DNA from: Yoonia sp.
Lineage (GTDB): Bacteria > Pseudomonadota > Alphaproteobacteria > Rhodobacterales > Rhodobacteraceae
Direction of reading: 5' to 3'
Length of the DNA stretch: 64,000 nucleotides
Assembly: GCA_029250945.1 (NCBI GenBank)
Contig: JAQXEG010000044.1
Span: 98,087 to 162,086, forward strand
In this document: one piece after another, positions 1 to 64,000 of the stretch
How positions within the stretch are numbered: the first letter of the stretch is position 1
How the letters are laid out: every line of letters begins with the position of its first letter
Notes under the pieces: generated by a model
Told to the model about the DNA's origin: nothing
Seen by the model: only the letters and a program-made list of their open reading frames with translations
Database searches by the model: none
Translations under genes and position numbers: made by a program

Positions 1-545
1 GCGATATCAATTGCCTCAGCTGTGGCATGGGTGCTCCAACGGTTGCTGCTGCCCGATGCGCTACGGATTCTGCGACAGTTGTAGCTACCGATATGGTCGA
101 TGCCTGTAACGGTCGTGTCCAGAATTTCAGTTGCTGCGGGTTGCAGGCTATGCTGTTCCCACATCGCCATCCGCAACGCGATAGCACAGGTTGTTTCCAC
201 CGGATTGATCAGCACCTGACCGACGCCCGCCAGATCAACGCGGGTTCGAATGTGACAGGTGTTCGACGCCTCAAAATCATCCATGACATCGAAACGGCCC
301 GCGGTATTCAGTGCGGCCAAACACGCCGCGGGTGTGGCCAACGCCCGATCCAATCGCCAGTTGGTGAACAAGGTCACAGGCTCGGTCACGTTAAGCGGCG
401 CAAGCGGGTTCCATTCTGGCGGGATCACGCGGTCGGCCTTGATCACGACCAAGACCGCTCCCCAGATCACAGTCACCATGCACAAACGAAAAAGCACGCC
501 CAAGATGCGGGCGCGCTTTGATGGTTTGATCGGATCGTCCGCCAA
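1..545 (-). CDS. Extensin-like family protein (C-terminal part cut by window edge)
   Basis: Reverse-strand reading starts at TTG just downstream of ahcY: ...DDPIKPSKRARILGVLFRLCMVTVIWGAVLVV... and ends ...NCRRIRSASGSNRWSTHATAEAIDI, which matches the extensin-like C-terminal motif (SxHATAxAxDI). Not in the ORF track because it is open at the edge. Confidence 0.8.
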   Translation of the reverse strand, partial: MADDPIKPSKRARILGVLFRLCMVTVIWGAVLVVIKADRVIPPEWNPLAPLNVTEPVTLFTNWRLDRALATPAACLAALNTAGRFDVMDDFEASNTCHIRTRVDLAGVGQVLINPVETTCAIALRMAMWEQHSLQPAATEILDTTVTGIDHIGSYNCRRIRSASGSSNRWSTHATAEAIDI

Positions 546-546
546 T

Positions 547-1935
547 TTAGTAGCGGTAATGCTCTGGCTTGAACGGGCCTTCGACGGTGACGCCGATGTA
601 GTCCGCCTGTTCTTTGTCCAGTGTCGACAGCTTTACGCCGATACGGTCAAGGTGCAGGCGCGCAACCTTTTCATCCAGATGCTTGGGCAGGATGTAAACG
701 CCAGGCTGGTATTCGTCGCCCTTGGTCCACAACTCAATCTGCGCGAGCACTTGGTTGGTGAAGGATGCGGACATCACAAACGACGGGTGGCCTGTTGCGT
801 TACCAAGGTTCAGCAAACGCCCCTCGGACAGCAGGATCAAGCGGTTGCCGTTTGGCATCTCGATCATATCGACCTGTTCTTTGATGTTGGTCCACTTGTG
901 GTTCTTCAGGCTCGCCACCTGAATTTCATTGTCAAAGTGGCCGATGTTACCAACGATCGCCATATCCTTCATCTCGCGCATATGCTCGATGCGGATCACG
1001 TCCTTGTTGCCTGTAGTGGTAACAAAGATATCGGCAGTTGCGACAACGTCTTCGAGCGTCGTCACCTGAAAACCGTCCATCGCCGCCTGCAATGCGCAGA
1101 TCGGGTCAACCTCGGTCACGATCACACGTGCGCCCGCGCCCGACAGGGACGCAGCCGAGCCTTTGCCAACATCGCCGTAGCCCATGACCACTGCGACCTT
1201 GCCGGCCATCATCGTGTCAGTCGCGCGGCGAATGCCGTCGACGAGGCTTTCCTTACAACCGTATTTATTGTCGAATTTCGACTTGGTCACACTGTCGTTC
1301 ACGTTGATCGCGGGGAATGGCAGCTGGCCGTTCTTATGCAGATCATACAGACGGTGCACGCCGGTTGTTGTTTCCTCGGATACACCCAAGATCGCCGCTC
1401 TGGTTTTCGCAAACCAACCGGGTGTTTCGGCAATGCGTTTCTGGATCTGCGCCTTGATGACTGTTTCTTCCTCGGAAGATGGCACAGACAATACGTCTTC
1501 GCCTGCTTCCATGCGTGCGCCAAGCAGCACGTACAATGTCGCGTCACCGCCATCGTCGAGGATCAGGTTCGCGCCCTCGGGGAACATGAACGATTTGTCC
1601 AAGTAATCCCAATGCTCTTCCAGTGACTGGCCCTTGATCGCGAACACGGGCACACCGGATTCGGCAATCGCCGCCGCCGCGTGGTCTTGGGTCGAGAAGA
1701 TGTTGCAAGACGCCCAACGCACATCGGCACCCAAAGCGACCAGCGTTTCAATCAGAACAGCCGTCTGGATCGTCATATGCAATGATCCGACGATGCGCGC
1801 GCCGGCCAGCGGCTTGCTCACGCCAAATTCGCTGCGTAGCGCCATCAGCCCCGGCATTTCAGTTTCGGCAATATCCAGCTCCTTGCGGCCAAAGCCTGCG
1901 AGTGCGATATCTTTTACAATATAATCAGTTGCCAT
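547..1935 (-). CDS. ahcY: Adenosylhomocysteinase
   Basis: ORF 547..1989; start taken at [32 protein letters not shown]-terminus [10 protein letters not shown] typical of AhcY; NAD-binding [10 protein letters not shown]. Confidence 0.97.
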
Positions 1936-1995
1936 GTTCGGCACATCCTTTTCATCTGGTTGAGGGGCATTTAGCACCGCAACCCGCATCCGACA

Positions 1996-2604
1996 ATGGT
2001 CACGAGGTCACAGTTGAAACAACCACGCGCATGGCAACGGATGTTATCGGGCCGCAGGCTTGATCTGCTGGACCCAACCCCGATGGATATCGAGGTGGCC
2101 GACATCGCACATGGGCTTGCGTTTGTGGCGCGTTGGAATGGGCAGACAATTGGTGATTATGCCTATTCGGTGGCCGAACATTCGCTACTTGTCACTGATA
2201 TCTATACGGCCATGAACCCTAGCGCGCCGATCAAATGGCAGCTGGCAGCACTGCTGCATGACGCCCCCGAATATGTGATCGGGGATATGATCAGCCCTGT
2301 GAAAAACGCTGTGGGTCCGGGATATGAGGTGCTGGATGACCGGCTAATGGCCGCGATCCACATCCGCTTTGGCCTGCCCGCGCAAATTCCTGTCGCTGTT
2401 AAAAAGCAGATCAAAAAGGCAGATAAGATTTCCGCGTGGCTTGAAGCAGTGCAAATCGCCGGATTCACTGAGGCCGAAGCGGACAGGTTCTTTGGCAAAA
2501 TAGCCCCTGTTATGGCCAAATCGCTTGAAATTCGCTTGCGTCCGCCCGTCGAGGTCCGACATGATTTCACCGCCCGCCATGCCGCATTGATGGAACGCCT
2601 ATGA
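1996..2604 (+). CDS. HD-domain metal-dependent phosphohydrolase (YfbR-like)
   Basis: SVAEHSLLV...[20 protein letters not shown]-family metal-binding pattern. Confidence 0.8.
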
Positions 2605-3107
2605 TTATGCTTAACACCCGTGTGCGCCCCGCCGTGTCAGGCGACGCCGCGCAGATAACCCGCCTTTTAAATACGATCATCGATGCGGGTGGGACGACAG
2701 CGTATCAGACGCCCTTTGATGTCGATAAGATGCGGCATCACTGCATCAACCGTCCCGATCTTGTCTGCTCACACGTCGCCATTTCAAATGGGCAACTGTC
2801 GGGCTTTCAATACGTTGGGTGGGCCACAAGCGCCGATACGATGCCGGACGGCTGGGCCATGATCGCCACATTCGTCGGGCTGGACCGTGGCAAAATGGGA
2901 ATCGGGCAAAAACTGTTTTCCGCTACGAGATTTGCGGCCAAAGCAGCGGGGGTTCAGGTGCTGGACGCCACAATCCGCGGCGATAACGTGGGCGGGCTAA
3001 AGTATTACGGCGGGCTTGGGTTCACCGATTACGCGGAAATCCCAAACCTGCCGCTGGCCGACGGAACGCCAGTGACCCGCATCCGTAAAAAGCTGATGCT
3101 GACTTAA
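2601..3107 (+). CDS. GNAT family N-acetyltransferase
   Basis: RPAVSGDAAQITRLLNTII...GIGQKLFSATRFAAKAAGVQVLDATIRGDN; overlaps the upstream ORF by 4 bp. Confidence 0.8.
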   Translation: MIMLNTRVRPAVSGDAAQITRLLNTIIDAGGTTAYQTPFDVDKMRHHCINRPDLVCSHVAISNGQLSGFQYVGWATSADTMPDGWAMIATFVGLDRGKMGIGQKLFSATRFAAKAAGVQVLDATIRGDNVGGLKYYGGLGFTDYAEIPNLPLADGTPVTRIRKKLMLT

Positions 3108-3350
3108 AGAAGCCCGACATCACGCAATGCGCGGCGGCGCCATTCATCAGCCTCGCGTTGTTGCCACGGTGCGGTCAGGCGCGGGTGCATCGGTTGTGTC
3201 CCGCGCCCTTGTGCAGGACGATCTGGATCGTGGGCGACTGATCGCACTGCATCAAGGAAAACGCGATGGGTTAGGGTACTACATCAAAACGCTTGGCGGC
3301 GCGCCCAGCGCCAAGGTCAAAGCATTTCAAAGCTAGCTGTTACAGCAGAC

Positions 3351-3902
3351 CTAGCGCGGGCTGCGTTTGGCCAAGATGCGTTGCAGCGTCCGGCGGTGCA
3401 TGTTCAGACGGCGGGCTGTTTCTGATACGTTGCGGTCGCACATTTCAAACACACGTTGGATATGTTCCCACCGCACGCGGTCCGCGCTCATGGGGTTTTC
3501 TGGTGGTGGGGGCAGCTCACCCTCGTGATCCAGCAGGGCGTTGGTAATGTCGGTCGCGTCCGCAGGTTTCGCCAGATAGTCTGTCGCGCCGATTTTCACC
3601 GCAGCAACCGCTGTTGCAATCGCACCATAGCCGGTCAGTACCACGATCCGCGCATCTGGGCGCCGTTCGCGCAACAGCTCAACCACATCAAGCCCGTTGC
3701 CATCACCCAACCGCAAATCACAAACCGCGTAGGCGGGCGGGCGAGCAGTCGCAATCGCCTTGCCAGCCGCAACAGAGCTAGCGGTTTCAACCGAAAACCC
3801 GCGTTTTTCCATTGCCTTCGCAAGGCGTTTCACAAACGCCTCATCATCATCAACAAGAAGCAGTGAAGGATCGTCACCGATTTTCAGATCAATCATGTCC
3901 AT
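3351..3902 (-). CDS. regA: ActR/PrrA/RegA family redox response regulator
   Basis: Receiver domain LLLVDDDEAF...CDLRLGDGNGLDVV...VLTGYGAIATAVAAVKIGATDYLAKP plus Fis-type HTH NVSETARRLNMHRRTLQRILAKR. Confidence 0.93.
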   Translation of the reverse strand: MDMIDLKIGDDPSLLLVDDDEAFVKRLAKAMEKRGFSVETASSVAAGKAIATARPPAYAVCDLRLGDGNGLDVVELLRERRPDARIVVLTGYGAIATAVAAVKIGATDYLAKPADATDITNALLDHEGELPPPPENPMSADRVRWEHIQRVFEMCDRNVSETARRLNMHRRTLQRILAKRSPR

Positions 3903-3964
3903 CTCGCTATATCTCCTGCCTCGGTTAGTTTAGAAATAGCTTTGCGGTGTCTGTGGTCAACTGA

Positions 3965-4573
3965 TTACGTCGCAGCGGCGAAACAGGCAACCGTATCAGC
4001 AACCTGTTCGGGCGTGGTATCCTGACGGAAAAATTCCACAAAGCCGACGTCGGGCAGTGTCAGATAACTGAATGTCGAATGGTTCATCAGATAATATTCG
4101 GGATCGTCACCCGATTTCGAATAAACAGTGCGGTAGGCCTTTGATGCTGCAGCAGTCTGCGCTTGTGAACCGGTCAGGCCAATTGCCTTAGGGTGAAATA
4201 GATCGGCATAATCTGCCACAACCTCTGCCGTATCGCGGGCTGGATCGATGGTAATGAAAACGGGCGTCGCGTCGATTCCGCGTTCCTCTAGGATATCGAC
4301 CGCGGCGGCGTTGCGCGCCATATCAATGGGGCAGACATCGGGGCAAAATGTGTATCCAAAATACAGGATCGTCGGTTCGGTAATGATGTCCTGGTCAGTG
4401 ACGGTTTCGCCCGCTGCATTGATCAGCTCAAACGGGCCGCCGATCGCACCGCCGCCGACGGCCGTTGATCCGCAATCCGCCAAGGTCGGCGTGGTCAGCT
4501 GCGTCACCGCAAACGTTCCACCGACAACAGCCACCATCGTCACCGCGGCCCCGATCGCAATAATCTTTGACAT
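3965..4573 (-). CDS. senC: SCO1/SenC/PrrC family protein
   Basis: ILYFGYTFCPDVCPIDMARN copper-binding CxxxC motif; N-terminal membrane anchor; adjacent to regA and regB. Confidence 0.92.
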   Translation of the reverse strand: MSKIIAIGAAVTMVAVVGGTFAVTQLTTPTLADCGSTAVGGGAIGGPFELINAAGETVTDQDIITEPTILYFGYTFCPDVCPIDMARNAAAVDILEERGIDATPVFITIDPARDTAEVVADYADLFHPKAIGLTGSQAQTAAASKAYRTVYSKSGDDPEYYLMNHSTFSYLTLPDVGFVEFFRQDTTPEQVADTVACFAAAT

Positions 4574-4657
4574 GACGCACCCTTATATTTCGTCGCATTG
4601 ATGAACCATCGCACAGGGTTTACCAATAGCCCAGCGTGTCGCAGTCAAGGGTCCGTG

Positions 4658-6031
4658 ATGTCTGATATCGAATTCGAAATGTTTGAAGAACGCCGCAGAA
4701 GCGATTGGATCAGGCTGCGTACGCTTGTCACCCTTCGGTGGGTTGCGCTGTTGGGGCAAACCATTGCCTTGGTGGTGGCAGTGCAATTGTTCGGGCTGCA
4801 ACTTCAGACCGGATTGGCGGCGATGACCGTCGGCGTATCTGTCATCGTTAATCTGGTGATCAGCTTTATCTATCCAGACAACAAACGCCTGCGCGAGCGT
4901 GAAGCATTCTATATGATCGTGTTCGACATCGTGCAGCTTAGCGTCATGCTGTATCTGACGGGTGGCCTGAATAACCCGTTTGCGATGCTTTTGCTTGCGC
5001 CTGTGACGATTGCCGCTGCGGTTTTGCATTTGTCGAGCACTGTCATGCTGGGTGCCGCTGCGATCATTGTGACCACGTTGCTTAGTCAGTTTAACCTGCC
5101 GTTGATATCCGCCACGGGTCAAGAACTTGCCCTGCCGGGATTGTTCCAATTCGGGTTCTGGATCGCACTTGTGATCGCAGTCTTATTCCTTGCGATCTAT
5201 GCACGGCAGGTCACCACCGAAATGCACAACATGGGTGAGGCCCTTTTGGCGACGCAGTTGGCATTGTCACGCGAACAAAAACTGACCGATCTTGGTGGCG
5301 TTGTGGCAGCAACCGCGCATGAACTTGGCACACCACTTGCCACCATTATGCTTGTCAGCGGCGAGATGCGTGATGAGCTGGGCGATGATCCCGATCTTGT
5401 CGAAGACATTGATCTGATCCATGCCCAAGCGACCCGCTGTCGCGAGATTTTGCAATCCATGGGGCAGGCCGGCAAAGACGACCTTCAAATCCGAGAGGCC
5501 CTGATTGAGGCGCTTGTGCAAGAAGCCGCCGAACCGCACGCAGGGCGCGGCAAAACCATTACCTACGATGTTGGCCCCGCAGGACCCGACTGTCTGGACC
5601 ACCCGATCATGCCACGCCGACCAGAGATTGTGCACGGGCTGCGCAACCTGATCCAAAACGCCGTGGATTTCGCGGAAACGACCGTGGACATTACAATCAG
5701 CTGGACAAAAACAGAGCTCCGCGTGCAGATCAGCGACGATGGCGCGGGTTTTCCCAGCAGCGTGCTAGGGCGAATCGGCGACCCGTTTGTTAGTCAGCGA
5801 AGTGCGATGGTCGATGTGCAAAAGCGCCCCGGCTATTCCGGTATGGGTCTGGGGATGTTTATCGCCAAGACTTTGTTGGAACGTTCTGGTGCGCGGCTGT
5901 TGTTTCGCAATAGCCCGCGGCAGGTCTATGGATCGGGCGGTGCCGTGATCGACGTTATCTGGCCACGGCAGGTTTTGCACACTAAGGGACGTGTTGCATT
6001 GGGCGAAAACCAGAAAAACGTCACCACGTAA
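4658..6031 (+). CDS. regB: RegB/PrrB family redox-sensing histidine kinase
   Basis: TM region with GGLNNPFAMLLLAPVTIAAAVL; H-box AATAHELGTPLATIMLV; ATRCREIL; HATPase N and G boxes. Start chosen at MSDIEFEMFEERR. Confidence 0.93.
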   Translation: MSDIEFEMFEERRRSDWIRLRTLVTLRWVALLGQTIALVVAVQLFGLQLQTGLAAMTVGVSVIVNLVISFIYPDNKRLREREAFYMIVFDIVQLSVMLYLTGGLNNPFAMLLLAPVTIAAAVLHLSSTVMLGAAAIIVTTLLSQFNLPLISATGQELALPGLFQFGFWIALVIAVLFLAIYARQVTTEMHNMGEALLATQLALSREQKLTDLGGVVAATAHELGTPLATIMLVSGEMRDELGDDPDLVEDIDLIHAQATRCREILQSMGQAGKDDLQIREALIEALVQEAAEPHAGRGKTITYDVGPAGPDCLDHPIMPRRPEIVHGLRNLIQNAVDFAETTVDITISWTKTELRVQISDDGAGFPSSVLGRIGDPFVSQRSAMVDVQKRPGYSGMGLGMFIAKTLLERSGARLLFRNSPRQVYGSGGAVIDVIWPRQVLHTKGRVALGENQKNVTT

Positions 6032-6100
6032 ATCGCGCTTAACCCGACATTAACCTTCATGCGTCAGTTTCGTTTACGGGGCATTAAGGGACAAAACGCG

Positions 6101-7610
6101 ATGTCATTGGGACTGATTGAACTTATCGTGGCCATCGGCTGCGCAGCTATTTTAACATCTATGGTATGGATCCGCCTATGGGCGCTGCTGCCACATAGGA
6201 TGCGACGACGCGAAAACGGCGCAAACGACGCGATTGTATTTCTGCTTGGGGACGACACCGTCACCGATATGTCCACCTCTGCCGAAGTGATGGCGAAACG
6301 GTTGGACAAGATAGATCCAGACCGCGACGCATTGATCTGCATGATCACTGGTATCTTCCCCGATCTTGACCCGCTCCTTGCGGGGGATGGGGTGCTTTGC
6401 AAAACGCTGGATGCACCGGAATTCACTGGCGTAAAACTGGACGCTGACCGCAACGAAACGCGCCTGATCCTTTCCATTTATAGCCAGACTGACAGCGCCC
6501 TGATAGATGACTTTTGTGCCCGCACCGATAACGACGGCAATCTGGCTTGGGCCAACGATGCGTTTTTGGGGTTTTCAGATGCTTGTACCGACGACGATCA
6601 TGGGCTGCCCCGCCTCTCTCCAGAAACATTGTTCAGCGACTGCGATCTTGCATCTGCCCGACCTGATCAACCGGTGCGCTGTTCCCTCAAAACCCGCGAA
6701 AGCGACGCACCCCATTGGTTCGACATTACAACGATCAAAACTGAATCCGGCGCGTTCCACTATGCGTCTAATGCAAACGGTATTGTCCGCGCGGAACTGG
6801 CACAGCGCAAATTCATGCAAACGCTAAGCCAGACATTTGCCCAACTCTCGATCGGACTTGCGATCTTTGACCGCAAACGACAACTGGCCACGTTCAATCC
6901 GGCGCCGCTGGATATGACTGATCTAAATTTCGAGTTCTTATCTGGACGTCCGACTCTGGATGCCCTGCTAGATCGGCTGCGGGATATGCGCATGCTGCCC
7001 GAGCCAAAGGATTATGCATCCTGGCGCGAACAGTACAGCGCCATGGAAAAAGCCGCCAAAGCCGGATCATATTCCGAACACTGGAACCTTCCCGACGGCC
7101 AGACATTTCGCGTCACAGGTTAGCCGCATCCTGATGGTGCCTTCGCGCTGCTGTTCGAAGATATCAGCGCAGAGGTATCCCTGACGCGCCGCTTCCAGTC
7201 GGAAATCAAAACAAGCCAGGCTGTTTTGGACAACCTCAACGATGCCATCGCCTTCTTTTCAAACAGCGGAAATCTGGTGCTGGCGAACGCGGCCTATTGC
7301 GACCTGTGTGGCACTGATCTGACCAATGGGCTGATGCAATATGACCTGCGCGTCGAATTGCGCAAATGGCAGGACCGTTGCACCCCAACCCGCATCTGGA
7401 CAAACCTGCGCGAATTTTCAAAAGAGCTGGGCCGCCGCCAAACATGGACCGACACCACAAATATGTGGTGACGGGCGTCAGATCACCTGTCAAGCCGAAC
7501 CTATCGCTGGCGGTATGACGATGATGCACTTCCGGTTCGAGGCGCCCCTGCGGCCAACGCTCCAGAAACTGACCCAACGCGATGACGCGTTACTGGCGAT
7601 CAAAGGTTGA
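6101..7610 (+). pseudogene. PAS-domain sensor-like protein, disrupted by an in-frame TAG (7121-7123) and a +1 frameshift near 7440-7471
   Basis: ORF 6059..7123 (start MSLGLIELIVAIGCAAILTS) ends ...GQTFRVTG*. The same frame continues PHPDGAFALLFEDISAEVSLTRRFQSEIKTSQAVLDNLNDAIAFFSNSGNLVLANAAYCDLCGTDL (ORF 7226..7471). The C-terminus then continues in the +1 frame as GDGRQITCQAEPIAGGMTMMHFRFEAPLRPTLQKLTQRDDALLAIKG (end of ORF 7341..7610). Confidence 0.85.
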
Positions 7611-7650
7611 ATTGACTTGCAGGTGACAGCCCAAGGCATAATCTTGGAGC

Positions 7651-8115
7651 ATGGTGAAATTCGACCTCTTTCTGCGCGACAATAACGCAACAACCGCCTT
7701 TGGTGCGGCGATTGCACCGGTTCTTATTGGTGGCGACTGCATTCTTTTGACTGGCGACATCGGCGCTGGGAAAACGGCCTTTGCCCGCGCTGTAATACAA
7801 ACGCGTCTTGGCCGCCAAGAGGACGTCCCCTCACCGACATTTACGATTGTTCAGACCTATGAGACCAAAACTGTCGATATCTGGCATTGCGATCTTTACC
7901 GACTAACCAGCCCCGATGAAGCGTTTGAACTAGGCTTAGACGATGCATTCGAAACGGCGATCTGCCTGATTGAATGGCCTGATCGCCTTGGTGATACAGC
8001 GCCCAAAAACGCTGTTCACATGATGTTTGAAACCCGCGATGATGGTCGGCAAGTGACCGTGACAATGCCTGATGGGTTGCGATCCGATTTGCGACAGGGT
8101 CTGCAAAATGTTTGA
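7651..8115 (+). CDS. tsaE: tRNA threonylcarbamoyladenosine biosynthesis ATPase TsaE
   Basis: LLTGDIGAGKTAFARAVIQ Walker A; PSPTFTIVQTYE; HCDLYRL. Confidence 0.94.
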   Translation: MVKFDLFLRDNNATTAFGAAIAPVLIGGDCILLTGDIGAGKTAFARAVIQTRLGRQEDVPSPTFTIVQTYETKTVDIWHCDLYRLTSPDEAFELGLDDAFETAICLIEWPDRLGDTAPKNAVHMMFETRDDGRQVTVTMPDGLRSDLRQGLQNV

Positions 8116-9052
8116 TATTTTGCGCGACACGCGTTGGGCCAACAGCGCATGTGCACCGATCGCGGGCGACGCATCTGCGCGCCGTTATTTTCGGATCGGA
8201 CCGCCCGACGCGATCCTGATGGATGACCCGACCCATAGCACGCAACGCTTTGCAGACGTCGCTAACGCATTGCTTGCAATTGGCCTGAGCGCACCGGAAA
8301 TTCATGCCCATAATCCCGATAGTGGCACGATGATTATTGCCGATCTGGGGCAGACCGAATTTGCAAAACATCTAACGCATCATCCATCAGACGCCGCCGA
8401 ACTATACAAAGCGGCAACAGACGTCCTATTGCAAATCACCCAACGGAAACCTGCGCTTAAACTATCCGAAATGACGCATCAGGTCGCCGTGGAAATGATT
8501 GATTTGGCTGCTTTGCATTATGCGGATAATGCGGCGGCAAATGACGATATTGCCAGTGGATTGCGCGACGCGTTTGATGCCTATGTCGCACATGATCTTC
8601 ACTTCGCACTTCGGGATTTTCACGCTGAGAATTTGATCTGGCGCCCCGACCGATTTGGCTTGGATCAGGTCGGCTTGCTTGATTTTCAGGACGCCTGTTT
8701 TGCGCCCATTGGTTATGACATGATGTCGTTGATCCGCGATGCGCGGCGCGATGTCCCGTCCGCGTTGGCCGACAAAGTCATGGCAGATTTTTGTCATGGC
8801 ATCGGGGAAACCCAAGAGGATTTGTCTGCGCATCTCGCCTGCGTGGGGGTTCAACGGAATCTGCGCATATTGGGAATATTTGCTCGCCTCGCCCACCAAG
8901 AAAACAAGCCGCAATACCTTACCCTATTGCCACGTGTCTGGCGGTGTCTGATGATTGATCTGGATCATCCAGCATTGGGAAAATTACGCGGCATTGTCCT
9001 TGGCGCGCTGCCCCCACCCGACAACGCCACACTACAAAGGTTAACGCCATGA
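8108..9052 (+). CDS. amgK: Aminoglycoside phosphotransferase-fold kinase, likely AmgK (MurNAc/GlcNAc anomeric kinase)
   Basis: GDASARRYFR...LRDFHAENLIW...LLDFQDA; directly upstream of a MurU-like gene. Confidence 0.82.
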   Translation: MFDILRDTRWANSACAPIAGDASARRYFRIGPPDAILMDDPTHSTQRFADVANALLAIGLSAPEIHAHNPDSGTMIIADLGQTEFAKHLTHHPSDAAELYKAATDVLLQITQRKPALKLSEMTHQVAVEMIDLAALHYADNAAANDDIASGLRDAFDAYVAHDLHFALRDFHAENLIWRPDRFGLDQVGLLDFQDACFAPIGYDMMSLIRDARRDVPSALADKVMADFCHGIGETQEDLSAHLACVGVQRNLRILGIFARLAHQENKPQYLTLLPRVWRCLMIDLDHPALGKLRGIVLGALPPPDNATLQRLTP

Positions 9053-9729
9053 GCTATCCGATCCTTATGTTCGGCGCCGGGCTTGGAACCCGCATGGGAG
9101 AGCTGACAGCCACGCGGCCAAAGCCATTGGTGAACTTAGCTGGGATGCCGCTGATTGACCATGCAATCGCACTGACCGATGGACAGAATGTCGGGCCAAA
9201 GGTTGTGAACGTACATGCATTCGCCGATCAAATGCGCGCGCATTTAGCCAATCGCGATATCGCTATTTCCGATGAAACCGGAATGTTGCTGGAAACAGGC
9301 GGCGGGCTGCGCAAGGCGATGCCACTGCTTGATGGGTCGCCGGTGGTGACGCTGAATACCGATGCGGTCTGGCATGGCGCCAACCCGATTGCGACACTGC
9401 TTGACGCTTGGGACCCGAAGATGGAGGCGCTTTTGCTGACCATCCCAAAAGCAAATGCCGTTGGCCATCGCGGACAGGGTGATTTCAAAATCGACCCAGA
9501 CGGACGTATAAGCCGATCCCCCGATCAGATTTATACAGGGCTGCAAATGATCCGCACCGACGATCTGATGAACATCGCCGAGGACCATTTTTCAATGAAT
9601 GTTCTGTGGGACAGGATCGCAGCGCGTGGTGGTTTATACGGAGTGTCATATGCAGGTCAGTGGTGTGACGTTGGCCAACCCCAAAGCATCCCTTTGGCAC
9701 AAGACATGATAGGGTTTCAGCATGTTTGA
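9049..9729 (+). CDS. murU: Nucleotidyltransferase, MurU-like (MurNAc-1-P uridylyltransferase)
   Basis: MSYPILMFGAGLGTRMGELTATRPKPLVNLAGMPLIDHAI; GxGxRM-KPL nucleotidyltransferase signature. Confidence 0.83.
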   Translation: MSYPILMFGAGLGTRMGELTATRPKPLVNLAGMPLIDHAIALTDGQNVGPKVVNVHAFADQMRAHLANRDIAISDETGMLLETGGGLRKAMPLLDGSPVVTLNTDAVWHGANPIATLLDAWDPKMEALLLTIPKANAVGHRGQGDFKIDPDGRISRSPDQIYTGLQMIRTDDLMNIAEDHFSMNVLWDRIAARGGLYGVSYAGQWCDVGQPQSIPLAQDMIGFQHV

Positions 9730-12655
9730 CCATAGCGACAAACCCCGCGTTTTCGGCATGCCGCCAGGTGCCGATTTCGCCACCACGCTTGTTGCCGGAC
9801 TACAGGAATTCGATGCGAATGCGACGCCGATGGATTGGGCGCGGATCGAGATTTACGTCAACACCAACCGCATGCAGCGACGCGTCCGCGAGGTGTTTGA
9901 TACCGGCCCTACGCGGCTATTGCCACGTGTGCGCCTTGTCACCGATCTTGCCAGTGATCCGCTAACCGACGCGGGCCCACCAGCGGCGTCACCACTGCGC
10001 AGACGGCTTGAGTTGTCACAGTTTGTGGCCGCCCTAATGACCAATGATCCTGATCTTGCGCCGCGGTCAGCGCTTTATGATTTGTCCGATAGCCTTGCCA
10101 CCTTGATGGAGGAAATGCATGGCGAGGGGGTGTCCCCCGACATATTCGACACCCTGAACATCACGGATGAATCGGGTCATTGGGACCGTGCCTTGCGGTT
10201 TCTAAAAATCGTCGGCCCGTTCTTTGATGATGGTGAAGCACCGGACAAAGACCTGCGTTTGCGCCGTGTCATCATGCAGCGCGCTGAACAATGGGCCATA
10301 GATCCGCCAAACCATCCGATCATTGTTGCGGGGTCCACCGGATCGCGCGGGGCCACATCATTGCTGATGCAGGCGGTGACCAAGCTACCGCAGGGTGCTG
10401 TGATCCTGCCCGGTTTTGATTTTGATATGCCCGCAGACGTTTGGTCCGGCATGTCCGACCCAATGGTGTCGCAGGATCACCCGCAATATCGGTTCTATCA
10501 ATTCCTATCCCAGCTTGACCTAACCCCAGACGATGTGGTCCCGTGGAAAGGGGCAGAAATTCTCGCGCCCGCACGCAATAAATTGGTGTCACTTTCGCTT
10601 CGGCCTGCGCCTGTCACGGACCAGTGGTTGCGCGACGGACCCGCGCTTGGCGATTTAACCGCCGCCACGCAGAACGTGACGCTGTTAGAGGCATCATCAC
10701 CCCGCGCAGAGGCCGAGGCGATCGCGTTACGGCTTCGCATGGCAGCCCAAGACGGGATAACAGCCGCGCTTATCTCCCCTGATCGGATGCTGACACGTCA
10801 GGTGACTGCGGCCCTGGATCGTTGGGATTTGATCCCTGATGACAGTGCGGGCATGCCGCTTGCCTTGTCGCCGCCGGGACGGATGTTGCGACATGTGGCC
10901 GACCTAATCGGCGTCACCTTAACAGGTGAGGATTTGCTGGTCTTGCTCAAGCACCCCTTGACCCATTCCATGCGCGACGATCGTGGTGATCACCTGCGCC
11001 ACACCCGTGATCTGGAACTGCGGTTGCGCCGCAAGGGCCCGCCATTTCCAACGTCTGAAACACTGGCAAAATGGGCCAATGATGACGCAGGGCGCATGGC
11101 GTGGGCCGCTTGGATCGGCGGCCTGATCGACCGGCTGGATGCAGCGCCGGAACGATCACTAACCCAACACCTTAGCGATCATTTAGCCTTGGCCGAACTG
11201 ATATGCGCGGGGCCAGATGCCGTTGGATCCGGCGGACTATGGGATCAAGGTGCGGGGCGCGAGGCGCGACGCATTTGCGATAACCTTGCGGCCAATTCTG
11301 ATGCTGGCGGCATCCTGACAACCCGCGAATATGCCGCGCTTTTCGGGGCGGTTTTATCCGAGGGCACCGTGCGTGATCGCGATGCCGCCCACCCCAATAT
11401 TCTGATTTGGGGGACGCTAGAGGCGCGCGTGCAGGGTGCCGATCTTGTAATTCTTGGCGGCATGAACGAAGGCGTCTGGCCAGAGGCCGCGTCACCCGAT
11501 CCGTGGCTGAACCGCAAAATGCGCAAGGATGCTGGGCTGTTGTTGCCAGAACGGCGCATCGGGCTTTCAGCCCATGATTATCAACAGGCCGTTGCCGCGC
11601 ATGAGGTGTGGATCAGCCGCGCAAAACGATCCGCCGACGCGGAAACCGTGCCTTCGCGCTGGATCAATCGCTTGGTCAATTTGCTGGGGGGGTTGCCCGC
11701 GCAAAACGGCGATACGGCGCTGGAACAGATGCGGGCGCGCGGCAACCTTTGGCTTGCGCAAGCGGCGGCATTGTCATCGCCAAAAACGACCGTGCCATCC
11801 ACCAACCGCCCGTCGCCACGCCCACCCGTCGACGCCCGCCCAAAATCTATTTCGGTTACGCAGGTCAAAACCCTGATCCGCGATCCATATGCGATCTATG
11901 CCCGCAAGGTGCTTGGGCTGAACGCGCTTGACCCGCTGACACCGCGCCAAAACGCATCGCTACGCGGTATGATCGTGCATGAGATTTTAGAAAATTTTGT
12001 GGACCAAGGGATTGATCCAACAGCACCCGGTGCCCGCGATCAGTTGATGCAAATTGCAGAGCGAATTTTCACCCGTGATTGCCCGTGGCCCACTATCCGT
12101 GCACAATGGATTTCGCGGCTGGATCGGGTCGCGGATATCTTCATCGACGGAGAGGTGAAACGCCGCGCCATTGCCCCCAATTCCCTGCTCGAAAAAGAAG
12201 GGAAAATCGCCGTTGGTACGACGGGTGTTTATCTGACTTGTAAGGCGGACCGCATTGATCTGACGCTGGACGGGCTGGCCTATGTTTACGACTATAAAAC
12301 CGGTGCCGTGCCGTCGAAGGATCAGCAGATTACGTTCGACAAGCAACTACTGCTTGAGACCGCGATGATCGAGCTTGGCGCGTTCCCTGACGTCGGTGCA
12401 AAACCCGTGGAAGGTGCAACATTCGTTGCCGTGAACACAAATATGCGCAACGTCGACGCCCCGCTAAAGGATCATCCAGCCATGAAGGTGTGGGAGGATT
12501 TCCAGAAACTTTTGACCCGCTACCAGACACGTTCACGCGGCTATAGCGCCCGCATCGCGATGTTTTCCGAAAAGGATTTCAGCGACTATGATCAGCTGTC
12601 GCGATTTGGCGAATGGGACACCAGCAATGATGCCGTGCCGGAGGATTTGACATGA
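9722..12655 (+). CDS. addB: Double-strand break repair protein AddB
   Basis: 977 aa; upstream of addA; C-terminal nuclease segment ...VYDYKTGAVPSKDQQ.... Confidence 0.93.
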   Translation: MFDHSDKPRVFGMPPGADFATTLVAGLQEFDANATPMDWARIEIYVNTNRMQRRVREVFDTGPTRLLPRVRLVTDLASDPLTDAGPPAASPLRRRLELSQFVAALMTNDPDLAPRSALYDLSDSLATLMEEMHGEGVSPDIFDTLNITDESGHWDRALRFLKIVGPFFDDGEAPDKDLRLRRVIMQRAEQWAIDPPNHPIIVAGSTGSRGATSLLMQAVTKLPQGAVILPGFDFDMPADVWSGMSDPMVSQDHPQYRFYQFLSQLDLTPDDVVPWKGAEILAPARNKLVSLSLRPAPVTDQWLRDGPALGDLTAATQNVTLLEASSPRAEAEAIALRLRMAAQDGITAALISPDRMLTRQVTAALDRWDLIPDDSAGMPLALSPPGRMLRHVADLIGVTLTGEDLLVLLKHPLTHSMRDDRGDHLRHTRDLELRLRRKGPPFPTSETLAKWANDDAGRMAWAAWIGGLIDRLDAAPERSLTQHLSDHLALAELICAGPDAVGSGGLWDQGAGREARRICDNLAANSDAGGILTTREYAALFGAVLSEGTVRDRDAAHPNILIWGTLEARVQGADLVILGGMNEGVWPEAASPDPWLNRKMRKDAGLLLPERRIGLSAHDYQQAVAAHEVWISRAKRSADAETVPSRWINRLVNLLGGLPAQNGDTALEQMRARGNLWLAQAAALSSPKTTVPSTNRPSPRPPVDARPKSISVTQVKTLIRDPYAIYARKVLGLNALDPLTPRQNASLRGMIVHEILENFVDQGIDPTAPGARDQLMQIAERIFTRDCPWPTIRAQWISRLDRVADIFIDGEVKRRAIAPNSLLEKEGKIAVGTTGVYLTCKADRIDLTLDGLAYVYDYKTGAVPSKDQQITFDKQLLLETAMIELGAFPDVGAKPVEGATFVAVNTNMRNVDAPLKDHPAMKVWEDFQKLLTRYQTRSRGYSARIAMFSEKDFSDYDQLSRFGEWDTSNDAVPEDLT

Positions 12656-15600
12656 TCCGCAATGACGCGACCCAAGCACAGGTTGATGCCGCTGATCCAC
12701 GCGCCTCAACTTGGCTGTCAGCCAATGCGGGGTCGGGCAAAACGCGGGTGCTGACGGACCGCGTAGCGCGCCTGTTGTTTGACGGGGTTGAGCCACAGAA
12801 TATCCTGTGTCTGACCTATACGACTGCCGCCGCCGCAGAAATGCAGAACCGCCTGTTTGAACGTTTGGGCGCATGGGCGATGATGGAAAATGCCGCCTTG
12901 CGTCAGGATCTGGTTGAGCTTGGCGTTGACGATGTGATCGACGCCCAGCGCCTGCGCGATGCCCGACAGCTGTTCGCCCGCGCGATTGAAACGCCTGGTG
13001 GTCTGAAAATTCAAACCATCCACTCTTTCTGTTCGGGTGTGTTGCGGCGGTTTCCGCTTGAGGCGGGGGTCAGCCCCCAGTTCAAAGAGATTGAAGACAC
13101 AACCGCCCGCGAACTACGCGCCCAAGTTGTCGACGATATGATCACTGGCGATCACGGTGATATCGTGCGCGGGTTGCTGGACCATTTCACAGGTGCCGAT
13201 CTGGCAGATTTCACCGCTGAAATTGCCAAGAACAAGGCCCGCTTTGCCACACTACTGACGGATGAAATGCTGTCGACCACGCTGGACTATCCCAAGAACC
13301 TGACGCGTACTGACCTGCCCCATCTTGCGATCGACGGGTCAGAGGACGGGTTGATCGAAGAGATCGCGCAAGGGTTCGCGGGACAGTCCAAAACCTATCA
13401 GAATTTTGCCGCTGATCTAAAGGCACTGAACCTGAAAGCCCCCAGTTGGGAAGATTACGATACGGTGACGCGGTTGTTCCTTTACGCCAATTCCGCGAAC
13501 CCAAAATCCGTGAATTTCCCGCAAAGCAACCACAAAAAAGCAGTTGAAGCAGCAGAACCTTTTGCCACCGATTTGCATGATTGGATGGACCGCGTCGCGA
13601 CAGTAAAATCCTATGAATGGGCGTTGGCAGCGGCCGCAAAAACACGTGCGCTGTATGGTTTTGCGACCGTTTTTGTCCCGCTTTATGAGGCACAGAAACT
13701 TAGCCTTGGGATGCTGGATTTTGATGATCTGATCGGCAAGACAAACACGCTTTTGACGGATCGGGCGGTTGCGCAGTGGGTGCTGTTCCGTCTGGATGGC
13801 GGGATCGACCACGTGCTTGTGGACGAGGCCCAAGACACCAGCCCAACACAGTGGTCGGTGATCCGTCAGCTCACCCAAGAATTCACCGCGGGCGACGGGG
13901 CCAAAACGGATACACCACGCACGATTTTCGTGGTCGGCGACCGCAAGCAATCGATCTATTCCTTCCAAGGTGCAGCACCTGAGGCGTTCAACGAAATGCG
14001 CGATCACTTTGCCGCGGAAATGGCGAATGTGGATCAACGATTGATGTCACGATCGCTGGATTATTCGTTCCGGTCGTCATTCGCCATTTTGCGAATCGTG
14101 GACGAAACATTCAGCAACACCGACATGCGATCAGAGGCAGGCCACCTTGCATTCAAGGAAAAGATGCCTGGACGCGTTGATTTGTGGCAAGTTGAAGAAA
14201 AGGCCAATGACGAAGGCACACGCGAATGGTTTGAACCCGTCGATATGCGCACGTCCAAGAACGAAAAGGTGGTGCTGGCTGATCGCGTCGCCAAACAGAT
14301 CAGACATATGATTGATCACGAAACCCTTCCACAAGAGATTGGGCGCACGGGCACATATAACCACCGCCCCATCACCGAAGGCGATATCCTGATCCTTGTG
14401 CGAGGACGCAAGACGGGCCTGTTCGATGAGATTATCCGCGCGTGTAAGGCCGCTGATTTGCAAATCGCAGGTGCGGACCGGTTGCGCGTTGGGGCCGAAT
14501 TAGCGGTGCGCGATCTGACCGCGCTTTTGTCATTTGTCGCCTTGCCAGAGGATGATCTGTCGCTTGCCGCCGCGCTGCGGTCCCCGCTTTTCGGATGGAC
14601 GGAACAGCAGCTTTATACGTTGGCGCATCACCGCGATGATAAGCAGTATCTTTGGGCCGCGATGCGCGACACAACGTCAGATGCGAAAACGGTCCTTGAT
14701 GATCTGCGCGATCAGGCCGATTTTCTACGCCCCTATGATCTGATCGAACGCATCCTGACCCGCCACGACGGGCGGCGCAATCTGCTCGCGCGGTTGGGGC
14801 GCGAGGCGGAGGATGGGATCGATGCATTGCTATCGCAAGCTTTGAATTACGAAAGCGGTGGCGTGCCTAGCCTAACCGGTTTTCTATCCGCGATGGCCGC
14901 CGACGACCTAGAGGTGAAGCGCCAGATGGACAGCCAGGGCGATCGCATCCGCGTGATGACCGTGCATGGTGCAAAGGGGCTAGAGGCCCCGATTGTATTC
15001 CTGCCCGACGCGGCCAAACGCGAAAACAAGATCCGCGATGATTTGCTACCAACCGATGATCACCTAACCTGGAAAACGGGGTCCAAAACATCGGCAGAGG
15101 GGGTCACAATCCTGACCGACCGTATCGCCACCGCGCAATTAGCCGAGGACAAACGCCTGCTTTACGTGGCGATGACGCGCGCGGAAAAATGGCTGATCGT
15201 CGGCGCGGCGGGGGATGTCGGCGAAGAGGTGGACGCAAGCTGGTACAACTTGATCGCCGATGCCATAGGCCATGTTGGCGGTGCGCAGGCGAAATCAGGG
15301 GCAGAGATCGTTCAGCGCCACACACACATGCACTGGCAGCCAGGTGATATGATCGCCAAGGCTGTTGCGACGCAACCCACCGTCACGCCCCCTGTCTTTC
15401 GCGATCTGCCCGAAACAATAGCAACGAAAACGCTATCGCCTTCGAACTTGGGTGGTGCAAAAATCCTAGCCGGTGATCACACCGAGCTGCCGGAAGACGA
15501 TGCAAAGCTGCGCGGCACCGCGATCCATCTACTGCTAGAGCATTTGCCAAACATCCCTGTCGCGGATCGCCCGCACGCCGCGCAAACCCTGATCAAAAGC

Positions 15601-15999
15601 ATGGATGCTGGCACAATCGTTGATGACGTCCCCGCCCATGTGGACCGGATTTTGACCGCACCGCATCTGTCGCATTTGTGGACCGCCGATGCGCTGGCCG
15701 AAGTGGATATCACAGCCACAATCGGGCCGCATCGATTCCACGGCACCATCGACCGTTTGTTGGTTACAGATACCCGTATTCTGGCGATTGATTACAAATC
15801 CAACAAGATCGTGCCATCTGATCCAGCCAAAACACCCGAAGGATTGCTGCGCCAAATGGGGGCATATCACGCGGGCCTGACGGCCGTGTTTCCAGATCAC
15901 GAGATCAAGGTCGCGATTTTATGGACCGAAACCGCGAATTTGATGCCCTTGGAAAATGATCTTGTTTCAGCTGCTCTCAACCGCATAACCGTGCCTTGA
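12652..15999 (+). CDS. addA: Double-strand break repair helicase-nuclease AddA
   Basis: ANAGSGKTRVLTDRVARLLF (Walker A); VDEAQDTSPTQW; RLLYVAMTRAEKWLIV; C-terminal nuclease LAIDYKSNK. Confidence 0.96.
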   Translation: MIRNDATQAQVDAADPRASTWLSANAGSGKTRVLTDRVARLLFDGVEPQNILCLTYTTAAAAEMQNRLFERLGAWAMMENAALRQDLVELGVDDVIDAQRLRDARQLFARAIETPGGLKIQTIHSFCSGVLRRFPLEAGVSPQFKEIEDTTARELRAQVVDDMITGDHGDIVRGLLDHFTGADLADFTAEIAKNKARFATLLTDEMLSTTLDYPKNLTRTDLPHLAIDGSEDGLIEEIAQGFAGQSKTYQNFAADLKALNLKAPSWEDYDTVTRLFLYANSANPKSVNFPQSNHKKAVEAAEPFATDLHDWMDRVATVKSYEWALAAAAKTRALYGFATVFVPLYEAQKLSLGMLDFDDLIGKTNTLLTDRAVAQWVLFRLDGGIDHVLVDEAQDTSPTQWSVIRQLTQEFTAGDGAKTDTPRTIFVVGDRKQSIYSFQGAAPEAFNEMRDHFAAEMANVDQRLMSRSLDYSFRSSFAILRIVDETFSNTDMRSEAGHLAFKEKMPGRVDLWQVEEKANDEGTREWFEPVDMRTSKNEKVVLADRVAKQIRHMIDHETLPQEIGRTGTYNHRPITEGDILILVRGRKTGLFDEIIRACKAADLQIAGADRLRVGAELAVRDLTALLSFVALPEDDLSLAAALRSPLFGWTEQQLYTLAHHRDDKQYLWAAMRDTTSDAKTVLDDLRDQADFLRPYDLIERILTRHDGRRNLLARLGREAEDGIDALLSQALNYESGGVPSLTGFLSAMAADDLEVKRQMDSQGDRIRVMTVHGAKGLEAPIVFLPDAAKRENKIRDDLLPTDDHLTWKTGSKTSAEGVTILTDRIATAQLAEDKRLLYVAMTRAEKWLIVGAAGDVGEEVDASWYNLIADAIGHVGGAQAKSGAEIVQRHTHMHWQPGDMIAKAVATQPTVTPPVFRDLPETIATKTLSPSNLGGAKILAGDHTELPEDDAKLRGTAIHLLLEHLPNIPVADRPHAAQTLIKSMDAGTIVDDVPAHVDRILTAPHLSHLWTADALAEVDITATIGPHRFHGTIDRLLVTDTRILAIDYKSNKIVPSDPAKTPEGLLRQMGAYHAGLTAVFPDHEIKVAILWTETANLMPLENDLVSAALNRITVP

Positions 16000-16059
16000 C
16001 CATTTAGTCGCCGATTCATAGGTTCAGCACCTAATCATTTACGCCAAGGAGACACCCCA

Positions 16060-16380
16060 ATGGCAACAGTAGCCGTCACAGACGCCACATTCGACGCTGA
16101 AGTCCGCAATTCCGATATCCCCGTTGTGGTGGATTTCTGGGCCGAATGGTGTGGCCCATGCAAACAGATCGGCCCAGCGCTTGAAGAATTGTCCGCCGAA
16201 ATGGAAGGCAAGGTAAAGATCGTAAAGGTCGACGTTGACGCCAACCCAAACTCTCCTGCACAGATGGGCGTGCGTGGTATTCCCGCACTGTTCCTGTTCA
16301 AAAACGGTGAAGTTGTTTCCAACCAAGCAGGCGCCGCACCTAAGGCATCGTTGGAAAAGTGGATCAACGATTCACTCTAA
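16060..16380 (+). CDS. trxA: Thioredoxin
   Basis: [37 protein letters not shown]. Confidence 0.97.
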
Positions 16381-16402
16381 GTGAAATGCCAGACTGATAT
16401 TG

Positions 16403-16430
16403 GGGCGTCCCACCATGGGGCGCCCTTTTT
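16403..16430 (+). terminator. Rho-independent terminator downstream of trxA
   Basis: gggcgtccca-cca-tggggcgccc followed by TTTTT: GC-rich hairpin (one G:T pair) plus T-run between trxA and hslV. Confidence 0.75.
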
Positions 16431-16495
16431 CGTGCAAACCTTGTTCATTCATGTCCACGTTGCCATATAGGTTTCAGCAATCGAAAGGGCGGACA

Positions 16496-17053
16496 ATGGC
16501 AGACAACGAATTCCCCGGCTGGCACGGCACCACAATCATCGGCGTGCGCAAAGATGGCCGCGTGGTCATCGCAGGTGACGGTCAGGTCAGCCTTGGCCAA
16601 ACCGTAGTCAAGGGCACCGCCCGCAAGGTCCGCCGCCTGACCGCAGGTGGTAAGGACGTGATCTGCGGCTTTGCCGGATCGACAGCCGACGCATTTACCC
16701 TGCTCGAACGGCTGGAAAAAAAGCTGGAGGCGACACCAGGTCAACTGGCCCGCGCATCCGTGGAACTGGCAAAGGACTGGCGCACCGACAAATACCTCCA
16801 AAAGCTAGAGGCGATGTTGATCGTGTCCGATGGGTCCGACCTTTATGTCATCACGGGCGCTGGCGATGTTCTGGAACCCGAGCATGATATCGCGGCTATT
16901 GGATCGGGAGGTAACTTTGCCCTCGCCGCTGGTCGCGCCCTGATGGACAGCGATCTGGATGCAGAGGCCGTCGCCCGCAAGGCCATGGCGATCGCGTCCG
17001 ACATTTGTGTCTATACCAACGGCAAACTGACGGTTGAGGCGATCGACGCATGA
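16496..17053 (+). CDS. hslV: ATP-dependent protease subunit HslV
   Basis: [40 protein letters not shown]-terminal Thr protease core. Confidence 0.97.
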
Positions 17054-18108
17054 TCGACCGCGACGACCTAAAGGCCGCTGTTGGCGCTGGTATCGTAAGC
17101 GAGGCGCAGGCCGCATCGCTTGCCGGTCTGGCCAACCAGCGCCATGGGGCGCGCAGCGATCTGGATGTTGGCGATGAACCGTTTGAACTGTTCAAAGGCT
17201 TCAATGAGATTTTTATCATGGTCGGTTTGCTAATCCTCGCGATGGGTTGGGCTGGTGTTGTCGGCATCGCCTATGCATCCGAGATTTCAAACCCGCAGCA
17301 GTCCGCCGTTCTTTACGGTGGGATCGGGACCGCAATCATCTGGGCGTTGTCGGAGTACTTCATTCGCCGTCGCCGTATGGTTGGCCCTGCAATTGCCCTG
17401 TCGATCCTCTTTGCGGGCAACACAGCGCTGGCACTAACAATCTATTTCGCGCAGCCATTCATGGTCGCACAACAGGACTACACATCACTACCGCTACCCA
17501 TGATTTTGGGGACACTCGCGCTGGGTGTCTATTGGTGGCGGTTCCGCGTGCCATTCGCGATGGCGATGATTGCGGTCGGCTGTTTCATCGTCGCGATTCT
17601 GTTTGCAGCGACGTCCCAAGGCACCCCCACCAACCCCAGCGACCTATTTCTGCTGTCCGCAGGCGGGCCGTTTGCATGGATCACATTAGTACTGGGCGTG
17701 CTGGTCTTTGCCGCCGCGATGGCGTTTGACATGTCCGATCCACACCGCGTGACGCGCCGTGCGGCAAACGGGTTCTGGCTACATGTTGTGGCAGCACCCG
17801 CGCTGGTGAACACGCTCGCGCTTAGCCTGCTGGACCGCGACGCACATTGGCTGTTGCTGGCTGTGATGCTGGTGTTCGCGCTGGTGGCGATCATCATTGA
17901 CCGACGGTCGTTTTTGATTGCCGCGATTGGTTACATCGTCGCGCTGGCTGGCACTGTGTTCGACGGCGAAACCACAGCGCTGACCGTCCTGATCCTTGGT
18001 ATCATCCTGCTGCTTCTTGGCGCGTTCTGGGAAAGGATTCGCGCCCGTCTTTTACGTGTGATGGGTGGCGTGCTGCCACTGCATCGCCTTCCCCCTTCCA
18101 ACATCTAA
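17050..18108 (+). CDS. DUF2157-like multi-TM membrane protein
   Basis: N-terminal [25 protein letters not shown] followed by many TM segments; overlaps hslV by 4 bp (ATGA). Confidence 0.7.
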
Positions 18109-18117
18109 AGGTGTGAT

Positions 18118-19425
18118 ATGACAGACCTGACCCCACGCGAGATTGTGTCCGAACTGGACCGTTTCATCATTGGCCAGAACGACGCCAAACGCGCCGTCGC
18201 CGTGGCCCTGCGTAATCGCTGGCGGCGCAAGCAACTTGGCGATGACCTGCGCGATGAGGTGTATCCAAAGAACATCCTAATGATCGGGCCAACAGGTGTC
18301 GGCAAAACCGAAATTTCCCGCCGCTTGGCAAAACTCGCGCGTGCGCCATTCATCAAAATCGAAGCGACTAAATTTACCGAGGTCGGCTATGTCGGACGTG
18401 ATGTCGAACAGATCATCCGCGACCTGATTGAAACAGCGATCAACGACACCCGAGAACATATGCGCGAAGACGTGAAAACCCACGCCCGCGAGGCCGCAGA
18501 GGAACGCGTGATCACCGCTGTTGCTGGCGAGGATGCCCGCGACAGCACCCGTGAGATGTTCCGCAAAAAACTGCGGGCTGGTGAACTGGATGACACCATG
18601 ATTGATCTGGAACTGGCCGATAATTCCAACCCGCTTGGCGGGTTTGAGGTGCCGGGACAACCCGGCACTGGCATGGGCGGCATGATGAATTTGAGCGAGC
18701 TGTTTGGCAAAATGGGCGGGCGCACCACGCGCAAAACCATGACTGTCGCCGACAGCTATGACGCGCTGATCGCGGATGAGGCGGACAAACTGCTCGACGA
18801 CGAAAGCGTGACCAAAGTGGCACTTGAAGCGGTTGAACAAAACGGCATCGTGTTCTTGGATGAAATCGACAAGGTTTGCGCCAATGCCGATGCCCGCGGT
18901 GCCGATGTGTCCCGCGAAGGTGTGCAGCGCGACCTGCTGCCATTGATCGAAGGTACGACAGTTTCCACGAAACACGGGCCGATCAAAACCGACCACATCC
19001 TGTTCATCGCATCCGGCGCGTTTCACGTGGCCAAGCCGTCTGATCTGTTACCGGAACTTCAGGGCCGCCTGCCGATCCGCGTGGAATTGCGCGCGCTGAC
19101 AGAAGACGACTTTGTCCGCATCCTAACGGAAACCGATAACGCGCTGACGTTGCAATACACCGCGCTGATGGCCACCGAAGAGGTCACCGTGACCTTCGCC
19201 GATGACGGGATCGCGGCCTTAGCGAAAATCGCGGCAGAGGTGAACGAAAGCGTCGAAAACATCGGTGCGCGCCGCCTTTATACAGTGATCGAACGGGTGT
19301 TTGAGGACCTGTCATTCAACGCGCCAGACCAAGCGGGCCAGTCCGTCACGATTGATGCAGCTTTTGTCGATGAACATCTTGGCGCATTGTCAAAATCCAC
19401 CGATCTGTCCCGCTACGTGCTTTAG
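18118..19425 (+). CDS. hslU: ATP-dependent protease ATPase subunit HslU
   Basis: [56 protein letters not shown]. Confidence 0.97.
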
Positions 19426-19458
19426 GGGTTTTCCAAGTCCAAGTTCTACCGCACAAAG

Positions 19459-20679
19459 GTGGGCATGGACGCAGGATACATCACCTTCATCCGCAACAAC
19501 GCGCCCTTCCTTTTGGCGGGCGCGTTGTTGTCATTTCTATCCAGCTTTGGCCAGACGTTTTTCATCGCAATCTTTGGTGGTGAAATCCGCACGGCTTATG
19601 GGCTGACGAATGGCGATTGGGGTCTGCTTTACATGATCGCCACCGGCGCTTCCGCCGTGACGATGGTTTTCTCTGGCGGTTTGGCCGACCTGTTTCGGGT
19701 TCGGACATTGGGCATCTGGGTGATTCTTGCGCTGGGTCTGGCGTGTATCGCGATGTCCGTGAACACGGCGACAGCGGGGCTGGTGTTCGTGATCTTTGCG
19801 CTGCGGTTCTTTGGACAAGGCATGGCGTCACATATGTCGGTCGTAGCGATGACGCGCTGGTTCGTGGCCACACGCGGACGGGCGCTCGCCGTTGCTGGCA
19901 TCGGGTTTATGATTGGCGAGGCGACGCTGCCGTTGATCATGGTCTGGCTCAAATCATTCACCGATTGGCGGACCCTTTGGCTGTGGTTCGCGCTTGCCTG
20001 TGTGGTTCTGTCGATTGTGATCTACAACCTGCTACGGCTGGAACGCACCCCACAGGCCGAGGCGAACGCAACCGCCACCACCGGACTTGGCGACAAACAT
20101 TGGACGCGGGCCATGGCGCTGTCGCATCCGCTGTTCTGGCTCACGGTGCCGGGCATCGTGTTCTTTTCCGCATTTGGCACTGCGTTCTGGTTTCACCAAG
20201 TCCACTTTGCCGAGATAAAAGGTTTCGCGCACCTGTCGCTGGTCGCAGTATTTCCGTTAGGCACTATAGCGCTTGCAATCTCGACCATCATTTACGGTTG
20301 GGCGATTGACCGGTTCGGCGTCGTGCGGTTGATGCCGCTGTACATCCTGCCCTATGTCGCAGCCTTTGTGATCCATTGGTATGCGCCCAACCTGATCTGG
20401 ACCGCTGTTGCTGTTGTCTTGATGGGCATCGCTGGTGGTGGAAATGGCACAATTCTGTCGGCGTGTTGGGCCACATTTTATGGCACACGTTTCATCGGGT
20501 CGATCAAGGCAGCGGCGGCAGCCCTGATGGTTTTAGGATCAGCGATTGGACCAGGACTAAGCGGTTATCTGATCGACGCAGGCGTCGGAATTGAGGTGCA
20601 GATGCTAGGATATGCCGGCTGTTTCGCCTTTGCTGCGGCAATGATGACGGCAGCGGCGCGATTAGCGAAGGCGACGTAA
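19459..20679 (+). CDS. MFS transporter
   Basis: About 12 TM segments, RFFGQGMASHMSVVAMTRWFVATRGRALAVAGIGFMIGEA. Confidence 0.9.
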   Translation: MGMDAGYITFIRNNAPFLLAGALLSFLSSFGQTFFIAIFGGEIRTAYGLTNGDWGLLYMIATGASAVTMVFSGGLADLFRVRTLGIWVILALGLACIAMSVNTATAGLVFVIFALRFFGQGMASHMSVVAMTRWFVATRGRALAVAGIGFMIGEATLPLIMVWLKSFTDWRTLWLWFALACVVLSIVIYNLLRLERTPQAEANATATTGLGDKHWTRAMALSHPLFWLTVPGIVFFSAFGTAFWFHQVHFAEIKGFAHLSLVAVFPLGTIALAISTIIYGWAIDRFGVVRLMPLYILPYVAAFVIHWYAPNLIWTAVAVVLMGIAGGGNGTILSACWATFYGTRFIGSIKAAAAALMVLGSAIGPGLSGYLIDAGVGIEVQMLGYAGCFAFAAAMMTAAARLAKAT

Positions 20680-21246
20680 ATAGACGTAATATGCCCCGTG
20701 TCCACCGTGGGTCAGATGGGCCGGCGTCACTTGCAAAATCGCAGATGACAATGGCGGCAACGCCATCCACTGTGGCACCTGATGACGTAGGATACCCTGA
20801 CGCGCAGGCATGGGGCCGCCATCATCGCGCAGCTTTCCCTTGCCCGTGATCACCAGAACAAGGCGACGACCAATCGCTTGCGAATTAAGGATAAAACCCA
20901 CCAATTCGGGATGCGCCTGATCCATGGTCATGCCGTGCAAATCAATCCGCGCCTCTGGCTTTAGCTTACCGCGCTTCATGCGGGTATAGGCCTTGTTATC
21001 CATGTTCAGCCGGGCGCGGGACAGCCGCTCCGCAATACCGGGCAGCACATCATTGGGACGGCGCGGGTCAACCTTTTGACCGACGGAAAACCGTGGCAAA
21101 GGATCTGGGGCGATCTTTGGTTTTGGCTTGGACGCAATCACCTCTGGCAGGGGCGCTGGCCCAGCTGGATCAAGCGGCTGCGCCGTATCCGCGACGCGAT
21201 CCCAAAGGGCGCGTTCCTCATTTGACAGGTGGCGGGGGCTTCTCAT
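20662..21246 (-). CDS. Smr/MutS C-terminal domain protein
   Basis: RIDLHGMTMDQAHPELVGFILNSQAIGRRLVLVITGKG...GHGAYYVYLRR: Smr domain. Confidence 0.92.
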   Translation of the reverse strand: MRSPRHLSNEERALWDRVADTAQPLDPAGPAPLPEVIASKPKPKIAPDPLPRFSVGQKVDPRRPNDVLPGIAERLSRARLNMDNKAYTRMKRGKLKPEARIDLHGMTMDQAHPELVGFILNSQAIGRRLVLVITGKGKLRDDGGPMPARQGILRHQVPQWMALPPLSSAILQVTPAHLTHGGHGAYYVYLRRLR

Positions 21247-22277
21247 TTGATTGTTTCGGGGAGCAATGCGTGGGCCATCTGGATTGGCAGCAGACGGATC
21301 ATACGGCCACCGTCCTTGATCCGGCCAGCGGCGCGACCAGAGGCATCACCCGTTCCATAGAAAATGTCCGCGCGTTGTGCGCCCTTGATCGCGGAACCAG
21401 TATCTTGGGCGACCATCAAACGATGCATCGGCGCGGCGCCCTCTTTTTCGATCCAGACAGGGGTGCCCAGCTCGGTGAATTTAGGATCAACAGCAATTGA
21501 CCGACCCGTCGTGATTGACCGGTTCATCGCACCAAGTGGCCCCTTGTCGGCGGGAATTTCGCTCACTTCCCGAAAAAACACGTAGGATTCGTTTACCCAC
21601 AGCAATTCGCGCCCGTCATTGGGATTATCACGCACCCAGTTGCGGATCACTTGGGCGGAAACCTGATGCGACGCGTGTGTGCCACGGCGGACCAATTCCT
21701 TCCCAACAGAGGAATATTCACGCCCGTTTTTGCCGCCATACCCCACGCGCATACCGTCGCCATCTGGCAGACGAATACGACCCGAACCCTGCACCTGTAG
21801 AAAGAACAGATCGACGGGATCAGCCAACCAAGCCAGTTCCAAACCCTTACCTGCGAGGTGACGGTTTTCCTCGATCTGCTTGCGGGTCAGATAAGGTTGG
21901 CCCGTGACATGGTCAGGGGGCAGCTTGTAAATCGGGTATTGATAAGGTCCCTCTTGGGACCGCGCACCGCGCAACTCGGGTTCAAAGTAACCGGTGAACA
22001 ACATCGGCTCTCCGTCCTCGATCAAGACAGGCTGAAAAAATGCCTCAAAAAATGCACGGGCATCAGGGGCTGTTTTGGCAAACGCACAAATGGCATCCCA
22101 TTCAGGATCTTTCAGATCAGCACATGTATCGGTGAATGTGGTCAGGGCCGCGGCGTGATCATCGTCGGCCCAATCGGCCAGATCATCAAATGGCACCAAA
22201 GTGTATGTTGGTTCCGCCATCGCCGCCCCCGCAAGAGATAGGCCAAGGGCTGCAGCCCCCAGCCAATTTTTCGTCAT
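21243..22277 (-). CDS. mltA: Membrane-bound lytic murein transglycosylase A
   Basis: LFTGYFEPELRGA...LFFLQVQGSGRIRLPDG...AQDTGSAIKGAQRADIFYGTG. Confidence 0.95.
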   Translation of the reverse strand: MTKNWLGAAALGLSLAGAAMAEPTYTLVPFDDLADWADDDHAAALTTFTDTCADLKDPEWDAICAFAKTAPDARAFFEAFFQPVLIEDGEPMLFTGYFEPELRGARSQEGPYQYPIYKLPPDHVTGQPYLTRKQIEENRHLAGKGLELAWLADPVDLFFLQVQGSGRIRLPDGDGMRVGYGGKNGREYSSVGKELVRRGTHASHQVSAQVIRNWVRDNPNDGRELLWVNESYVFFREVSEIPADKGPLGAMNRSITTGRSIAVDPKFTELGTPVWIEKEGAAPMHRLMVAQDTGSAIKGAQRADIFYGTGDASGRAAGRIKDGGRMIRLLPIQMAHALLPETIK

Positions 22278-22936
22278 TCGCCCGTGGCGACAAGCCGCCA
22301 GTTGGGGTCATTCGCATCCATATCGCGAGCAAATGTCCAGACGTCGACCTGACGTTTGACTTCGCTATCGCTGCCTTCGATGACATCACCACCAGCGTCG
22401 CGCACCTGATATGTCATCTCGCTTTTGAAGCGCATGGTCATCTCGGCCTCTTTGGTGGTTTCGTCGAATGTCGCCTCTTTCAGGGTCATGTCACTGATCC
22501 CGATAAAGTTCGATTCAATCTTCAGGCCCTGCTTTTCGCGGTCATCAACTACGGATGCAAATGCCTCATATACGTCCTCGGAAATGAATGGCAGCACGTC
22601 GGCCAGATCACCCTTTTCAAAGGCGGTCAGGATCATTTCATAGGCACCACGGGCACCGCCCATAAATTCGGAAACGTTGAACGATGGATCAACACGCTTC
22701 ATCGCGGCAAGCGCAATGGCGATGTCGGACCCTTCGTCAGCGTGATCCATGATATCTGGGTCAGGCCCGCCTTCGATCACTTCAAAATCATCGCTGCGGC
22801 GCTGGCTTTGTTCAGCTACACGGTCGATCTGCGGTTTTTCATAACCTTCGCGGGTGCCAAGCACAGACCGCAGCTTGAGGATCAAGAAAACAGCAATGCC
22901 AGCAAGAACCAGCAGTTGGATCATCGGAGAATTCAT
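22274..22936 (-). CDS. Tim44/TimA family putative adaptor protein
   Basis: MNSPMIQLLVLAGIAVFLILKLRSVLGTREGYEKP... Tim44-like C-terminal domain. Confidence 0.87.
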   Translation of the reverse strand: MNSPMIQLLVLAGIAVFLILKLRSVLGTREGYEKPQIDRVAEQSQRRSDDFEVIEGGPDPDIMDHADEGSDIAIALAAMKRVDPSFNVSEFMGGARGAYEMILTAFEKGDLADVLPFISEDVYEAFASVVDDREKQGLKIESNFIGISDMTLKEATFDETTKEAEMTMRFKSEMTYQVRDAGGDVIEGSDSEVKRQVDVWTFARDMDANDPNWRLVATGE

Positions 22937-23046
22937 CAGGGGCTCTTTCGATAAGGGCATGGAAAACGCGTTTACTTTTCTTATGTAGGTGTTGGGTCGG
23001 GCCAAGTCCACTGTCGGCGCCTGACAAGAAATGAAAGGGCCAAGTT

Positions 23047-23526
23047 ATGTGGCTGTTAATTGCATTTGTCGCGGTTCCGTTGATCGAAATCGCACTGTTT
23101 ATCCAAGTCGGGGGGTTCATCGGGCTTTGGCCAACCCTTGGCATCGTCCTTGTGACGGCGATTTTGGGGTCTTGGCTGGTCCGTAGCCAAGGTGCGCGGG
23201 AAATTTCACGACTACAGGGCGCGTTTTCCGATCTGCGCGATCCGACAGAGCCATTGGCCAACGGCGCGATGATCCTGTTTGCGGGTGCGCTACTTTTGAC
23301 GCCAGGGTTTTTCACCGATGCGTTCGGCTTCGCGCTGTTGTTTCCGCCGTTTCGTGCGGCCGCGTTCAAATGGGCGAAATCCAAGGTCAAAGTGCAACAA
23401 TTTTCCATGGGCCCCGGCCCTACGCGACCAGCTGGCCCCGATGACCGCGTGATTGACGGAGAGTTCGAGGACCTTGATCACCCCAAACGCCCCACCCAAA
23501 AACCATCGGAATGGACAAAACACTAA
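23047..23526 (+). CDS. fxsA: FxsA family membrane protein
   Basis: LIAFVAVPLIEIALFIQVGGFIGLWPTLGIVLVTAILGSWLVRSQG; LLTPGFFTDAFGFALLFPPFR. Confidence 0.9.
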   Translation: MWLLIAFVAVPLIEIALFIQVGGFIGLWPTLGIVLVTAILGSWLVRSQGAREISRLQGAFSDLRDPTEPLANGAMILFAGALLLTPGFFTDAFGFALLFPPFRAAAFKWAKSKVKVQQFSMGPGPTRPAGPDDRVIDGEFEDLDHPKRPTQKPSEWTKH

Positions 23527-23594
23527 ACCCGATTGAGGGCGGGCCTGACGTCTGATAACAACGCCCGAACCTATTTTTAGCCGGAGCATATAAA

Positions 23595-24092
23595 ATGGCC
23601 GATACCCCAGAAACAGGCGCAGAAACCGCTGCACCCAAAGTGTCCAATCGCGTGCTTGCGCAATACGTGCGTGACATGTCGTTTGAAAACATCCTTGCCC
23701 AAAAAGGCATCACTGGCGACACACAACCAGAGATCAAAGTTCAAGTGAACCTTGATGCCCGCAAGCGCGGCGTTGATGGCCAGTTCGAAGTGATTACCAA
23801 GCTAAATGTCGAAAGCAACGCCAAGAAATCCGGCGATCCGATGTTCGTGATCGAGTTGGAATATGCTGGCGTCTTTGAGGTCAAAGGTGTGCCAGACGAA
23901 CAGATGCACCCTTACCTGCTGGTCGAATGCCCGCGCATCACATTCCCGTTTGTGCGCCGGATCGTTAGTGACGTGACACGCGATGGTGGCTTCCCGCCGC
24001 TGAACCTTGAGACGATTGATTTTGTAGCACTGTACCGCAATGAGATTTCGCGTCGCCTTGAGGCCGAAAAAGCCAAAGCAACCGAAAACTAG
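23595..24092 (+). CDS. secB: Protein-export chaperone SecB
   Basis: VLAQYVRDMSFENILAQ...FPFVRRIVSDVTRDGGFPPLNLETIDF. Confidence 0.96.
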   Translation: MADTPETGAETAAPKVSNRVLAQYVRDMSFENILAQKGITGDTQPEIKVQVNLDARKRGVDGQFEVITKLNVESNAKKSGDPMFVIELEYAGVFEVKGVPDEQMHPYLLVECPRITFPFVRRIVSDVTRDGGFPPLNLETIDFVALYRNEISRRLEAEKAKATEN

Positions 24093-24095
24093 ACC

Positions 24096-24827
24096 TTAGT
24101 CACGGTTCCAAAGCACGCCGTCGCCCAAGCTTTCGATGAAAGCATGATGGGCGGCGGCTTCTTCTTTTGTGATGCGTGGTGACAGCGGAGTTGGACGCTG
24201 TTGTGGGCGCCAATCATCCGACGCGATTGCCGTCGAAGATGATTTTGATACCGCTGCCCCAAGACCAAAGTCGGGCTGCCGCCCCCCAATCAGTTCCAGA
24301 TACACTTCGGCCAGGATTTCACTGTCCAATAGCGCGCCGTGCAGGGTCCGGTTGCTGTTATCAATCGCGAACCGGCGGCAAAGCGCATCAAGCGATGCGG
24401 GCGAGCCCGGAAATTTGCGCCGCGCTATCGCAAGCGTATCTAGCGATTGATCCATGGGCAGATGCGGGCGGTTCAGCCACCCCAGCTCTGCGTTCAGGAA
24501 CTTCATATCGAAGGCTGCGTTGTGGATCACCATCTTGGCGTCACCAACGAAATCTAGGAAACTTTGGGCGATATCCGCAAACACCGGCTTATCGCGCAGC
24601 GTGACCTCACCATTCTCGGCCGCGCGGGGTGGTTCCAACAGATCTGGGCCAATGCCATGCACACCAAACGCCCCTTCGGGCATTGATCGCATCGGATTGA
24701 TATATTGATGGTAGGTGCGGCCGGTTGGAACGTGACCGATCAGTTCAACCGCACCAATTTCAACGATCCGGTCCCCTTCATGGGGTTCAAAGCCGGTCGT
24801 TTCTGTATCCAGCACGATTTCACGCAT
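24096..24827 (-). CDS. dnaQ: DNA polymerase III subunit epsilon
   Basis: MREIVLDTETTGFEPHEGDRIVEIGAVEL: DEDDh exonuclease. Confidence 0.96.
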   Translation of the reverse strand: MREIVLDTETTGFEPHEGDRIVEIGAVELIGHVPTGRTYHQYINPMRSMPEGAFGVHGIGPDLLEPPRAAENGEVTLRDKPVFADIAQSFLDFVGDAKMVIHNAAFDMKFLNAELGWLNRPHLPMDQSLDTLAIARRKFPGSPASLDALCRRFAIDNSNRTLHGALLDSEILAEVYLELIGGRQPDFGLGAAVSKSSSTAIASDDWRPQQRPTPLSPRITKEEAAAHHAFIESLGDGVLWNRD

Positions 24828-25407
24828 GTGTCGTATCCCTAAGTTCCGCGATCAATTTATGCACTGCGGCGCGGGTGCCGTCCATTGTCACGGTCTCGAT
24901 AATATAATTAGCACGGGCACGTTTTTCTGCATCGGGCATCTGTTTGGACAAGATCATCCCAAACTGCTCTTCGGACATGGTGCCGCGATCCAAGACGCGG
25001 GCGCGTTGGATGGCCGCTGGGGCGGTGACGACAACCACCTTATCCAGCCAAGCATCTGCCCGTGTTTCAAACAATAGTGGAATATCAAACACAACCAATC
25101 CAATTGGGTGGACCTCTAAGAATTTAGCACGGCTTGCTGCGACAAGCGGGTGCACAATTGCCTCGATTTTGGTCAAAATTGTAGGGTCCGCTGTGATCCG
25201 TGCCTTCAGCACGTCACGTGAAACCGCGCCATCAATAATTGCATCGGGGAGCAGGTCCTCAATCGCGCCAACAGCACCACCACCGTTGTAAAGATCATGA
25301 ACCGTGGCATCCGCATCCCAGACCGGTACACCCGCATCGGCAAACATTTGGGCCGTTGTAGATTTCCCCATCCCGATAGAGCCAGTAAGGCCAAGCAGAC
25401 GTGTCAT
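24820..25407 (-). CDS. coaE: Dephospho-CoA kinase
   Basis: LLGLTGSIGMGKSTTAQMFADAGVPVWDADA. Confidence 0.96.
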   Translation of the reverse strand: MTRLLGLTGSIGMGKSTTAQMFADAGVPVWDADATVHDLYNGGGAVGAIEDLLPDAIIDGAVSRDVLKARITADPTILTKIEAIVHPLVAASRAKFLEVHPIGLVVFDIPLLFETRADAWLDKVVVVTAPAAIQRARVLDRGTMSEEQFGMILSKQMPDAEKRARANYIIETVTMDGTRAAVHKLIAELRDTTHA

Positions 25408-26234
25408 CCCAAGACGACCTGACGCGTCGCATCATCCACCTCTGGCCGTTTGCCAAACCAGCGTTCAAACCCTGGAACACCTTGGTGTAGCAACATGCCA
25501 AGGCCATCGATGGTCCGGCAGCCAGCCGCCTGTGCTTGTGCCAAAAGCGGTGTTTGCAAAGGGGAATAGACAATGTCTGTGACCAATGTATCGGGCCGCA
25601 ACCCATCCAATGGAACGCGCAGTTCAGGCTGACCTGTCATGCCAAGGGATGTCGTGTTGATTAGCGTCGCCGCATCCTCAACAACATTGCCAGCCTGCAC
25701 CCAATCAACAACTTGAATACGCGCCCCAAATTCAGCACGCAGGGCGTCCGCCTTGGCGCGCGTGCGATTGGTCAGAAAAATCTCGGTCACGCCGGCATCG
25801 GCAAGCGCCACGATAATCGCACGACAGGCACCCCCTGCCCCTAGAACCATGGCGGGGCCGGATTTCGGATCCCAATCAGGTGCGCCTTGGCGCAAGTTGG
25901 CCATAAATCCGTAGCCATCCGTATTGTCCGCGTAAATTTTGCCGTCATCTTTGAAGATCAACGTATTGGCAGCACCGACAAGGATTGCACGATCACTGAT
26001 CTGATCGGCAAATTGCATCACATCAACCTTATGCGGGATCGTGACGTTGGCGCCGACAAAACCCATCTTCGGCATAGACCGAATAACAGATTCAAGGTTT
26101 TCGCTTTCGACATGAAGCGGGACATATTCGCCTCGGATACCATAACGCCGCAACCAATGCTGGTGGAGCTTGGGCGATTTGGAATGGCTAATCGAGTTTC
26201 CGATCACACCGGCGATGGGGACATTCTGTTTCAT
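25404..26234 (-). CDS. aroE: Shikimate dehydrogenase
   Basis: AGVIGNSISHSKSPKLHQHWL; GANVTIPHKVDVM; VLGAGGACRAI. Confidence 0.96.
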   Translation of the reverse strand: MKQNVPIAGVIGNSISHSKSPKLHQHWLRRYGIRGEYVPLHVESENLESVIRSMPKMGFVGANVTIPHKVDVMQFADQISDRAILVGAANTLIFKDDGKIYADNTDGYGFMANLRQGAPDWDPKSGPAMVLGAGGACRAIIVALADAGVTEIFLTNRTRAKADALRAEFGARIQVVDWVQAGNVVEDAATLINTTSLGMTGQPELRVPLDGLRPDTLVTDIVYSPLQTPLLAQAQAAGCRTIDGLGMLLHQGVPGFERWFGKRPEVDDATRQVVLG

Positions 26235-26830
26235 GCAGGTAATGTTCCGCGAAGTGTCAGATATGACAAGAGTTCAAGTAATGGCAGACCCAGAACATTG
26301 AAATAATCACCCTCTATCCGTGAAAAAAGGCGTGAACCTTCCTCTTCCAGTTTATAACTGCCGACGGAATGACGAATGCTGTCCCAGTTTCGGTCAACAT
26401 AATCGGCGATGAACCCATCGGATGCGTCACGCATATATAGGCGTGTTTGACCGACATGGCGCCACACAGGTTTCCCGTTTTCATAAATGACAGCAGCGGA
26501 CAAAAGCTGATGCGGTTGACCGCGTAACGACGTGAGCTGGGCAATCGCATCGGCGGGTGTTTCCGGTTTTGACAAAATTTCACGCCCGCGGGCCAACACC
26601 TGATCACAACCGATAACCAGCGCATCGGGGTGCTTGGACGCCACGCGCAATGATTTCAACTCAGCCAAGGCATCAGCAATATCGCGGGGGGATGCTTGCT
26701 CGGCTTGTAATGACATCTTAACTGTTTGTTCATCAACACGGGGCACGATGATTTCGAACGGCACACTGGCATTGCGCAGCAACGTCGCCCGAATTTCGGA
26801 ACCGGATGCGAGGATGATAGGTTCTGGCAT
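26231..26830 (-). CDS. maf: Maf family nucleotide pyrophosphatase
   Basis: MPEPIILASGSEIRATLLRNASVPFEIIVPRVDE; VIGCDQVL; RVGSYKLEEEG-like motif. Confidence 0.93.
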   Translation of the reverse strand: MPEPIILASGSEIRATLLRNASVPFEIIVPRVDEQTVKMSLQAEQASPRDIADALAELKSLRVASKHPDALVIGCDQVLARGREILSKPETPADAIAQLTSLRGQPHQLLSAAVIYENGKPVWRHVGQTRLYMRDASDGFIADYVDRNWDSIRHSVGSYKLEEEGSRLFSRIEGDYFNVLGLPLLELLSYLTLRGTLPA

Positions 26831-27235
26831 GGGGATAACCCTTGGGACAAATGCGGTGTGAAACGGTGCAGGATTCTGTGGATCATACAGACCAAGCAAC
26901 ATCAGTGTATTAATCCCGAGTTATGCGAGGAAATGGGCGTAAATGTCCACTGTGCACAAGGATAAGTCGCCTTTGTGGACGAATCTTATCAGTTGGCAGA
27001 GTCAATAGTCTCGACCACAAACTTCCGCCACGCCATATCGTATATAAGTCATTGATAATAATATATTTTGTTGATTTGACGAAAATTAATTTGAATGTCC
27101 TCGTACCCAGCATGTAGTGGATAAACTTGCAGATAAAATGACAATCCACAGAAAACGATGCCTCTACACACAACATCATCTTTTTTATCTTTATATATCT
27201 ATTAAGAGTGGGTTAGATCTGAGAAGGTAAACAAG
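26831..27235. other. Candidate chromosomal replication origin (oriC)
   Basis: AT-rich non-coding region between divergent maf(-) and hemJ(+). TGATCCACA box (26877-26885, minus), TTATCCACT (27116-27124, minus, 8/9), weaker CAATCCACA (27142-27150) and TGTGGACGA (26974-26982). AT-rich stretch about 27031-27096. GANTC sites at 26872, 26981 and 26999. Flanked by the classic alphaproteobacterial ori neighbourhood (dnaQ-coaE-aroE-maf // hemJ-rho-mnmE-mnmG-rsmG-parAB). Confidence 0.7.
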
Positions 27236-27685
27236 ATGGCTGAGATATTAGGAATTTTGTATCCTTGGATTAAGGCACTGCACATTATGGCGGTGATATC
27301 CTGGATGGCAGGCATGTTTTATCTGCCAAGATTGTTTGTCTACCATGCTGAGCGTGCAGAAGTTGGATCAGAGCTTGACCAAACGTTTCAGGTGATGGAG
27401 CAAAAGTTGTTAAAGCTGATCATGAATCCAGCGATGATTGTTGCGTGGATTTGTGGGCTTATTCTGATTGGTATGGGCGCGATGGATTTAGGGTCAGCAT
27501 GGAGCTGGATCAAGATCGCAGCAGTCATTGGGATGACGATGGCGCATATGTGGCTGGGTGGACGGCGCAAAGAGTTTGCGAATGGAACCAACACACGCTC
27601 TGGGCGGACCTACAGGCTGGTGAATGAGGTGCCGACGATCCTTATGCTGGTGATTGTCGTGATGGTCGTTGTACGGCCGTTCTGA
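27236..27685 (+). CDS. hemJ: Protoporphyrinogen oxidase HemJ (CopD-like)
   Basis: WIKALHIMAVISWMAGMFYLPRLFVYHAE...RTYRLVNEVPTILMLVIVVMVVVRPF. Confidence 0.93.
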   Translation: MAEILGILYPWIKALHIMAVISWMAGMFYLPRLFVYHAERAEVGSELDQTFQVMEQKLLKLIMNPAMIVAWICGLILIGMGAMDLGSAWSWIKIAAVIGMTMAHMWLGGRRKEFANGTNTRSGRTYRLVNEVPTILMLVIVVMVVVRPF

Positions 27686-27785
27686 TTGACTTTGCGCAGA
27701 TTTGGGCCTAGGGATTAGAGGCTTCCCGTCCGGGATAGTTGTTTCCATTCCCGTTCTAGACTGATCCCGCCCGCTGGGCTGGCTA

Positions 27786-29069
27786 TTGGATATTGATATG
27801 CACCAAGACCGTTTGAACCTTGCTGATCTAAAGGCGCAGAGCCCAAAGGACCTTTTGGCGCTGGCTGAAGAGCTTGAGATCGAAAATGCATCAACGATGC
27901 GCAAGGGCGACATGATGTTCGCCATTCTCAAAGAGCGCGCGGATGAGGAATGGGTGATTGGTGGCGATGGTGTGCTAGAAGTTGTCAAGGACGGGTTTGG
28001 TTTCCTACGGTCACCAGAGGCCAACTATCTACCGGGTCCAGATGATATTTACGTGTCGCCTGATATGATCCGGAAACATTCCCTGCGGACGGGTGACACC
28101 GTACAAGGCGTGATCAAGGAGCCGAACGATAATGAGCGGTATTTCGCGCTGAAAAGTGTTGAGAGCATCAATTTTGAGGATCCTGAAAAGGCAAAGCATA
28201 AGGTTGCGTTTGACAACCTAACCCCGCTTTACCCCGATGAGCGTCTGAATATGGAGGTCGCTGATCCGACAGTAAAAGATCGATCTGCTCGCATTATTGA
28301 TCTAGTATCGCCAATCGGTAAAGGCCAGCGTTCATTGATCGTGGCACCGCCGCGGACGGGTAAAACCGTTCTGCTGCAAAATATCGCCAACTCGATCGAA
28401 AAGAACCATCCTGAATGCTATCTGATCGTGTTGTTGATTGATGAGCGGCCCGAGGAAGTGACGGACATGCAGCGCTCTGTGAAGGGTGAGGTTGTGTCGT
28501 CGACGTTTGATGAGCCTGCGGATCGGCACGTCGCGGTATCTGAAATGGTCATTGAGAAAGCAAAGCGGCTTGTTGAACATAAGCGTGATGTTGTGATCTT
28601 GCTGGATTCTATCACGCGTCTGGGGCGTGCGTTTAACACGACGGTTCCATCATCAGGCAAGGTTCTGACGGGTGGTGTGGATGCAAACGCGCTTCAACGG
28701 CCAAAGCGTTTCTTTGGTGCGGCACGGAATATCGAAGAAGGTGGATCGCTGACGATTATTGCAACTGCGTTGATTGATACAGGGTCACGGATGGATGAGG
28801 TAATCTTTGAAGAATTCAAAGGGACGGGTAACTCTGAAATCGTGCTGGATCGTAAGGTTGCGGATAAGCGCGTGTTCCCTGCGATGGATATTCTGAAATC
28901 CGGCACTCGCAAAGAAGAGCTGTTGGTTGATAAGGTTGATCTGCAGAAAACTTACGTGTTGCGACGCATTTTGAACCCGATGGGGACGACAGATGCTATC
29001 GAATTCCTGATTGGGAAATTGAAGCAAACGAAAACTAATTCGGATTTCTTTGATTCAATGAACACGTAA
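27786..29069 (+). CDS. rho: Transcription termination factor Rho
   Basis: [25 protein letters not shown]...[16 protein letters not shown]. Confidence 0.98.
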
Positions 29070-29099
29070 ATTATTGTTATAAAACAATGGTTTAAATGA

Positions 29100-30374
29100 A
29101 TGGATACGATTTTTGCCTTGGCAACAGCCCAAGGGCGCGCTGGTGTGGCGATCGTCCGGATTTCGGGTGAACATGCGTTTGTTGCGGCGTCGCGTCTGAC
29201 CAATGACCTTCCGAAAAATCGGGGTGTTCGGCGTCTTGTTGATCGGGATGGCGTGCATCTGGATGATGCGTTGGTTCTTATTTTTCAAGACGGGCAGAGC
29301 TTCACCGGTGAACCTGTTGTCGAGCTTCATTTGCATGGGTCGATTGCAGTTGTCGGGGCCGTGTTGCGTGTGCTGGGCGATGATGGTGATCTAAGGCCAG
29401 CGGAAGCTGGTGAATTCACACGGCGCGCATTGGAGAACGGTAAACTTGATCTTGCGCAAGTCGAGGGGTTGGCTGATCTTATCGACGCCGAGACCGAAGT
29501 GCAGCGTCGGCAAGCATTGCGGGTTCTGGACGGTGCGCTTGGCGATCTTGCAGGGGAATGGCGGGCAAAGCTTTTGCGTGCTGCGGCGCTGATTGAGGCG
29601 ACAATTGATTTCGCAGACGAAGATGTTCCTGTCGATGTGCGGCCAGAGGTCATGACCCTTTTGAACGAAGTGCGCGTTGGGCTTGCGCACGAGGTTGAGG
29701 GTGTCGCTGTCGCAGAGCGATTACGGCACGGGTTTGAGATCGCAATTGTTGGCCCCCCGAATGCAGGGAAATCAACGCTTCTAAACCGGCTGGCTGGGCG
29801 GGATGCAGCGATTACGTCTGAAATTGCTGGGACGACACGCGATATTATTGAGGTGCGTATGGATCTTGATGGTATTCCAGTGACGATCTTGGACACAGCT
29901 GGGCTTCGGGAAAGTACTGATATTGTTGAAACGCTCGGTATTGAAAAAGCGGTGATGCGTGCGGAACGCGCAGACTTGCGGGTATTTCTGAAAATGGGTG
30001 ATGAGCAACCGATATTGTCCATCGAGAAAGACGATATTGTGCTCATCGCGAAATCAGATGTTTTTGTGGCTGGCGGTGTTTCTGGTAAAACGGGCGCTGG
30101 TGTGGATGCCCTAGTTTATCAAATGACAACTCTGTTGCGCGCACGGGTTGCAACAGTTGGCGTCGCCATGCGAGAACGTCATCGATTGGCGATGCTGCGG
30201 TCTATTGATTTCATTGATGTTGCATATTCTTCATTGGAGATGGGCGATTTTATGGAAGATCTCGTTGCTGAAGAAATGCGTTCAGCGACCCGAGCTATTG
30301 ATAGTTTGCTGGGCCGTGTGGATGTTGAAGACATTCTGGGTGAGATTTTTTCGAGCTTTTGTATTGGAAAGTAG
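29100..30374 (+). CDS. mnmE: tRNA uridine-5-carboxymethylaminomethyl(34) synthesis GTPase MnmE
   Basis: [55 protein letters not shown]-terminal FSSFCIGK. Confidence 0.97.
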
Positions 30375-30376
30375 GA

Positions 30377-32251
30377 GTGTTTCACGTGAAACATTTTGAT
30401 GTGGTTGTCATTGGCGGTGGCCATGCTGGATCAGAGGCGGCCCTTGCGGCTGCACGGATGGGCGTTCAAACCGCTCTTGTAACGCTATCGGCCGAAACAA
30501 TTGGCGTGATGTCGTGTAACCCAGCGATCGGTGGCCTTGGTAAAGGCCATCTCGTAAGGGAAATTGATGCGTTAGACGGTGCAATGGGGCGTGTCGCTGA
30601 TACGGCGGGCATTCAATTTCGTCTGTTAAATCGTAAAAAGGGGCCTGCTGTTCAAGGGCCGAGGGCCCAAGCAGACCGGGCGCTCTATCGACAAGCGATG
30701 CAGAGTGAGGTCACTCAGTGTCCCAATCTAACCGTTGTTGTTGGTGAAGCAGTCGATCTGATTATGGATGCTGGAGCTGTTGTTGGCGTAATTCTTGCTG
30801 ATGGATCAGAAATTCGTAGTGAAGCAGTTATCTTAACAACGGGAACCTTTCTGCGCGGTATCATCCACATTGGTAATGTCTCGCGGCCAGGGGGTCGTAT
30901 GGGTGAAGACCCGTCGGTTCGCATGGCTGAACGTATGGATAGTTTTGGGCTAAATCTCGGTCGCTTGAAAACTGGAACACCGCCACGGTTAGATGGTCGG
31001 ACAATCGATTGGGCAAAGCTTGAACGCCAGCCGGGTGATGAAGATCCAACTTTGTTCTCTTTCCTCTCAAAGTCCGTGGTTGCACCTCAGGTTGATTGTG
31101 GAATTACCCACACAAATCCACAAACTCATGAAATTATTGAGAAGAACCTATCACGTTCTGCCATGTATGGCGGACAGATTGACGGTGTCGGCCCGCGGTA
31201 TTGCCCTTCGATTGAAGATAAAGTGGTCAGGTTCGCTGACAAATCAGCGCATCAGATATTTCTAGAGCCAGAAGGCGTTTATGATCATACAGTCTATCCA
31301 AACGGGATTTCAACGTCTCTGCCGATCGATGTTCAAGAGGCGTATGTGAAATCGATTGTTGGGCTTGAGCAGACCGAAATTCTTCAACCTGGCTATGCAA
31401 TTGAGTATGACTACATCGATCCGCGTAGTTTGAAATCGAATCTTGAGCTGCGGGATGTTGCTGGCCTATTTCTAGCTGGTCAAATCAATGGGACAACTGG
31501 CTATGAAGAGGCTGCCGCGCAGGGTCTTGTGGCTGGTATCAATGCGGCGCGACGTGTTTTGTCGCTTGCTCCGATTTATTTTGAGCGGCGCCATTCCTAT
31601 ATTGGTGTTATGATTGACGATCTGATCACGCGCGGTGTTTCTGAACCTTATAGGATGTTTACGTCTCGAGCCGAATTCCGGCTGTCGCTTCGCGCTGATA
31701 ACGCTGATCAGCGGCTCACGTCTTTAGGCCGAGAAATTGGATGTGTTTCAGACTCACGCTGGGAAGCTTACTCAACTAAGATGGAAGGCATTTCATCTGC
31801 AAAGGCTGTTATGGCTGAGATCAATTTTTCTGCAAAGGACATTGCTGGTCTTGGAATAAAGCTCTCCCCTGATGGTCCAAAGCGGACTGCACTCGATGCA
31901 TTGTCACTTGCCGATTTTGAGATGCCGCACATCGCTAAATTGACAGATACAGCGATACCGGGCGATGCTGCGATCCACCAACAGATCAAGAATGATGCGC
32001 TTTATGCGAATTATATTGCGCGGCAGGCCAAAGATATTGCCGCGATGGAACGAGATGAAAAATTGCTCATTCCATCGACAATCGACTATGAGGTTATTTC
32101 GGGACTTTCCAATGAGCTTGTTGCGAAACTAATGCGCGTTCGGCCTAAAGATATCGCCCAGGCGGGTAGAATTGAGGGGATGACTCCCGCTGGGCTTTTG
32201 CTTCTTGTTGCTTGGATTAAGCAACAATCTGTCAAGAAAACAGGCACTTAA
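30377..32251 (+). CDS. mnmG: tRNA uridine-5-carboxymethylaminomethyl(34) synthesis enzyme MnmG
   Basis: GTG start, [49 protein letters not shown]. Confidence 0.97.
30378..30393. promoter_or_regulatory. parS: parS centromere-like site (ParB binding)
   Basis: TGTTTCACGTGAAACA, perfect 16-bp palindrome identical to the parS consensus; sits in the first codons of mnmG. Confidence 0.95.
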
Positions 32252-32254
32252 CAC

Positions 32255-32866
32255 ATGGAGCAGCTTGGAAATGTCTATGTTTCACGTGAAACACTTGCTG
32301 ATCTAAAGGTCTTTAAGCAGCTTGTTCGAAAATGGAATCCAGCGATTAACCTTGTGGCAAAGTCTTCATTACCGGAAGTTTGGGAACGTCATATCGTCGA
32401 CTCGACCCAAATTTTTCCACTTGTAACAGGGGAACCTGATCTGTGGCTCGATATTGGTAGCGGTGGCGGTTTTCCAGGGATCGTCGTTGCGATTTTAGCG
32501 AAAGGGCTTGGTTGGTCGACTAAATTTCATCTGGTCGAAAGCGATAACCGTAAATCAGTTTTTCTGCGCACAGCTGCGCGTGACCTCAAATTGAATGTCG
32601 AGGTGTCATCTGATCGGATAGAAGCGGTTGAACGCCAAAATGCTGATATTCTCACGGCAAGAGCCCTCAAATCTCTTAATGAACTACTCATTTTCACCGA
32701 GCGCCACCTCGCGCAGGGTGGAACTGCAATTTTTCCGAAAGGGAAAAAGTGGCAGGAAGAAATCACGCTAGCGCAGGCCAATTGGCGCTTTGAAGTTGAA
32801 CCGCATCAAAGTATCACTGACGCAGACGCAAAAATCCTAGTTCTGAGAGAGATTGTACGTGATTGA
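32255..32866 (+). CDS. rsmG: 16S rRNA (guanine(527)-N7)-methyltransferase RsmG
   Basis: VSRETLADLKVFKQLVRKWNPAINLVAKSSLPEVWERHIVDSTQIF; DIGSGGGFPGIV. Confidence 0.97.
   Translation: MEQLGNVYVSRETLADLKVFKQLVRKWNPAINLVAKSSLPEVWERHIVDSTQIFPLVTGEPDLWLDIGSGGGFPGIVVAILAKGLGWSTKFHLVESDNRKSVFLRTAARDLKLNVEVSSDRIEAVERQNADILTARALKSLNELLIFTERHLAQGGTAIFPKGKKWQEEITLAQANWRFEVEPHQSITDADAKILVLREIVRD
32278..32293. promoter_or_regulatory. parS: parS centromere-like site (ParB binding)
   Basis: TGTTTCACGTGAAACA, second perfect copy, inside rsmG codons 8-13. Confidence 0.95.
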
Positions 32867-33665
32867 TCATAGCCGACCGACAAAGCTAAAAATTTTGGCG
32901 CTCGCTAACCAAAAAGGTGGTGTTGGCAAAACAACGACGACGATCAATTTGGGTGCTGCGCTTGCAGAACTGGGCAAAAAAATCTTGCTGATTGATCTCG
33001 ACCCGCAAGGTAACGCGTCAACTGGGCTCGGTGTCGGCTACGACAAAAGAGAAACGACAACCTATGAACTGATTGCTGGTGATGCATCCCCGGCCGATGC
33101 TATTCTGCCGACAGATGTTCAGAACCTTTGGATTGTTCCGGCGACTACGGATCTGAGTTCTGCCGATATCGAACTGATTTCAAATGAAAAACGCAGCTTT
33201 CTGTTGCGTGATGCATTGAGTCAAACCGCGATGGACCCATTTGGTTTTGATTTCATCCTTATCGACTGCCCACCGTCACTTAACATTCTGACTGTGAATG
33301 CCATGGTCGCGGCTGACAACGTGATCGTTCCTCTCCAGAGCGAATTTTTCGCTCTCGAAGGACTCTCTCAGCTGATGCTCACTGTTCGTGAGATCCGCGA
33401 TACAGCAAATGCAAAATTACGGATCGGTGGCATTGTCCTCACGATGTACGACAAACGTAATAATTTGTCGCAACAGGTAGAGGCAGACGCACGCGATAAC
33501 CTTGGTGATCTGGTTTTCAAAACTGTAATTCCACGGAACGTTCGCCTAAGTGAGGCACCATCATTTGCAATGCCAGTGTTAAGCTACGATTCAACATCCA
33601 AAGGCAGTATCGCCTATCGCGACTTGGCAAAAGAAGTCATCAAAACGACAGCGCAACAAAAGTAA
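32859..33665 (+). CDS. parA: Chromosome partitioning ATPase ParA
   Basis: KILALANQKGGVGKTTTTINLGAALAELGKKILLIDLDPQGNASTGLG: deviant Walker A. Start uncertain (GTG 32859 or TTG 32853). Confidence 0.97.
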   Translation: MIDHSRPTKLKILALANQKGGVGKTTTTINLGAALAELGKKILLIDLDPQGNASTGLGVGYDKRETTTYELIAGDASPADAILPTDVQNLWIVPATTDLSSADIELISNEKRSFLLRDALSQTAMDPFGFDFILIDCPPSLNILTVNAMVAADNVIVPLQSEFFALEGLSQLMLTVREIRDTANAKLRIGGIVLTMYDKRNNLSQQVEADARDNLGDLVFKTVIPRNVRLSEAPSFAMPVLSYDSTSKGSIAYRDLAKEVIKTTAQQK

Positions 33666-33676
33666 GGACCACGGAA

Positions 33677-34573
33677 ATGGCTGATAAAAAAGGTAAAAAT
33701 CGCGGTTTAGGGCGTGGTCTGTCTGCACTCATGGCGGACGTAAACCAAGATATTGCACCGCAGCCGGAACAAGCACCCCGTCGCGCTGATATGCGTATTC
33801 CGGTTGAGCGTATTTTTCCCAACCCTGATCAGCCTCGCCGCGCTTTCAATGACGATGCCTTGCAAGAACTTGCCGCCTCAATCGCGGAAAAAGGGATCAT
33901 TCAGCCGCTTATCGTTCGCAGTCATCCAAAGTCTGACGGCACATATGAGATTGTTGCAGGTGAACGTCGTTGGCGCGCCTCACAGATCGCCAAGCTGCAC
34001 GAAATTCCTGTTATTGTTCGTGAATACTCCGATACAGAAGTTCTTGAGGTTGCGATCATTGAGAACATTCAACGTGCTGACCTCAACCCGATTGATGAAG
34101 GCACTGGTTACCGGCAGCTCATGCAGAAATTCGGGCACACACAAGAACAGTTGTCGACCGTTCTTGGCAAAAGCCGCAGTCATATCGCCAACGCTATGCG
34201 CCTGCTGAACTTGCCTGAAACCGTTCACAAGCTTCTAATCGACGGGCGCCTATCTGCGGGCCATGCTCGCGCCTTGGTCGGGAATGATGATGCCACGAAA
34301 CTGGCCGATCATATCGTGCGCAACGGTCTGTCCGTTCGTGACGCTGAACGTCTTGCAAAGTCGGGCATCAAGCCGAAAGGCAAAGCAAGCGCTGGGAAAA
34401 AGACAGCGATCAAAGATGCGGACACAGCCCAGATCGAGGCTGAACTGTCCGCTGCATTGGGCATGAAGGTTTCAATTGATCATAGCGCTGGCTCTGAGAG
34501 TGGGCGCTTGTCGGTGAATTACCGCAATCTTGATCAATTGGATGATCTGTTGCGTGCGCTTTTCCGCGGTTAA
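33677..34573 (+). CDS. parB: Chromosome partitioning protein ParB
   Basis: KNRGLGRGLSALM; NPDQPRRAF; YEIVAGERRWRAS; GKSRSHIANAMRLL. Confidence 0.97.
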   Translation: MADKKGKNRGLGRGLSALMADVNQDIAPQPEQAPRRADMRIPVERIFPNPDQPRRAFNDDALQELAASIAEKGIIQPLIVRSHPKSDGTYEIVAGERRWRASQIAKLHEIPVIVREYSDTEVLEVAIIENIQRADLNPIDEGTGYRQLMQKFGHTQEQLSTVLGKSRSHIANAMRLLNLPETVHKLLIDGRLSAGHARALVGNDDATKLADHIVRNGLSVRDAERLAKSGIKPKGKASAGKKTAIKDADTAQIEAELSAALGMKVSIDHSAGSESGRLSVNYRNLDQLDDLLRALFRG

Positions 34574-35727
34574 TCTGCGAGAAGCTGCCGTAATACGCCA
34601 TTCAGAAGCGGCTGACCTTTGGGTGTCACACTCAGCGTATTATCAGTCAAAGTAATGAGGCCAAGATCGCTCAAGTCATTGATATTATTACGCAAAGATA
34701 GAGAACTTGGGTTTGAAAGACGATTTAAATCAACACCTTCGTGCAGCCGCAGACCCATTAACAAAAACTCTGTATCTTGATCATGCAATAACAACGCCGT
34801 GCGGCTCCCTTCACCCGACCCCGTCTTGTTTACCTGCGCTAGCCAAGCCCCGGGGGCGAGCGGCGTTTCCGTTGCATATCGGCTGCCATTCACCGTAAGC
34901 CGTCCATGTGCGCCGGGTCCAATCCCCGCGTAGTCCCCATACTGCCAGTAAATTCTGTTATGAATACTTTCCGAACCCGCACGCGCATGGTTAGAAACCT
35001 CATAACTTGGAAACCCCGCGTCGTTGCAAATCACCTGAGTTGCCTCAAACATATCCGCGGCGCGATCTTCATCAGGAAGCCCGGCCAGCTTTCCAGCTTC
35101 ATAGCGATCACCAAAGGCTGTGCCGCCTTCGATGGTTAATTGATACAACGAAAGATGATCAATCGCGAGTGATAGAGCCTGTTTTAGCTCCGCCTCCCAT
35201 TCTTTCAGCGATTGGTTTTGGCGCGCATAAATCAGATCAAAACTGACCCTATCAAACGCATTTCGCGCAATTTCAAATGCGCGCATCGCTTCATCTGCTG
35301 AATGTAGCCGCCCAAGCAATTTCAGGTCTGTGTCGTTCAACGCCTGAATGCCCATCGACACCCGGTTAACGCCAGCGGCGCGATAGTCGACGAACCGGCC
35401 CGCCTCAACCGATGTGGGATTGGCCTCTAGCGTAATCTCGATGTCATTTGCTGTCGGCCACGTCGCGCGGATCTTTGTGATGATTTGATCAACGATCTTC
35501 GGGTCCATCAGGCTCGGTGTTCCGCCACCAAAGAACACCGATCGCAGGACACGCCCCTGTGTTTCGGCCCCCACCCGTTCAATTTCACCCAGATACGCTT
35601 TGGCCCAAGCCTGCTGGTCAATTTTTGCGACAACGTGACTATTGAAATCGCAGTAGGGGCATTTTGCCTGACAAAACGGCCAATGGATATAAAGCCCAAA
35701 GCCCGCATTTTCCCAATCCTCAGGCAA
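34570..35727 (-). CDS. hemW: Radical SAM heme chaperone HemW
   Basis: FGLYIHWPFCQAKCPYCDFNSH; VFFGGGTPSLM. The ORF is open to 35880, but overlap with rdgB suggests a TTG start near 35727. Confidence 0.93.
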   Translation of the reverse strand: MPEDWENAGFGLYIHWPFCQAKCPYCDFNSHVVAKIDQQAWAKAYLGEIERVGAETQGRVLRSVFFGGGTPSLMDPKIVDQIITKIRATWPTANDIEITLEANPTSVEAGRFVDYRAAGVNRVSMGIQALNDTDLKLLGRLHSADEAMRAFEIARNAFDRVSFDLIYARQNQSLKEWEAELKQALSLAIDHLSLYQLTIEGGTAFGDRYEAGKLAGLPDEDRAADMFEATQVICNDAGFPSYEVSNHARAGSESIHNRIYWQYGDYAGIGPGAHGRLTVNGSRYATETPLAPGAWLAQVNKTGSGEGSRTALLLHDQDTEFLLMGLRLHEGVDLNRLSNPSSLSLRNNINDLSDLGLITLTDNTLSVTPKGQPLLNGVLRQLLAD

Positions 35728-36328
35728 AGCAACCTGCCACCAGTTTTTGGAACGCCACGCCACGGTGGCTGATCTTGTTCTTTTCCCAACGGTCCATTTC
35801 ACCGCAGGTAATTTCAAATCCATCAGGTTGGAAAACCGGATCGTATCCGTGCCCTTGGTTACCTCGCATTGGCCAGACAACTTGGCCTTCCATCACGCCC
35901 TCAAATACCTCGTCATGTCCATCGGGCCACGCAAGGACGAGTGTCGAACAAAACCGTGCTTTGCGCGGAAACGGTGCATTGACTGCTTCCAGCTCATTCC
36001 AGCTTCGCGTCATGGCCATCACAAAATCGCGCCCGTTTTCGGTTTCCGCCCAGTCTGCAGTGTAAACGCCTGGTGCCCCATTCAGCGCATCAATCGCAAT
36101 GCCGCTATCGTCAGCAAGGGCAGGTAAACTCGTCGCTTTCGCGGCCGCATGGGCCTTGATCCGCGCATTGCCAACGAATGTTGGTTCGGTTTCTTCAGGC
36201 TCGGGAAGTCCGTGATCCGCGTTTGATGTTAGCACCACATCATAGGGCCTTAGCAGATCGGCGATCTCTTCCAGCTTCCCGATGTTATGCGTCGCAACAA
36301 CTAGTTGCGGACCAGTAAACTTGCGCAT
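35720..36328 (-). CDS. rdgB: RdgB/HAM1 family non-canonical purine NTP pyrophosphatase
   Basis: LVVATHNIGKLEEIADLL; ALADDSGIAIDALNGAPGVYTADWA; GHGYDPVFQPDG. Confidence 0.96.
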   Translation of the reverse strand: MRKFTGPQLVVATHNIGKLEEIADLLRPYDVVLTSNADHGLPEPEETEPTFVGNARIKAHAAAKATSLPALADDSGIAIDALNGAPGVYTADWAETENGRDFVMAMTRSWNELEAVNAPFPRKARFCSTLVLAWPDGHDEVFEGVMEGQVVWPMRGNQGHGYDPVFQPDGFEITCGEMDRWEKNKISHRGVAFQKLVAGCFA

Positions 36329-37036
36329 TTACGCTACCGCCGCCAGTTGCTTTTCAACCAACTCGCCCACACCTTTTTCAGCCAGATCTAGCAGGCCATT
36401 CATCTGGTCCCGTGTATAGGTCGACCCCTCGGCTGACATCTGTATCTCGATCAGCTTCCCGCCGGTCATGACAAAGTTCCCGTCAACGCCAGCCTCGGAA
36501 TCCTCTGGGTAATCCAGATCAAGCACCTCTTGCCCTGCGTAAATCCCACAGGAAATAGCAGCGACAGGATCAATAAGTGGATCGGACGTCACCAGCCCTG
36601 CTTTCATCAACTGGTTCACCGCCAATTTCAGCGCGACCCAACCGCCGGTGATAGATGCACAGCGCGTCCCACCATCCGCTTGGATCACATCGCAATCCAC
36701 AACGATCTGGCGTTCGCCCAAGGCCACGCGATCAACGCCCGCACGCAGCGAACGCCCGATCAAACGCTGAATTTCTTGCGTGCGACCCGACTGCGATGTT
36801 TTCGCCTCGCGCCGCATCCGCGTGTTTGTCGCACGTGGCAGCATCCCGTATTCTGCTGTCACCCACCCAAGGCCCGATCCCTTCAGAAACGAAGGCACGC
36901 GGCTGTCAATTGATGCGGTGCACAGCACATGGGTGTTCCCACATTTAATCATGCACGACCCTTCGGCATGCATCGTCACGCCTGTCTCAATCACAATATC
37001 ACGCATTTCGTTGGTCTGACGGCCGGATGGGCGCAT
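36329..37036 (-). CDS. rph: Ribonuclease PH
   Basis: [63 protein letters not shown]. Confidence 0.96.
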
Positions 37037-37124
37037 GGGGTCTCTCCTCAAAATCGGTTTCACAATGTCGATACGCCGCCCGTCTGGTCTAGGCAATCCC
37101 CTGGCCTCACGCTAGTTTGTCGTC

Positions 37125-38189
37125 ATGACTGAGCAGCAACCTCCATTTGCCGATATGAACGATCGCTCGCGCGAGGTTTTTCGCCGCGTGGTCGAGGGGT
37201 ATTTGGAAACCGGTGACCCCGTCGGGTCACGCACCCTAACGCGCACGTTGTCCGAAAATGTCAGTGCCGCGACCGTGCGCAATGTCATGTCTGATTTGGA
37301 ACACCTCGGTTTGCTCGATAGTCCGCATACCAGCGCAGGGCGGATGCCCACACAGCTGGGTTTGCGCATGTTTGTCGATGGCATTCTGGAAATGGGCGAC
37401 GTCGGCGGTGATGATCGTCGTCAGATTGACCAGACATTCGGGAACACGGGCCAGGATGTCACGGCCCTGCTCGACAACGTCGGCACCGCGCTTTCGTCGA
37501 TGACCCAAGGCGCAAGCCTTGTTTTGACACCCAAACACGAGGCGCCGATCAAACACATCGACTTTGTGTCCCTGTCCCGTGATCGTGCGCTTGTCGTTTT
37601 GGTCTTCGCCGATGGGCGCGTCGAAAACCGCCTGTTCACCCCACCCTCCGGTCAAACGCCATCATCGATGCGCGAGGCGGCAAATTTCCTCAATGCCATC
37701 GCCGAGGGGCATACACTGTCCGACCTTGGTGCCGTGATTGATCGTGAAATCAAATCCCGCCGCCAACAGATTGACACCCTCGCCGCTGAACTGGTCGAAA
37801 GCGGCTTTGCCACATGGGAAAATGAAGGCCAGACAACCGAACGCCTGATCGTGCGTGGACGCGGCAACCTGTTGTCTGATCATGAATCAGAGGCTGATTT
37901 GGACCGCATTCGCACCCTGTTTGACGATCTGGAACGCAAACAGGACATCGCCAATTTCCTTGATTTGGCCGAAGGCGGTGATGGTGTGCGCATTTTTATC
38001 GGGTCCGAGAACAAATTATTCTCACTTTCGGGTTCATCTTTGGTCGTTTCCCCTTATATGAACGCCGACCAACAGATAATCGGCGCGGTGGGTGTCATTG
38101 GCCCCACACGTCTTAACTATGGGCGCATCGTGCCCATCGTGAATTACACCGCACAGCTGGTGGGCAAAATGATTGCCGACCGCTCATGA
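37125..38189 (+). CDS. hrcA: Heat-inducible transcriptional repressor HrcA
   Basis: VVEGYLETGDPVGSRTLTRTLSENVSAATVRNVMSDLEHLGLLDSPHTSAGRMPT. Confidence 0.96.
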   Translation: MTEQQPPFADMNDRSREVFRRVVEGYLETGDPVGSRTLTRTLSENVSAATVRNVMSDLEHLGLLDSPHTSAGRMPTQLGLRMFVDGILEMGDVGGDDRRQIDQTFGNTGQDVTALLDNVGTALSSMTQGASLVLTPKHEAPIKHIDFVSLSRDRALVVLVFADGRVENRLFTPPSGQTPSSMREAANFLNAIAEGHTLSDLGAVIDREIKSRRQQIDTLAAELVESGFATWENEGQTTERLIVRGRGNLLSDHESEADLDRIRTLFDDLERKQDIANFLDLAEGGDGVRIFIGSENKLFSLSGSSLVVSPYMNADQQIIGAVGVIGPTRLNYGRIVPIVNYTAQLVGKMIADRS

Positions 38190-38201
38190 CAGGACGAACA
38201 G

Positions 38202-38744
38202 ATGACTGACGACAACGTCGAACCACAAAGCCTTGATGACCTCGCCGCCGAAGGTGACGCGCAGGATGATCTGATCGGAAAGCTCGCCGATGCCGAGGCA
38301 GAGCGCGATGAGATGCGCGACCGTTTCATGCGCGCACTCGCCGATACCGAAAACATGCGTAAACGGTCGGAGCGTGATCGCCGTGAGGCTGAAAACTACG
38401 GTGGGTCCAAACTCGCCCGCGATATGCTGCCTGTTTACGACAATATGCGCCGCGCCCTTCAGTCCGCTGAGGAAGCGGATAAAGAGGTGAATTCTGCCCT
38501 GCTCGAAGGTGTTGAATTGACGATGCGGGAACTGATCTCCGTGTTCAAGAAACACGGCATTGATCCGATTGTCCCAGAGGTCGGTGACAAATTCGACCCC
38601 AAGCTGCACCAAGCCATGTTCGAGGCACCCCTGCCCGGTACCAAAGCTGGCGACATCATTCAGGTCGCTGCCGAAGGTTTCATGCTGCACGACCGTTTGC
38701 TACGTGCAGCACAGGTCGGTGTGTCATCTACGCCCGCGTCCTAA
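38202..38744 (+). CDS. grpE: Nucleotide exchange factor GrpE
   Basis: RFMRALADTENMRKRSERDRREAENYGGSKLARDMLPVYDNMRRAL; downstream of hrcA. Confidence 0.95.
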   Translation: MTDDNVEPQSLDDLAAEGDAQDDLIGKLADAEAERDEMRDRFMRALADTENMRKRSERDRREAENYGGSKLARDMLPVYDNMRRALQSAEEADKEVNSALLEGVELTMRELISVFKKHGIDPIVPEVGDKFDPKLHQAMFEAPLPGTKAGDIIQVAAEGFMLHDRLLRAAQVGVSSTPAS

Positions 38745-41359
38745 TCGCGGATCATATCGCGTAATTTATAGACTAACGCCAACGCATCCTTTGGCGTTAG
38801 TTCATCAGGCAAAACGTCGCGCAATGCGTCCTCGACCTGACTGGCCTCTGGCGTTTTGGCAATCGGTGCGGGTGTCGCAGAAAACAGGGGCAGATCATCG
38901 ATCACCGCCTTTTGACTTCCATCACGTTCACCTTTTTCCAACGCTTCCAGCACAACCGTTGCGCGGTCGACAACGACCTGCGGTAGCCCTGCCAATCGCG
39001 CGACCTGCACACCGTAACTGCGGTCTGCGGTGCCTTTTTTGACCTCGTGCAGGAACACGATGTCGTCGTCCCATTCCTTGACTGACACGGTGGCGTTATC
39101 CACCCCGTCCAGCTTGGCCGACAGCTGTGCCATCTCGTGATAGTGCGTGGCAAACAATGCGCGGCAACGGTTTACGTCGTGCAAATGTTCCAACGTCGCC
39201 CAAGCGATCGACAGCCCGTCATAGGTCGCAGTGCCGCGCCCGATTTCATCCAAGATCACCAGCGCACGGTCGTCTGCTTGGTTCAAAATTGCCGCAGTTT
39301 CGACCATTTCCACCATGAATGTTGATCGCCCCTTGGCTAGGTCGTCGGACGCACCAACACGGCTGAAAATCTGGCTGATCACACCGATATGGGCCGATTT
39401 CGCGGGCACATAGCTACCCATCTGCGCCAAAATTCCGATTACTGCGTTTTGGCGTAAGAACGTGGATTTACCTGCCATGTTTGGACCGGTCAAAAGCCAG
39501 ACTGGCGTCTCGGATAACCCACAGTCGTTGGCGACAAACGGCGCGCCTGTCTTTTGTAGCGCCGCCTCGACCACCGGATGCCGTCCGCCCAAGATATCAA
39601 ACGCGCGACTGTCGTCGATCACAGGTTTGCACCAGTTTTCGGTGCCCGCCAGATGGGCCAAAGCAGTGGCGCAGTCTAATTCCGACAGACCTTTTGCCAG
39701 AACACCCAAAGGCCCAGATTGATCAATAATTGCCTTTGTTAGTGTCTGAAATAGACGCTTTTCAATCTCAAGCGCCCGTCCACCTGCATTCAAAATCCGC
39801 GTCTCGATTTCTGACAGTTCTAACGTCGTAAACCGTACTTGGTTCGCGGTGGTCTGGCGGTGGATGAACGTCTCGTTCAGCGGCGCAGCTAGCATCTTTT
39901 CCGCGTGTGTCGCTGTGGTTTCGATGAAATAGCCTAGCACATTGTTGTGCTTGATCTTCAGTGATGAAATCCCGCTTAGTTCCGCAAATTCGGCCTGCAT
40001 GGCGGCAATCACACCGCGCCCTTCGTCCCGTAGTGTTCGTGCTTCATCAAGTTCGTCGTCATAGCCGGGCGCGATAAATCCGCCATCCCGTGCCAAAAGC
40101 GGTGCTTCAGCAACAAGTGCCTCGTCCAGCAGCGCCAACAGATCATCATGACCCAAAAGCGCAGTGCGCGCTGGCGATAGTGCACCGGGCATATCATCGG
40201 GCAGCATCGTGCCCAAAGTAACCGCCTGCGCGATCGTGTTCCGGATCGCCGCCATGTCACGCGGACCACCGCGTTCCAGCACGAGCCGCGACAATGCGCG
40301 GTCCAAGTCATGCACACCGCGCAAGATGTCGCGTAAATCCCCCGCGACGCGAGAGTTATTGGCGAAATAGGTCACGCTGTCTTGACGCTGCGCGATTGTC
40401 GACAATGTGCACGACGGGCTTGATAACCGCCGTTCCAGTAACCGTGCTCCACCCGCCGTCACTGTTCGGTCGATGGTGGCCAAAAGCGATCCCGCCTTGC
40501 CTCCGTCCGCCCCCTGGGCCAATTCCAGCGACCGACGTGTGGCCGTGTCAATCTGCATGACCGACGCCTGCCCCTCAATCACGGGTGGTCGCACCAATGG
40601 CATTGCGTTTTTCTGGGTAATCGTCAGGTATTCCGCCACGGCTGACATGGCCGATATTTGGGCGCGGTCAAAGCTGCCGAAAGCGTCTAGTGAACCGACA
40701 TTGAATAGGGATAGCAGGCGTTTTTCACCCGCTGTACTATCAAATGCCGCCCCACCCAATGTTGTCAGCGTTGCACCGGAATCAGACACTAACTCGGCGA
40801 AATCACCCTCTGATCCGTCCACGACGATCACCTCGCGCGGGGTTAAGCGGGCAAGCTCGGGGCTGAGCGTCACCAATGGGCAAGTCATGACATAAAACGC
40901 CCCTGTTGAGATATCGATCCATGCAATCGCGCCACTATCGCGCACCTGCGCATAGGCGGCCAAATAGTTATGTCGCCGCGCATCCAGCAGTGAATCCTCG
41001 GTTAGTGTGCCAGGTGTGACCAGCCGAACAACATCGCGTTTCACAACGGATTTATAACCGCGCTTTTTCGCCTCGGTAGGGCTTTCCATCTGTTCGCAAA
41101 CCGCGACGCGGAACCCCTTACGGATGAGGGTCAGAAAATACCCCTCGGCCGCGTGATGTGGCACGCCGCACATGGGGATATCGGCGCCGTCGTGTTTGCC
41201 ACGTTTCGTCAGCGCGATGTCGAGCGCACCAGCGGCGGCCACAGCATCATCAAAGAACATCTCGTAAAAATCGCCCATGCGATAGAACAGCAGTGCATCG
41301 GGATATCCGGCCTTCAGTTCTAGATATTGGGCCATCATGGGCGTGACGTTTGCAGACAT
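38741..41359 (-). CDS. mutS: DNA mismatch repair protein MutS
   Basis: TPMMAQYLELKAGYPDALLFYRMGDFYEMFFDDA; LLTGPNMAGKSTFLRQNAVIGILAQMGSYVPA; LVILDEIGRGTATYDGLSIAWA. Confidence 0.98.
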   Translation of the reverse strand: MSANVTPMMAQYLELKAGYPDALLFYRMGDFYEMFFDDAVAAAGALDIALTKRGKHDGADIPMCGVPHHAAEGYFLTLIRKGFRVAVCEQMESPTEAKKRGYKSVVKRDVVRLVTPGTLTEDSLLDARRHNYLAAYAQVRDSGAIAWIDISTGAFYVMTCPLVTLSPELARLTPREVIVVDGSEGDFAELVSDSGATLTTLGGAAFDSTAGEKRLLSLFNVGSLDAFGSFDRAQISAMSAVAEYLTITQKNAMPLVRPPVIEGQASVMQIDTATRRSLELAQGADGGKAGSLLATIDRTVTAGGARLLERRLSSPSCTLSTIAQRQDSVTYFANNSRVAGDLRDILRGVHDLDRALSRLVLERGGPRDMAAIRNTIAQAVTLGTMLPDDMPGALSPARTALLGHDDLLALLDEALVAEAPLLARDGGFIAPGYDDELDEARTLRDEGRGVIAAMQAEFAELSGISSLKIKHNNVLGYFIETTATHAEKMLAAPLNETFIHRQTTANQVRFTTLELSEIETRILNAGGRALEIEKRLFQTLTKAIIDQSGPLGVLAKGLSELDCATALAHLAGTENWCKPVIDDSRAFDILGGRHPVVEAALQKTGAPFVANDCGLSETPVWLLTGPNMAGKSTFLRQNAVIGILAQMGSYVPAKSAHIGVISQIFSRVGASDDLAKGRSTFMVEMVETAAILNQADDRALVILDEIGRGTATYDGLSIAWATLEHLHDVNRCRALFATHYHEMAQLSAKLDGVDNATVSVKEWDDDIVFLHEVKKGTADRSYGVQVARLAGLPQVVVDRATVVLEALEKGERDGSQKAVIDDLPLFSATPAPIAKTPEASQVEDALRDVLPDELTPKDALALVYKLRDMIRD
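38772..38801. repeat. Perfect 11-bp inverted repeat (hairpin) at the 3' end of mutS
   Basis: actaacgccaa-cgcatcct-ttggcgttagt; 11/11 arm complementarity, 8-nt loop, inside the last codons of mutS next to the convergent grpE end. Confidence 0.85.
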
Positions 41360-41430
41360 GAAATCCCCCGAATTCAATCGCAGACACATTACCTGTCAGA
41401 TGTTAGCGGCGAAAGTGCTAAAGTCCGGCG

Positions 41431-41450
41431 TTGCGACCCCTTGCGACCCC
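41431..41450. repeat. Tandem 10-bp repeat upstream of maeB
   Basis: ttgcgacccc ttgcgacccc, two exact copies in the mutS/maeB divergent intergenic region. Confidence 0.85.
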
Positions 41451-41486
41451 ATCTAGGTTGGCGTGACCAGATCAAAGGACGCGCAC

Positions 41487-43742
41487 ATGGCCAAGACGAA
41501 ACTGACCCGGGAAGACGCGCTTGCGTTTCACATGCAACCCACCCCTGGCAAATGGGAGGTGCAGGCCACCGTTCCCATGACCACACAACGTGATTTGTCG
41601 TTGGCCTATTCCCCCGGCGTCGCTGTTCCGTGCGAGGATATCGCGGCGAACCCTGAACTGGCCTATGACTATACGAACAAGGGCAACTTAGTCGCGGTCA
41701 TCTCCAACGGTACGGCTGTGCTGGGTCTGGGCAACCTTGGTGCGCTGGGCAGCAAGCCGGTCATGGAGGGGAAATCGGTTCTGTTCAAACGCTTTGCCGA
41801 CGTGAACTCCATCGATATTGAACTGGATACCGAGGACCCCGATGCGTTCTGCAATGCTGTGCGCCTGATGGCGCCGACCTTTGGCGGGATCAACCTTGAG
41901 GACATCAAAGCCCCTGAATGTTTCATCATTGAACAGCGCCTGAAAGAGGAAATGGACATCCCCGTGTTCCATGATGACCAGCACGGCACGGCGGTGATCT
42001 GTGCCGCGGGTCTGCTGAACGCGCTGCAAATTTCTGGCAAAAAGATTGAGGATGTTAAGATCGTCCTCAACGGTGCAGGTGCTGCTGGCATCGCTTGTTT
42101 GGAACTGCTCAAGGCGATGGGCGCCAAGCATAACAATTGCATCATGTGCGACACCAAAGGTGTGATTTACCAAGGCCGGACCGAAGGGATGAACCAATGG
42201 AAATCGGCCCATGCCGCCACCACTGACGCCCGTAGTCTCGCCGATGCAATGAACGGGTGCGACGTGTTCCTAGGTGTGTCGGCCAAGGGTGCCGTGACGC
42301 AGGCGATGGTCGAAAGCATGGCGGAAAACGCCGTTATCTTTGCCATGGCCAACCCCGATCCAGAGATCACGCCAGAAGAGGTGCACGCAGTGCGCGAGGA
42401 TGTGATCGTCGCCACGGGTCGGTCGGATTATCCAAACCAAGTCAATAATGTGCTTGGTTTCCCCTATCTGTTCCGCGGTGCGCTGGATATTCACGCCCGT
42501 GCGATCAACGACGAGATGAAGATCGCTTGTGCCCGTGCCCTTGCTGATTTAGCGAGAGAGGACGTGCCGGATGAGGTCGCGATGGCCTATGGCAAAAAGC
42601 TGAAATTCGGCCGCGATTACATCATCCCGACGCCGTTTGATCCGCGCCTGATCCACCGCATCCCCACCGCTGTTGCGCGTGCTGGTATGGACACTGGTGT
42701 TGCCCGCCGTCTCATCGTGGACATGGAGGGGTATGAAAACACGCTTAAGGCGAGGATGGACCCAACGGCTAGCATTTTGCGTGGCCTCAACAACCGTGCT
42801 CGCGCCGCGCAATCGCGCATCGTTTTTGCCGAAGGCGACGACATCCGCGTACTGCGTGCCGCTGTACAATACACCCGTTCTGGTCTGGGACAGGCTGTTG
42901 TTGTCGGCCGTGACGATGACGTGAAATCCAAGCTAGAGGCAGAGGGTTCGGGTGATGCATTTCCTGAGCTTGAGGTTATCAATGCGGCCAAAACCCCTCA
43001 TTTAGACACGTATAAATCGTTCCTCTATGACCGCCTGAACCGCAAAGGGTTTGATGCCCATGACATTCACCGCATGGCCGCGCGTGACCGTCATGTCTTT
43101 GCGTCCTTGATGGTGGCCCATGGTCATGCTGATGGGATGGTCACAGGTGCGACCCGCAAATCCGCGCATGTGCTTGAGCTGATTAACCACGTGTTTGATG
43201 CAGGCCCCCATGACGGTGCTGTTGGTGTGACGGCCGTGCTGCACAAAGGGCGCATCGTGCTGATCACCGATACGTTGGTGCATGAATGGCCCGATGAAAA
43301 CGACCTTGCCGATATCGCTGAACGCGGTGCTGCCGTGGCGCGTGATCTGGGGCTTGATCCGCGCGTGGCCTTTGTGTCGTTCTCGACCTTTGGTTATCCT
43401 GTGTCCGAGCGGGCTGAAAAAATGCATATCGCGCCAGATATCCTCGACGCCCGGGGCGTGGATTTCGAATTCGAAGGGGAAATGGCAGTGGACGTTGCCC
43501 TCAACGCCACCGCGATGGAGGCTTATCCGTTCTCGCGTCTGACAGCGCCAGCCAACGTGCTTGTGGTGCCTGCACGCCATTCCGCATCCATCAGTGTGAA
43601 ACTGATGCAGGAAATGGCAGGGGCCACGGTGATTGGCCCGATCCTGTCGGGGGTCGGTAAGCCTGTGCAAATCTGCTCCACCGGATCCACGGTAAATGAC
43701 ATCATGAATATGGCTGTGATCGCGGCCTGTCGGGTGGGCTAA
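41487..43742 (+). CDS. maeB: NADP-dependent malic enzyme (with C-terminal phosphotransacetylase-like domain)
   Basis: LAYSPGVAVPCEDIAANPELAYDYTNKGNLVAVISNGTAVLGLGNLG...; C-terminal PTA-like segment ARHSASISVKLMQEMAGATVIGPILSG. Confidence 0.95.
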   Translation: MAKTKLTREDALAFHMQPTPGKWEVQATVPMTTQRDLSLAYSPGVAVPCEDIAANPELAYDYTNKGNLVAVISNGTAVLGLGNLGALGSKPVMEGKSVLFKRFADVNSIDIELDTEDPDAFCNAVRLMAPTFGGINLEDIKAPECFIIEQRLKEEMDIPVFHDDQHGTAVICAAGLLNALQISGKKIEDVKIVLNGAGAAGIACLELLKAMGAKHNNCIMCDTKGVIYQGRTEGMNQWKSAHAATTDARSLADAMNGCDVFLGVSAKGAVTQAMVESMAENAVIFAMANPDPEITPEEVHAVREDVIVATGRSDYPNQVNNVLGFPYLFRGALDIHARAINDEMKIACARALADLAREDVPDEVAMAYGKKLKFGRDYIIPTPFDPRLIHRIPTAVARAGMDTGVARRLIVDMEGYENTLKARMDPTASILRGLNNRARAAQSRIVFAEGDDIRVLRAAVQYTRSGLGQAVVVGRDDDVKSKLEAEGSGDAFPELEVINAAKTPHLDTYKSFLYDRLNRKGFDAHDIHRMAARDRHVFASLMVAHGHADGMVTGATRKSAHVLELINHVFDAGPHDGAVGVTAVLHKGRIVLITDTLVHEWPDENDLADIAERGAAVARDLGLDPRVAFVSFSTFGYPVSERAEKMHIAPDILDARGVDFEFEGEMAVDVALNATAMEAYPFSRLTAPANVLVVPARHSASISVKLMQEMAGATVIGPILSGVGKPVQICSTGSTVNDIMNMAVIAACRVG

Positions 43743-44609
43743 ATGGCGGTTTGGAACCTTGGGTCGATCAACATCGACGTCGTCTATTCCGTCCCGCATA
43801 TTCCCGCACTCGGTGAAACGCTGGCTGCGACGGATCGCCAGATGTTTCTGGGCGGGAAGGGGGCCAATATGTCGGTCGCGATCGCGCGGTCAGGTAGCCG
43901 TGTGAACCATATCGGTGCTATTGGCGCCGACGGGATTTGGACGGGTGAACGGCTGTTGGAATACGGTGTTGATACGCAGTTCATCAAAGTCATTGCGCCG
44001 CAAACATCCCAAGCGGTGATCGCTGTGGATGCGAAGGGTGAAAACGCAATTATCCTTGCGCCTGGTGCTAGTGTCGAAATCCCGCAGCATCTGTTGCAAA
44101 ACGCACTGTCAGAGGCATCAACGGGCGATTGGTTCATCACGCAAAATGAAACTAACCTGCAACGCACAGGTGTCACGCTTGCCAAAAAGATGGGTTTGAA
44201 GGTCGGTTATGCCGCTGCCCCGTTCGATGCGGATCGGGTTGCCGCCGTGTTAGAGCATCTTGATTTTCTGATTTTGAACGCGGTCGAGGCACAGCAGCTG
44301 ACCGACGCCACTGGTAAGACGCCAGATGCGCTGGGCGTGGCGGATGTGATTGTGACCTTGGGCGGTGACGGTGCCGATTGGTACGGCGCGGACGGTAAAC
44401 AGCATTTTGATGCGCTGCCTGTGACCCCCGTTGATACAACAGGTGCAGGGGACACGTTCACTGGCTACGTTCTAGGCGGCCTTGATCAAGGGATGCCGAT
44501 GGCACAAGCCATCGCGATGGCGATCAAGGCGGGTGCGTTAATGGTCACCCGCCAAGGCACTGCTGATGTGATCCCCGATCTGGCTGAGGTGCGCGATTTT
44601 AGTGGCTGA
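43743..44609 (+). CDS. PfkB family carbohydrate kinase (ribokinase-like)
   Basis: LGSINIDVVYSVPHIPALGETLAATDRQMFLGGKGANMSVAIARSG; VDTTGAGDTFTGYVLGGLDQG. Confidence 0.92.
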   Translation: MAVWNLGSINIDVVYSVPHIPALGETLAATDRQMFLGGKGANMSVAIARSGSRVNHIGAIGADGIWTGERLLEYGVDTQFIKVIAPQTSQAVIAVDAKGENAIILAPGASVEIPQHLLQNALSEASTGDWFITQNETNLQRTGVTLAKKMGLKVGYAAAPFDADRVAAVLEHLDFLILNAVEAQQLTDATGKTPDALGVADVIVTLGGDGADWYGADGKQHFDALPVTPVDTTGAGDTFTGYVLGGLDQGMPMAQAIAMAIKAGALMVTRQGTADVIPDLAEVRDFSG

Positions 44610-45333
44610 TGAACGGGGCGTTTGGACCCCATAGCGCCTCAACCCGCTGATCACGGCCACACGCATTGCGATAGAACTTGTAGGAATCCGCCGGTGTTTT
44701 TGGACCACGACGGGTCAGCACCATGTTCGGACCTTTGTGGTAATCCTGATGGTAGTCTTCGGCAGGATAGAACGTGGATTCAGCGATGATTGGCGTGACG
44801 ATCTTTTGCTCCAACTCTGTTTGCGCGCGGTTCAGCGCCTCGCGGGCTTGGGTCGCTTCACGGCTGGAACCAGTGAAAACAGCCGTGCGGTAAGCTGCGC
44901 CGCGGTCGCAGCACTGGCCGCCTGCATCCGTAGGGTCGACCGACCGGAAGAATAGGTTCAGTAGTTGCGGATGGCTAATGCGATCGGCGTCATATGTGAT
45001 TTCGACCGCTTCATAGTGGCCTGTGTTTTTTAACGTTTTGTACGTCGGGTTTTCGGTTGTGCCGCCGGTATAGCCTGACACGGCCTCGATCACGCCGGGA
45101 ACGCGTTCGAAAATCACTTTCGACGCACCAGAAACACCCGCCAGCAACAACCATTTTTCGATGTCGCGTGCCTCGGCTGTTTTGCCCTGAAGGATCGCGC
45201 CAAACCTGATGGTAAGCGCAAGAACCGCAGTTTTGATGAATTGGATGGTAAAGGTAATGATCGTATCTCCTGTGGTTGGCACGACATGACCCCGAATGCA
45301 GGCACCGATCAATTCACGGGCTGGTGATATCAC
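44599..45333 (-). pseudogene. msrA: Peptide-methionine (S)-S-oxide reductase MsrA with apparent compensating frameshifts across the active-site motif
   Basis: [38 protein letters not shown]...YHQDYHKGPN...YRNACGRDQRVEALWG is a clear MsrA, but the ORF reads [25 protein letters not shown] where [21 protein letters not shown] is present in the adjacent frame (between poly-T 45153-45157 and poly-A 45110-45113, plus-strand coordinates). Confidence 0.75.
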
Positions 45334-45395
45334 GCGCTCTTTACCACTTGGAACATTTCGGCGCTGGGCCTAGCGTGGTGCAAAAGGGGACCCCA

Positions 45396-46304
45396 ATGAC
45401 CGAACATGTAACCACACACCAAGCACAGGATGATATCCGTAACCAATCCATTCTGATCTATGTGGACGGGAGGATCGTGCCGCGTGATCAGGCCGTGGTC
45501 AGTGTATATGACAGCGGCTTTATGTTGGGTGACGGCGTCTGGGAAGGGATGCGCTTGTATAATGGAAAATGGGCATTCTTAGATGAACACATGGACCGCT
45601 TGTTCGAGGCCGCGAAAGCCATTGATCTTGATATCGGGATGGATCGAAAGGGGGTCATTTCCGCCTTGTTAGAGACACAAAAAGCAAACGGTATGACCGA
45701 GAATGCCCATGCGCGTTTGATGATTACACGCGGGGTTAAGGTGCTGCCGTTCCAGCATCCGTCGCTGTCCCAATCCGGCCCGACATTTGTGATTATTATG
45801 GAGCATTCGCAGCCGAAAATCCCACGACCCATAACCCTTGCCACTGTGCCGCATTTGCGCGGCTTGCCGATGACCCAAGATCCGAAACTGAACAGCCATT
45901 CCAAGCTGAATTGCATCCTTGCCTGTATCGCCGCGCAAAAGGCGGGCGCGGATGAGGCGCTGATGCTGGATATCAATGGGTTCGTGAACACGACCAACGC
46001 CTGTAACTTTTTCATTGTGCGCAAAGGGGCCGTTTGGACCAGCACGGGCGACTATTGCATGAACGGGATCACCCGCCAAAAGGTCATCGACCTATGCCGC
46101 GCCAACGACATTCCGGTGTTTGAACGCAACTTTAGTCTGGTCGATATCTACGGCGCGGATGAGGCGTTTTTGACTGGCACATTCGGGGCGCAAACGCCTG
46201 TTGGTTCCTTGGACGGCCGCGTGATCGGCACGGGCGAGCTGGGGCCGATTACCACCAAGCTGCGCGCACTTTACAAGGACCTGATTGCTAGGGAAGTTGC
46301 CTGA
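45396..46304 (+). CDS. Aminotransferase class IV (branched-chain / D-amino acid aminotransferase-like)
   Basis: IYVDGRIVPRDQAVVSVYDSGFMLGDGVWEGMRLYNGKWAFLDEHMDRL; NSHSKLNCILACIAAQKAGADEALMLD. Confidence 0.93.
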   Translation: MTEHVTTHQAQDDIRNQSILIYVDGRIVPRDQAVVSVYDSGFMLGDGVWEGMRLYNGKWAFLDEHMDRLFEAAKAIDLDIGMDRKGVISALLETQKANGMTENAHARLMITRGVKVLPFQHPSLSQSGPTFVIIMEHSQPKIPRPITLATVPHLRGLPMTQDPKLNSHSKLNCILACIAAQKAGADEALMLDINGFVNTTNACNFFIVRKGAVWTSTGDYCMNGITRQKVIDLCRANDIPVFERNFSLVDIYGADEAFLTGTFGAQTPVGSLDGRVIGTGELGPITTKLRALYKDLIAREVA

Positions 46305-47005
46305 TGCGTATCGCGATGTGGTCTGGTCCGCGGAACCTATCAACTGCGATGATGTATGCGTTTGGAAATCGTGGTGCTGGTTGCACGGCGATCGATGAAC
46401 CGTTCTATGCCGCCTATCTCAAGGCCACTGGTCTGGATCATCCGCTGCGCAACGACATCCTGCGCAGCCAGCCGAACGATAGCGACGCCGTGATTGCGGA
46501 TTTGGCCGACTATGACGGTCTCCAATACGAAAAGCATATGACGCATCACATGCTGCCTGAATTTTCGCGCGATTGGATTGCGGATGTAACCAACGTATTT
46601 CTGATCCGCCACCCCGCCCGCGTTATCGCGAGCTATGAGGCCAAGCGCGAAAACCCGACACTGTCTGACCTTGGATTTGAACAGCAGCTTCATCTGTATG
46701 AGACCTATGGCGGTCGCGTTGTGGACAGCGCGGATATTCGCAAAGACCCCAAAACTGCGACCCAAATCATTTGTGAAGAGATTGGGATCTGCTGGGATCC
46801 GGGCATGTTGGAATGGCCTAAAGGGCCCAAGCCGTTTGACGGCGTTTGGGCGTCCCATTGGTATGGCGCAGTCCACAACAGCACGGGCATTGCGGGCCAA
46901 GAGGGGCCGTTGCCCGAGGTATCAAAAGAGAACGCGTCCTTGCTGGCGCGCGCTTTGGAAATTTATGATGCGATGCGTGAACATCGCTGTTTTTCATTTG
47001 ATTAG
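46304..47005 (+). CDS. Sulfotransferase-fold family protein
   Basis: MWSGPRNLSTAMMYAFGNR...VTNVFLIRHPARVIASYEAK: PAPS-binding-like loops; 1-nt overlap with upstream aminotransferase (TGATG). Confidence 0.78.
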   Translation: MRIAMWSGPRNLSTAMMYAFGNRGAGCTAIDEPFYAAYLKATGLDHPLRNDILRSQPNDSDAVIADLADYDGLQYEKHMTHHMLPEFSRDWIADVTNVFLIRHPARVIASYEAKRENPTLSDLGFEQQLHLYETYGGRVVDSADIRKDPKTATQIICEEIGICWDPGMLEWPKGPKPFDGVWASHWYGAVHNSTGIAGQEGPLPEVSKENASLLARALEIYDAMREHRCFSFD

Positions 47006-47008
47006 GGT

Positions 47009-48226
47009 CTATTTCGTGCGCTTATCGCGCGCTGCCAGCAATTTCAAACGCAGCGCGTTTAGCTGGATGAACCCTTGGGCGTCGGTCTGGTCATAGGCAC
47101 CGGCGTCTTCTTCGAACGTCACGTGCGCTTCGGAATACAAGGAATGATCGGACCAGCGGGCGACGGTCGTGGCCGACCCTTTGTAAAGCTTAATTTTGAC
47201 GGTGCCTGTCACGTGCTCTTGGGACTTGTCGATCAGGGCTTGCAGCATCTCGCGTTCGGGCGAGAACCAGAAACCGTTATAGATCAGTTCAGCATATTTG
47301 GGCATGATGCTGTCCTTGAGATGCCCAGCGCCACTATCGAGAGTGATCTGTTCGATGCCGCGGTGCGCCTCTAGCAGAACGGTGCCGCCTGGGGTTTCAT
47401 AGACGCCGCGGGACTTCATGCCGACGAAACGGTTTTCAACCAGATCAAGACGACCAACGCCATGCTTGCCGCCCAGCTCGTTCAGTTTGGTCAGGATCGT
47501 GGCGGGGGTCATCAACTCGCCGTTGATGGACACGGCATCGCCGCGCTCAAACCCGATTTCAATGAACTCTGGCTCGTTCGGGGCATCCTCAGGGGATACG
47601 GTGCGCTGATAAACGTATTCGGGCGCCTCGACAGCAGGGTCCTCAAGAACCTTACCTTCGGAAGAGGTGTGCAACAGGTTGGCGTCAACGCTAAACGGTG
47701 CCTCGCCGCGCTTATCCTTGGCCACAGGGATCTGGTGCTGTTCGGCAAATTCGATCAGTTTGGTGCGGCTTGTCAGGTCCCATTCGCGCCATGGCGCGAT
47801 GACCTTTATGTCGGGGTCGAGGGCGTATGCGGCAACCTCAAACCGGACCTGATCGTTGCCTTTGCCGGTCGCACCGTGGGACACGGCGTCAGCCCCTTCA
47901 AGCGCTGCGATTTCAACCAGACGTTTGGAAATCAGCGGACGGGCGATGGATGTGCCCAGTAGATACAGCCCCTCGTACAGCGCGTTGGCGCGGAACATCG
48001 GGAATACGAAATCACGCACGAATTCTTCGCGTAGGTCCTCGATATAGATCGCCTTTGCCCCCATATCCTCGGCCTTTTTGCGCGCTGGCTCTAGCTCTTC
48101 GCCCTGACCCAGATCAGCGGTAAATGTGACCACCTCGCAGTTATATTCCGTCTGCAACCATTTCAGAATGATCGATGTATCCAGACCACCAGAATACGCG
48201 AGGACAACTTTTTTTGGAGCGGACAT
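47009..48226 (-). CDS. argG: Argininosuccinate synthase
   Basis: [52 protein letters not shown]. Confidence 0.98.
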
Positions 48227-48361
48227 AAGTGCGGGCCTTTTCGTCATTGGGATTTCAAGGCGAGGTAACGGGTTTTGCCCAGTGACGCAAGGATAGGGCG
48301 TTGACGGGGCAGGGGGCAGGGTGCGACCAAAGGACAACCGTTTAAAAAAGGATATTATCCG

Positions 48362-49129
48362 ATGGCTTGGAATATTGTGCGGCACGCGTTTGTGATTGTG
48401 TTTGGTAACCTTAGTAATGCGATTAAGGCGTCGTTGGTGCCGACCTTGTTGTTGGCTGGGGCGTTTGTTGGATTTGGATCCATCATGGATATTCAGATAG
48501 TTGAAGGTAATATGGATTTAGAAGACCTTAGCCAGTCAGGAGTGACGGTTCTTGCCGGTTTGGGACTGCTTGTTTTTGCAATGTTTGTGTTCGCATGGGT
48601 CGCGGTAACCTGGCACAGGTTTATCCTCAAAGAGGAATATCCGGATGTTGTTCCTTCAATTTCTGGGCGTCCGATCTGGCCCTATGTTGCACGCACATTG
48701 ATGATTACCTTGCAGTTCATGTTGCTTTTGATCCCGCTGTTTATCTTGATCATGGCGCTAGCGAATATCCTTTTTTCGAATATCGTGACGGCTGCGATTT
48801 TCGGGGTCGCGTTGAACGTGCTTTATGCGTTCGTTTGGTTTCGCGTCGCCATTTCGCTGCCGTCTGTCGCCGTGGGTGAACACATGGGCAGCATGGATGC
48901 GTGGGAAATCACGTCAGAACATAGTCGTGATATTCTGATGATGAGCGTGGTTATCATCGTGCTGAACTCTGTAATGTCGATGGGTGTTGCAACGCTATTT
49001 GGTGGGCTGCCGCTTGTTGCATTTATCCTAAGAATTATTGTTCAATGGACCACGATGATGGTCGGGATCAGTGTTCTGACCACGCTATACGGTCACATCG
49101 TCGAAGGGCGTTCGTTGTCCGGCAGCTAG
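48362..49129 (+). CDS. Uncharacterised multi-TM membrane protein
   Basis: Hydrophobic throughout, about 5-6 TM segments; no diagnostic motif recognised. Confidence 0.75.
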
Positions 49130-49563
49130 AACGACAGGTTCGCCACGAACGACGCGTCGCCGTCGTTTGCTAATTCCTGAATGGCGTCGCTTGGGTACAT
49201 CCAGACCGGTTCATGTCCGGCCTCGCGCGGGGGGCCGTGGCGGCGGACGGGTAGGGCGGTGTAGATGTGGCAGATTTTTTCCGCATGGATCCTGTATTCT
49301 GGCATCCAGACAAAACGCCGGAACGCGCCAAGGCGACGGGGTTTTGTAATGCTCCAACCGGTTTCTTCGAATACCTCACGGTGTAGCGCCTGTATCGGGC
49401 TTTCGCCTGGATCAATCCCGCCGCCGGGCAGTTGAAATTCATAGTGCGGCGCGGCCTGAAACGTCAGCAAAAGCTGACCGGCATTGGGTAAAATTGCATA
49501 GGCACCGGGCCGCGTTTGATAGCGTTTCCCTGCTTTTGGCGCGTTTCCATAGCGTTTGATCAT
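49126..49563 (-). CDS. NUDIX hydrolase
   Basis: LPGGGIDPGESPIQALHREVFEETGW: Nudix box. Confidence 0.92.
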   Translation of the reverse strand: MIKRYGNAPKAGKRYQTRPGAYAILPNAGQLLLTFQAAPHYEFQLPGGGIDPGESPIQALHREVFEETGWSITKPRRLGAFRRFVWMPEYRIHAEKICHIYTALPVRRHGPPREAGHEPVWMYPSDAIQELANDGDASFVANLSF

Positions 49564-49639
49564 CGTTGTCCCCTTGGCGTGCGGCTTGTCCTGCCTATAT
49601 AGGCGCGGTATGCCAATACCGTACATGTAAGGAAATCCG

Positions 49640-50626
49640 ATGACCCAAGGCAAGATCGCTTGGGACGATACCGTCCTGCCGTTTCAACTCGACCGTTCTG
49701 ACATCCGTGGCCGTGTGGCCCGTTTGGATACCGCGTTCGAGGAAATTTTGGCCCAGCACGACTACCCCCCTATGATCGAGGGGCTGGTGGCCGAGATGGC
49801 GTTGCTGACCGCATTGATAGGCCAGTCGATGAAGCTACGGTGGAAGCTGTCGTTGCAGGTGCGTGGCGATGGCCCCGCCCGTCTGATCGCGACAGATTAT
49901 TATGCGCCCGTTGGTGATGATCAGCCCGCCCGCATCCGTGCCTATGCATCCTATGATGCCGACCGCTTGGATGAGACGGCCAATCCGTTCAGCCAGATTG
50001 GCAAAGGGTACTTTGCGATCCTGATTGATCAGGGTGAGGATATGACACCTTACCAAGGCATCACCCCAATTGCGGGTGGGTCATTGGCCGCATGTGCGCA
50101 GACTTATTTTTCGCAGTCCGAGCAGTTGCCAACACGGTTTGAACTGTCATTCGGTCGTAGCCAGCTCGCTGGCGAGGGTGAACATTGGCGCGCTGGTGGC
50201 ATGATGTTGCAACATATGCCCAAGGCATCTCCGCATGTGTCGGGCGAAGGTGGGTCCGGCCACGAAGGCTTGCTAGAGGCAGAGGATATCCTGACCGATA
50301 ATGAGGCTGAAAACTGGACTCGCGCCAACACGTTGCTGGATACTGTCGATGAGCTGGAATTGATCGGCCCGTCCGTGACGCCGTCCGACCTGTTGGTCCG
50401 CCTGTTCCACGAAGAAGAGCCGCGCGTTTACGACCCGCAGCCTGTCAAATTCGGCTGCACGTGTTCCGAGGATCGTGTGCGTCAATCCCTGTCAATTTAT
50501 TCGGCCAAGGATCTGACCCACATGACCAAGGATGACGGTACGCTGACCGCGGACTGTCAGTTCTGTGGTGCGCATTACGTGTTCGATCCCGCGACTGTCG
50601 GGTTCGAGGCGAAAAGTGACGGCTGA
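49640..50626 (+). CDS. hslO: Redox-regulated chaperone Hsp33
   Basis: Hsp33 core plus C-terminal zinc motif FGCTCSEDRV...DCQFCGAHYVF (CxC / CxxC). Confidence 0.94.
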   Translation: MTQGKIAWDDTVLPFQLDRSDIRGRVARLDTAFEEILAQHDYPPMIEGLVAEMALLTALIGQSMKLRWKLSLQVRGDGPARLIATDYYAPVGDDQPARIRAYASYDADRLDETANPFSQIGKGYFAILIDQGEDMTPYQGITPIAGGSLAACAQTYFSQSEQLPTRFELSFGRSQLAGEGEHWRAGGMMLQHMPKASPHVSGEGGSGHEGLLEAEDILTDNEAENWTRANTLLDTVDELELIGPSVTPSDLLVRLFHEEEPRVYDPQPVKFGCTCSEDRVRQSLSIYSAKDLTHMTKDDGTLTADCQFCGAHYVFDPATVGFEAKSDG

Positions 50627-51206
50627 TCTACGCCAGACATTAATGGATGCGCTGTCCAAAACGGGCCGCGCATCCTCTGACTATGACTTGAACAAAGATG
50701 TGGATTTGCCGCAGGGGCGCAAGCTGACGCCTGCGTCTGTGTTGATCGCTGTGCGTGTCGAAACGGGCGCTGTCATCCTGACCAAACGGTCGGCCAAGCT
50801 GAAACATCATCCGGGTCAGATCGCCTTTGCTGGTGGGAAACAGGATGCGGATGATGCCGATGCCATCGCCGCTGCCCTGCGCGAGGCGCGCGAGGAAATT
50901 GACCTGATGCCCGATATGGTCGAGGTGTTGGGCACATTGCCACCCCATGAAACTGTCACCGGATATTCTGTCACCCCCGTGATCGCGCTGGTCCACGGTG
51001 ATTTCGCGCCTGTGCCAGAAGCGGGCGAAGTGTCCGAGGTGTTTGAGGTGCCGTTCACCCATGTCATAACCCCCGCCAATTTCCGTATAGAGGGCCGCCG
51101 CTGGCAAGGCCGCCGCCGCCAGTATTACGTCGTCCCGTTCGGCCCCTATTACATCTGGGGTGCGACCGCACGTATCCTGCGCGCACTGGCGGATCGGGTC
51201 GTATGA
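50616..51206 (+). CDS. NUDIX hydrolase, CoA pyrophosphatase-like
   Basis: LKHHPGQIAFAGGKQDADDADAIAAALREAREEIDL; GTG start overlapping hslO. Confidence 0.9.
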   Translation: MTADLRQTLMDALSKTGRASSDYDLNKDVDLPQGRKLTPASVLIAVRVETGAVILTKRSAKLKHHPGQIAFAGGKQDADDADAIAAALREAREEIDLMPDMVEVLGTLPPHETVTGYSVTPVIALVHGDFAPVPEAGEVSEVFEVPFTHVITPANFRIEGRRWQGRRRQYYVVPFGPYYIWGATARILRALADRVV

Positions 51207-52330
51207 CCATGCTAACCGCCCCTTGGCTAACCGGCCCTGCCCGCGCTGTGTGTCAGATGCTTGAAGATGGGGGTTATCAGGCGTGGTTCGTCGGCGGTTG
51301 CGTGCGCAATGCGCTGATGGATGCACCCGTGTCTGATCTGGATGTCTGCACGGATGCCCACCCCGAGACTGTGATCAACTTGGCCAAAGCCGCTGGGCTG
51401 AAACCCGTTCCCACAGGCATTGATCATGGCACCATCACGGTTGTGTTGGACGGTGAGCCGATCGAGGTCACGACCTTTCGCCGTGATGTCGCGACCGACG
51501 GGCGGCGGGCAGTTGTCGCTTTTGCTGATACGATGGACGACGATGCGCTGCGCCGTGATTTCACGATGAACGCGATCTATTGCGATATTCGTGGACAGGT
51601 GGCTGACCCGTTGGGTGGGCTGCCCGACCTGCACGCACGGCATGTCCGGTTTATCGAAGACCCCGCAACGCGGATCAAAGAAGACTACTTGCGTATCCTG
51701 CGGTTTTTCCGGTTTTACGCGTGGTATGGCGACCCTGACGGCGGCATTGACGCCGATGGTTTGGCCGCCTGTGCGATGTATGCTGACGGGATCGACGGGC
51801 TTTCGTCTGAGCGGATAACATCCGAGATGATCAAGCTGTTGTCCGCCCCCGATCCATCGCTTGCGGTGGCATCAATGGGACGGTCAGGTGTCTTGATGCA
51901 TATCGCGGCGGGGGCCGCGCTGGATGTGATTTCTACGCTGGTGCATCTGGAACAATCGGTCGGGATCACCCCTGATCCTGTGCGCCGTATTGCGGCCCTT
52001 GGTGGTGATCGTGATCGGTGGCGCATGTCCAACGCGATGCAAGCTGCACTTGATGCGCGTATGGCGGATTTGCCACTGGCCGAGATTGCCTATCGCCACG
52101 GTGCTGATGCCGCGACAGACCGCTATCTGATCGAACAGGCCAGCATGACACAGCCCGCTGATCCAGATCGGATCGCCAGCTTTGCGCACGCTGCCGTACA
52201 GGTTTTTCCGCTCAAGGCCGCCGACCTGATGCCTGATCTGCAAGGGGTCGCGCTGGGCCAAGCGCTTAAGTCTGCGCAAGCGCGGTGGATCGCGTCCAGC
52301 TTTACCCTGACCAAGGATGACCTGCTGTGA
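51203..52330 (+). CDS. CCA tRNA nucleotidyltransferase / poly(A) polymerase family
   Basis: WFVGGCVRNALMDAPVSDLDVCTDAHPE; DFTMNAIYCDIRGQVADPLGGLPDL; EDYLRILRFFRFYAWYG. Confidence 0.94.
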   Translation: MTMLTAPWLTGPARAVCQMLEDGGYQAWFVGGCVRNALMDAPVSDLDVCTDAHPETVINLAKAAGLKPVPTGIDHGTITVVLDGEPIEVTTFRRDVATDGRRAVVAFADTMDDDALRRDFTMNAIYCDIRGQVADPLGGLPDLHARHVRFIEDPATRIKEDYLRILRFFRFYAWYGDPDGGIDADGLAACAMYADGIDGLSSERITSEMIKLLSAPDPSLAVASMGRSGVLMHIAAGAALDVISTLVHLEQSVGITPDPVRRIAALGGDRDRWRMSNAMQAALDARMADLPLAEIAYRHGADAATDRYLIEQASMTQPADPDRIASFAHAAVQVFPLKAADLMPDLQGVALGQALKSAQARWIASSFTLTKDDLL

Positions 52331-52923
52331 TTACGGCGCCAGAGGCGATTTTGGTTCTGGTCACCTATGTGTTCGTCGGGTTGTTTTCGCCGGGTCCGAA
52401 TGTGGTTTTACTGACCGCGTCTGGTGCGCGTTTCGGGTTTCGGGCGACGGTGCCGCATATCCTTGGCGTGGCGCTGGGCGTCGGGTTGATTGCGGGGCTG
52501 ACGGGTATCGGGGTCGGGGTCGTGTTGCTGGCGTTTCCTTGGCTGACCCTTATTCTGAAATTCATCGCAAGCGCGTGGATTTTGTGGATGGCGTGGGGGC
52601 TGTGGCAGGCAAACCCCATCACCAAGCGTGAAACTGGCGGGCGACCATTCACATTCCCTGAGGCGGTGTTGTTCCAAGCCGTGAACCCGAAAATCTGGGT
52701 CGTGGCGCTGGTGGCAAGCACGTATGTCGCCGCACTTCCGCCGCTATCGCAGGCCATGTGGTTGGCCGCCGCTTTTTCTGGGATCAATCTGTTGGTCTGT
52801 CTATTCTGGACATGGGCAGGGACGTTGTTGGCGTTTTTGCTGAATAGCCCGCGGGCCTGGCTGGTGTTCATGCGGATCATGGCCGTCGCATTGGCAGGTT
52901 TCTCGCTAGCGGTTTTCCTCTGA
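52327..52923 (+). CDS. LysE family translocator
   Basis: FSPGPNVVLLTASGARFGFRATVPHILGVALG; FQAVNPKIWVVAL. Confidence 0.92.
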   Translation: MITAPEAILVLVTYVFVGLFSPGPNVVLLTASGARFGFRATVPHILGVALGVGLIAGLTGIGVGVVLLAFPWLTLILKFIASAWILWMAWGLWQANPITKRETGGRPFTFPEAVLFQAVNPKIWVVALVASTYVAALPPLSQAMWLAAAFSGINLLVCLFWTWAGTLLAFLLNSPRAWLVFMRIMAVALAGFSLAVFL

Positions 52924-52971
52924 TAGCATCCGCGCTATGTTCTTGGGATAATCACCAAAAGCAGTAGCCCA

Positions 52972-54807
52972 ATGTTTCGATTTTTCGAAAACCTTGTTGA
53001 TCCATACGCCACCTATCCACAAAACGACACGCCGCCGACGCGGTTGTTTCCGTTTCTGATCGACTACATGCGTCCGTTTCGGCGCGTGTTTTGGATCACT
53101 GGCGCACTGTCCGTCATTGTCGCTGTGGTTGAGATTTGGTTGCTTGGCTATCTCGGCCGGTTGGTGAACATCCTGTCCGAAGGGACCCCTGCGCAGGTGT
53201 GGATCCAATCCGGGACCGAGCTGGTGTTGGTTGCGATTTTTCTACTGACCCTGCGGCCAATGACCCAAGCTCTCCATACCATGCTGCTGAACCAGACGAT
53301 CATGCCCAACATCGGGACGATTGCGCGGTGGCGTGGGCATCGGCACGTGCTGCGTCAATCAGTTGGTTGGTTCGAGGATGATTTTGCTGGACGCATCGCC
53401 AACCGGATCGTGCAAACACCCCCCGCCGTGGGCGAAGTGGTATTTCAGGTGTTTGACGCGCTGACATTTTCCTTTGCTTATATCATTGGCGCGCTCATCT
53501 TACTGGGCGACGCTGACCCGCGGTTGATCTTGCCGCTGTTGATCTGGGGCGTGCTCTACGGGTTCCTGATCCATTGGGTCGTGCGTAAAATCACCCCCGC
53601 GTCAGAGGCATCATCAGATGCCCGCAGTCAGTTCACCGGCCGTGTTGTCGATAGCTATACGAACATTCATTCGGTCAAGATGTTCGCCCATCACGACCGA
53701 GAGGTGGACTACGCCAAAGACGCTATCGAATACGCCCGCCGCACGTTCCAGCATGAGATGCGGCTTTATACGATTATGGATGTTTCGCTGTCGCTGCTGA
53801 ACGGTTTTCTGATCGTCGGCGTTGTCGCTTGGGCAATTTCCCTTTGGGTTGGCGGCACGGCGGACGTGGGTGTTGTCGCGGTGGCCACGGCGCTGACATT
53901 GCGGATGAATGGCATGTCCGGCTGGATAATGTGGGCAGTGTCGAATTTCTATCGCAACCTTGGTGTTGTGGCCGAAGGGATGCAGACAATTGCTCAGCCC
54001 GTCACATTGGTCGACGATGCAGATGCCAAGCCACTTGTGATGCAGAATGGTGTCGTCACGCTGCGCGATTTGTCCCATCATTATGGCAAGCAATCAGGCG
54101 GTCTTGATCATATCAACCTGTCGATTGAGGCGGGCCAAAAGGTGGGTCTTGTCGGGCAATCGGGTGCCGGGAAATCGACCCTCGTTAAGTTGATTTTGCG
54201 GTTTTATGATGCCGAACAGGGCGCGATTGTGATTGACGGACAGCCGATCCAAAACGTGACCCAAGATAGTCTGCGGTCCGCCATCGGCATGGTCCAACAG
54301 GACAGTGCATTGCTTCACCGGTCCGTGCGCGAGAACATCATGTATGGTGACCCGACCGCGACCGAGGATCAGACGATTGCTGCTGCCCAAAAGGCCGAAG
54401 CCCATGATTTCATCCTCGACCTGGAGGATAGTGAGGGCAACATAGGTTACGACGCCCGCGTCGGTGAACGCGGTGTCAAATTGTCCGGCGGCCAACGGCA
54501 ACGTATCGCGCTAGCGCGTGTTATCCTAAAGGATCCGCCAATCTTGATCTTGGACGAGGCGACAAGCGCGCTGGATTCCGAGGTAGAGGCCGCGATCCAG
54601 CAGACACTGCACAAGATGATGGAAGGCAAGACCGTGATCGCGATCGCCCACCGTCTGTCGACCATCGCGCAGATGGACCGGATTATCGTCATGGAACAAG
54701 GCCGCGTGATCGAGGATGGCACCCACGACAGTCTGTTGGCTGAGGGTGGGAAATACGCACAGTTTTGGGCGCGCCAATCAGGCGGGTTTTTGGGGCAAGA
54801 CGGATGA
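52972..54807 (+). CDS. ABC transporter, fused TM and ATP-binding domains
   Basis: VGLVGQSGAGKSTLVKLILRFYD; KLSGGQRQRIALARVILKDPPILILDEATSALDSEVE; N-terminal TM domain. Confidence 0.95.
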   Translation: MFRFFENLVDPYATYPQNDTPPTRLFPFLIDYMRPFRRVFWITGALSVIVAVVEIWLLGYLGRLVNILSEGTPAQVWIQSGTELVLVAIFLLTLRPMTQALHTMLLNQTIMPNIGTIARWRGHRHVLRQSVGWFEDDFAGRIANRIVQTPPAVGEVVFQVFDALTFSFAYIIGALILLGDADPRLILPLLIWGVLYGFLIHWVVRKITPASEASSDARSQFTGRVVDSYTNIHSVKMFAHHDREVDYAKDAIEYARRTFQHEMRLYTIMDVSLSLLNGFLIVGVVAWAISLWVGGTADVGVVAVATALTLRMNGMSGWIMWAVSNFYRNLGVVAEGMQTIAQPVTLVDDADAKPLVMQNGVVTLRDLSHHYGKQSGGLDHINLSIEAGQKVGLVGQSGAGKSTLVKLILRFYDAEQGAIVIDGQPIQNVTQDSLRSAIGMVQQDSALLHRSVRENIMYGDPTATEDQTIAAAQKAEAHDFILDLEDSEGNIGYDARVGERGVKLSGGQRQRIALARVILKDPPILILDEATSALDSEVEAAIQQTLHKMMEGKTVIAIAHRLSTIAQMDRIIVMEQGRVIEDGTHDSLLAEGGKYAQFWARQSGGFLGQDG

Positions 54808-56636
54808 GCCTGCTGAACTGGATTTCGCCATTTGCACCGGCCGACGGGGCGCCGCCCAAGACGATTGTGTCGTTCATGCGTTGGGCGCTGCGCGGCAGCT
54901 ATCCCGCCATTGTTGGTGGATCGGCTGTATCGGTAATCTCGGGCCTGATTGAGGTCGCATCGGCGCTGATGCTGGGCATGGTCATCGACGCCGCGCTAGA
55001 GGGATCAACAACAGGGTTCTTTGCGGAAAATGCGGGTCTAATAATTGGCGTTAGCGTCTTTTTCCTACTATTCCGCCCCATTTGGCTGGGCCTATCTGGC
55101 GTCATGCAATCGGTCATCATTGGCCCCGCAATTTCGACGCTAATTCTGTCGCGATTGCACCGTTATACGTTGGGCCAATCGGTCACGTTCTTTGATGATG
55201 ATTTTGCCGGTCGCATATCTCAGAAACAGATGCAGGCCGCGTCGGCGTTGACCAACCTTGTCGTCGAATTTGTACACACGGTTGTGTTCGCATTTTCATC
55301 CGTGATGGGGTCGCTGATCCTTGTGCTGACGCTGGATTGGCGGGCGGGGCTGGCGCTTGGCCTATGGTTCGCGGGCTACGTGATATTCCTGCGGTTCTTT
55401 ATGCCGCGGATTCGCGCCGCGTCGCGGGAACGAGCAGGGGCTGCGGCGACAGTGTCAGGTCAGATTGTGGATACGATTGGCAACATCAAGACGGTCAAGC
55501 TATTCGCCCACGACAAGCACGAAGATCAGGCCGCGATCACGGCGCTAGAGAACGCGCGCCTTGCGGGGATCAAATGGGGCTGGGTATCGGCCAGCTTCCG
55601 CGGGTCGCTGATGGTGTTGTCGGGTATCCTGCCGCTATTGCTCCTGGGTGTGACCTTGATGGTCTGGCAGGATGGCGGCGCCTCGGCGGGTGACATCGCG
55701 GTTGCAGGCACCATCGGGCTGCGGTTGGCGCAGATGACGGGTTGGGTCAGTTTCACGTTGATGGGCATGTACGGCAACGTCGGCGTGTTAGAGGACACGA
55801 TCACCACGCTGTCGGGCGAACAAACGCTGACCGACGCAGCCGATGCCGCGACCTTGCAGGTGACGGATGGTGCAATCACGCTGGACGGTGTCACATTCGC
55901 CTACGACGGCAGCCGCAACGGATTGCATGACCTGAACCTGACGCTGCACGCGGGGGAACGTATTGGCATCGTCGGCGGATCTGGTGCGGGGAAATCGACC
56001 CTCGTGGCGTTGCTGCTGCGGCTTTATGATGTCAACGCTGGCCGTATTTTGATCGATGGTCAGGATATCGCTGGCGTCACTCAAGAAAGCCTGCGCCGTC
56101 AGATCAGCATGGTCACCCAAGAAACGGCGATGTTTAACCGCTCCGCATTTGAGAACATCGGCTATGGGTCGCCGGACGCGAGCCGTGATGACGTGATCGC
56201 CGCCGCCAAACAAGCCGAGGCGCATGAATTCATTTCTGAGCTACAGGATTTTAAGGATCGCAGTGGGTATGATGCGCATCTGGGTGAGCGCGGGGTCAAA
56301 CTGTCGGGTGGCCAGCGCCAGCGCATTGCAATTGCCCGCGCCATTCTAAAAGACGCCCCCATTTTGGTGCTGGATGAGGCGACAAGCGCGCTTGATTCCG
56401 AGGTAGAAGCATCAATTCAATTTGCGTTAGAAACTGTGATGGACGGCAAGACGGTTATCGCCATCGCGCACCGTTTGTCGACGTTGGCACGCATGGACCG
56501 TATCATTGTGCTTGACGACGGGCGGATCAAGGAACAAGGAACGCACGCCGACCTGCTGGCGATGGATGGGCTATATGCCCGCTATTGGAACAGGCAGTCG
56601 GGTGGATTTATTAATGTCAAAGACGCGGCGGAATAG
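54804..56636 (+). CDS. ABC transporter, fused TM and ATP-binding domains (paralog of the preceding gene)
   Basis: IGIVGGSGAGKSTLVALLLRLYD; KLSGGQRQRIAIARAILKDAPILVLDEATSALDSEVE; 4-bp ATGA overlap with upstream gene. Confidence 0.95.
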   Translation: MSLLNWISPFAPADGAPPKTIVSFMRWALRGSYPAIVGGSAVSVISGLIEVASALMLGMVIDAALEGSTTGFFAENAGLIIGVSVFFLLFRPIWLGLSGVMQSVIIGPAISTLILSRLHRYTLGQSVTFFDDDFAGRISQKQMQAASALTNLVVEFVHTVVFAFSSVMGSLILVLTLDWRAGLALGLWFAGYVIFLRFFMPRIRAASRERAGAAATVSGQIVDTIGNIKTVKLFAHDKHEDQAAITALENARLAGIKWGWVSASFRGSLMVLSGILPLLLLGVTLMVWQDGGASAGDIAVAGTIGLRLAQMTGWVSFTLMGMYGNVGVLEDTITTLSGEQTLTDAADAATLQVTDGAITLDGVTFAYDGSRNGLHDLNLTLHAGERIGIVGGSGAGKSTLVALLLRLYDVNAGRILIDGQDIAGVTQESLRRQISMVTQETAMFNRSAFENIGYGSPDASRDDVIAAAKQAEAHEFISELQDFKDRSGYDAHLGERGVKLSGGQRQRIAIARAILKDAPILVLDEATSALDSEVEASIQFALETVMDGKTVIAIAHRLSTLARMDRIIVLDDGRIKEQGTHADLLAMDGLYARYWNRQSGGFINVKDAAE

Positions 56637-56639
56637 AAC

Positions 56640-57842
56640 ATGGCGATGATCGAAGGGTTGACCCATCTGGGTCTGGGCAAGGTTGACGACGGGCGCACAT
56701 TGTTGCCGCGTGTCCTGCCGGGCGAAGAGATTTCGGTGACCCAAGACGGCACCGTGCGTATTGTCACGCCCAGCGCGGATCGTGTCGCGGCGCCCTGTCG
56801 GCATTTCAAAACCTGCGGCGGCTGTGCCATGCAACATGCCAATGATGAATTCGTCGCCAATTGGAAATTGGAGATAGTGCAAAAGGCGTTGACCGCTCAA
56901 CGTATCACCACGACATATCGTGACGTGCTGACGTCGCCTGCACGGTCGCGGCGGCGTGCCAAGATCGCGGGCAAGCGCACCAAATCGGGCGCGATGTTGG
57001 GGTTTCATGCCAAGGGCACCCATAACCTGATTGCCACGCCAGATTGTCAGCTTTTGGCACCGGGGATCATGGATGCATTTCCCGCGCTGGAAAAACTGGT
57101 TGTGATCGCCGCATCGCGCAAGGCCGAGATCGCGCTGACCGTCACAGAAACTGCCGCTGGTCTGGATGTGTTTGTGGATACCGAAACACCGCTGACGCCA
57201 GAGCTGCGCCAGACACTTGCGGTTTTCGCCCAAGACAATGGTATTGCGCGGTTGGTCTGGCCTGATGAGCCAGTTGTCACGATGAACTCGCCCGAACAGG
57301 CATTTGGCAACACCCGTGTCACGCCGCCCGCTGGCGCGTTTTTGCAGGCGACCAAACATGGTGAGGCATCGCTGCTAGGCGCTGTTGATGAAATTACCAA
57401 AGGTGCCAATCGCATCATTGATCTGTTCGCGGGTTGCGGCACGTTTACACTACCGCTGGCCGAACGGGCTGAAGTGCACGCCGTAGAGGGTGAGGCCGAT
57501 ATGATCGCCGCCCTTGATCGTGGCTGGCGCGGTGGTCACAACCTGAAGCGTGTGACGTCAGAGGTGCGCGATCTGTTCCGCCGTCCGCTAGAACCTGATG
57601 AGCTACGCAAGTTTGACGCCGCTGTGATCGACCCGCCCCGCGCAGGTGCGGAGGCGCAGATCGCCACGCTGGCCACATCTGACATCAACACGATTGCGAT
57701 GGTTTCGTGCAATCCGATCACCTTTGCCCGCGACGCGGTGCAGTTGGAAAAGGCGGGCTTTACCCTCAATTGGGTGCAGGTTGTCGATCAGTTCCGCTGG
57801 TCCCCGCATGTTGAGGTTGTCGGCAGTTTCACGCGCGCGTGA
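56640..57842 (+). CDS. TrmA/RlmD-like class I SAM-dependent RNA methyltransferase
   Basis: ADRVAAPCRHFKTCGGCAMQHANDEFVANWK (Fe-S Cys cluster); IIDLFAGCGTFTLPLAE; IDPPRAGA; VSCNPITFARD. Confidence 0.93.
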   Translation: MAMIEGLTHLGLGKVDDGRTLLPRVLPGEEISVTQDGTVRIVTPSADRVAAPCRHFKTCGGCAMQHANDEFVANWKLEIVQKALTAQRITTTYRDVLTSPARSRRRAKIAGKRTKSGAMLGFHAKGTHNLIATPDCQLLAPGIMDAFPALEKLVVIAASRKAEIALTVTETAAGLDVFVDTETPLTPELRQTLAVFAQDNGIARLVWPDEPVVTMNSPEQAFGNTRVTPPAGAFLQATKHGEASLLGAVDEITKGANRIIDLFAGCGTFTLPLAERAEVHAVEGEADMIAALDRGWRGGHNLKRVTSEVRDLFRRPLEPDELRKFDAAVIDPPRAGAEAQIATLATSDINTIAMVSCNPITFARDAVQLEKAGFTLNWVQVVDQFRWSPHVEVVGSFTRA

Positions 57843-57923
57843 AGGCAGTTGTAAAAATACTCTCCCTTTAGGGATTTCTTGTGTATTATTGTTGAAAATC
57901 GGCAAAAGACCGGGATTGAGGCG

Positions 57924-58424
57924 ATGATTACACGACGTTCACTAATGGCAGGTGCTGCTTGTGGTATGGCTGCGGGCTGTACTGTATATGACCCTAAGTT
58001 TATCAAATATGACGGCCCGAGGGTCGATACGATTCAGGTTCTGAAATCGAAACGTAAAATGCAGCTGTTCCACGGCTCTACTGTTTTGCGGACATATGAT
58101 ATTGAGCTTGGGTTTGGCCCCGAAGGGCACAAAACGATCGAAGGTGACGGGCGCACGCCCGAAGGTGCCTATCTGATCAATCGCAAAAACCCCAATAGCC
58201 GGTTCCATCTGTCGATCGGGATTTCGTATCCCAATATCAATGACGTGCGCAAAGCACGATCCATGGGCAAATCACCCGGTGGAGAGATTTTCATCCACGG
58301 CACACCCAAGCTGTATGTCAGTGATAAGGACTGGACATGGGGCTGCATCGCCGTGACGGACGCTGAGATGGAAGAGATTTATGCCATGATCGACGTCGGA
58401 ACGCAGATCAACATTTATCCCTAA
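57924..58424 (+). CDS. L,D-transpeptidase family (YkuD) lipoprotein
   Basis: TRRSLMAGAACGMAAGC signal/lipobox; IHGTPKLYVSDKDWTWGCIAVTD catalytic motif. Confidence 0.88.
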   Translation: MITRRSLMAGAACGMAAGCTVYDPKFIKYDGPRVDTIQVLKSKRKMQLFHGSTVLRTYDIELGFGPEGHKTIEGDGRTPEGAYLINRKNPNSRFHLSIGISYPNINDVRKARSMGKSPGGEIFIHGTPKLYVSDKDWTWGCIAVTDAEMEEIYAMIDVGTQINIYP

Positions 58425-59008
58425 AGCGTACCAAGCTGGAAACCGGCAGGCGTCGGTGACGGCGCGGGAATGTTGGCGGCAGGTGCGGCAACCGGATCTG
58501 TGCCTAGGTTTATCGTCCACCACAGTTTGCCAGCGGGTTCCTGAAACCATGCAAGGCCCATGCGGCGCGCCTTTGCATCAAGGATCACGCTGCGCGTATC
58601 AGGCTGGTTCATCCAAGCGGCGAGTGTTTCCAGCTCTGTCTCGTAGGATTCTGAAATATTCTCGCCCACGATCTGCCCTTGGAAACCTGCGCGGCGGGCA
58701 CGGTCCAGCGGGGATGACCCGTCTGATCCGAACAACCACGGACGGTTCTGCACCGACATATCGCGTGAATGGGTTGCGGCGGCGGCATTCAGTTCCGCAT
58801 CAAGCGCAACAGGTGGCACACCGGCGGCTTGGCGCAGTGCGTTCACACTGTCGAGCATCCGAAACTGGATGTCATCAACGTCATTTGGTCCGATCTGATA
58901 GACCTGCGGCAGGGGCAAGCCATCGGCCCCGATCCGTGCGGCACTGTTTCCCGAACATGCGGCCAAGCCGGTCAATGTCAGTCCAATCAAAACGGCGCGA
59001 CGATGCAT
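58421..59008 (-). CDS. CAP domain-containing lipoprotein
   Basis: LTGLAACSGNSAA lipobox; LNAAAATHSRDMSVQNRPWLFGSDGSSPLDRARRAGFQGQIVGENISESY. Confidence 0.9.
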   Translation of the reverse strand: MHRRAVLIGLTLTGLAACSGNSAARIGADGLPLPQVYQIGPNDVDDIQFRMLDSVNALRQAAGVPPVALDAELNAAAATHSRDMSVQNRPWLFGSDGSSPLDRARRAGFQGQIVGENISESYETELETLAAWMNQPDTRSVILDAKARRMGLAWFQEPAGKLWWTINLGTDPVAAPAANIPAPSPTPAGFQLGTL

Positions 59009-59171
59009 TCTACTATCTAATCCAAACTTTTACGGTCTCGTAGAGTCTCTTTAGACACACATCAAACCCCCCTCGGCAAGGGTTTGCTGGTCTGAAGTTT
59101 GTTTGATTTGCAAGGATTCGCCAAGTTACATAAATAAGTCACAACTCAATTGACCGCATTTGACGGAGAAG

Positions 59172-59768
59172 ATGATGACAAAATTCAATGCAAAGCCGCT
59201 GTCACGCCGTGGTTTTCTGGCAGCGACTGCCGCAACCGTTGGCACATCGGCCTTGGCCCAGACAAACAACAGCACCGAAGTTGAAAAAGACGTTGAAGGT
59301 ACCGTGTCGCGCAATATCTCCAGCTTTCGTTCGTTGGAATGGCAGCCGTATTTCTTGGATTTGACGAATGGCGCGATCCTTGTCGATCTGCAAAGCCGCG
59401 CGCTGCATTTCTGGTCCGAGGATCAGTCGATCTATAAACTATACCCGACGTCGGTTCCATTGACCGAGGATCTGACGCGCAAAGGCCGCACATCCATTGT
59501 CCGCAAGGTCGAAGGCCCCAGCTGGCGTCCGACTCCGTCGATGCGCGAACGCAATCCTGAATGGCCGGAGTTTATTGGCCCCGGTCCAGATAATCCGCTT
59601 GGGTCACATGCGCTGTATCTGACATGGCAGTATTACCGTATTCACGGCACCCACGACACGCGCAAGATCGGGCGTCGGTCGTCGAACGGGTGCATCGGCC
59701 TGTACAACGAACATATCGCCGAGCTGTACGGTATGACCAAAAATGGCACGCAGGTTTTGTTGATTTAA
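59172..59768 (+). CDS. L,D-transpeptidase family (YkuD), Tat-like signal
   Basis: LSRRGFLAATAATVGTSALAQ; YYRIHGTHDTRKIGRRSSNGCIGLYNEHIAELY. Start 59160 or 59172. Confidence 0.9.
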   Translation: MMTKFNAKPLSRRGFLAATAATVGTSALAQTNNSTEVEKDVEGTVSRNISSFRSLEWQPYFLDLTNGAILVDLQSRALHFWSEDQSIYKLYPTSVPLTEDLTRKGRTSIVRKVEGPSWRPTPSMRERNPEWPEFIGPGPDNPLGSHALYLTWQYYRIHGTHDTRKIGRRSSNGCIGLYNEHIAELYGMTKNGTQVLLI

Positions 59769-59772
59769 CAAC

Positions 59773-60840
59773 CTACCCTTTGTTTACCCAGCCCAGCAGA
59801 TTTTCATCAATCACACCGCACAATGCTGCGATGTGTTCTGGGTTGTCGTTCAGACACGGCACATAGAGGAATTCTTCTCCGCCGGCTTCTTCAAAGCTTT
59901 CTTTGATTTCTTCGTTGATCTCTTCGAGCGTCTCGATGCAATCAGCGGAGAATGCTGGCGCGCAGACGGCGATATTCTTGATACCGTCCTCTTCCGCAAG
60001 GCGTGCGACCTCTTCGACTGTGTAAGGGCGCAGCCATTCTTCTGGTCCGAACTTTGACTGGAACGTTGTTTTGATCTGGGTGTTGTCCCAGCCCAAACGT
60101 TCCTTAAGCAAGCGCGTGGTTTTCTGACATTGGCAGTGGTACGGATCGCCCTCGCGCAGATACCGTTCCGGCACGCCGTGGTAGGAACAGATCAGTATCT
60201 CGGGTTTTTTGTCCGCGGCGGCGTAGGCTGTTTCAATCGACTGGGCCAGCGCGTCAATATAGGCGGGGTCTTCGAAATACGGCTCAACGACGCGAGCGAT
60301 TGGCTGCCATTTTTCTTCCATCAATGCGCGGAAAAACTGATCGTTCGCGGTTGCGGATGTTGCGCCAGCGTAGTGCGGATACAGCGGGAAAAACAGGATT
60401 TTGGTGCAGCCAGCATCGACCATTTCACGCACTTTGGATTTTGTGGACGGATTGCCATATCGCATACAGAAATCAACCATCACATCGTCGCCGTAACGCG
60501 CGGCAAGTGTTTCGCGGATCGCAGATGTCTGGTCACGTGTGATTGTCAAAAGCGGGCTTTCATCCGCCTCTGTATTCCAGATGGACCGGTAGGCCGCTCC
60601 AGATGCAAACGGGCGTTTGGTCAGGATGATCAGCTGCAACAACGGCTGCCATAGCCAAGCGGAGTAATCGACAACCCGTTTGTCGGACAGAAATTCATTC
60701 AGATATCGGCGCATTGACCAATAATCAGTGCCGTCCGGTGTGCCCAGATTGGCCACCAAGACACCCACCTTGGCAGGCATAATCTTGGGGTGGTCCGCGT
60801 CCGCGTGGACGGGGCATTTTGCGGCGGTTTTATCTGTCAT
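59773..60840 (-). CDS. hemH: Ferrochelatase
   Basis: VGVLVANLGTPDGTDYWSMRRYLNEFLSDKRVVD; ILICSYHGVPERYLREGDPYHCQCQKTTRLL. Confidence 0.97.
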   Translation of the reverse strand: MTDKTAAKCPVHADADHPKIMPAKVGVLVANLGTPDGTDYWSMRRYLNEFLSDKRVVDYSAWLWQPLLQLIILTKRPFASGAAYRSIWNTEADESPLLTITRDQTSAIRETLAARYGDDVMVDFCMRYGNPSTKSKVREMVDAGCTKILFFPLYPHYAGATSATANDQFFRALMEEKWQPIARVVEPYFEDPAYIDALAQSIETAYAAADKKPEILICSYHGVPERYLREGDPYHCQCQKTTRLLKERLGWDNTQIKTTFQSKFGPEEWLRPYTVEEVARLAEEDGIKNIAVCAPAFSADCIETLEEINEEIKESFEEAGGEEFLYVPCLNDNPEHIAALCGVIDENLLGWVNKG

Positions 60841-60883
60841 ATTACTGTCCTTTTCGCCCTAGTTAGCTGGGCGGGGGCGTTGG

Positions 60884-61720
60884 TCAATCGTTGCCGGGGT
60901 CTAGTGGCGTTTCTTTTGTGCCCAGCGCATCGGCAAGTCGTGCCGTCGCAGAGCCGGGGCGAAGCGGTTTGGGCTGTGCATCATCAGGCGCCCAGCCAGT
61001 CAATGTGATGATTTCAAACGTGGCGTCCACGCGCCGATCAGCATTCGAAAAATGTTCTGCGTATAGCGTCGCAGCCTCTGTCAGGATGTTGCGCATCGTG
61101 AACCCGCGTGGCCGGTGCGCCAGCGCGTTATTCTCGCCCATCTTGCGCAGATCATGCATGACGTGAAACGCATTGGCATAGCTGACGGTTAGTGGTGTGC
61201 CATCTGCGACAGGCAAAGCAAAGCCCGCACGTTGCAGCAAGGCACCCAAGTCGCGGATTTCACCCATCGGCGCGATGCGTGGCGATAGGCCACCGGCCAC
61301 CACGGCCTCTGCCTCCGCCAAGGCAGAACGTAGTTCATGCAACGTCTGCCCACCAAGGCAAGACGCCAGCAACAGCCCGTCAGGTTGCAGCGCACGGCGA
61401 CATTGCACCAGCTGCCCTACGGGATCATTGGCCCAGTGCAGCGCCATCATATGCAACACAAGATCAAACGCCCCTTGGTCAAGGTCGAGCGTCTCTGCAT
61501 CCTCGACAACCACGGCGCCGGGGAACTTTGCCTGCCAAAACGCAGGTTGCCCCGTCACAATCGCCACTTTCGCAAAGGTTCTGTTAACCTCTTTCAGTCT
61601 TTCTGAAATCTCGTCTGCGACCAAGTCGTGCAGGAACAGCGCCTCTGGCAGGGCGCGGTTGCGGTTGCGTGTCAGTGCGCGGCGGTCGGTTAAGGTGGGC
61701 GAATATTCCATTTCAGACAC
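60884..61720 (-). CDS. SAM-dependent methyltransferase (BioC/NDUFAF5-like)
   Basis: LTDRRALTRNRNRALPEALFLHDLVADEISERLKEVNRTF; LHWANDPVGQLVQCRRALQPDGLLLAS. Confidence 0.85.
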   Translation of the reverse strand: MSEMEYSPTLTDRRALTRNRNRALPEALFLHDLVADEISERLKEVNRTFAKVAIVTGQPAFWQAKFPGAVVVEDAETLDLDQGAFDLVLHMMALHWANDPVGQLVQCRRALQPDGLLLASCLGGQTLHELRSALAEAEAVVAGGLSPRIAPMGEIRDLGALLQRAGFALPVADGTPLTVSYANAFHVMHDLRKMGENNALAHRPRGFTMRNILTEAATLYAEHFSNADRRVDATFEIITLTGWAPDDAQPKPLRPGSATARLADALGTKETPLDPGND

Positions 61721-61730
61721 TTAGGATGCT

Positions 61731-62456
61731 ATGACCCAGTTGCAAAGTCTCATTCGGGCGATTTATCCGACGCAATGCGTCGCATGCGATGCCGCGACGA
61801 CAGATGATTTTGGCCTCTGCGGTAGTTGTTGGCGTTACACGGCGTTCATTCAGGGCACGATCTGTGATGCCTGCGGTGCGCCATTGCCCGGGGATAGTGA
61901 CGAAGATGATGCTGCGCTGCGCTGTGACGACTGTTTGCGCACCGCCCGTCCTTGGAATCGCGGGCGTGCGGTCATGGGGTATTCGGGTGTCGGGCGTAAG
62001 CTGGTGCTGGCGCTGAAACATGGGGATCGCACCGATCTTGCGCAACCGGCTGCCCGTTGGATGGTGCGCAAGGCGCAAGAGGTTGCCGCGCCAAACTCCC
62101 TCATTGTGCCGTTGCACCGCTTTCGGTTGTTGCGACGGCGTTATAATCAGGCGGCGGTGCTGGCCAATATCATGGGTGCGCGGATGCTTTTGTCTGTCTG
62201 TCCCGATGCGTTTTTGCGGCCCAAGGCAACCCGCCCGTTGGATCGTCATTCCAAGGCAGACCGTTTTGCCGCGCTGCAAGACGCGATTAGTTTGAACACC
62301 AAACACGCAGACACCATCAAGGATCGACCGATCATTCTGCTGGATGATGTGATGACATCGGGTGCCACGCTCGCCGCCTGTTCAGAGGTGTGTCTGACCG
62401 CGGACGCAAGCTGTGTTGACATCGTGACCCTAGCAAGGGTGATCAAAGACGCCTAA
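61731..62456 (+). CDS. ComF family protein (double zinc ribbon / phosphoribosyltransferase)
   Basis: QCVACDAATTDDFGLCGSCW...CDACGAPL...RCDDC; PRTase loop IILLDDVMTSGATLAAC. Confidence 0.93.
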   Translation: MTQLQSLIRAIYPTQCVACDAATTDDFGLCGSCWRYTAFIQGTICDACGAPLPGDSDEDDAALRCDDCLRTARPWNRGRAVMGYSGVGRKLVLALKHGDRTDLAQPAARWMVRKAQEVAAPNSLIVPLHRFRLLRRRYNQAAVLANIMGARMLLSVCPDAFLRPKATRPLDRHSKADRFAALQDAISLNTKHADTIKDRPIILLDDVMTSGATLAACSEVCLTADASCVDIVTLARVIKDA

Positions 62457-62489
62457 ATAGGGTTCAAACCGATATTTAGGAAACACACC

Positions 62490-62747
62490 ATGCAAACTGT
62501 CGAATTGTACACCACCAACACTTGTGGGTTCTGTCACGCGGCCAAACGTCTGCTGACCGCCAAAGGCGTTAGCTTTGCCGAAGTCAGCCTGAACGCGCAG
62601 CCCGAACGCCGCGCAGAGATGATGCAGCGCGCAAACGGCGGCCGGACCGTACCACAGATTTTCATCGGGACGACCCATGTGGGTGGCTATGACGATCTTC
62701 ATGCGCTTGAGGCGGCTGGCAATTTGGATGCCCTTCTCGCTGGATGA
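62490..62747 (+). CDS. grxC: Glutaredoxin 3
   Basis: VELYTTNTCGFCHAAKRLLTAKGVSFAEV; GRTVPQIFIGTTHVGGYDDL. Confidence 0.95.
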   Translation: MQTVELYTTNTCGFCHAAKRLLTAKGVSFAEVSLNAQPERRAEMMQRANGGRTVPQIFIGTTHVGGYDDLHALEAAGNLDALLAG

Positions 62748-63559
62748 GGGTTGGCCTGCTTCAACTGACGTCTGGCGATGATCCCGCAAGCAACCTGAAC
62801 GCCACGCTTTCGGCGATCCGTGACGCGGCTGGACAGGGCGCCACGTTTATCCTGACGCCAGAGGTCACGAATTGCGTGTCCACCAGCCGGACGCATCAGC
62901 AGGCCGTTTTGCAGCACGAAGCCGATGATCAGACCCTTGCCGCCCTACGGTCAGAGGCCGCTACGCTGGGCGTCTGGGTGTCCGTTGGGTCACTTGCGTT
63001 GAAAACCGATGATCCTGATGGGCGGTTTGCCAATCGGTCATTTCTGATTGAAACGACCGGCGCGATTGCTGCCCGCTATGACAAGATGCACATGTTTGAT
63101 GTGACCGTGTCAGCTACTGAGACCTACCGCGAATCTGCGCGCTACAGGCCGGGTGATCGCGCCGTTGTCGCGCAGACGCCGTTTGGTCGCGTGGGCCTTT
63201 CTGTCTGTTACGATTTGCGGTTTGCCTATCTTTACCGCGCATTAGCGCAGGCGGGTGCTGACATTTTGTTGATCCCGTCCGCATTTTCCCCTGTCACTGG
63301 CGCCGCCCATTGGGAACCGTTGTTGCGCGCCCGTGCAATTGAAACGGGGTGCTTTGTTCTGGCTGCCGCCCAAACAGGCGACCACAGCGGGCGCCAAACC
63401 TATGGGCACAGCATGGCAATTTCGCCATGGGGCGAGGTTTTATTGGATATGGGCACCCAAAATGGTGTGGGCGTTGTTGATATCGACATGCAGGCAGTGT
63501 CAGATGCACGCATAAGTATCGCGGCCCTGACACATGACCGCACATTCGAAGGCCCGTAA
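62744..63559 (+). CDS. Carbon-nitrogen hydrolase (nitrilase) family protein
   Basis: Nitrilase-superfamily Glu (ILTPEVTN), Lys (RYDKMHMFDV) and Cys (VGLSVCYDLRF) motifs. Confidence 0.93.
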   Translation: MRVGLLQLTSGDDPASNLNATLSAIRDAAGQGATFILTPEVTNCVSTSRTHQQAVLQHEADDQTLAALRSEAATLGVWVSVGSLALKTDDPDGRFANRSFLIETTGAIAARYDKMHMFDVTVSATETYRESARYRPGDRAVVAQTPFGRVGLSVCYDLRFAYLYRALAQAGADILLIPSAFSPVTGAAHWEPLLRARAIETGCFVLAAAQTGDHSGRQTYGHSMAISPWGEVLLDMGTQNGVGVVDIDMQAVSDARISIAALTHDRTFEGP

Positions 63560-64000
63560 TGTCTGATCAGACGCAAAACCTTGCTGTGACGCTGTTTAGC
63601 GAAATTCTGGCTGTTGATCAGCTGGCCCGCAGTAGTGTTGCCCGCGCCTTGCCCAAGGGAATGGAGCTGTCGCATTTTTCGGTGCTGAACCATCTTGCGC
63701 ATACGAATGCAGAACGCTCGCCCGCCCAACTGGCTAAGACGTTTCACCTGACCCGTGGTGCGATGACAAATACGCTTAGCAAACTGGAATGGGCGGGCTG
63801 GGTGCATATCCGTCCCGATTGGGAAGACGCGCGGCGCAAGATGGTCGCGATTAGCCCGTCGGGCATTGCCGCCCGCGATGCCGCTGTTGCCGCGATTGCC
63901 CCTGTGATTGCCCAAGTTGTTGATACGGTTGGCGCGGATAAGGTGCGGATCGCCCTGCCTGTTTTACGTGAAATGCGGGTGCAATTGTCCAAGGTCGAAT
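63559..64000 (+). CDS. MarR family transcriptional regulator (3' end cut by window edge)
   Basis: MSDQTQNLAVTLFSEILAVDQLARSSVARALPKGMELSHFSVLNHLAHTNAERSPAQLAKTFHLTRGAMTNTLSKLEWAGWV; open at window end. Confidence 0.88.
   Translation, partial: MSDQTQNLAVTLFSEILAVDQLARSSVARALPKGMELSHFSVLNHLAHTNAERSPAQLAKTFHLTRGAMTNTLSKLEWAGWVHIRPDWEDARRKMVAISPSGIAARDAAVAAIAPVIAQVVDTVGADKVRIALPVLREMRVQLSKVE

Follow-up and report, generated by a model that had tools for sequence, protein, structure and literature searches.

The msrA locus described here is probably a young pseudogene, formed by ordinary gene decay, of the exported MsrA found in its genus (the signal-peptide form of the protein-repair enzyme methionine sulfoxide reductase A). 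It lies in a window of 64,000 nucleotides (i.e., the whole stretch of DNA that was analysed) from the 2.53 Mb genome (48 contigs, 95% complete) of a marine-type Rhodobacterales bacterium, the nearest relative of which is genome G027. Set against intact orthologues, the locus carries the disabling lesions by which a pseudogene is recognised: the catalytic segment is out of frame and the start codon is changed. The features to which we refer are the following.

43743-44609, plus strand: ribokinase/PfkB-like gene, convergent neighbour of msrA and synteny anchor
44599-45258, minus strand: degraded signal-peptide-type msrA; counting from the ATT that stands in place of the ancestral ATG, it has 219 codons and a stop
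45109-45113, minus strand: net +1 indel at GATTTTCGAAC, where the nearest relatives read GA(T/C)TTT-GA(A/G)
45110-45153, minus strand: segment between the indels, whose ancestral frame still encodes the MsrA active site and whose present frame encodes 15 different residues
45125-45136, minus strand: TGTTTCTGGTGC, which codes for the catalytic CFWC but is no longer in frame
45151-45162, minus strand: net -1 indel just before the active site, from DNA alignment with relatives; its exact base cannot be placed
45256-45258, minus strand: ATT where relatives carry the ATG start, from DNA alignment with the five nearest relatives
45265-45270, minus strand: GGAGAT, a Shine-Dalgarno-like sequence (AGGAG is conserved in relatives)
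45390-46304, plus strand: branched-chain aminotransferase-like (ilvE-like) gene, divergent neighbour of msrA and synteny anchor

Orthology and content of the open reading frame

Signal-peptide MsrA is carried by 35 of the 57 genus genomes. The window is collinear with G027 over most of its length, and msrA sits between the ribokinase-like and ilvE-like genes, as it does in the relatives that carry it. The protein tree places it beside G027 with a support of 0.90 (branch 0.338 in the window versus 0.149), and the concatenated neighbouring genes give branches of 0.101 in the window versus 0.083. By synteny and tree, msrA is a vertically inherited orthologue of the signal-peptide MsrA found in the genus. 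Horizontal replacement of msrA is not favoured, as both place the gene beside G027. A plasmid search with the DNA of the gene returned short distant matches only. An ATG start and a signal peptide are expected of this orthologue group; here the ATG is replaced by ATT and the signal-like stretch is still recognisable.

A separate observation concerns the sulfotransferase-domain gene (PF19798) at 46304-47005 in the same window. It shares 52-57% identity with the genes at the equivalent position in the genus (mostly about 68-85% alike among themselves) and 56-63% with homologues in other genera, pointing to a likely in-place replacement by horizontal transfer.

The msrA ORF scores 123.7 bits against TIGR00401 (cutoff 108.1) and 142.3 bits against Pfam PF01625 (cutoff 23.7), in line with the original prediction that an automatic annotator would call it msrA. 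The profile match begins at profile position 14, past the active site. It is because the match starts just beyond the missing active site that the ORF still exceeds the msrA cutoff, and with a score above the NCBIfam cutoff, annotation would overlook the lesion. The catalytic Cys of GCFW[C/G] is absent from the encoded frame, and GCFWC is found only in another frame. This agrees with the claim that the frame of the ORF lacks the active site while an adjacent frame reads it between the same borders. The match in the alternative frame is not due to chance, as several relative-protein queries and all readable relatives fit that frame here. Likewise, the translation of the ORF and the alignment of relatives bear out a replacement of about 14 residues, including the catalytic Cys, with the downstream frame intact. 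Other MsrA residues are retained, namely the Glu of GHYE, the Tyr of SGY, and the Asp and Tyr of CDRG..YRT, and most residues of the MsrA fold, together with the signal-peptide cleavage region, are still recognisable. There is no other stop within the 219 codons, and 170 codons downstream are open.

All readable relatives carry an uninterrupted GCFWC (100 loci counted), and the variant active-site segment is shared by none of the ~100 related loci. The original prediction had suggested this comparison because a variant shared by close relatives would argue for function; a functional variant common to relatives is rejected, since no relative has it. Nor is there a conserved shift site among the relatives, as the frame is uninterrupted in all readable ones.

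Indels and start codon

The two indels, one net -1 and one net +1, lie ~44 nt apart, and the remainder of msrA is in frame. Compared with the five nearest relatives, the window is one base short between GACAT and GGTT and has one base extra in GATTTTCGAAC. The lost base is not exactly placeable because relatives read CAGA.. or CAAA.. where the window reads GAAAAA. The simplest reading of the extra base is a C, since the five nearest relatives read TTT-GA(A/G); an inserted T is a possible alternative, given the TTC-GAA of other relatives. The original prediction described both indels as changes in homopolymer runs. Its A4 run at 45110-45113 was placed correctly and its plus-strand T5 run was off by one (45154-45158, not 45153-45157), but the homopolymer description itself is unsupported: the nearest five relatives have TTT-GAA/GAG and CAG/CAA-A.. 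at these sites, with no A6 run. From these alignments, a homopolymer slip appears to be required for neither indel.

Every difference between the inter-indel segment and that of relative G038 falls at the third position of an ancestral-frame codon, from which we take the indels to be recent. A random pair of indels of opposite sign would fall within 44 nt with a chance of about 6%; the compensation is therefore mildly unusual and does not by itself demand selection, and the frame-restoring second indel may be a coincidence.

The change from ATG to ATT is a third lesion of msrA, besides the two indels. It had been half seen in the original prediction, which noted that no ordinary start codon follows GGAGAT; indeed, no ATG, GTG or TTG lies directly past the GGAG at 45270. 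An in-frame GTG is present upstream at 45333. The region upstream of msrA (45260-45390) is conserved enough in relatives to read as an open frame (NVPSGKERV..P.REL), and is probably not coding but a promoter region shared by the divergent genes.

Residue loss, dating and backup genes

Past the shift, msrA is 68% identical to G027, as against 74-94% for its neighbours, a range that excludes the sulfotransferase gene that was probably replaced (54%) and two entries taken from the wrong strand or frame. Lineage-specific changes at conserved sites number 10 in the window msrA versus 2 in G027. Among the sites invariant in 29 other genus members, 7 are changed in the window msrA, with 2 of them within the shifted segment; the 5 that lie outside it compare with an average of 0.45, and never more than 3, in the other species. 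Conserved-residue loss outside the shifted segment thus exceeds that of each of the 29 relatives.

A codon model run on a reduced taxon set gave an omega of 0.141 on the window branch versus 0.107 elsewhere. Equality with the background was not rejected (p = 0.48) and omega = 1 was rejected (p = 1.2e-6). An omega this far below 1 implies that msrA was constrained over most of the branch, and hence that its inactivation must be recent. We infer this recent date for the lesions from sequence comparison in which synonymous sites are near saturation. Random point mutations would create a stop 4.5% of the time, so the missing stops are unsurprising in a young pseudogene.

The original prediction had also suggested looking for a second msrA in the genome. 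An intact one, of cytosolic type and with the motif GCFWG, is found on contig C25. The genome also holds two msrB, one with a signal-like N-terminus, and a search with profile NF003767 for an MsrP homologue, a periplasmic backup, found none in this genome. Across the genus, signal-peptide MsrA and signal-peptide MsrB co-occur (both in 30/57 genomes, neither in 19/57; Fisher p = 1.2e-7, with presence called by E-value, some genomes incomplete, and a p value that ignores shared ancestry). The signal-peptide MsrB at L134:791-1252 is intact here, though its co-occurring partner MsrA is broken. In three other species (L257, L258 and L259), the ribokinase and ilvE genes are separated by about 6, 60 and 70 bp and msrA is missing from the gap; absence of the gene is therefore tolerated. 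An apparent msrA loss in G035 was discarded as evidence, its contig ending inside the ribokinase gene.

Taken as a young pseudogene, the locus would have lost its ATG start to ATT in the terminal lineage, which would also have seen a one-base deletion ahead of the active site and a one-base insertion behind it. The downstream frame is still open, but any product would be without the catalytic cysteine. The cell keeps its intact MsrA of cytosolic type as well as both MsrBs, of which one has a signal peptide. That the indels pair up would be coincidental, or could reflect a short period in which the frame still had to be maintained. We infer that the DNA is correct and that no active product is made.

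Alternative explanations and known systems

Since two base-calling errors could scramble the active site of a gene that is really intact, we took a census of frame disruptions using relatives' genes as queries, with the assembly surveyed in tiles (840 kb, of which 284 kb held comparable genes). In 41 kb of the window, msrA is the one credible frame disruption, and the compensated-shift detector recovered msrA itself when given suitable queries. A compensated match at 48277 precedes the start of a gene and was not counted, and apparent breaks at 49566-49575 and L193:6480 were attributed to ORF extensions, antisense or upstream. There were four breaks in the 284 kb of assembly, compared with one in 294 kb of the control relative G047; one of the four is an antisense artefact and the other three lie within ~7 kb on contig C25. 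These three mark a cluster of disrupted genes (L175:3598-11161, at about 43600-51160 of C25) in which the frame of a T2SSF homologue (type II secretion F-domain) is broken several times, a transglycosylase gene carries both a frameshift and an in-frame stop, and an ATPase-like gene has an insertion of 2 bp together with an altered P-loop residue. The cluster looks like genuine gene decay, not base-calling error. Genome-wide indel errors are thus unsupported by the census.

An assembly or sequencing error at msrA would fit the inter-indel segment being undecayed in its ancestral frame, the lack of stops and the low omega of the branch, but we consider it unlikely. It requires two errors to have arisen independently within 44 nt of each other when no error-like break occurs in the rest of the tested window or in the 284 kb of assembly outside the decaying cluster; it leaves the ATT start and the excess loss of invariant residues unexplained; and relatives have no long homopolymer at either site. 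Accordingly, of the two explanations that the original prediction put forward, paired homopolymer errors are disfavoured by the clean frame census, the start-codon substitution and the absence of homopolymers at the indels in relatives, whereas recent inactivation is well supported by the start-codon lesion, the excess conserved-residue loss, the second intact msrA and the msrA-free loci.

A slightly less likely explanation again is that the protein still serves some non-catalytic purpose, such as binding oxidised methionine or another partner, and that selection favoured the frame-restoring indel. The restored frame, the 170 open downstream codons, the other MsrA residues still present and an omega of 0.14 are all consistent with such a role; yet a variant of this kind occurs in no relative, otherwise invariant residues have been lost elsewhere in the protein, the conserved start site is without an ordinary start codon, and constraint before inactivation accounts equally well for the low omega. 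We regard it as highly improbable that the locus yields an active exported MsrA, possibly under certain conditions, through two ribosomal slips, -1 on GAA-AAA and then +1 on TTT-C, with translation starting at ATT, at the upstream GTG or at an ATG immediately ahead of the active site. Frameshifting of the corrective kind is an established class (PMC5009743), the original-frame reading of the segment is perfectly preserved, and TTT-C precedes the rare codon CGA (22 of 6065 codons), the kind of context where +1 slips occur. However, recoding would require two opposite slips 44 nt apart as well as a weak start, it is needed by no relative, and conserved residues elsewhere are being lost.

The preferred reading of msrA as a young pseudogene opens no new biological question and describes a neat, overlooked pseudogene. 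Compensating indels can hide the loss of a gene, as profile annotation and truncation filters pass the ORF even though its catalytic residue is gone, and the locus adds a case in which exported MsrA is lost while signal-peptide MsrB is kept. Synteny, tree and domain score make the ORF an orthologue of the Rhodobacterales signal-peptide form of MsrA (peptide-methionine (S)-S-oxide reductase; PF01625, TIGR00401), from which it differs in lacking GCFWC and its catalytic Cys, in its ATT start, and in five otherwise invariant residues that are changed. It resembles young bacterial pseudogenes with small indels in its start loss, indels and excess loss of conserved residues, as well as in the presence of an intact paralogue in the genome and of species without the gene at the locus. 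Unlike the usual young pseudogene, its two indels compensate and the ORF stays open, so that frameshift and truncation filters miss it. Corrective ribosomal frameshifting of genes with disrupted frames has been reviewed (PMC5009743), and msrA shares with such genes an apparent frame disruption and a preserved original-frame sequence; unlike them, it would need two opposite slips, and its shift site is not conserved in relatives.
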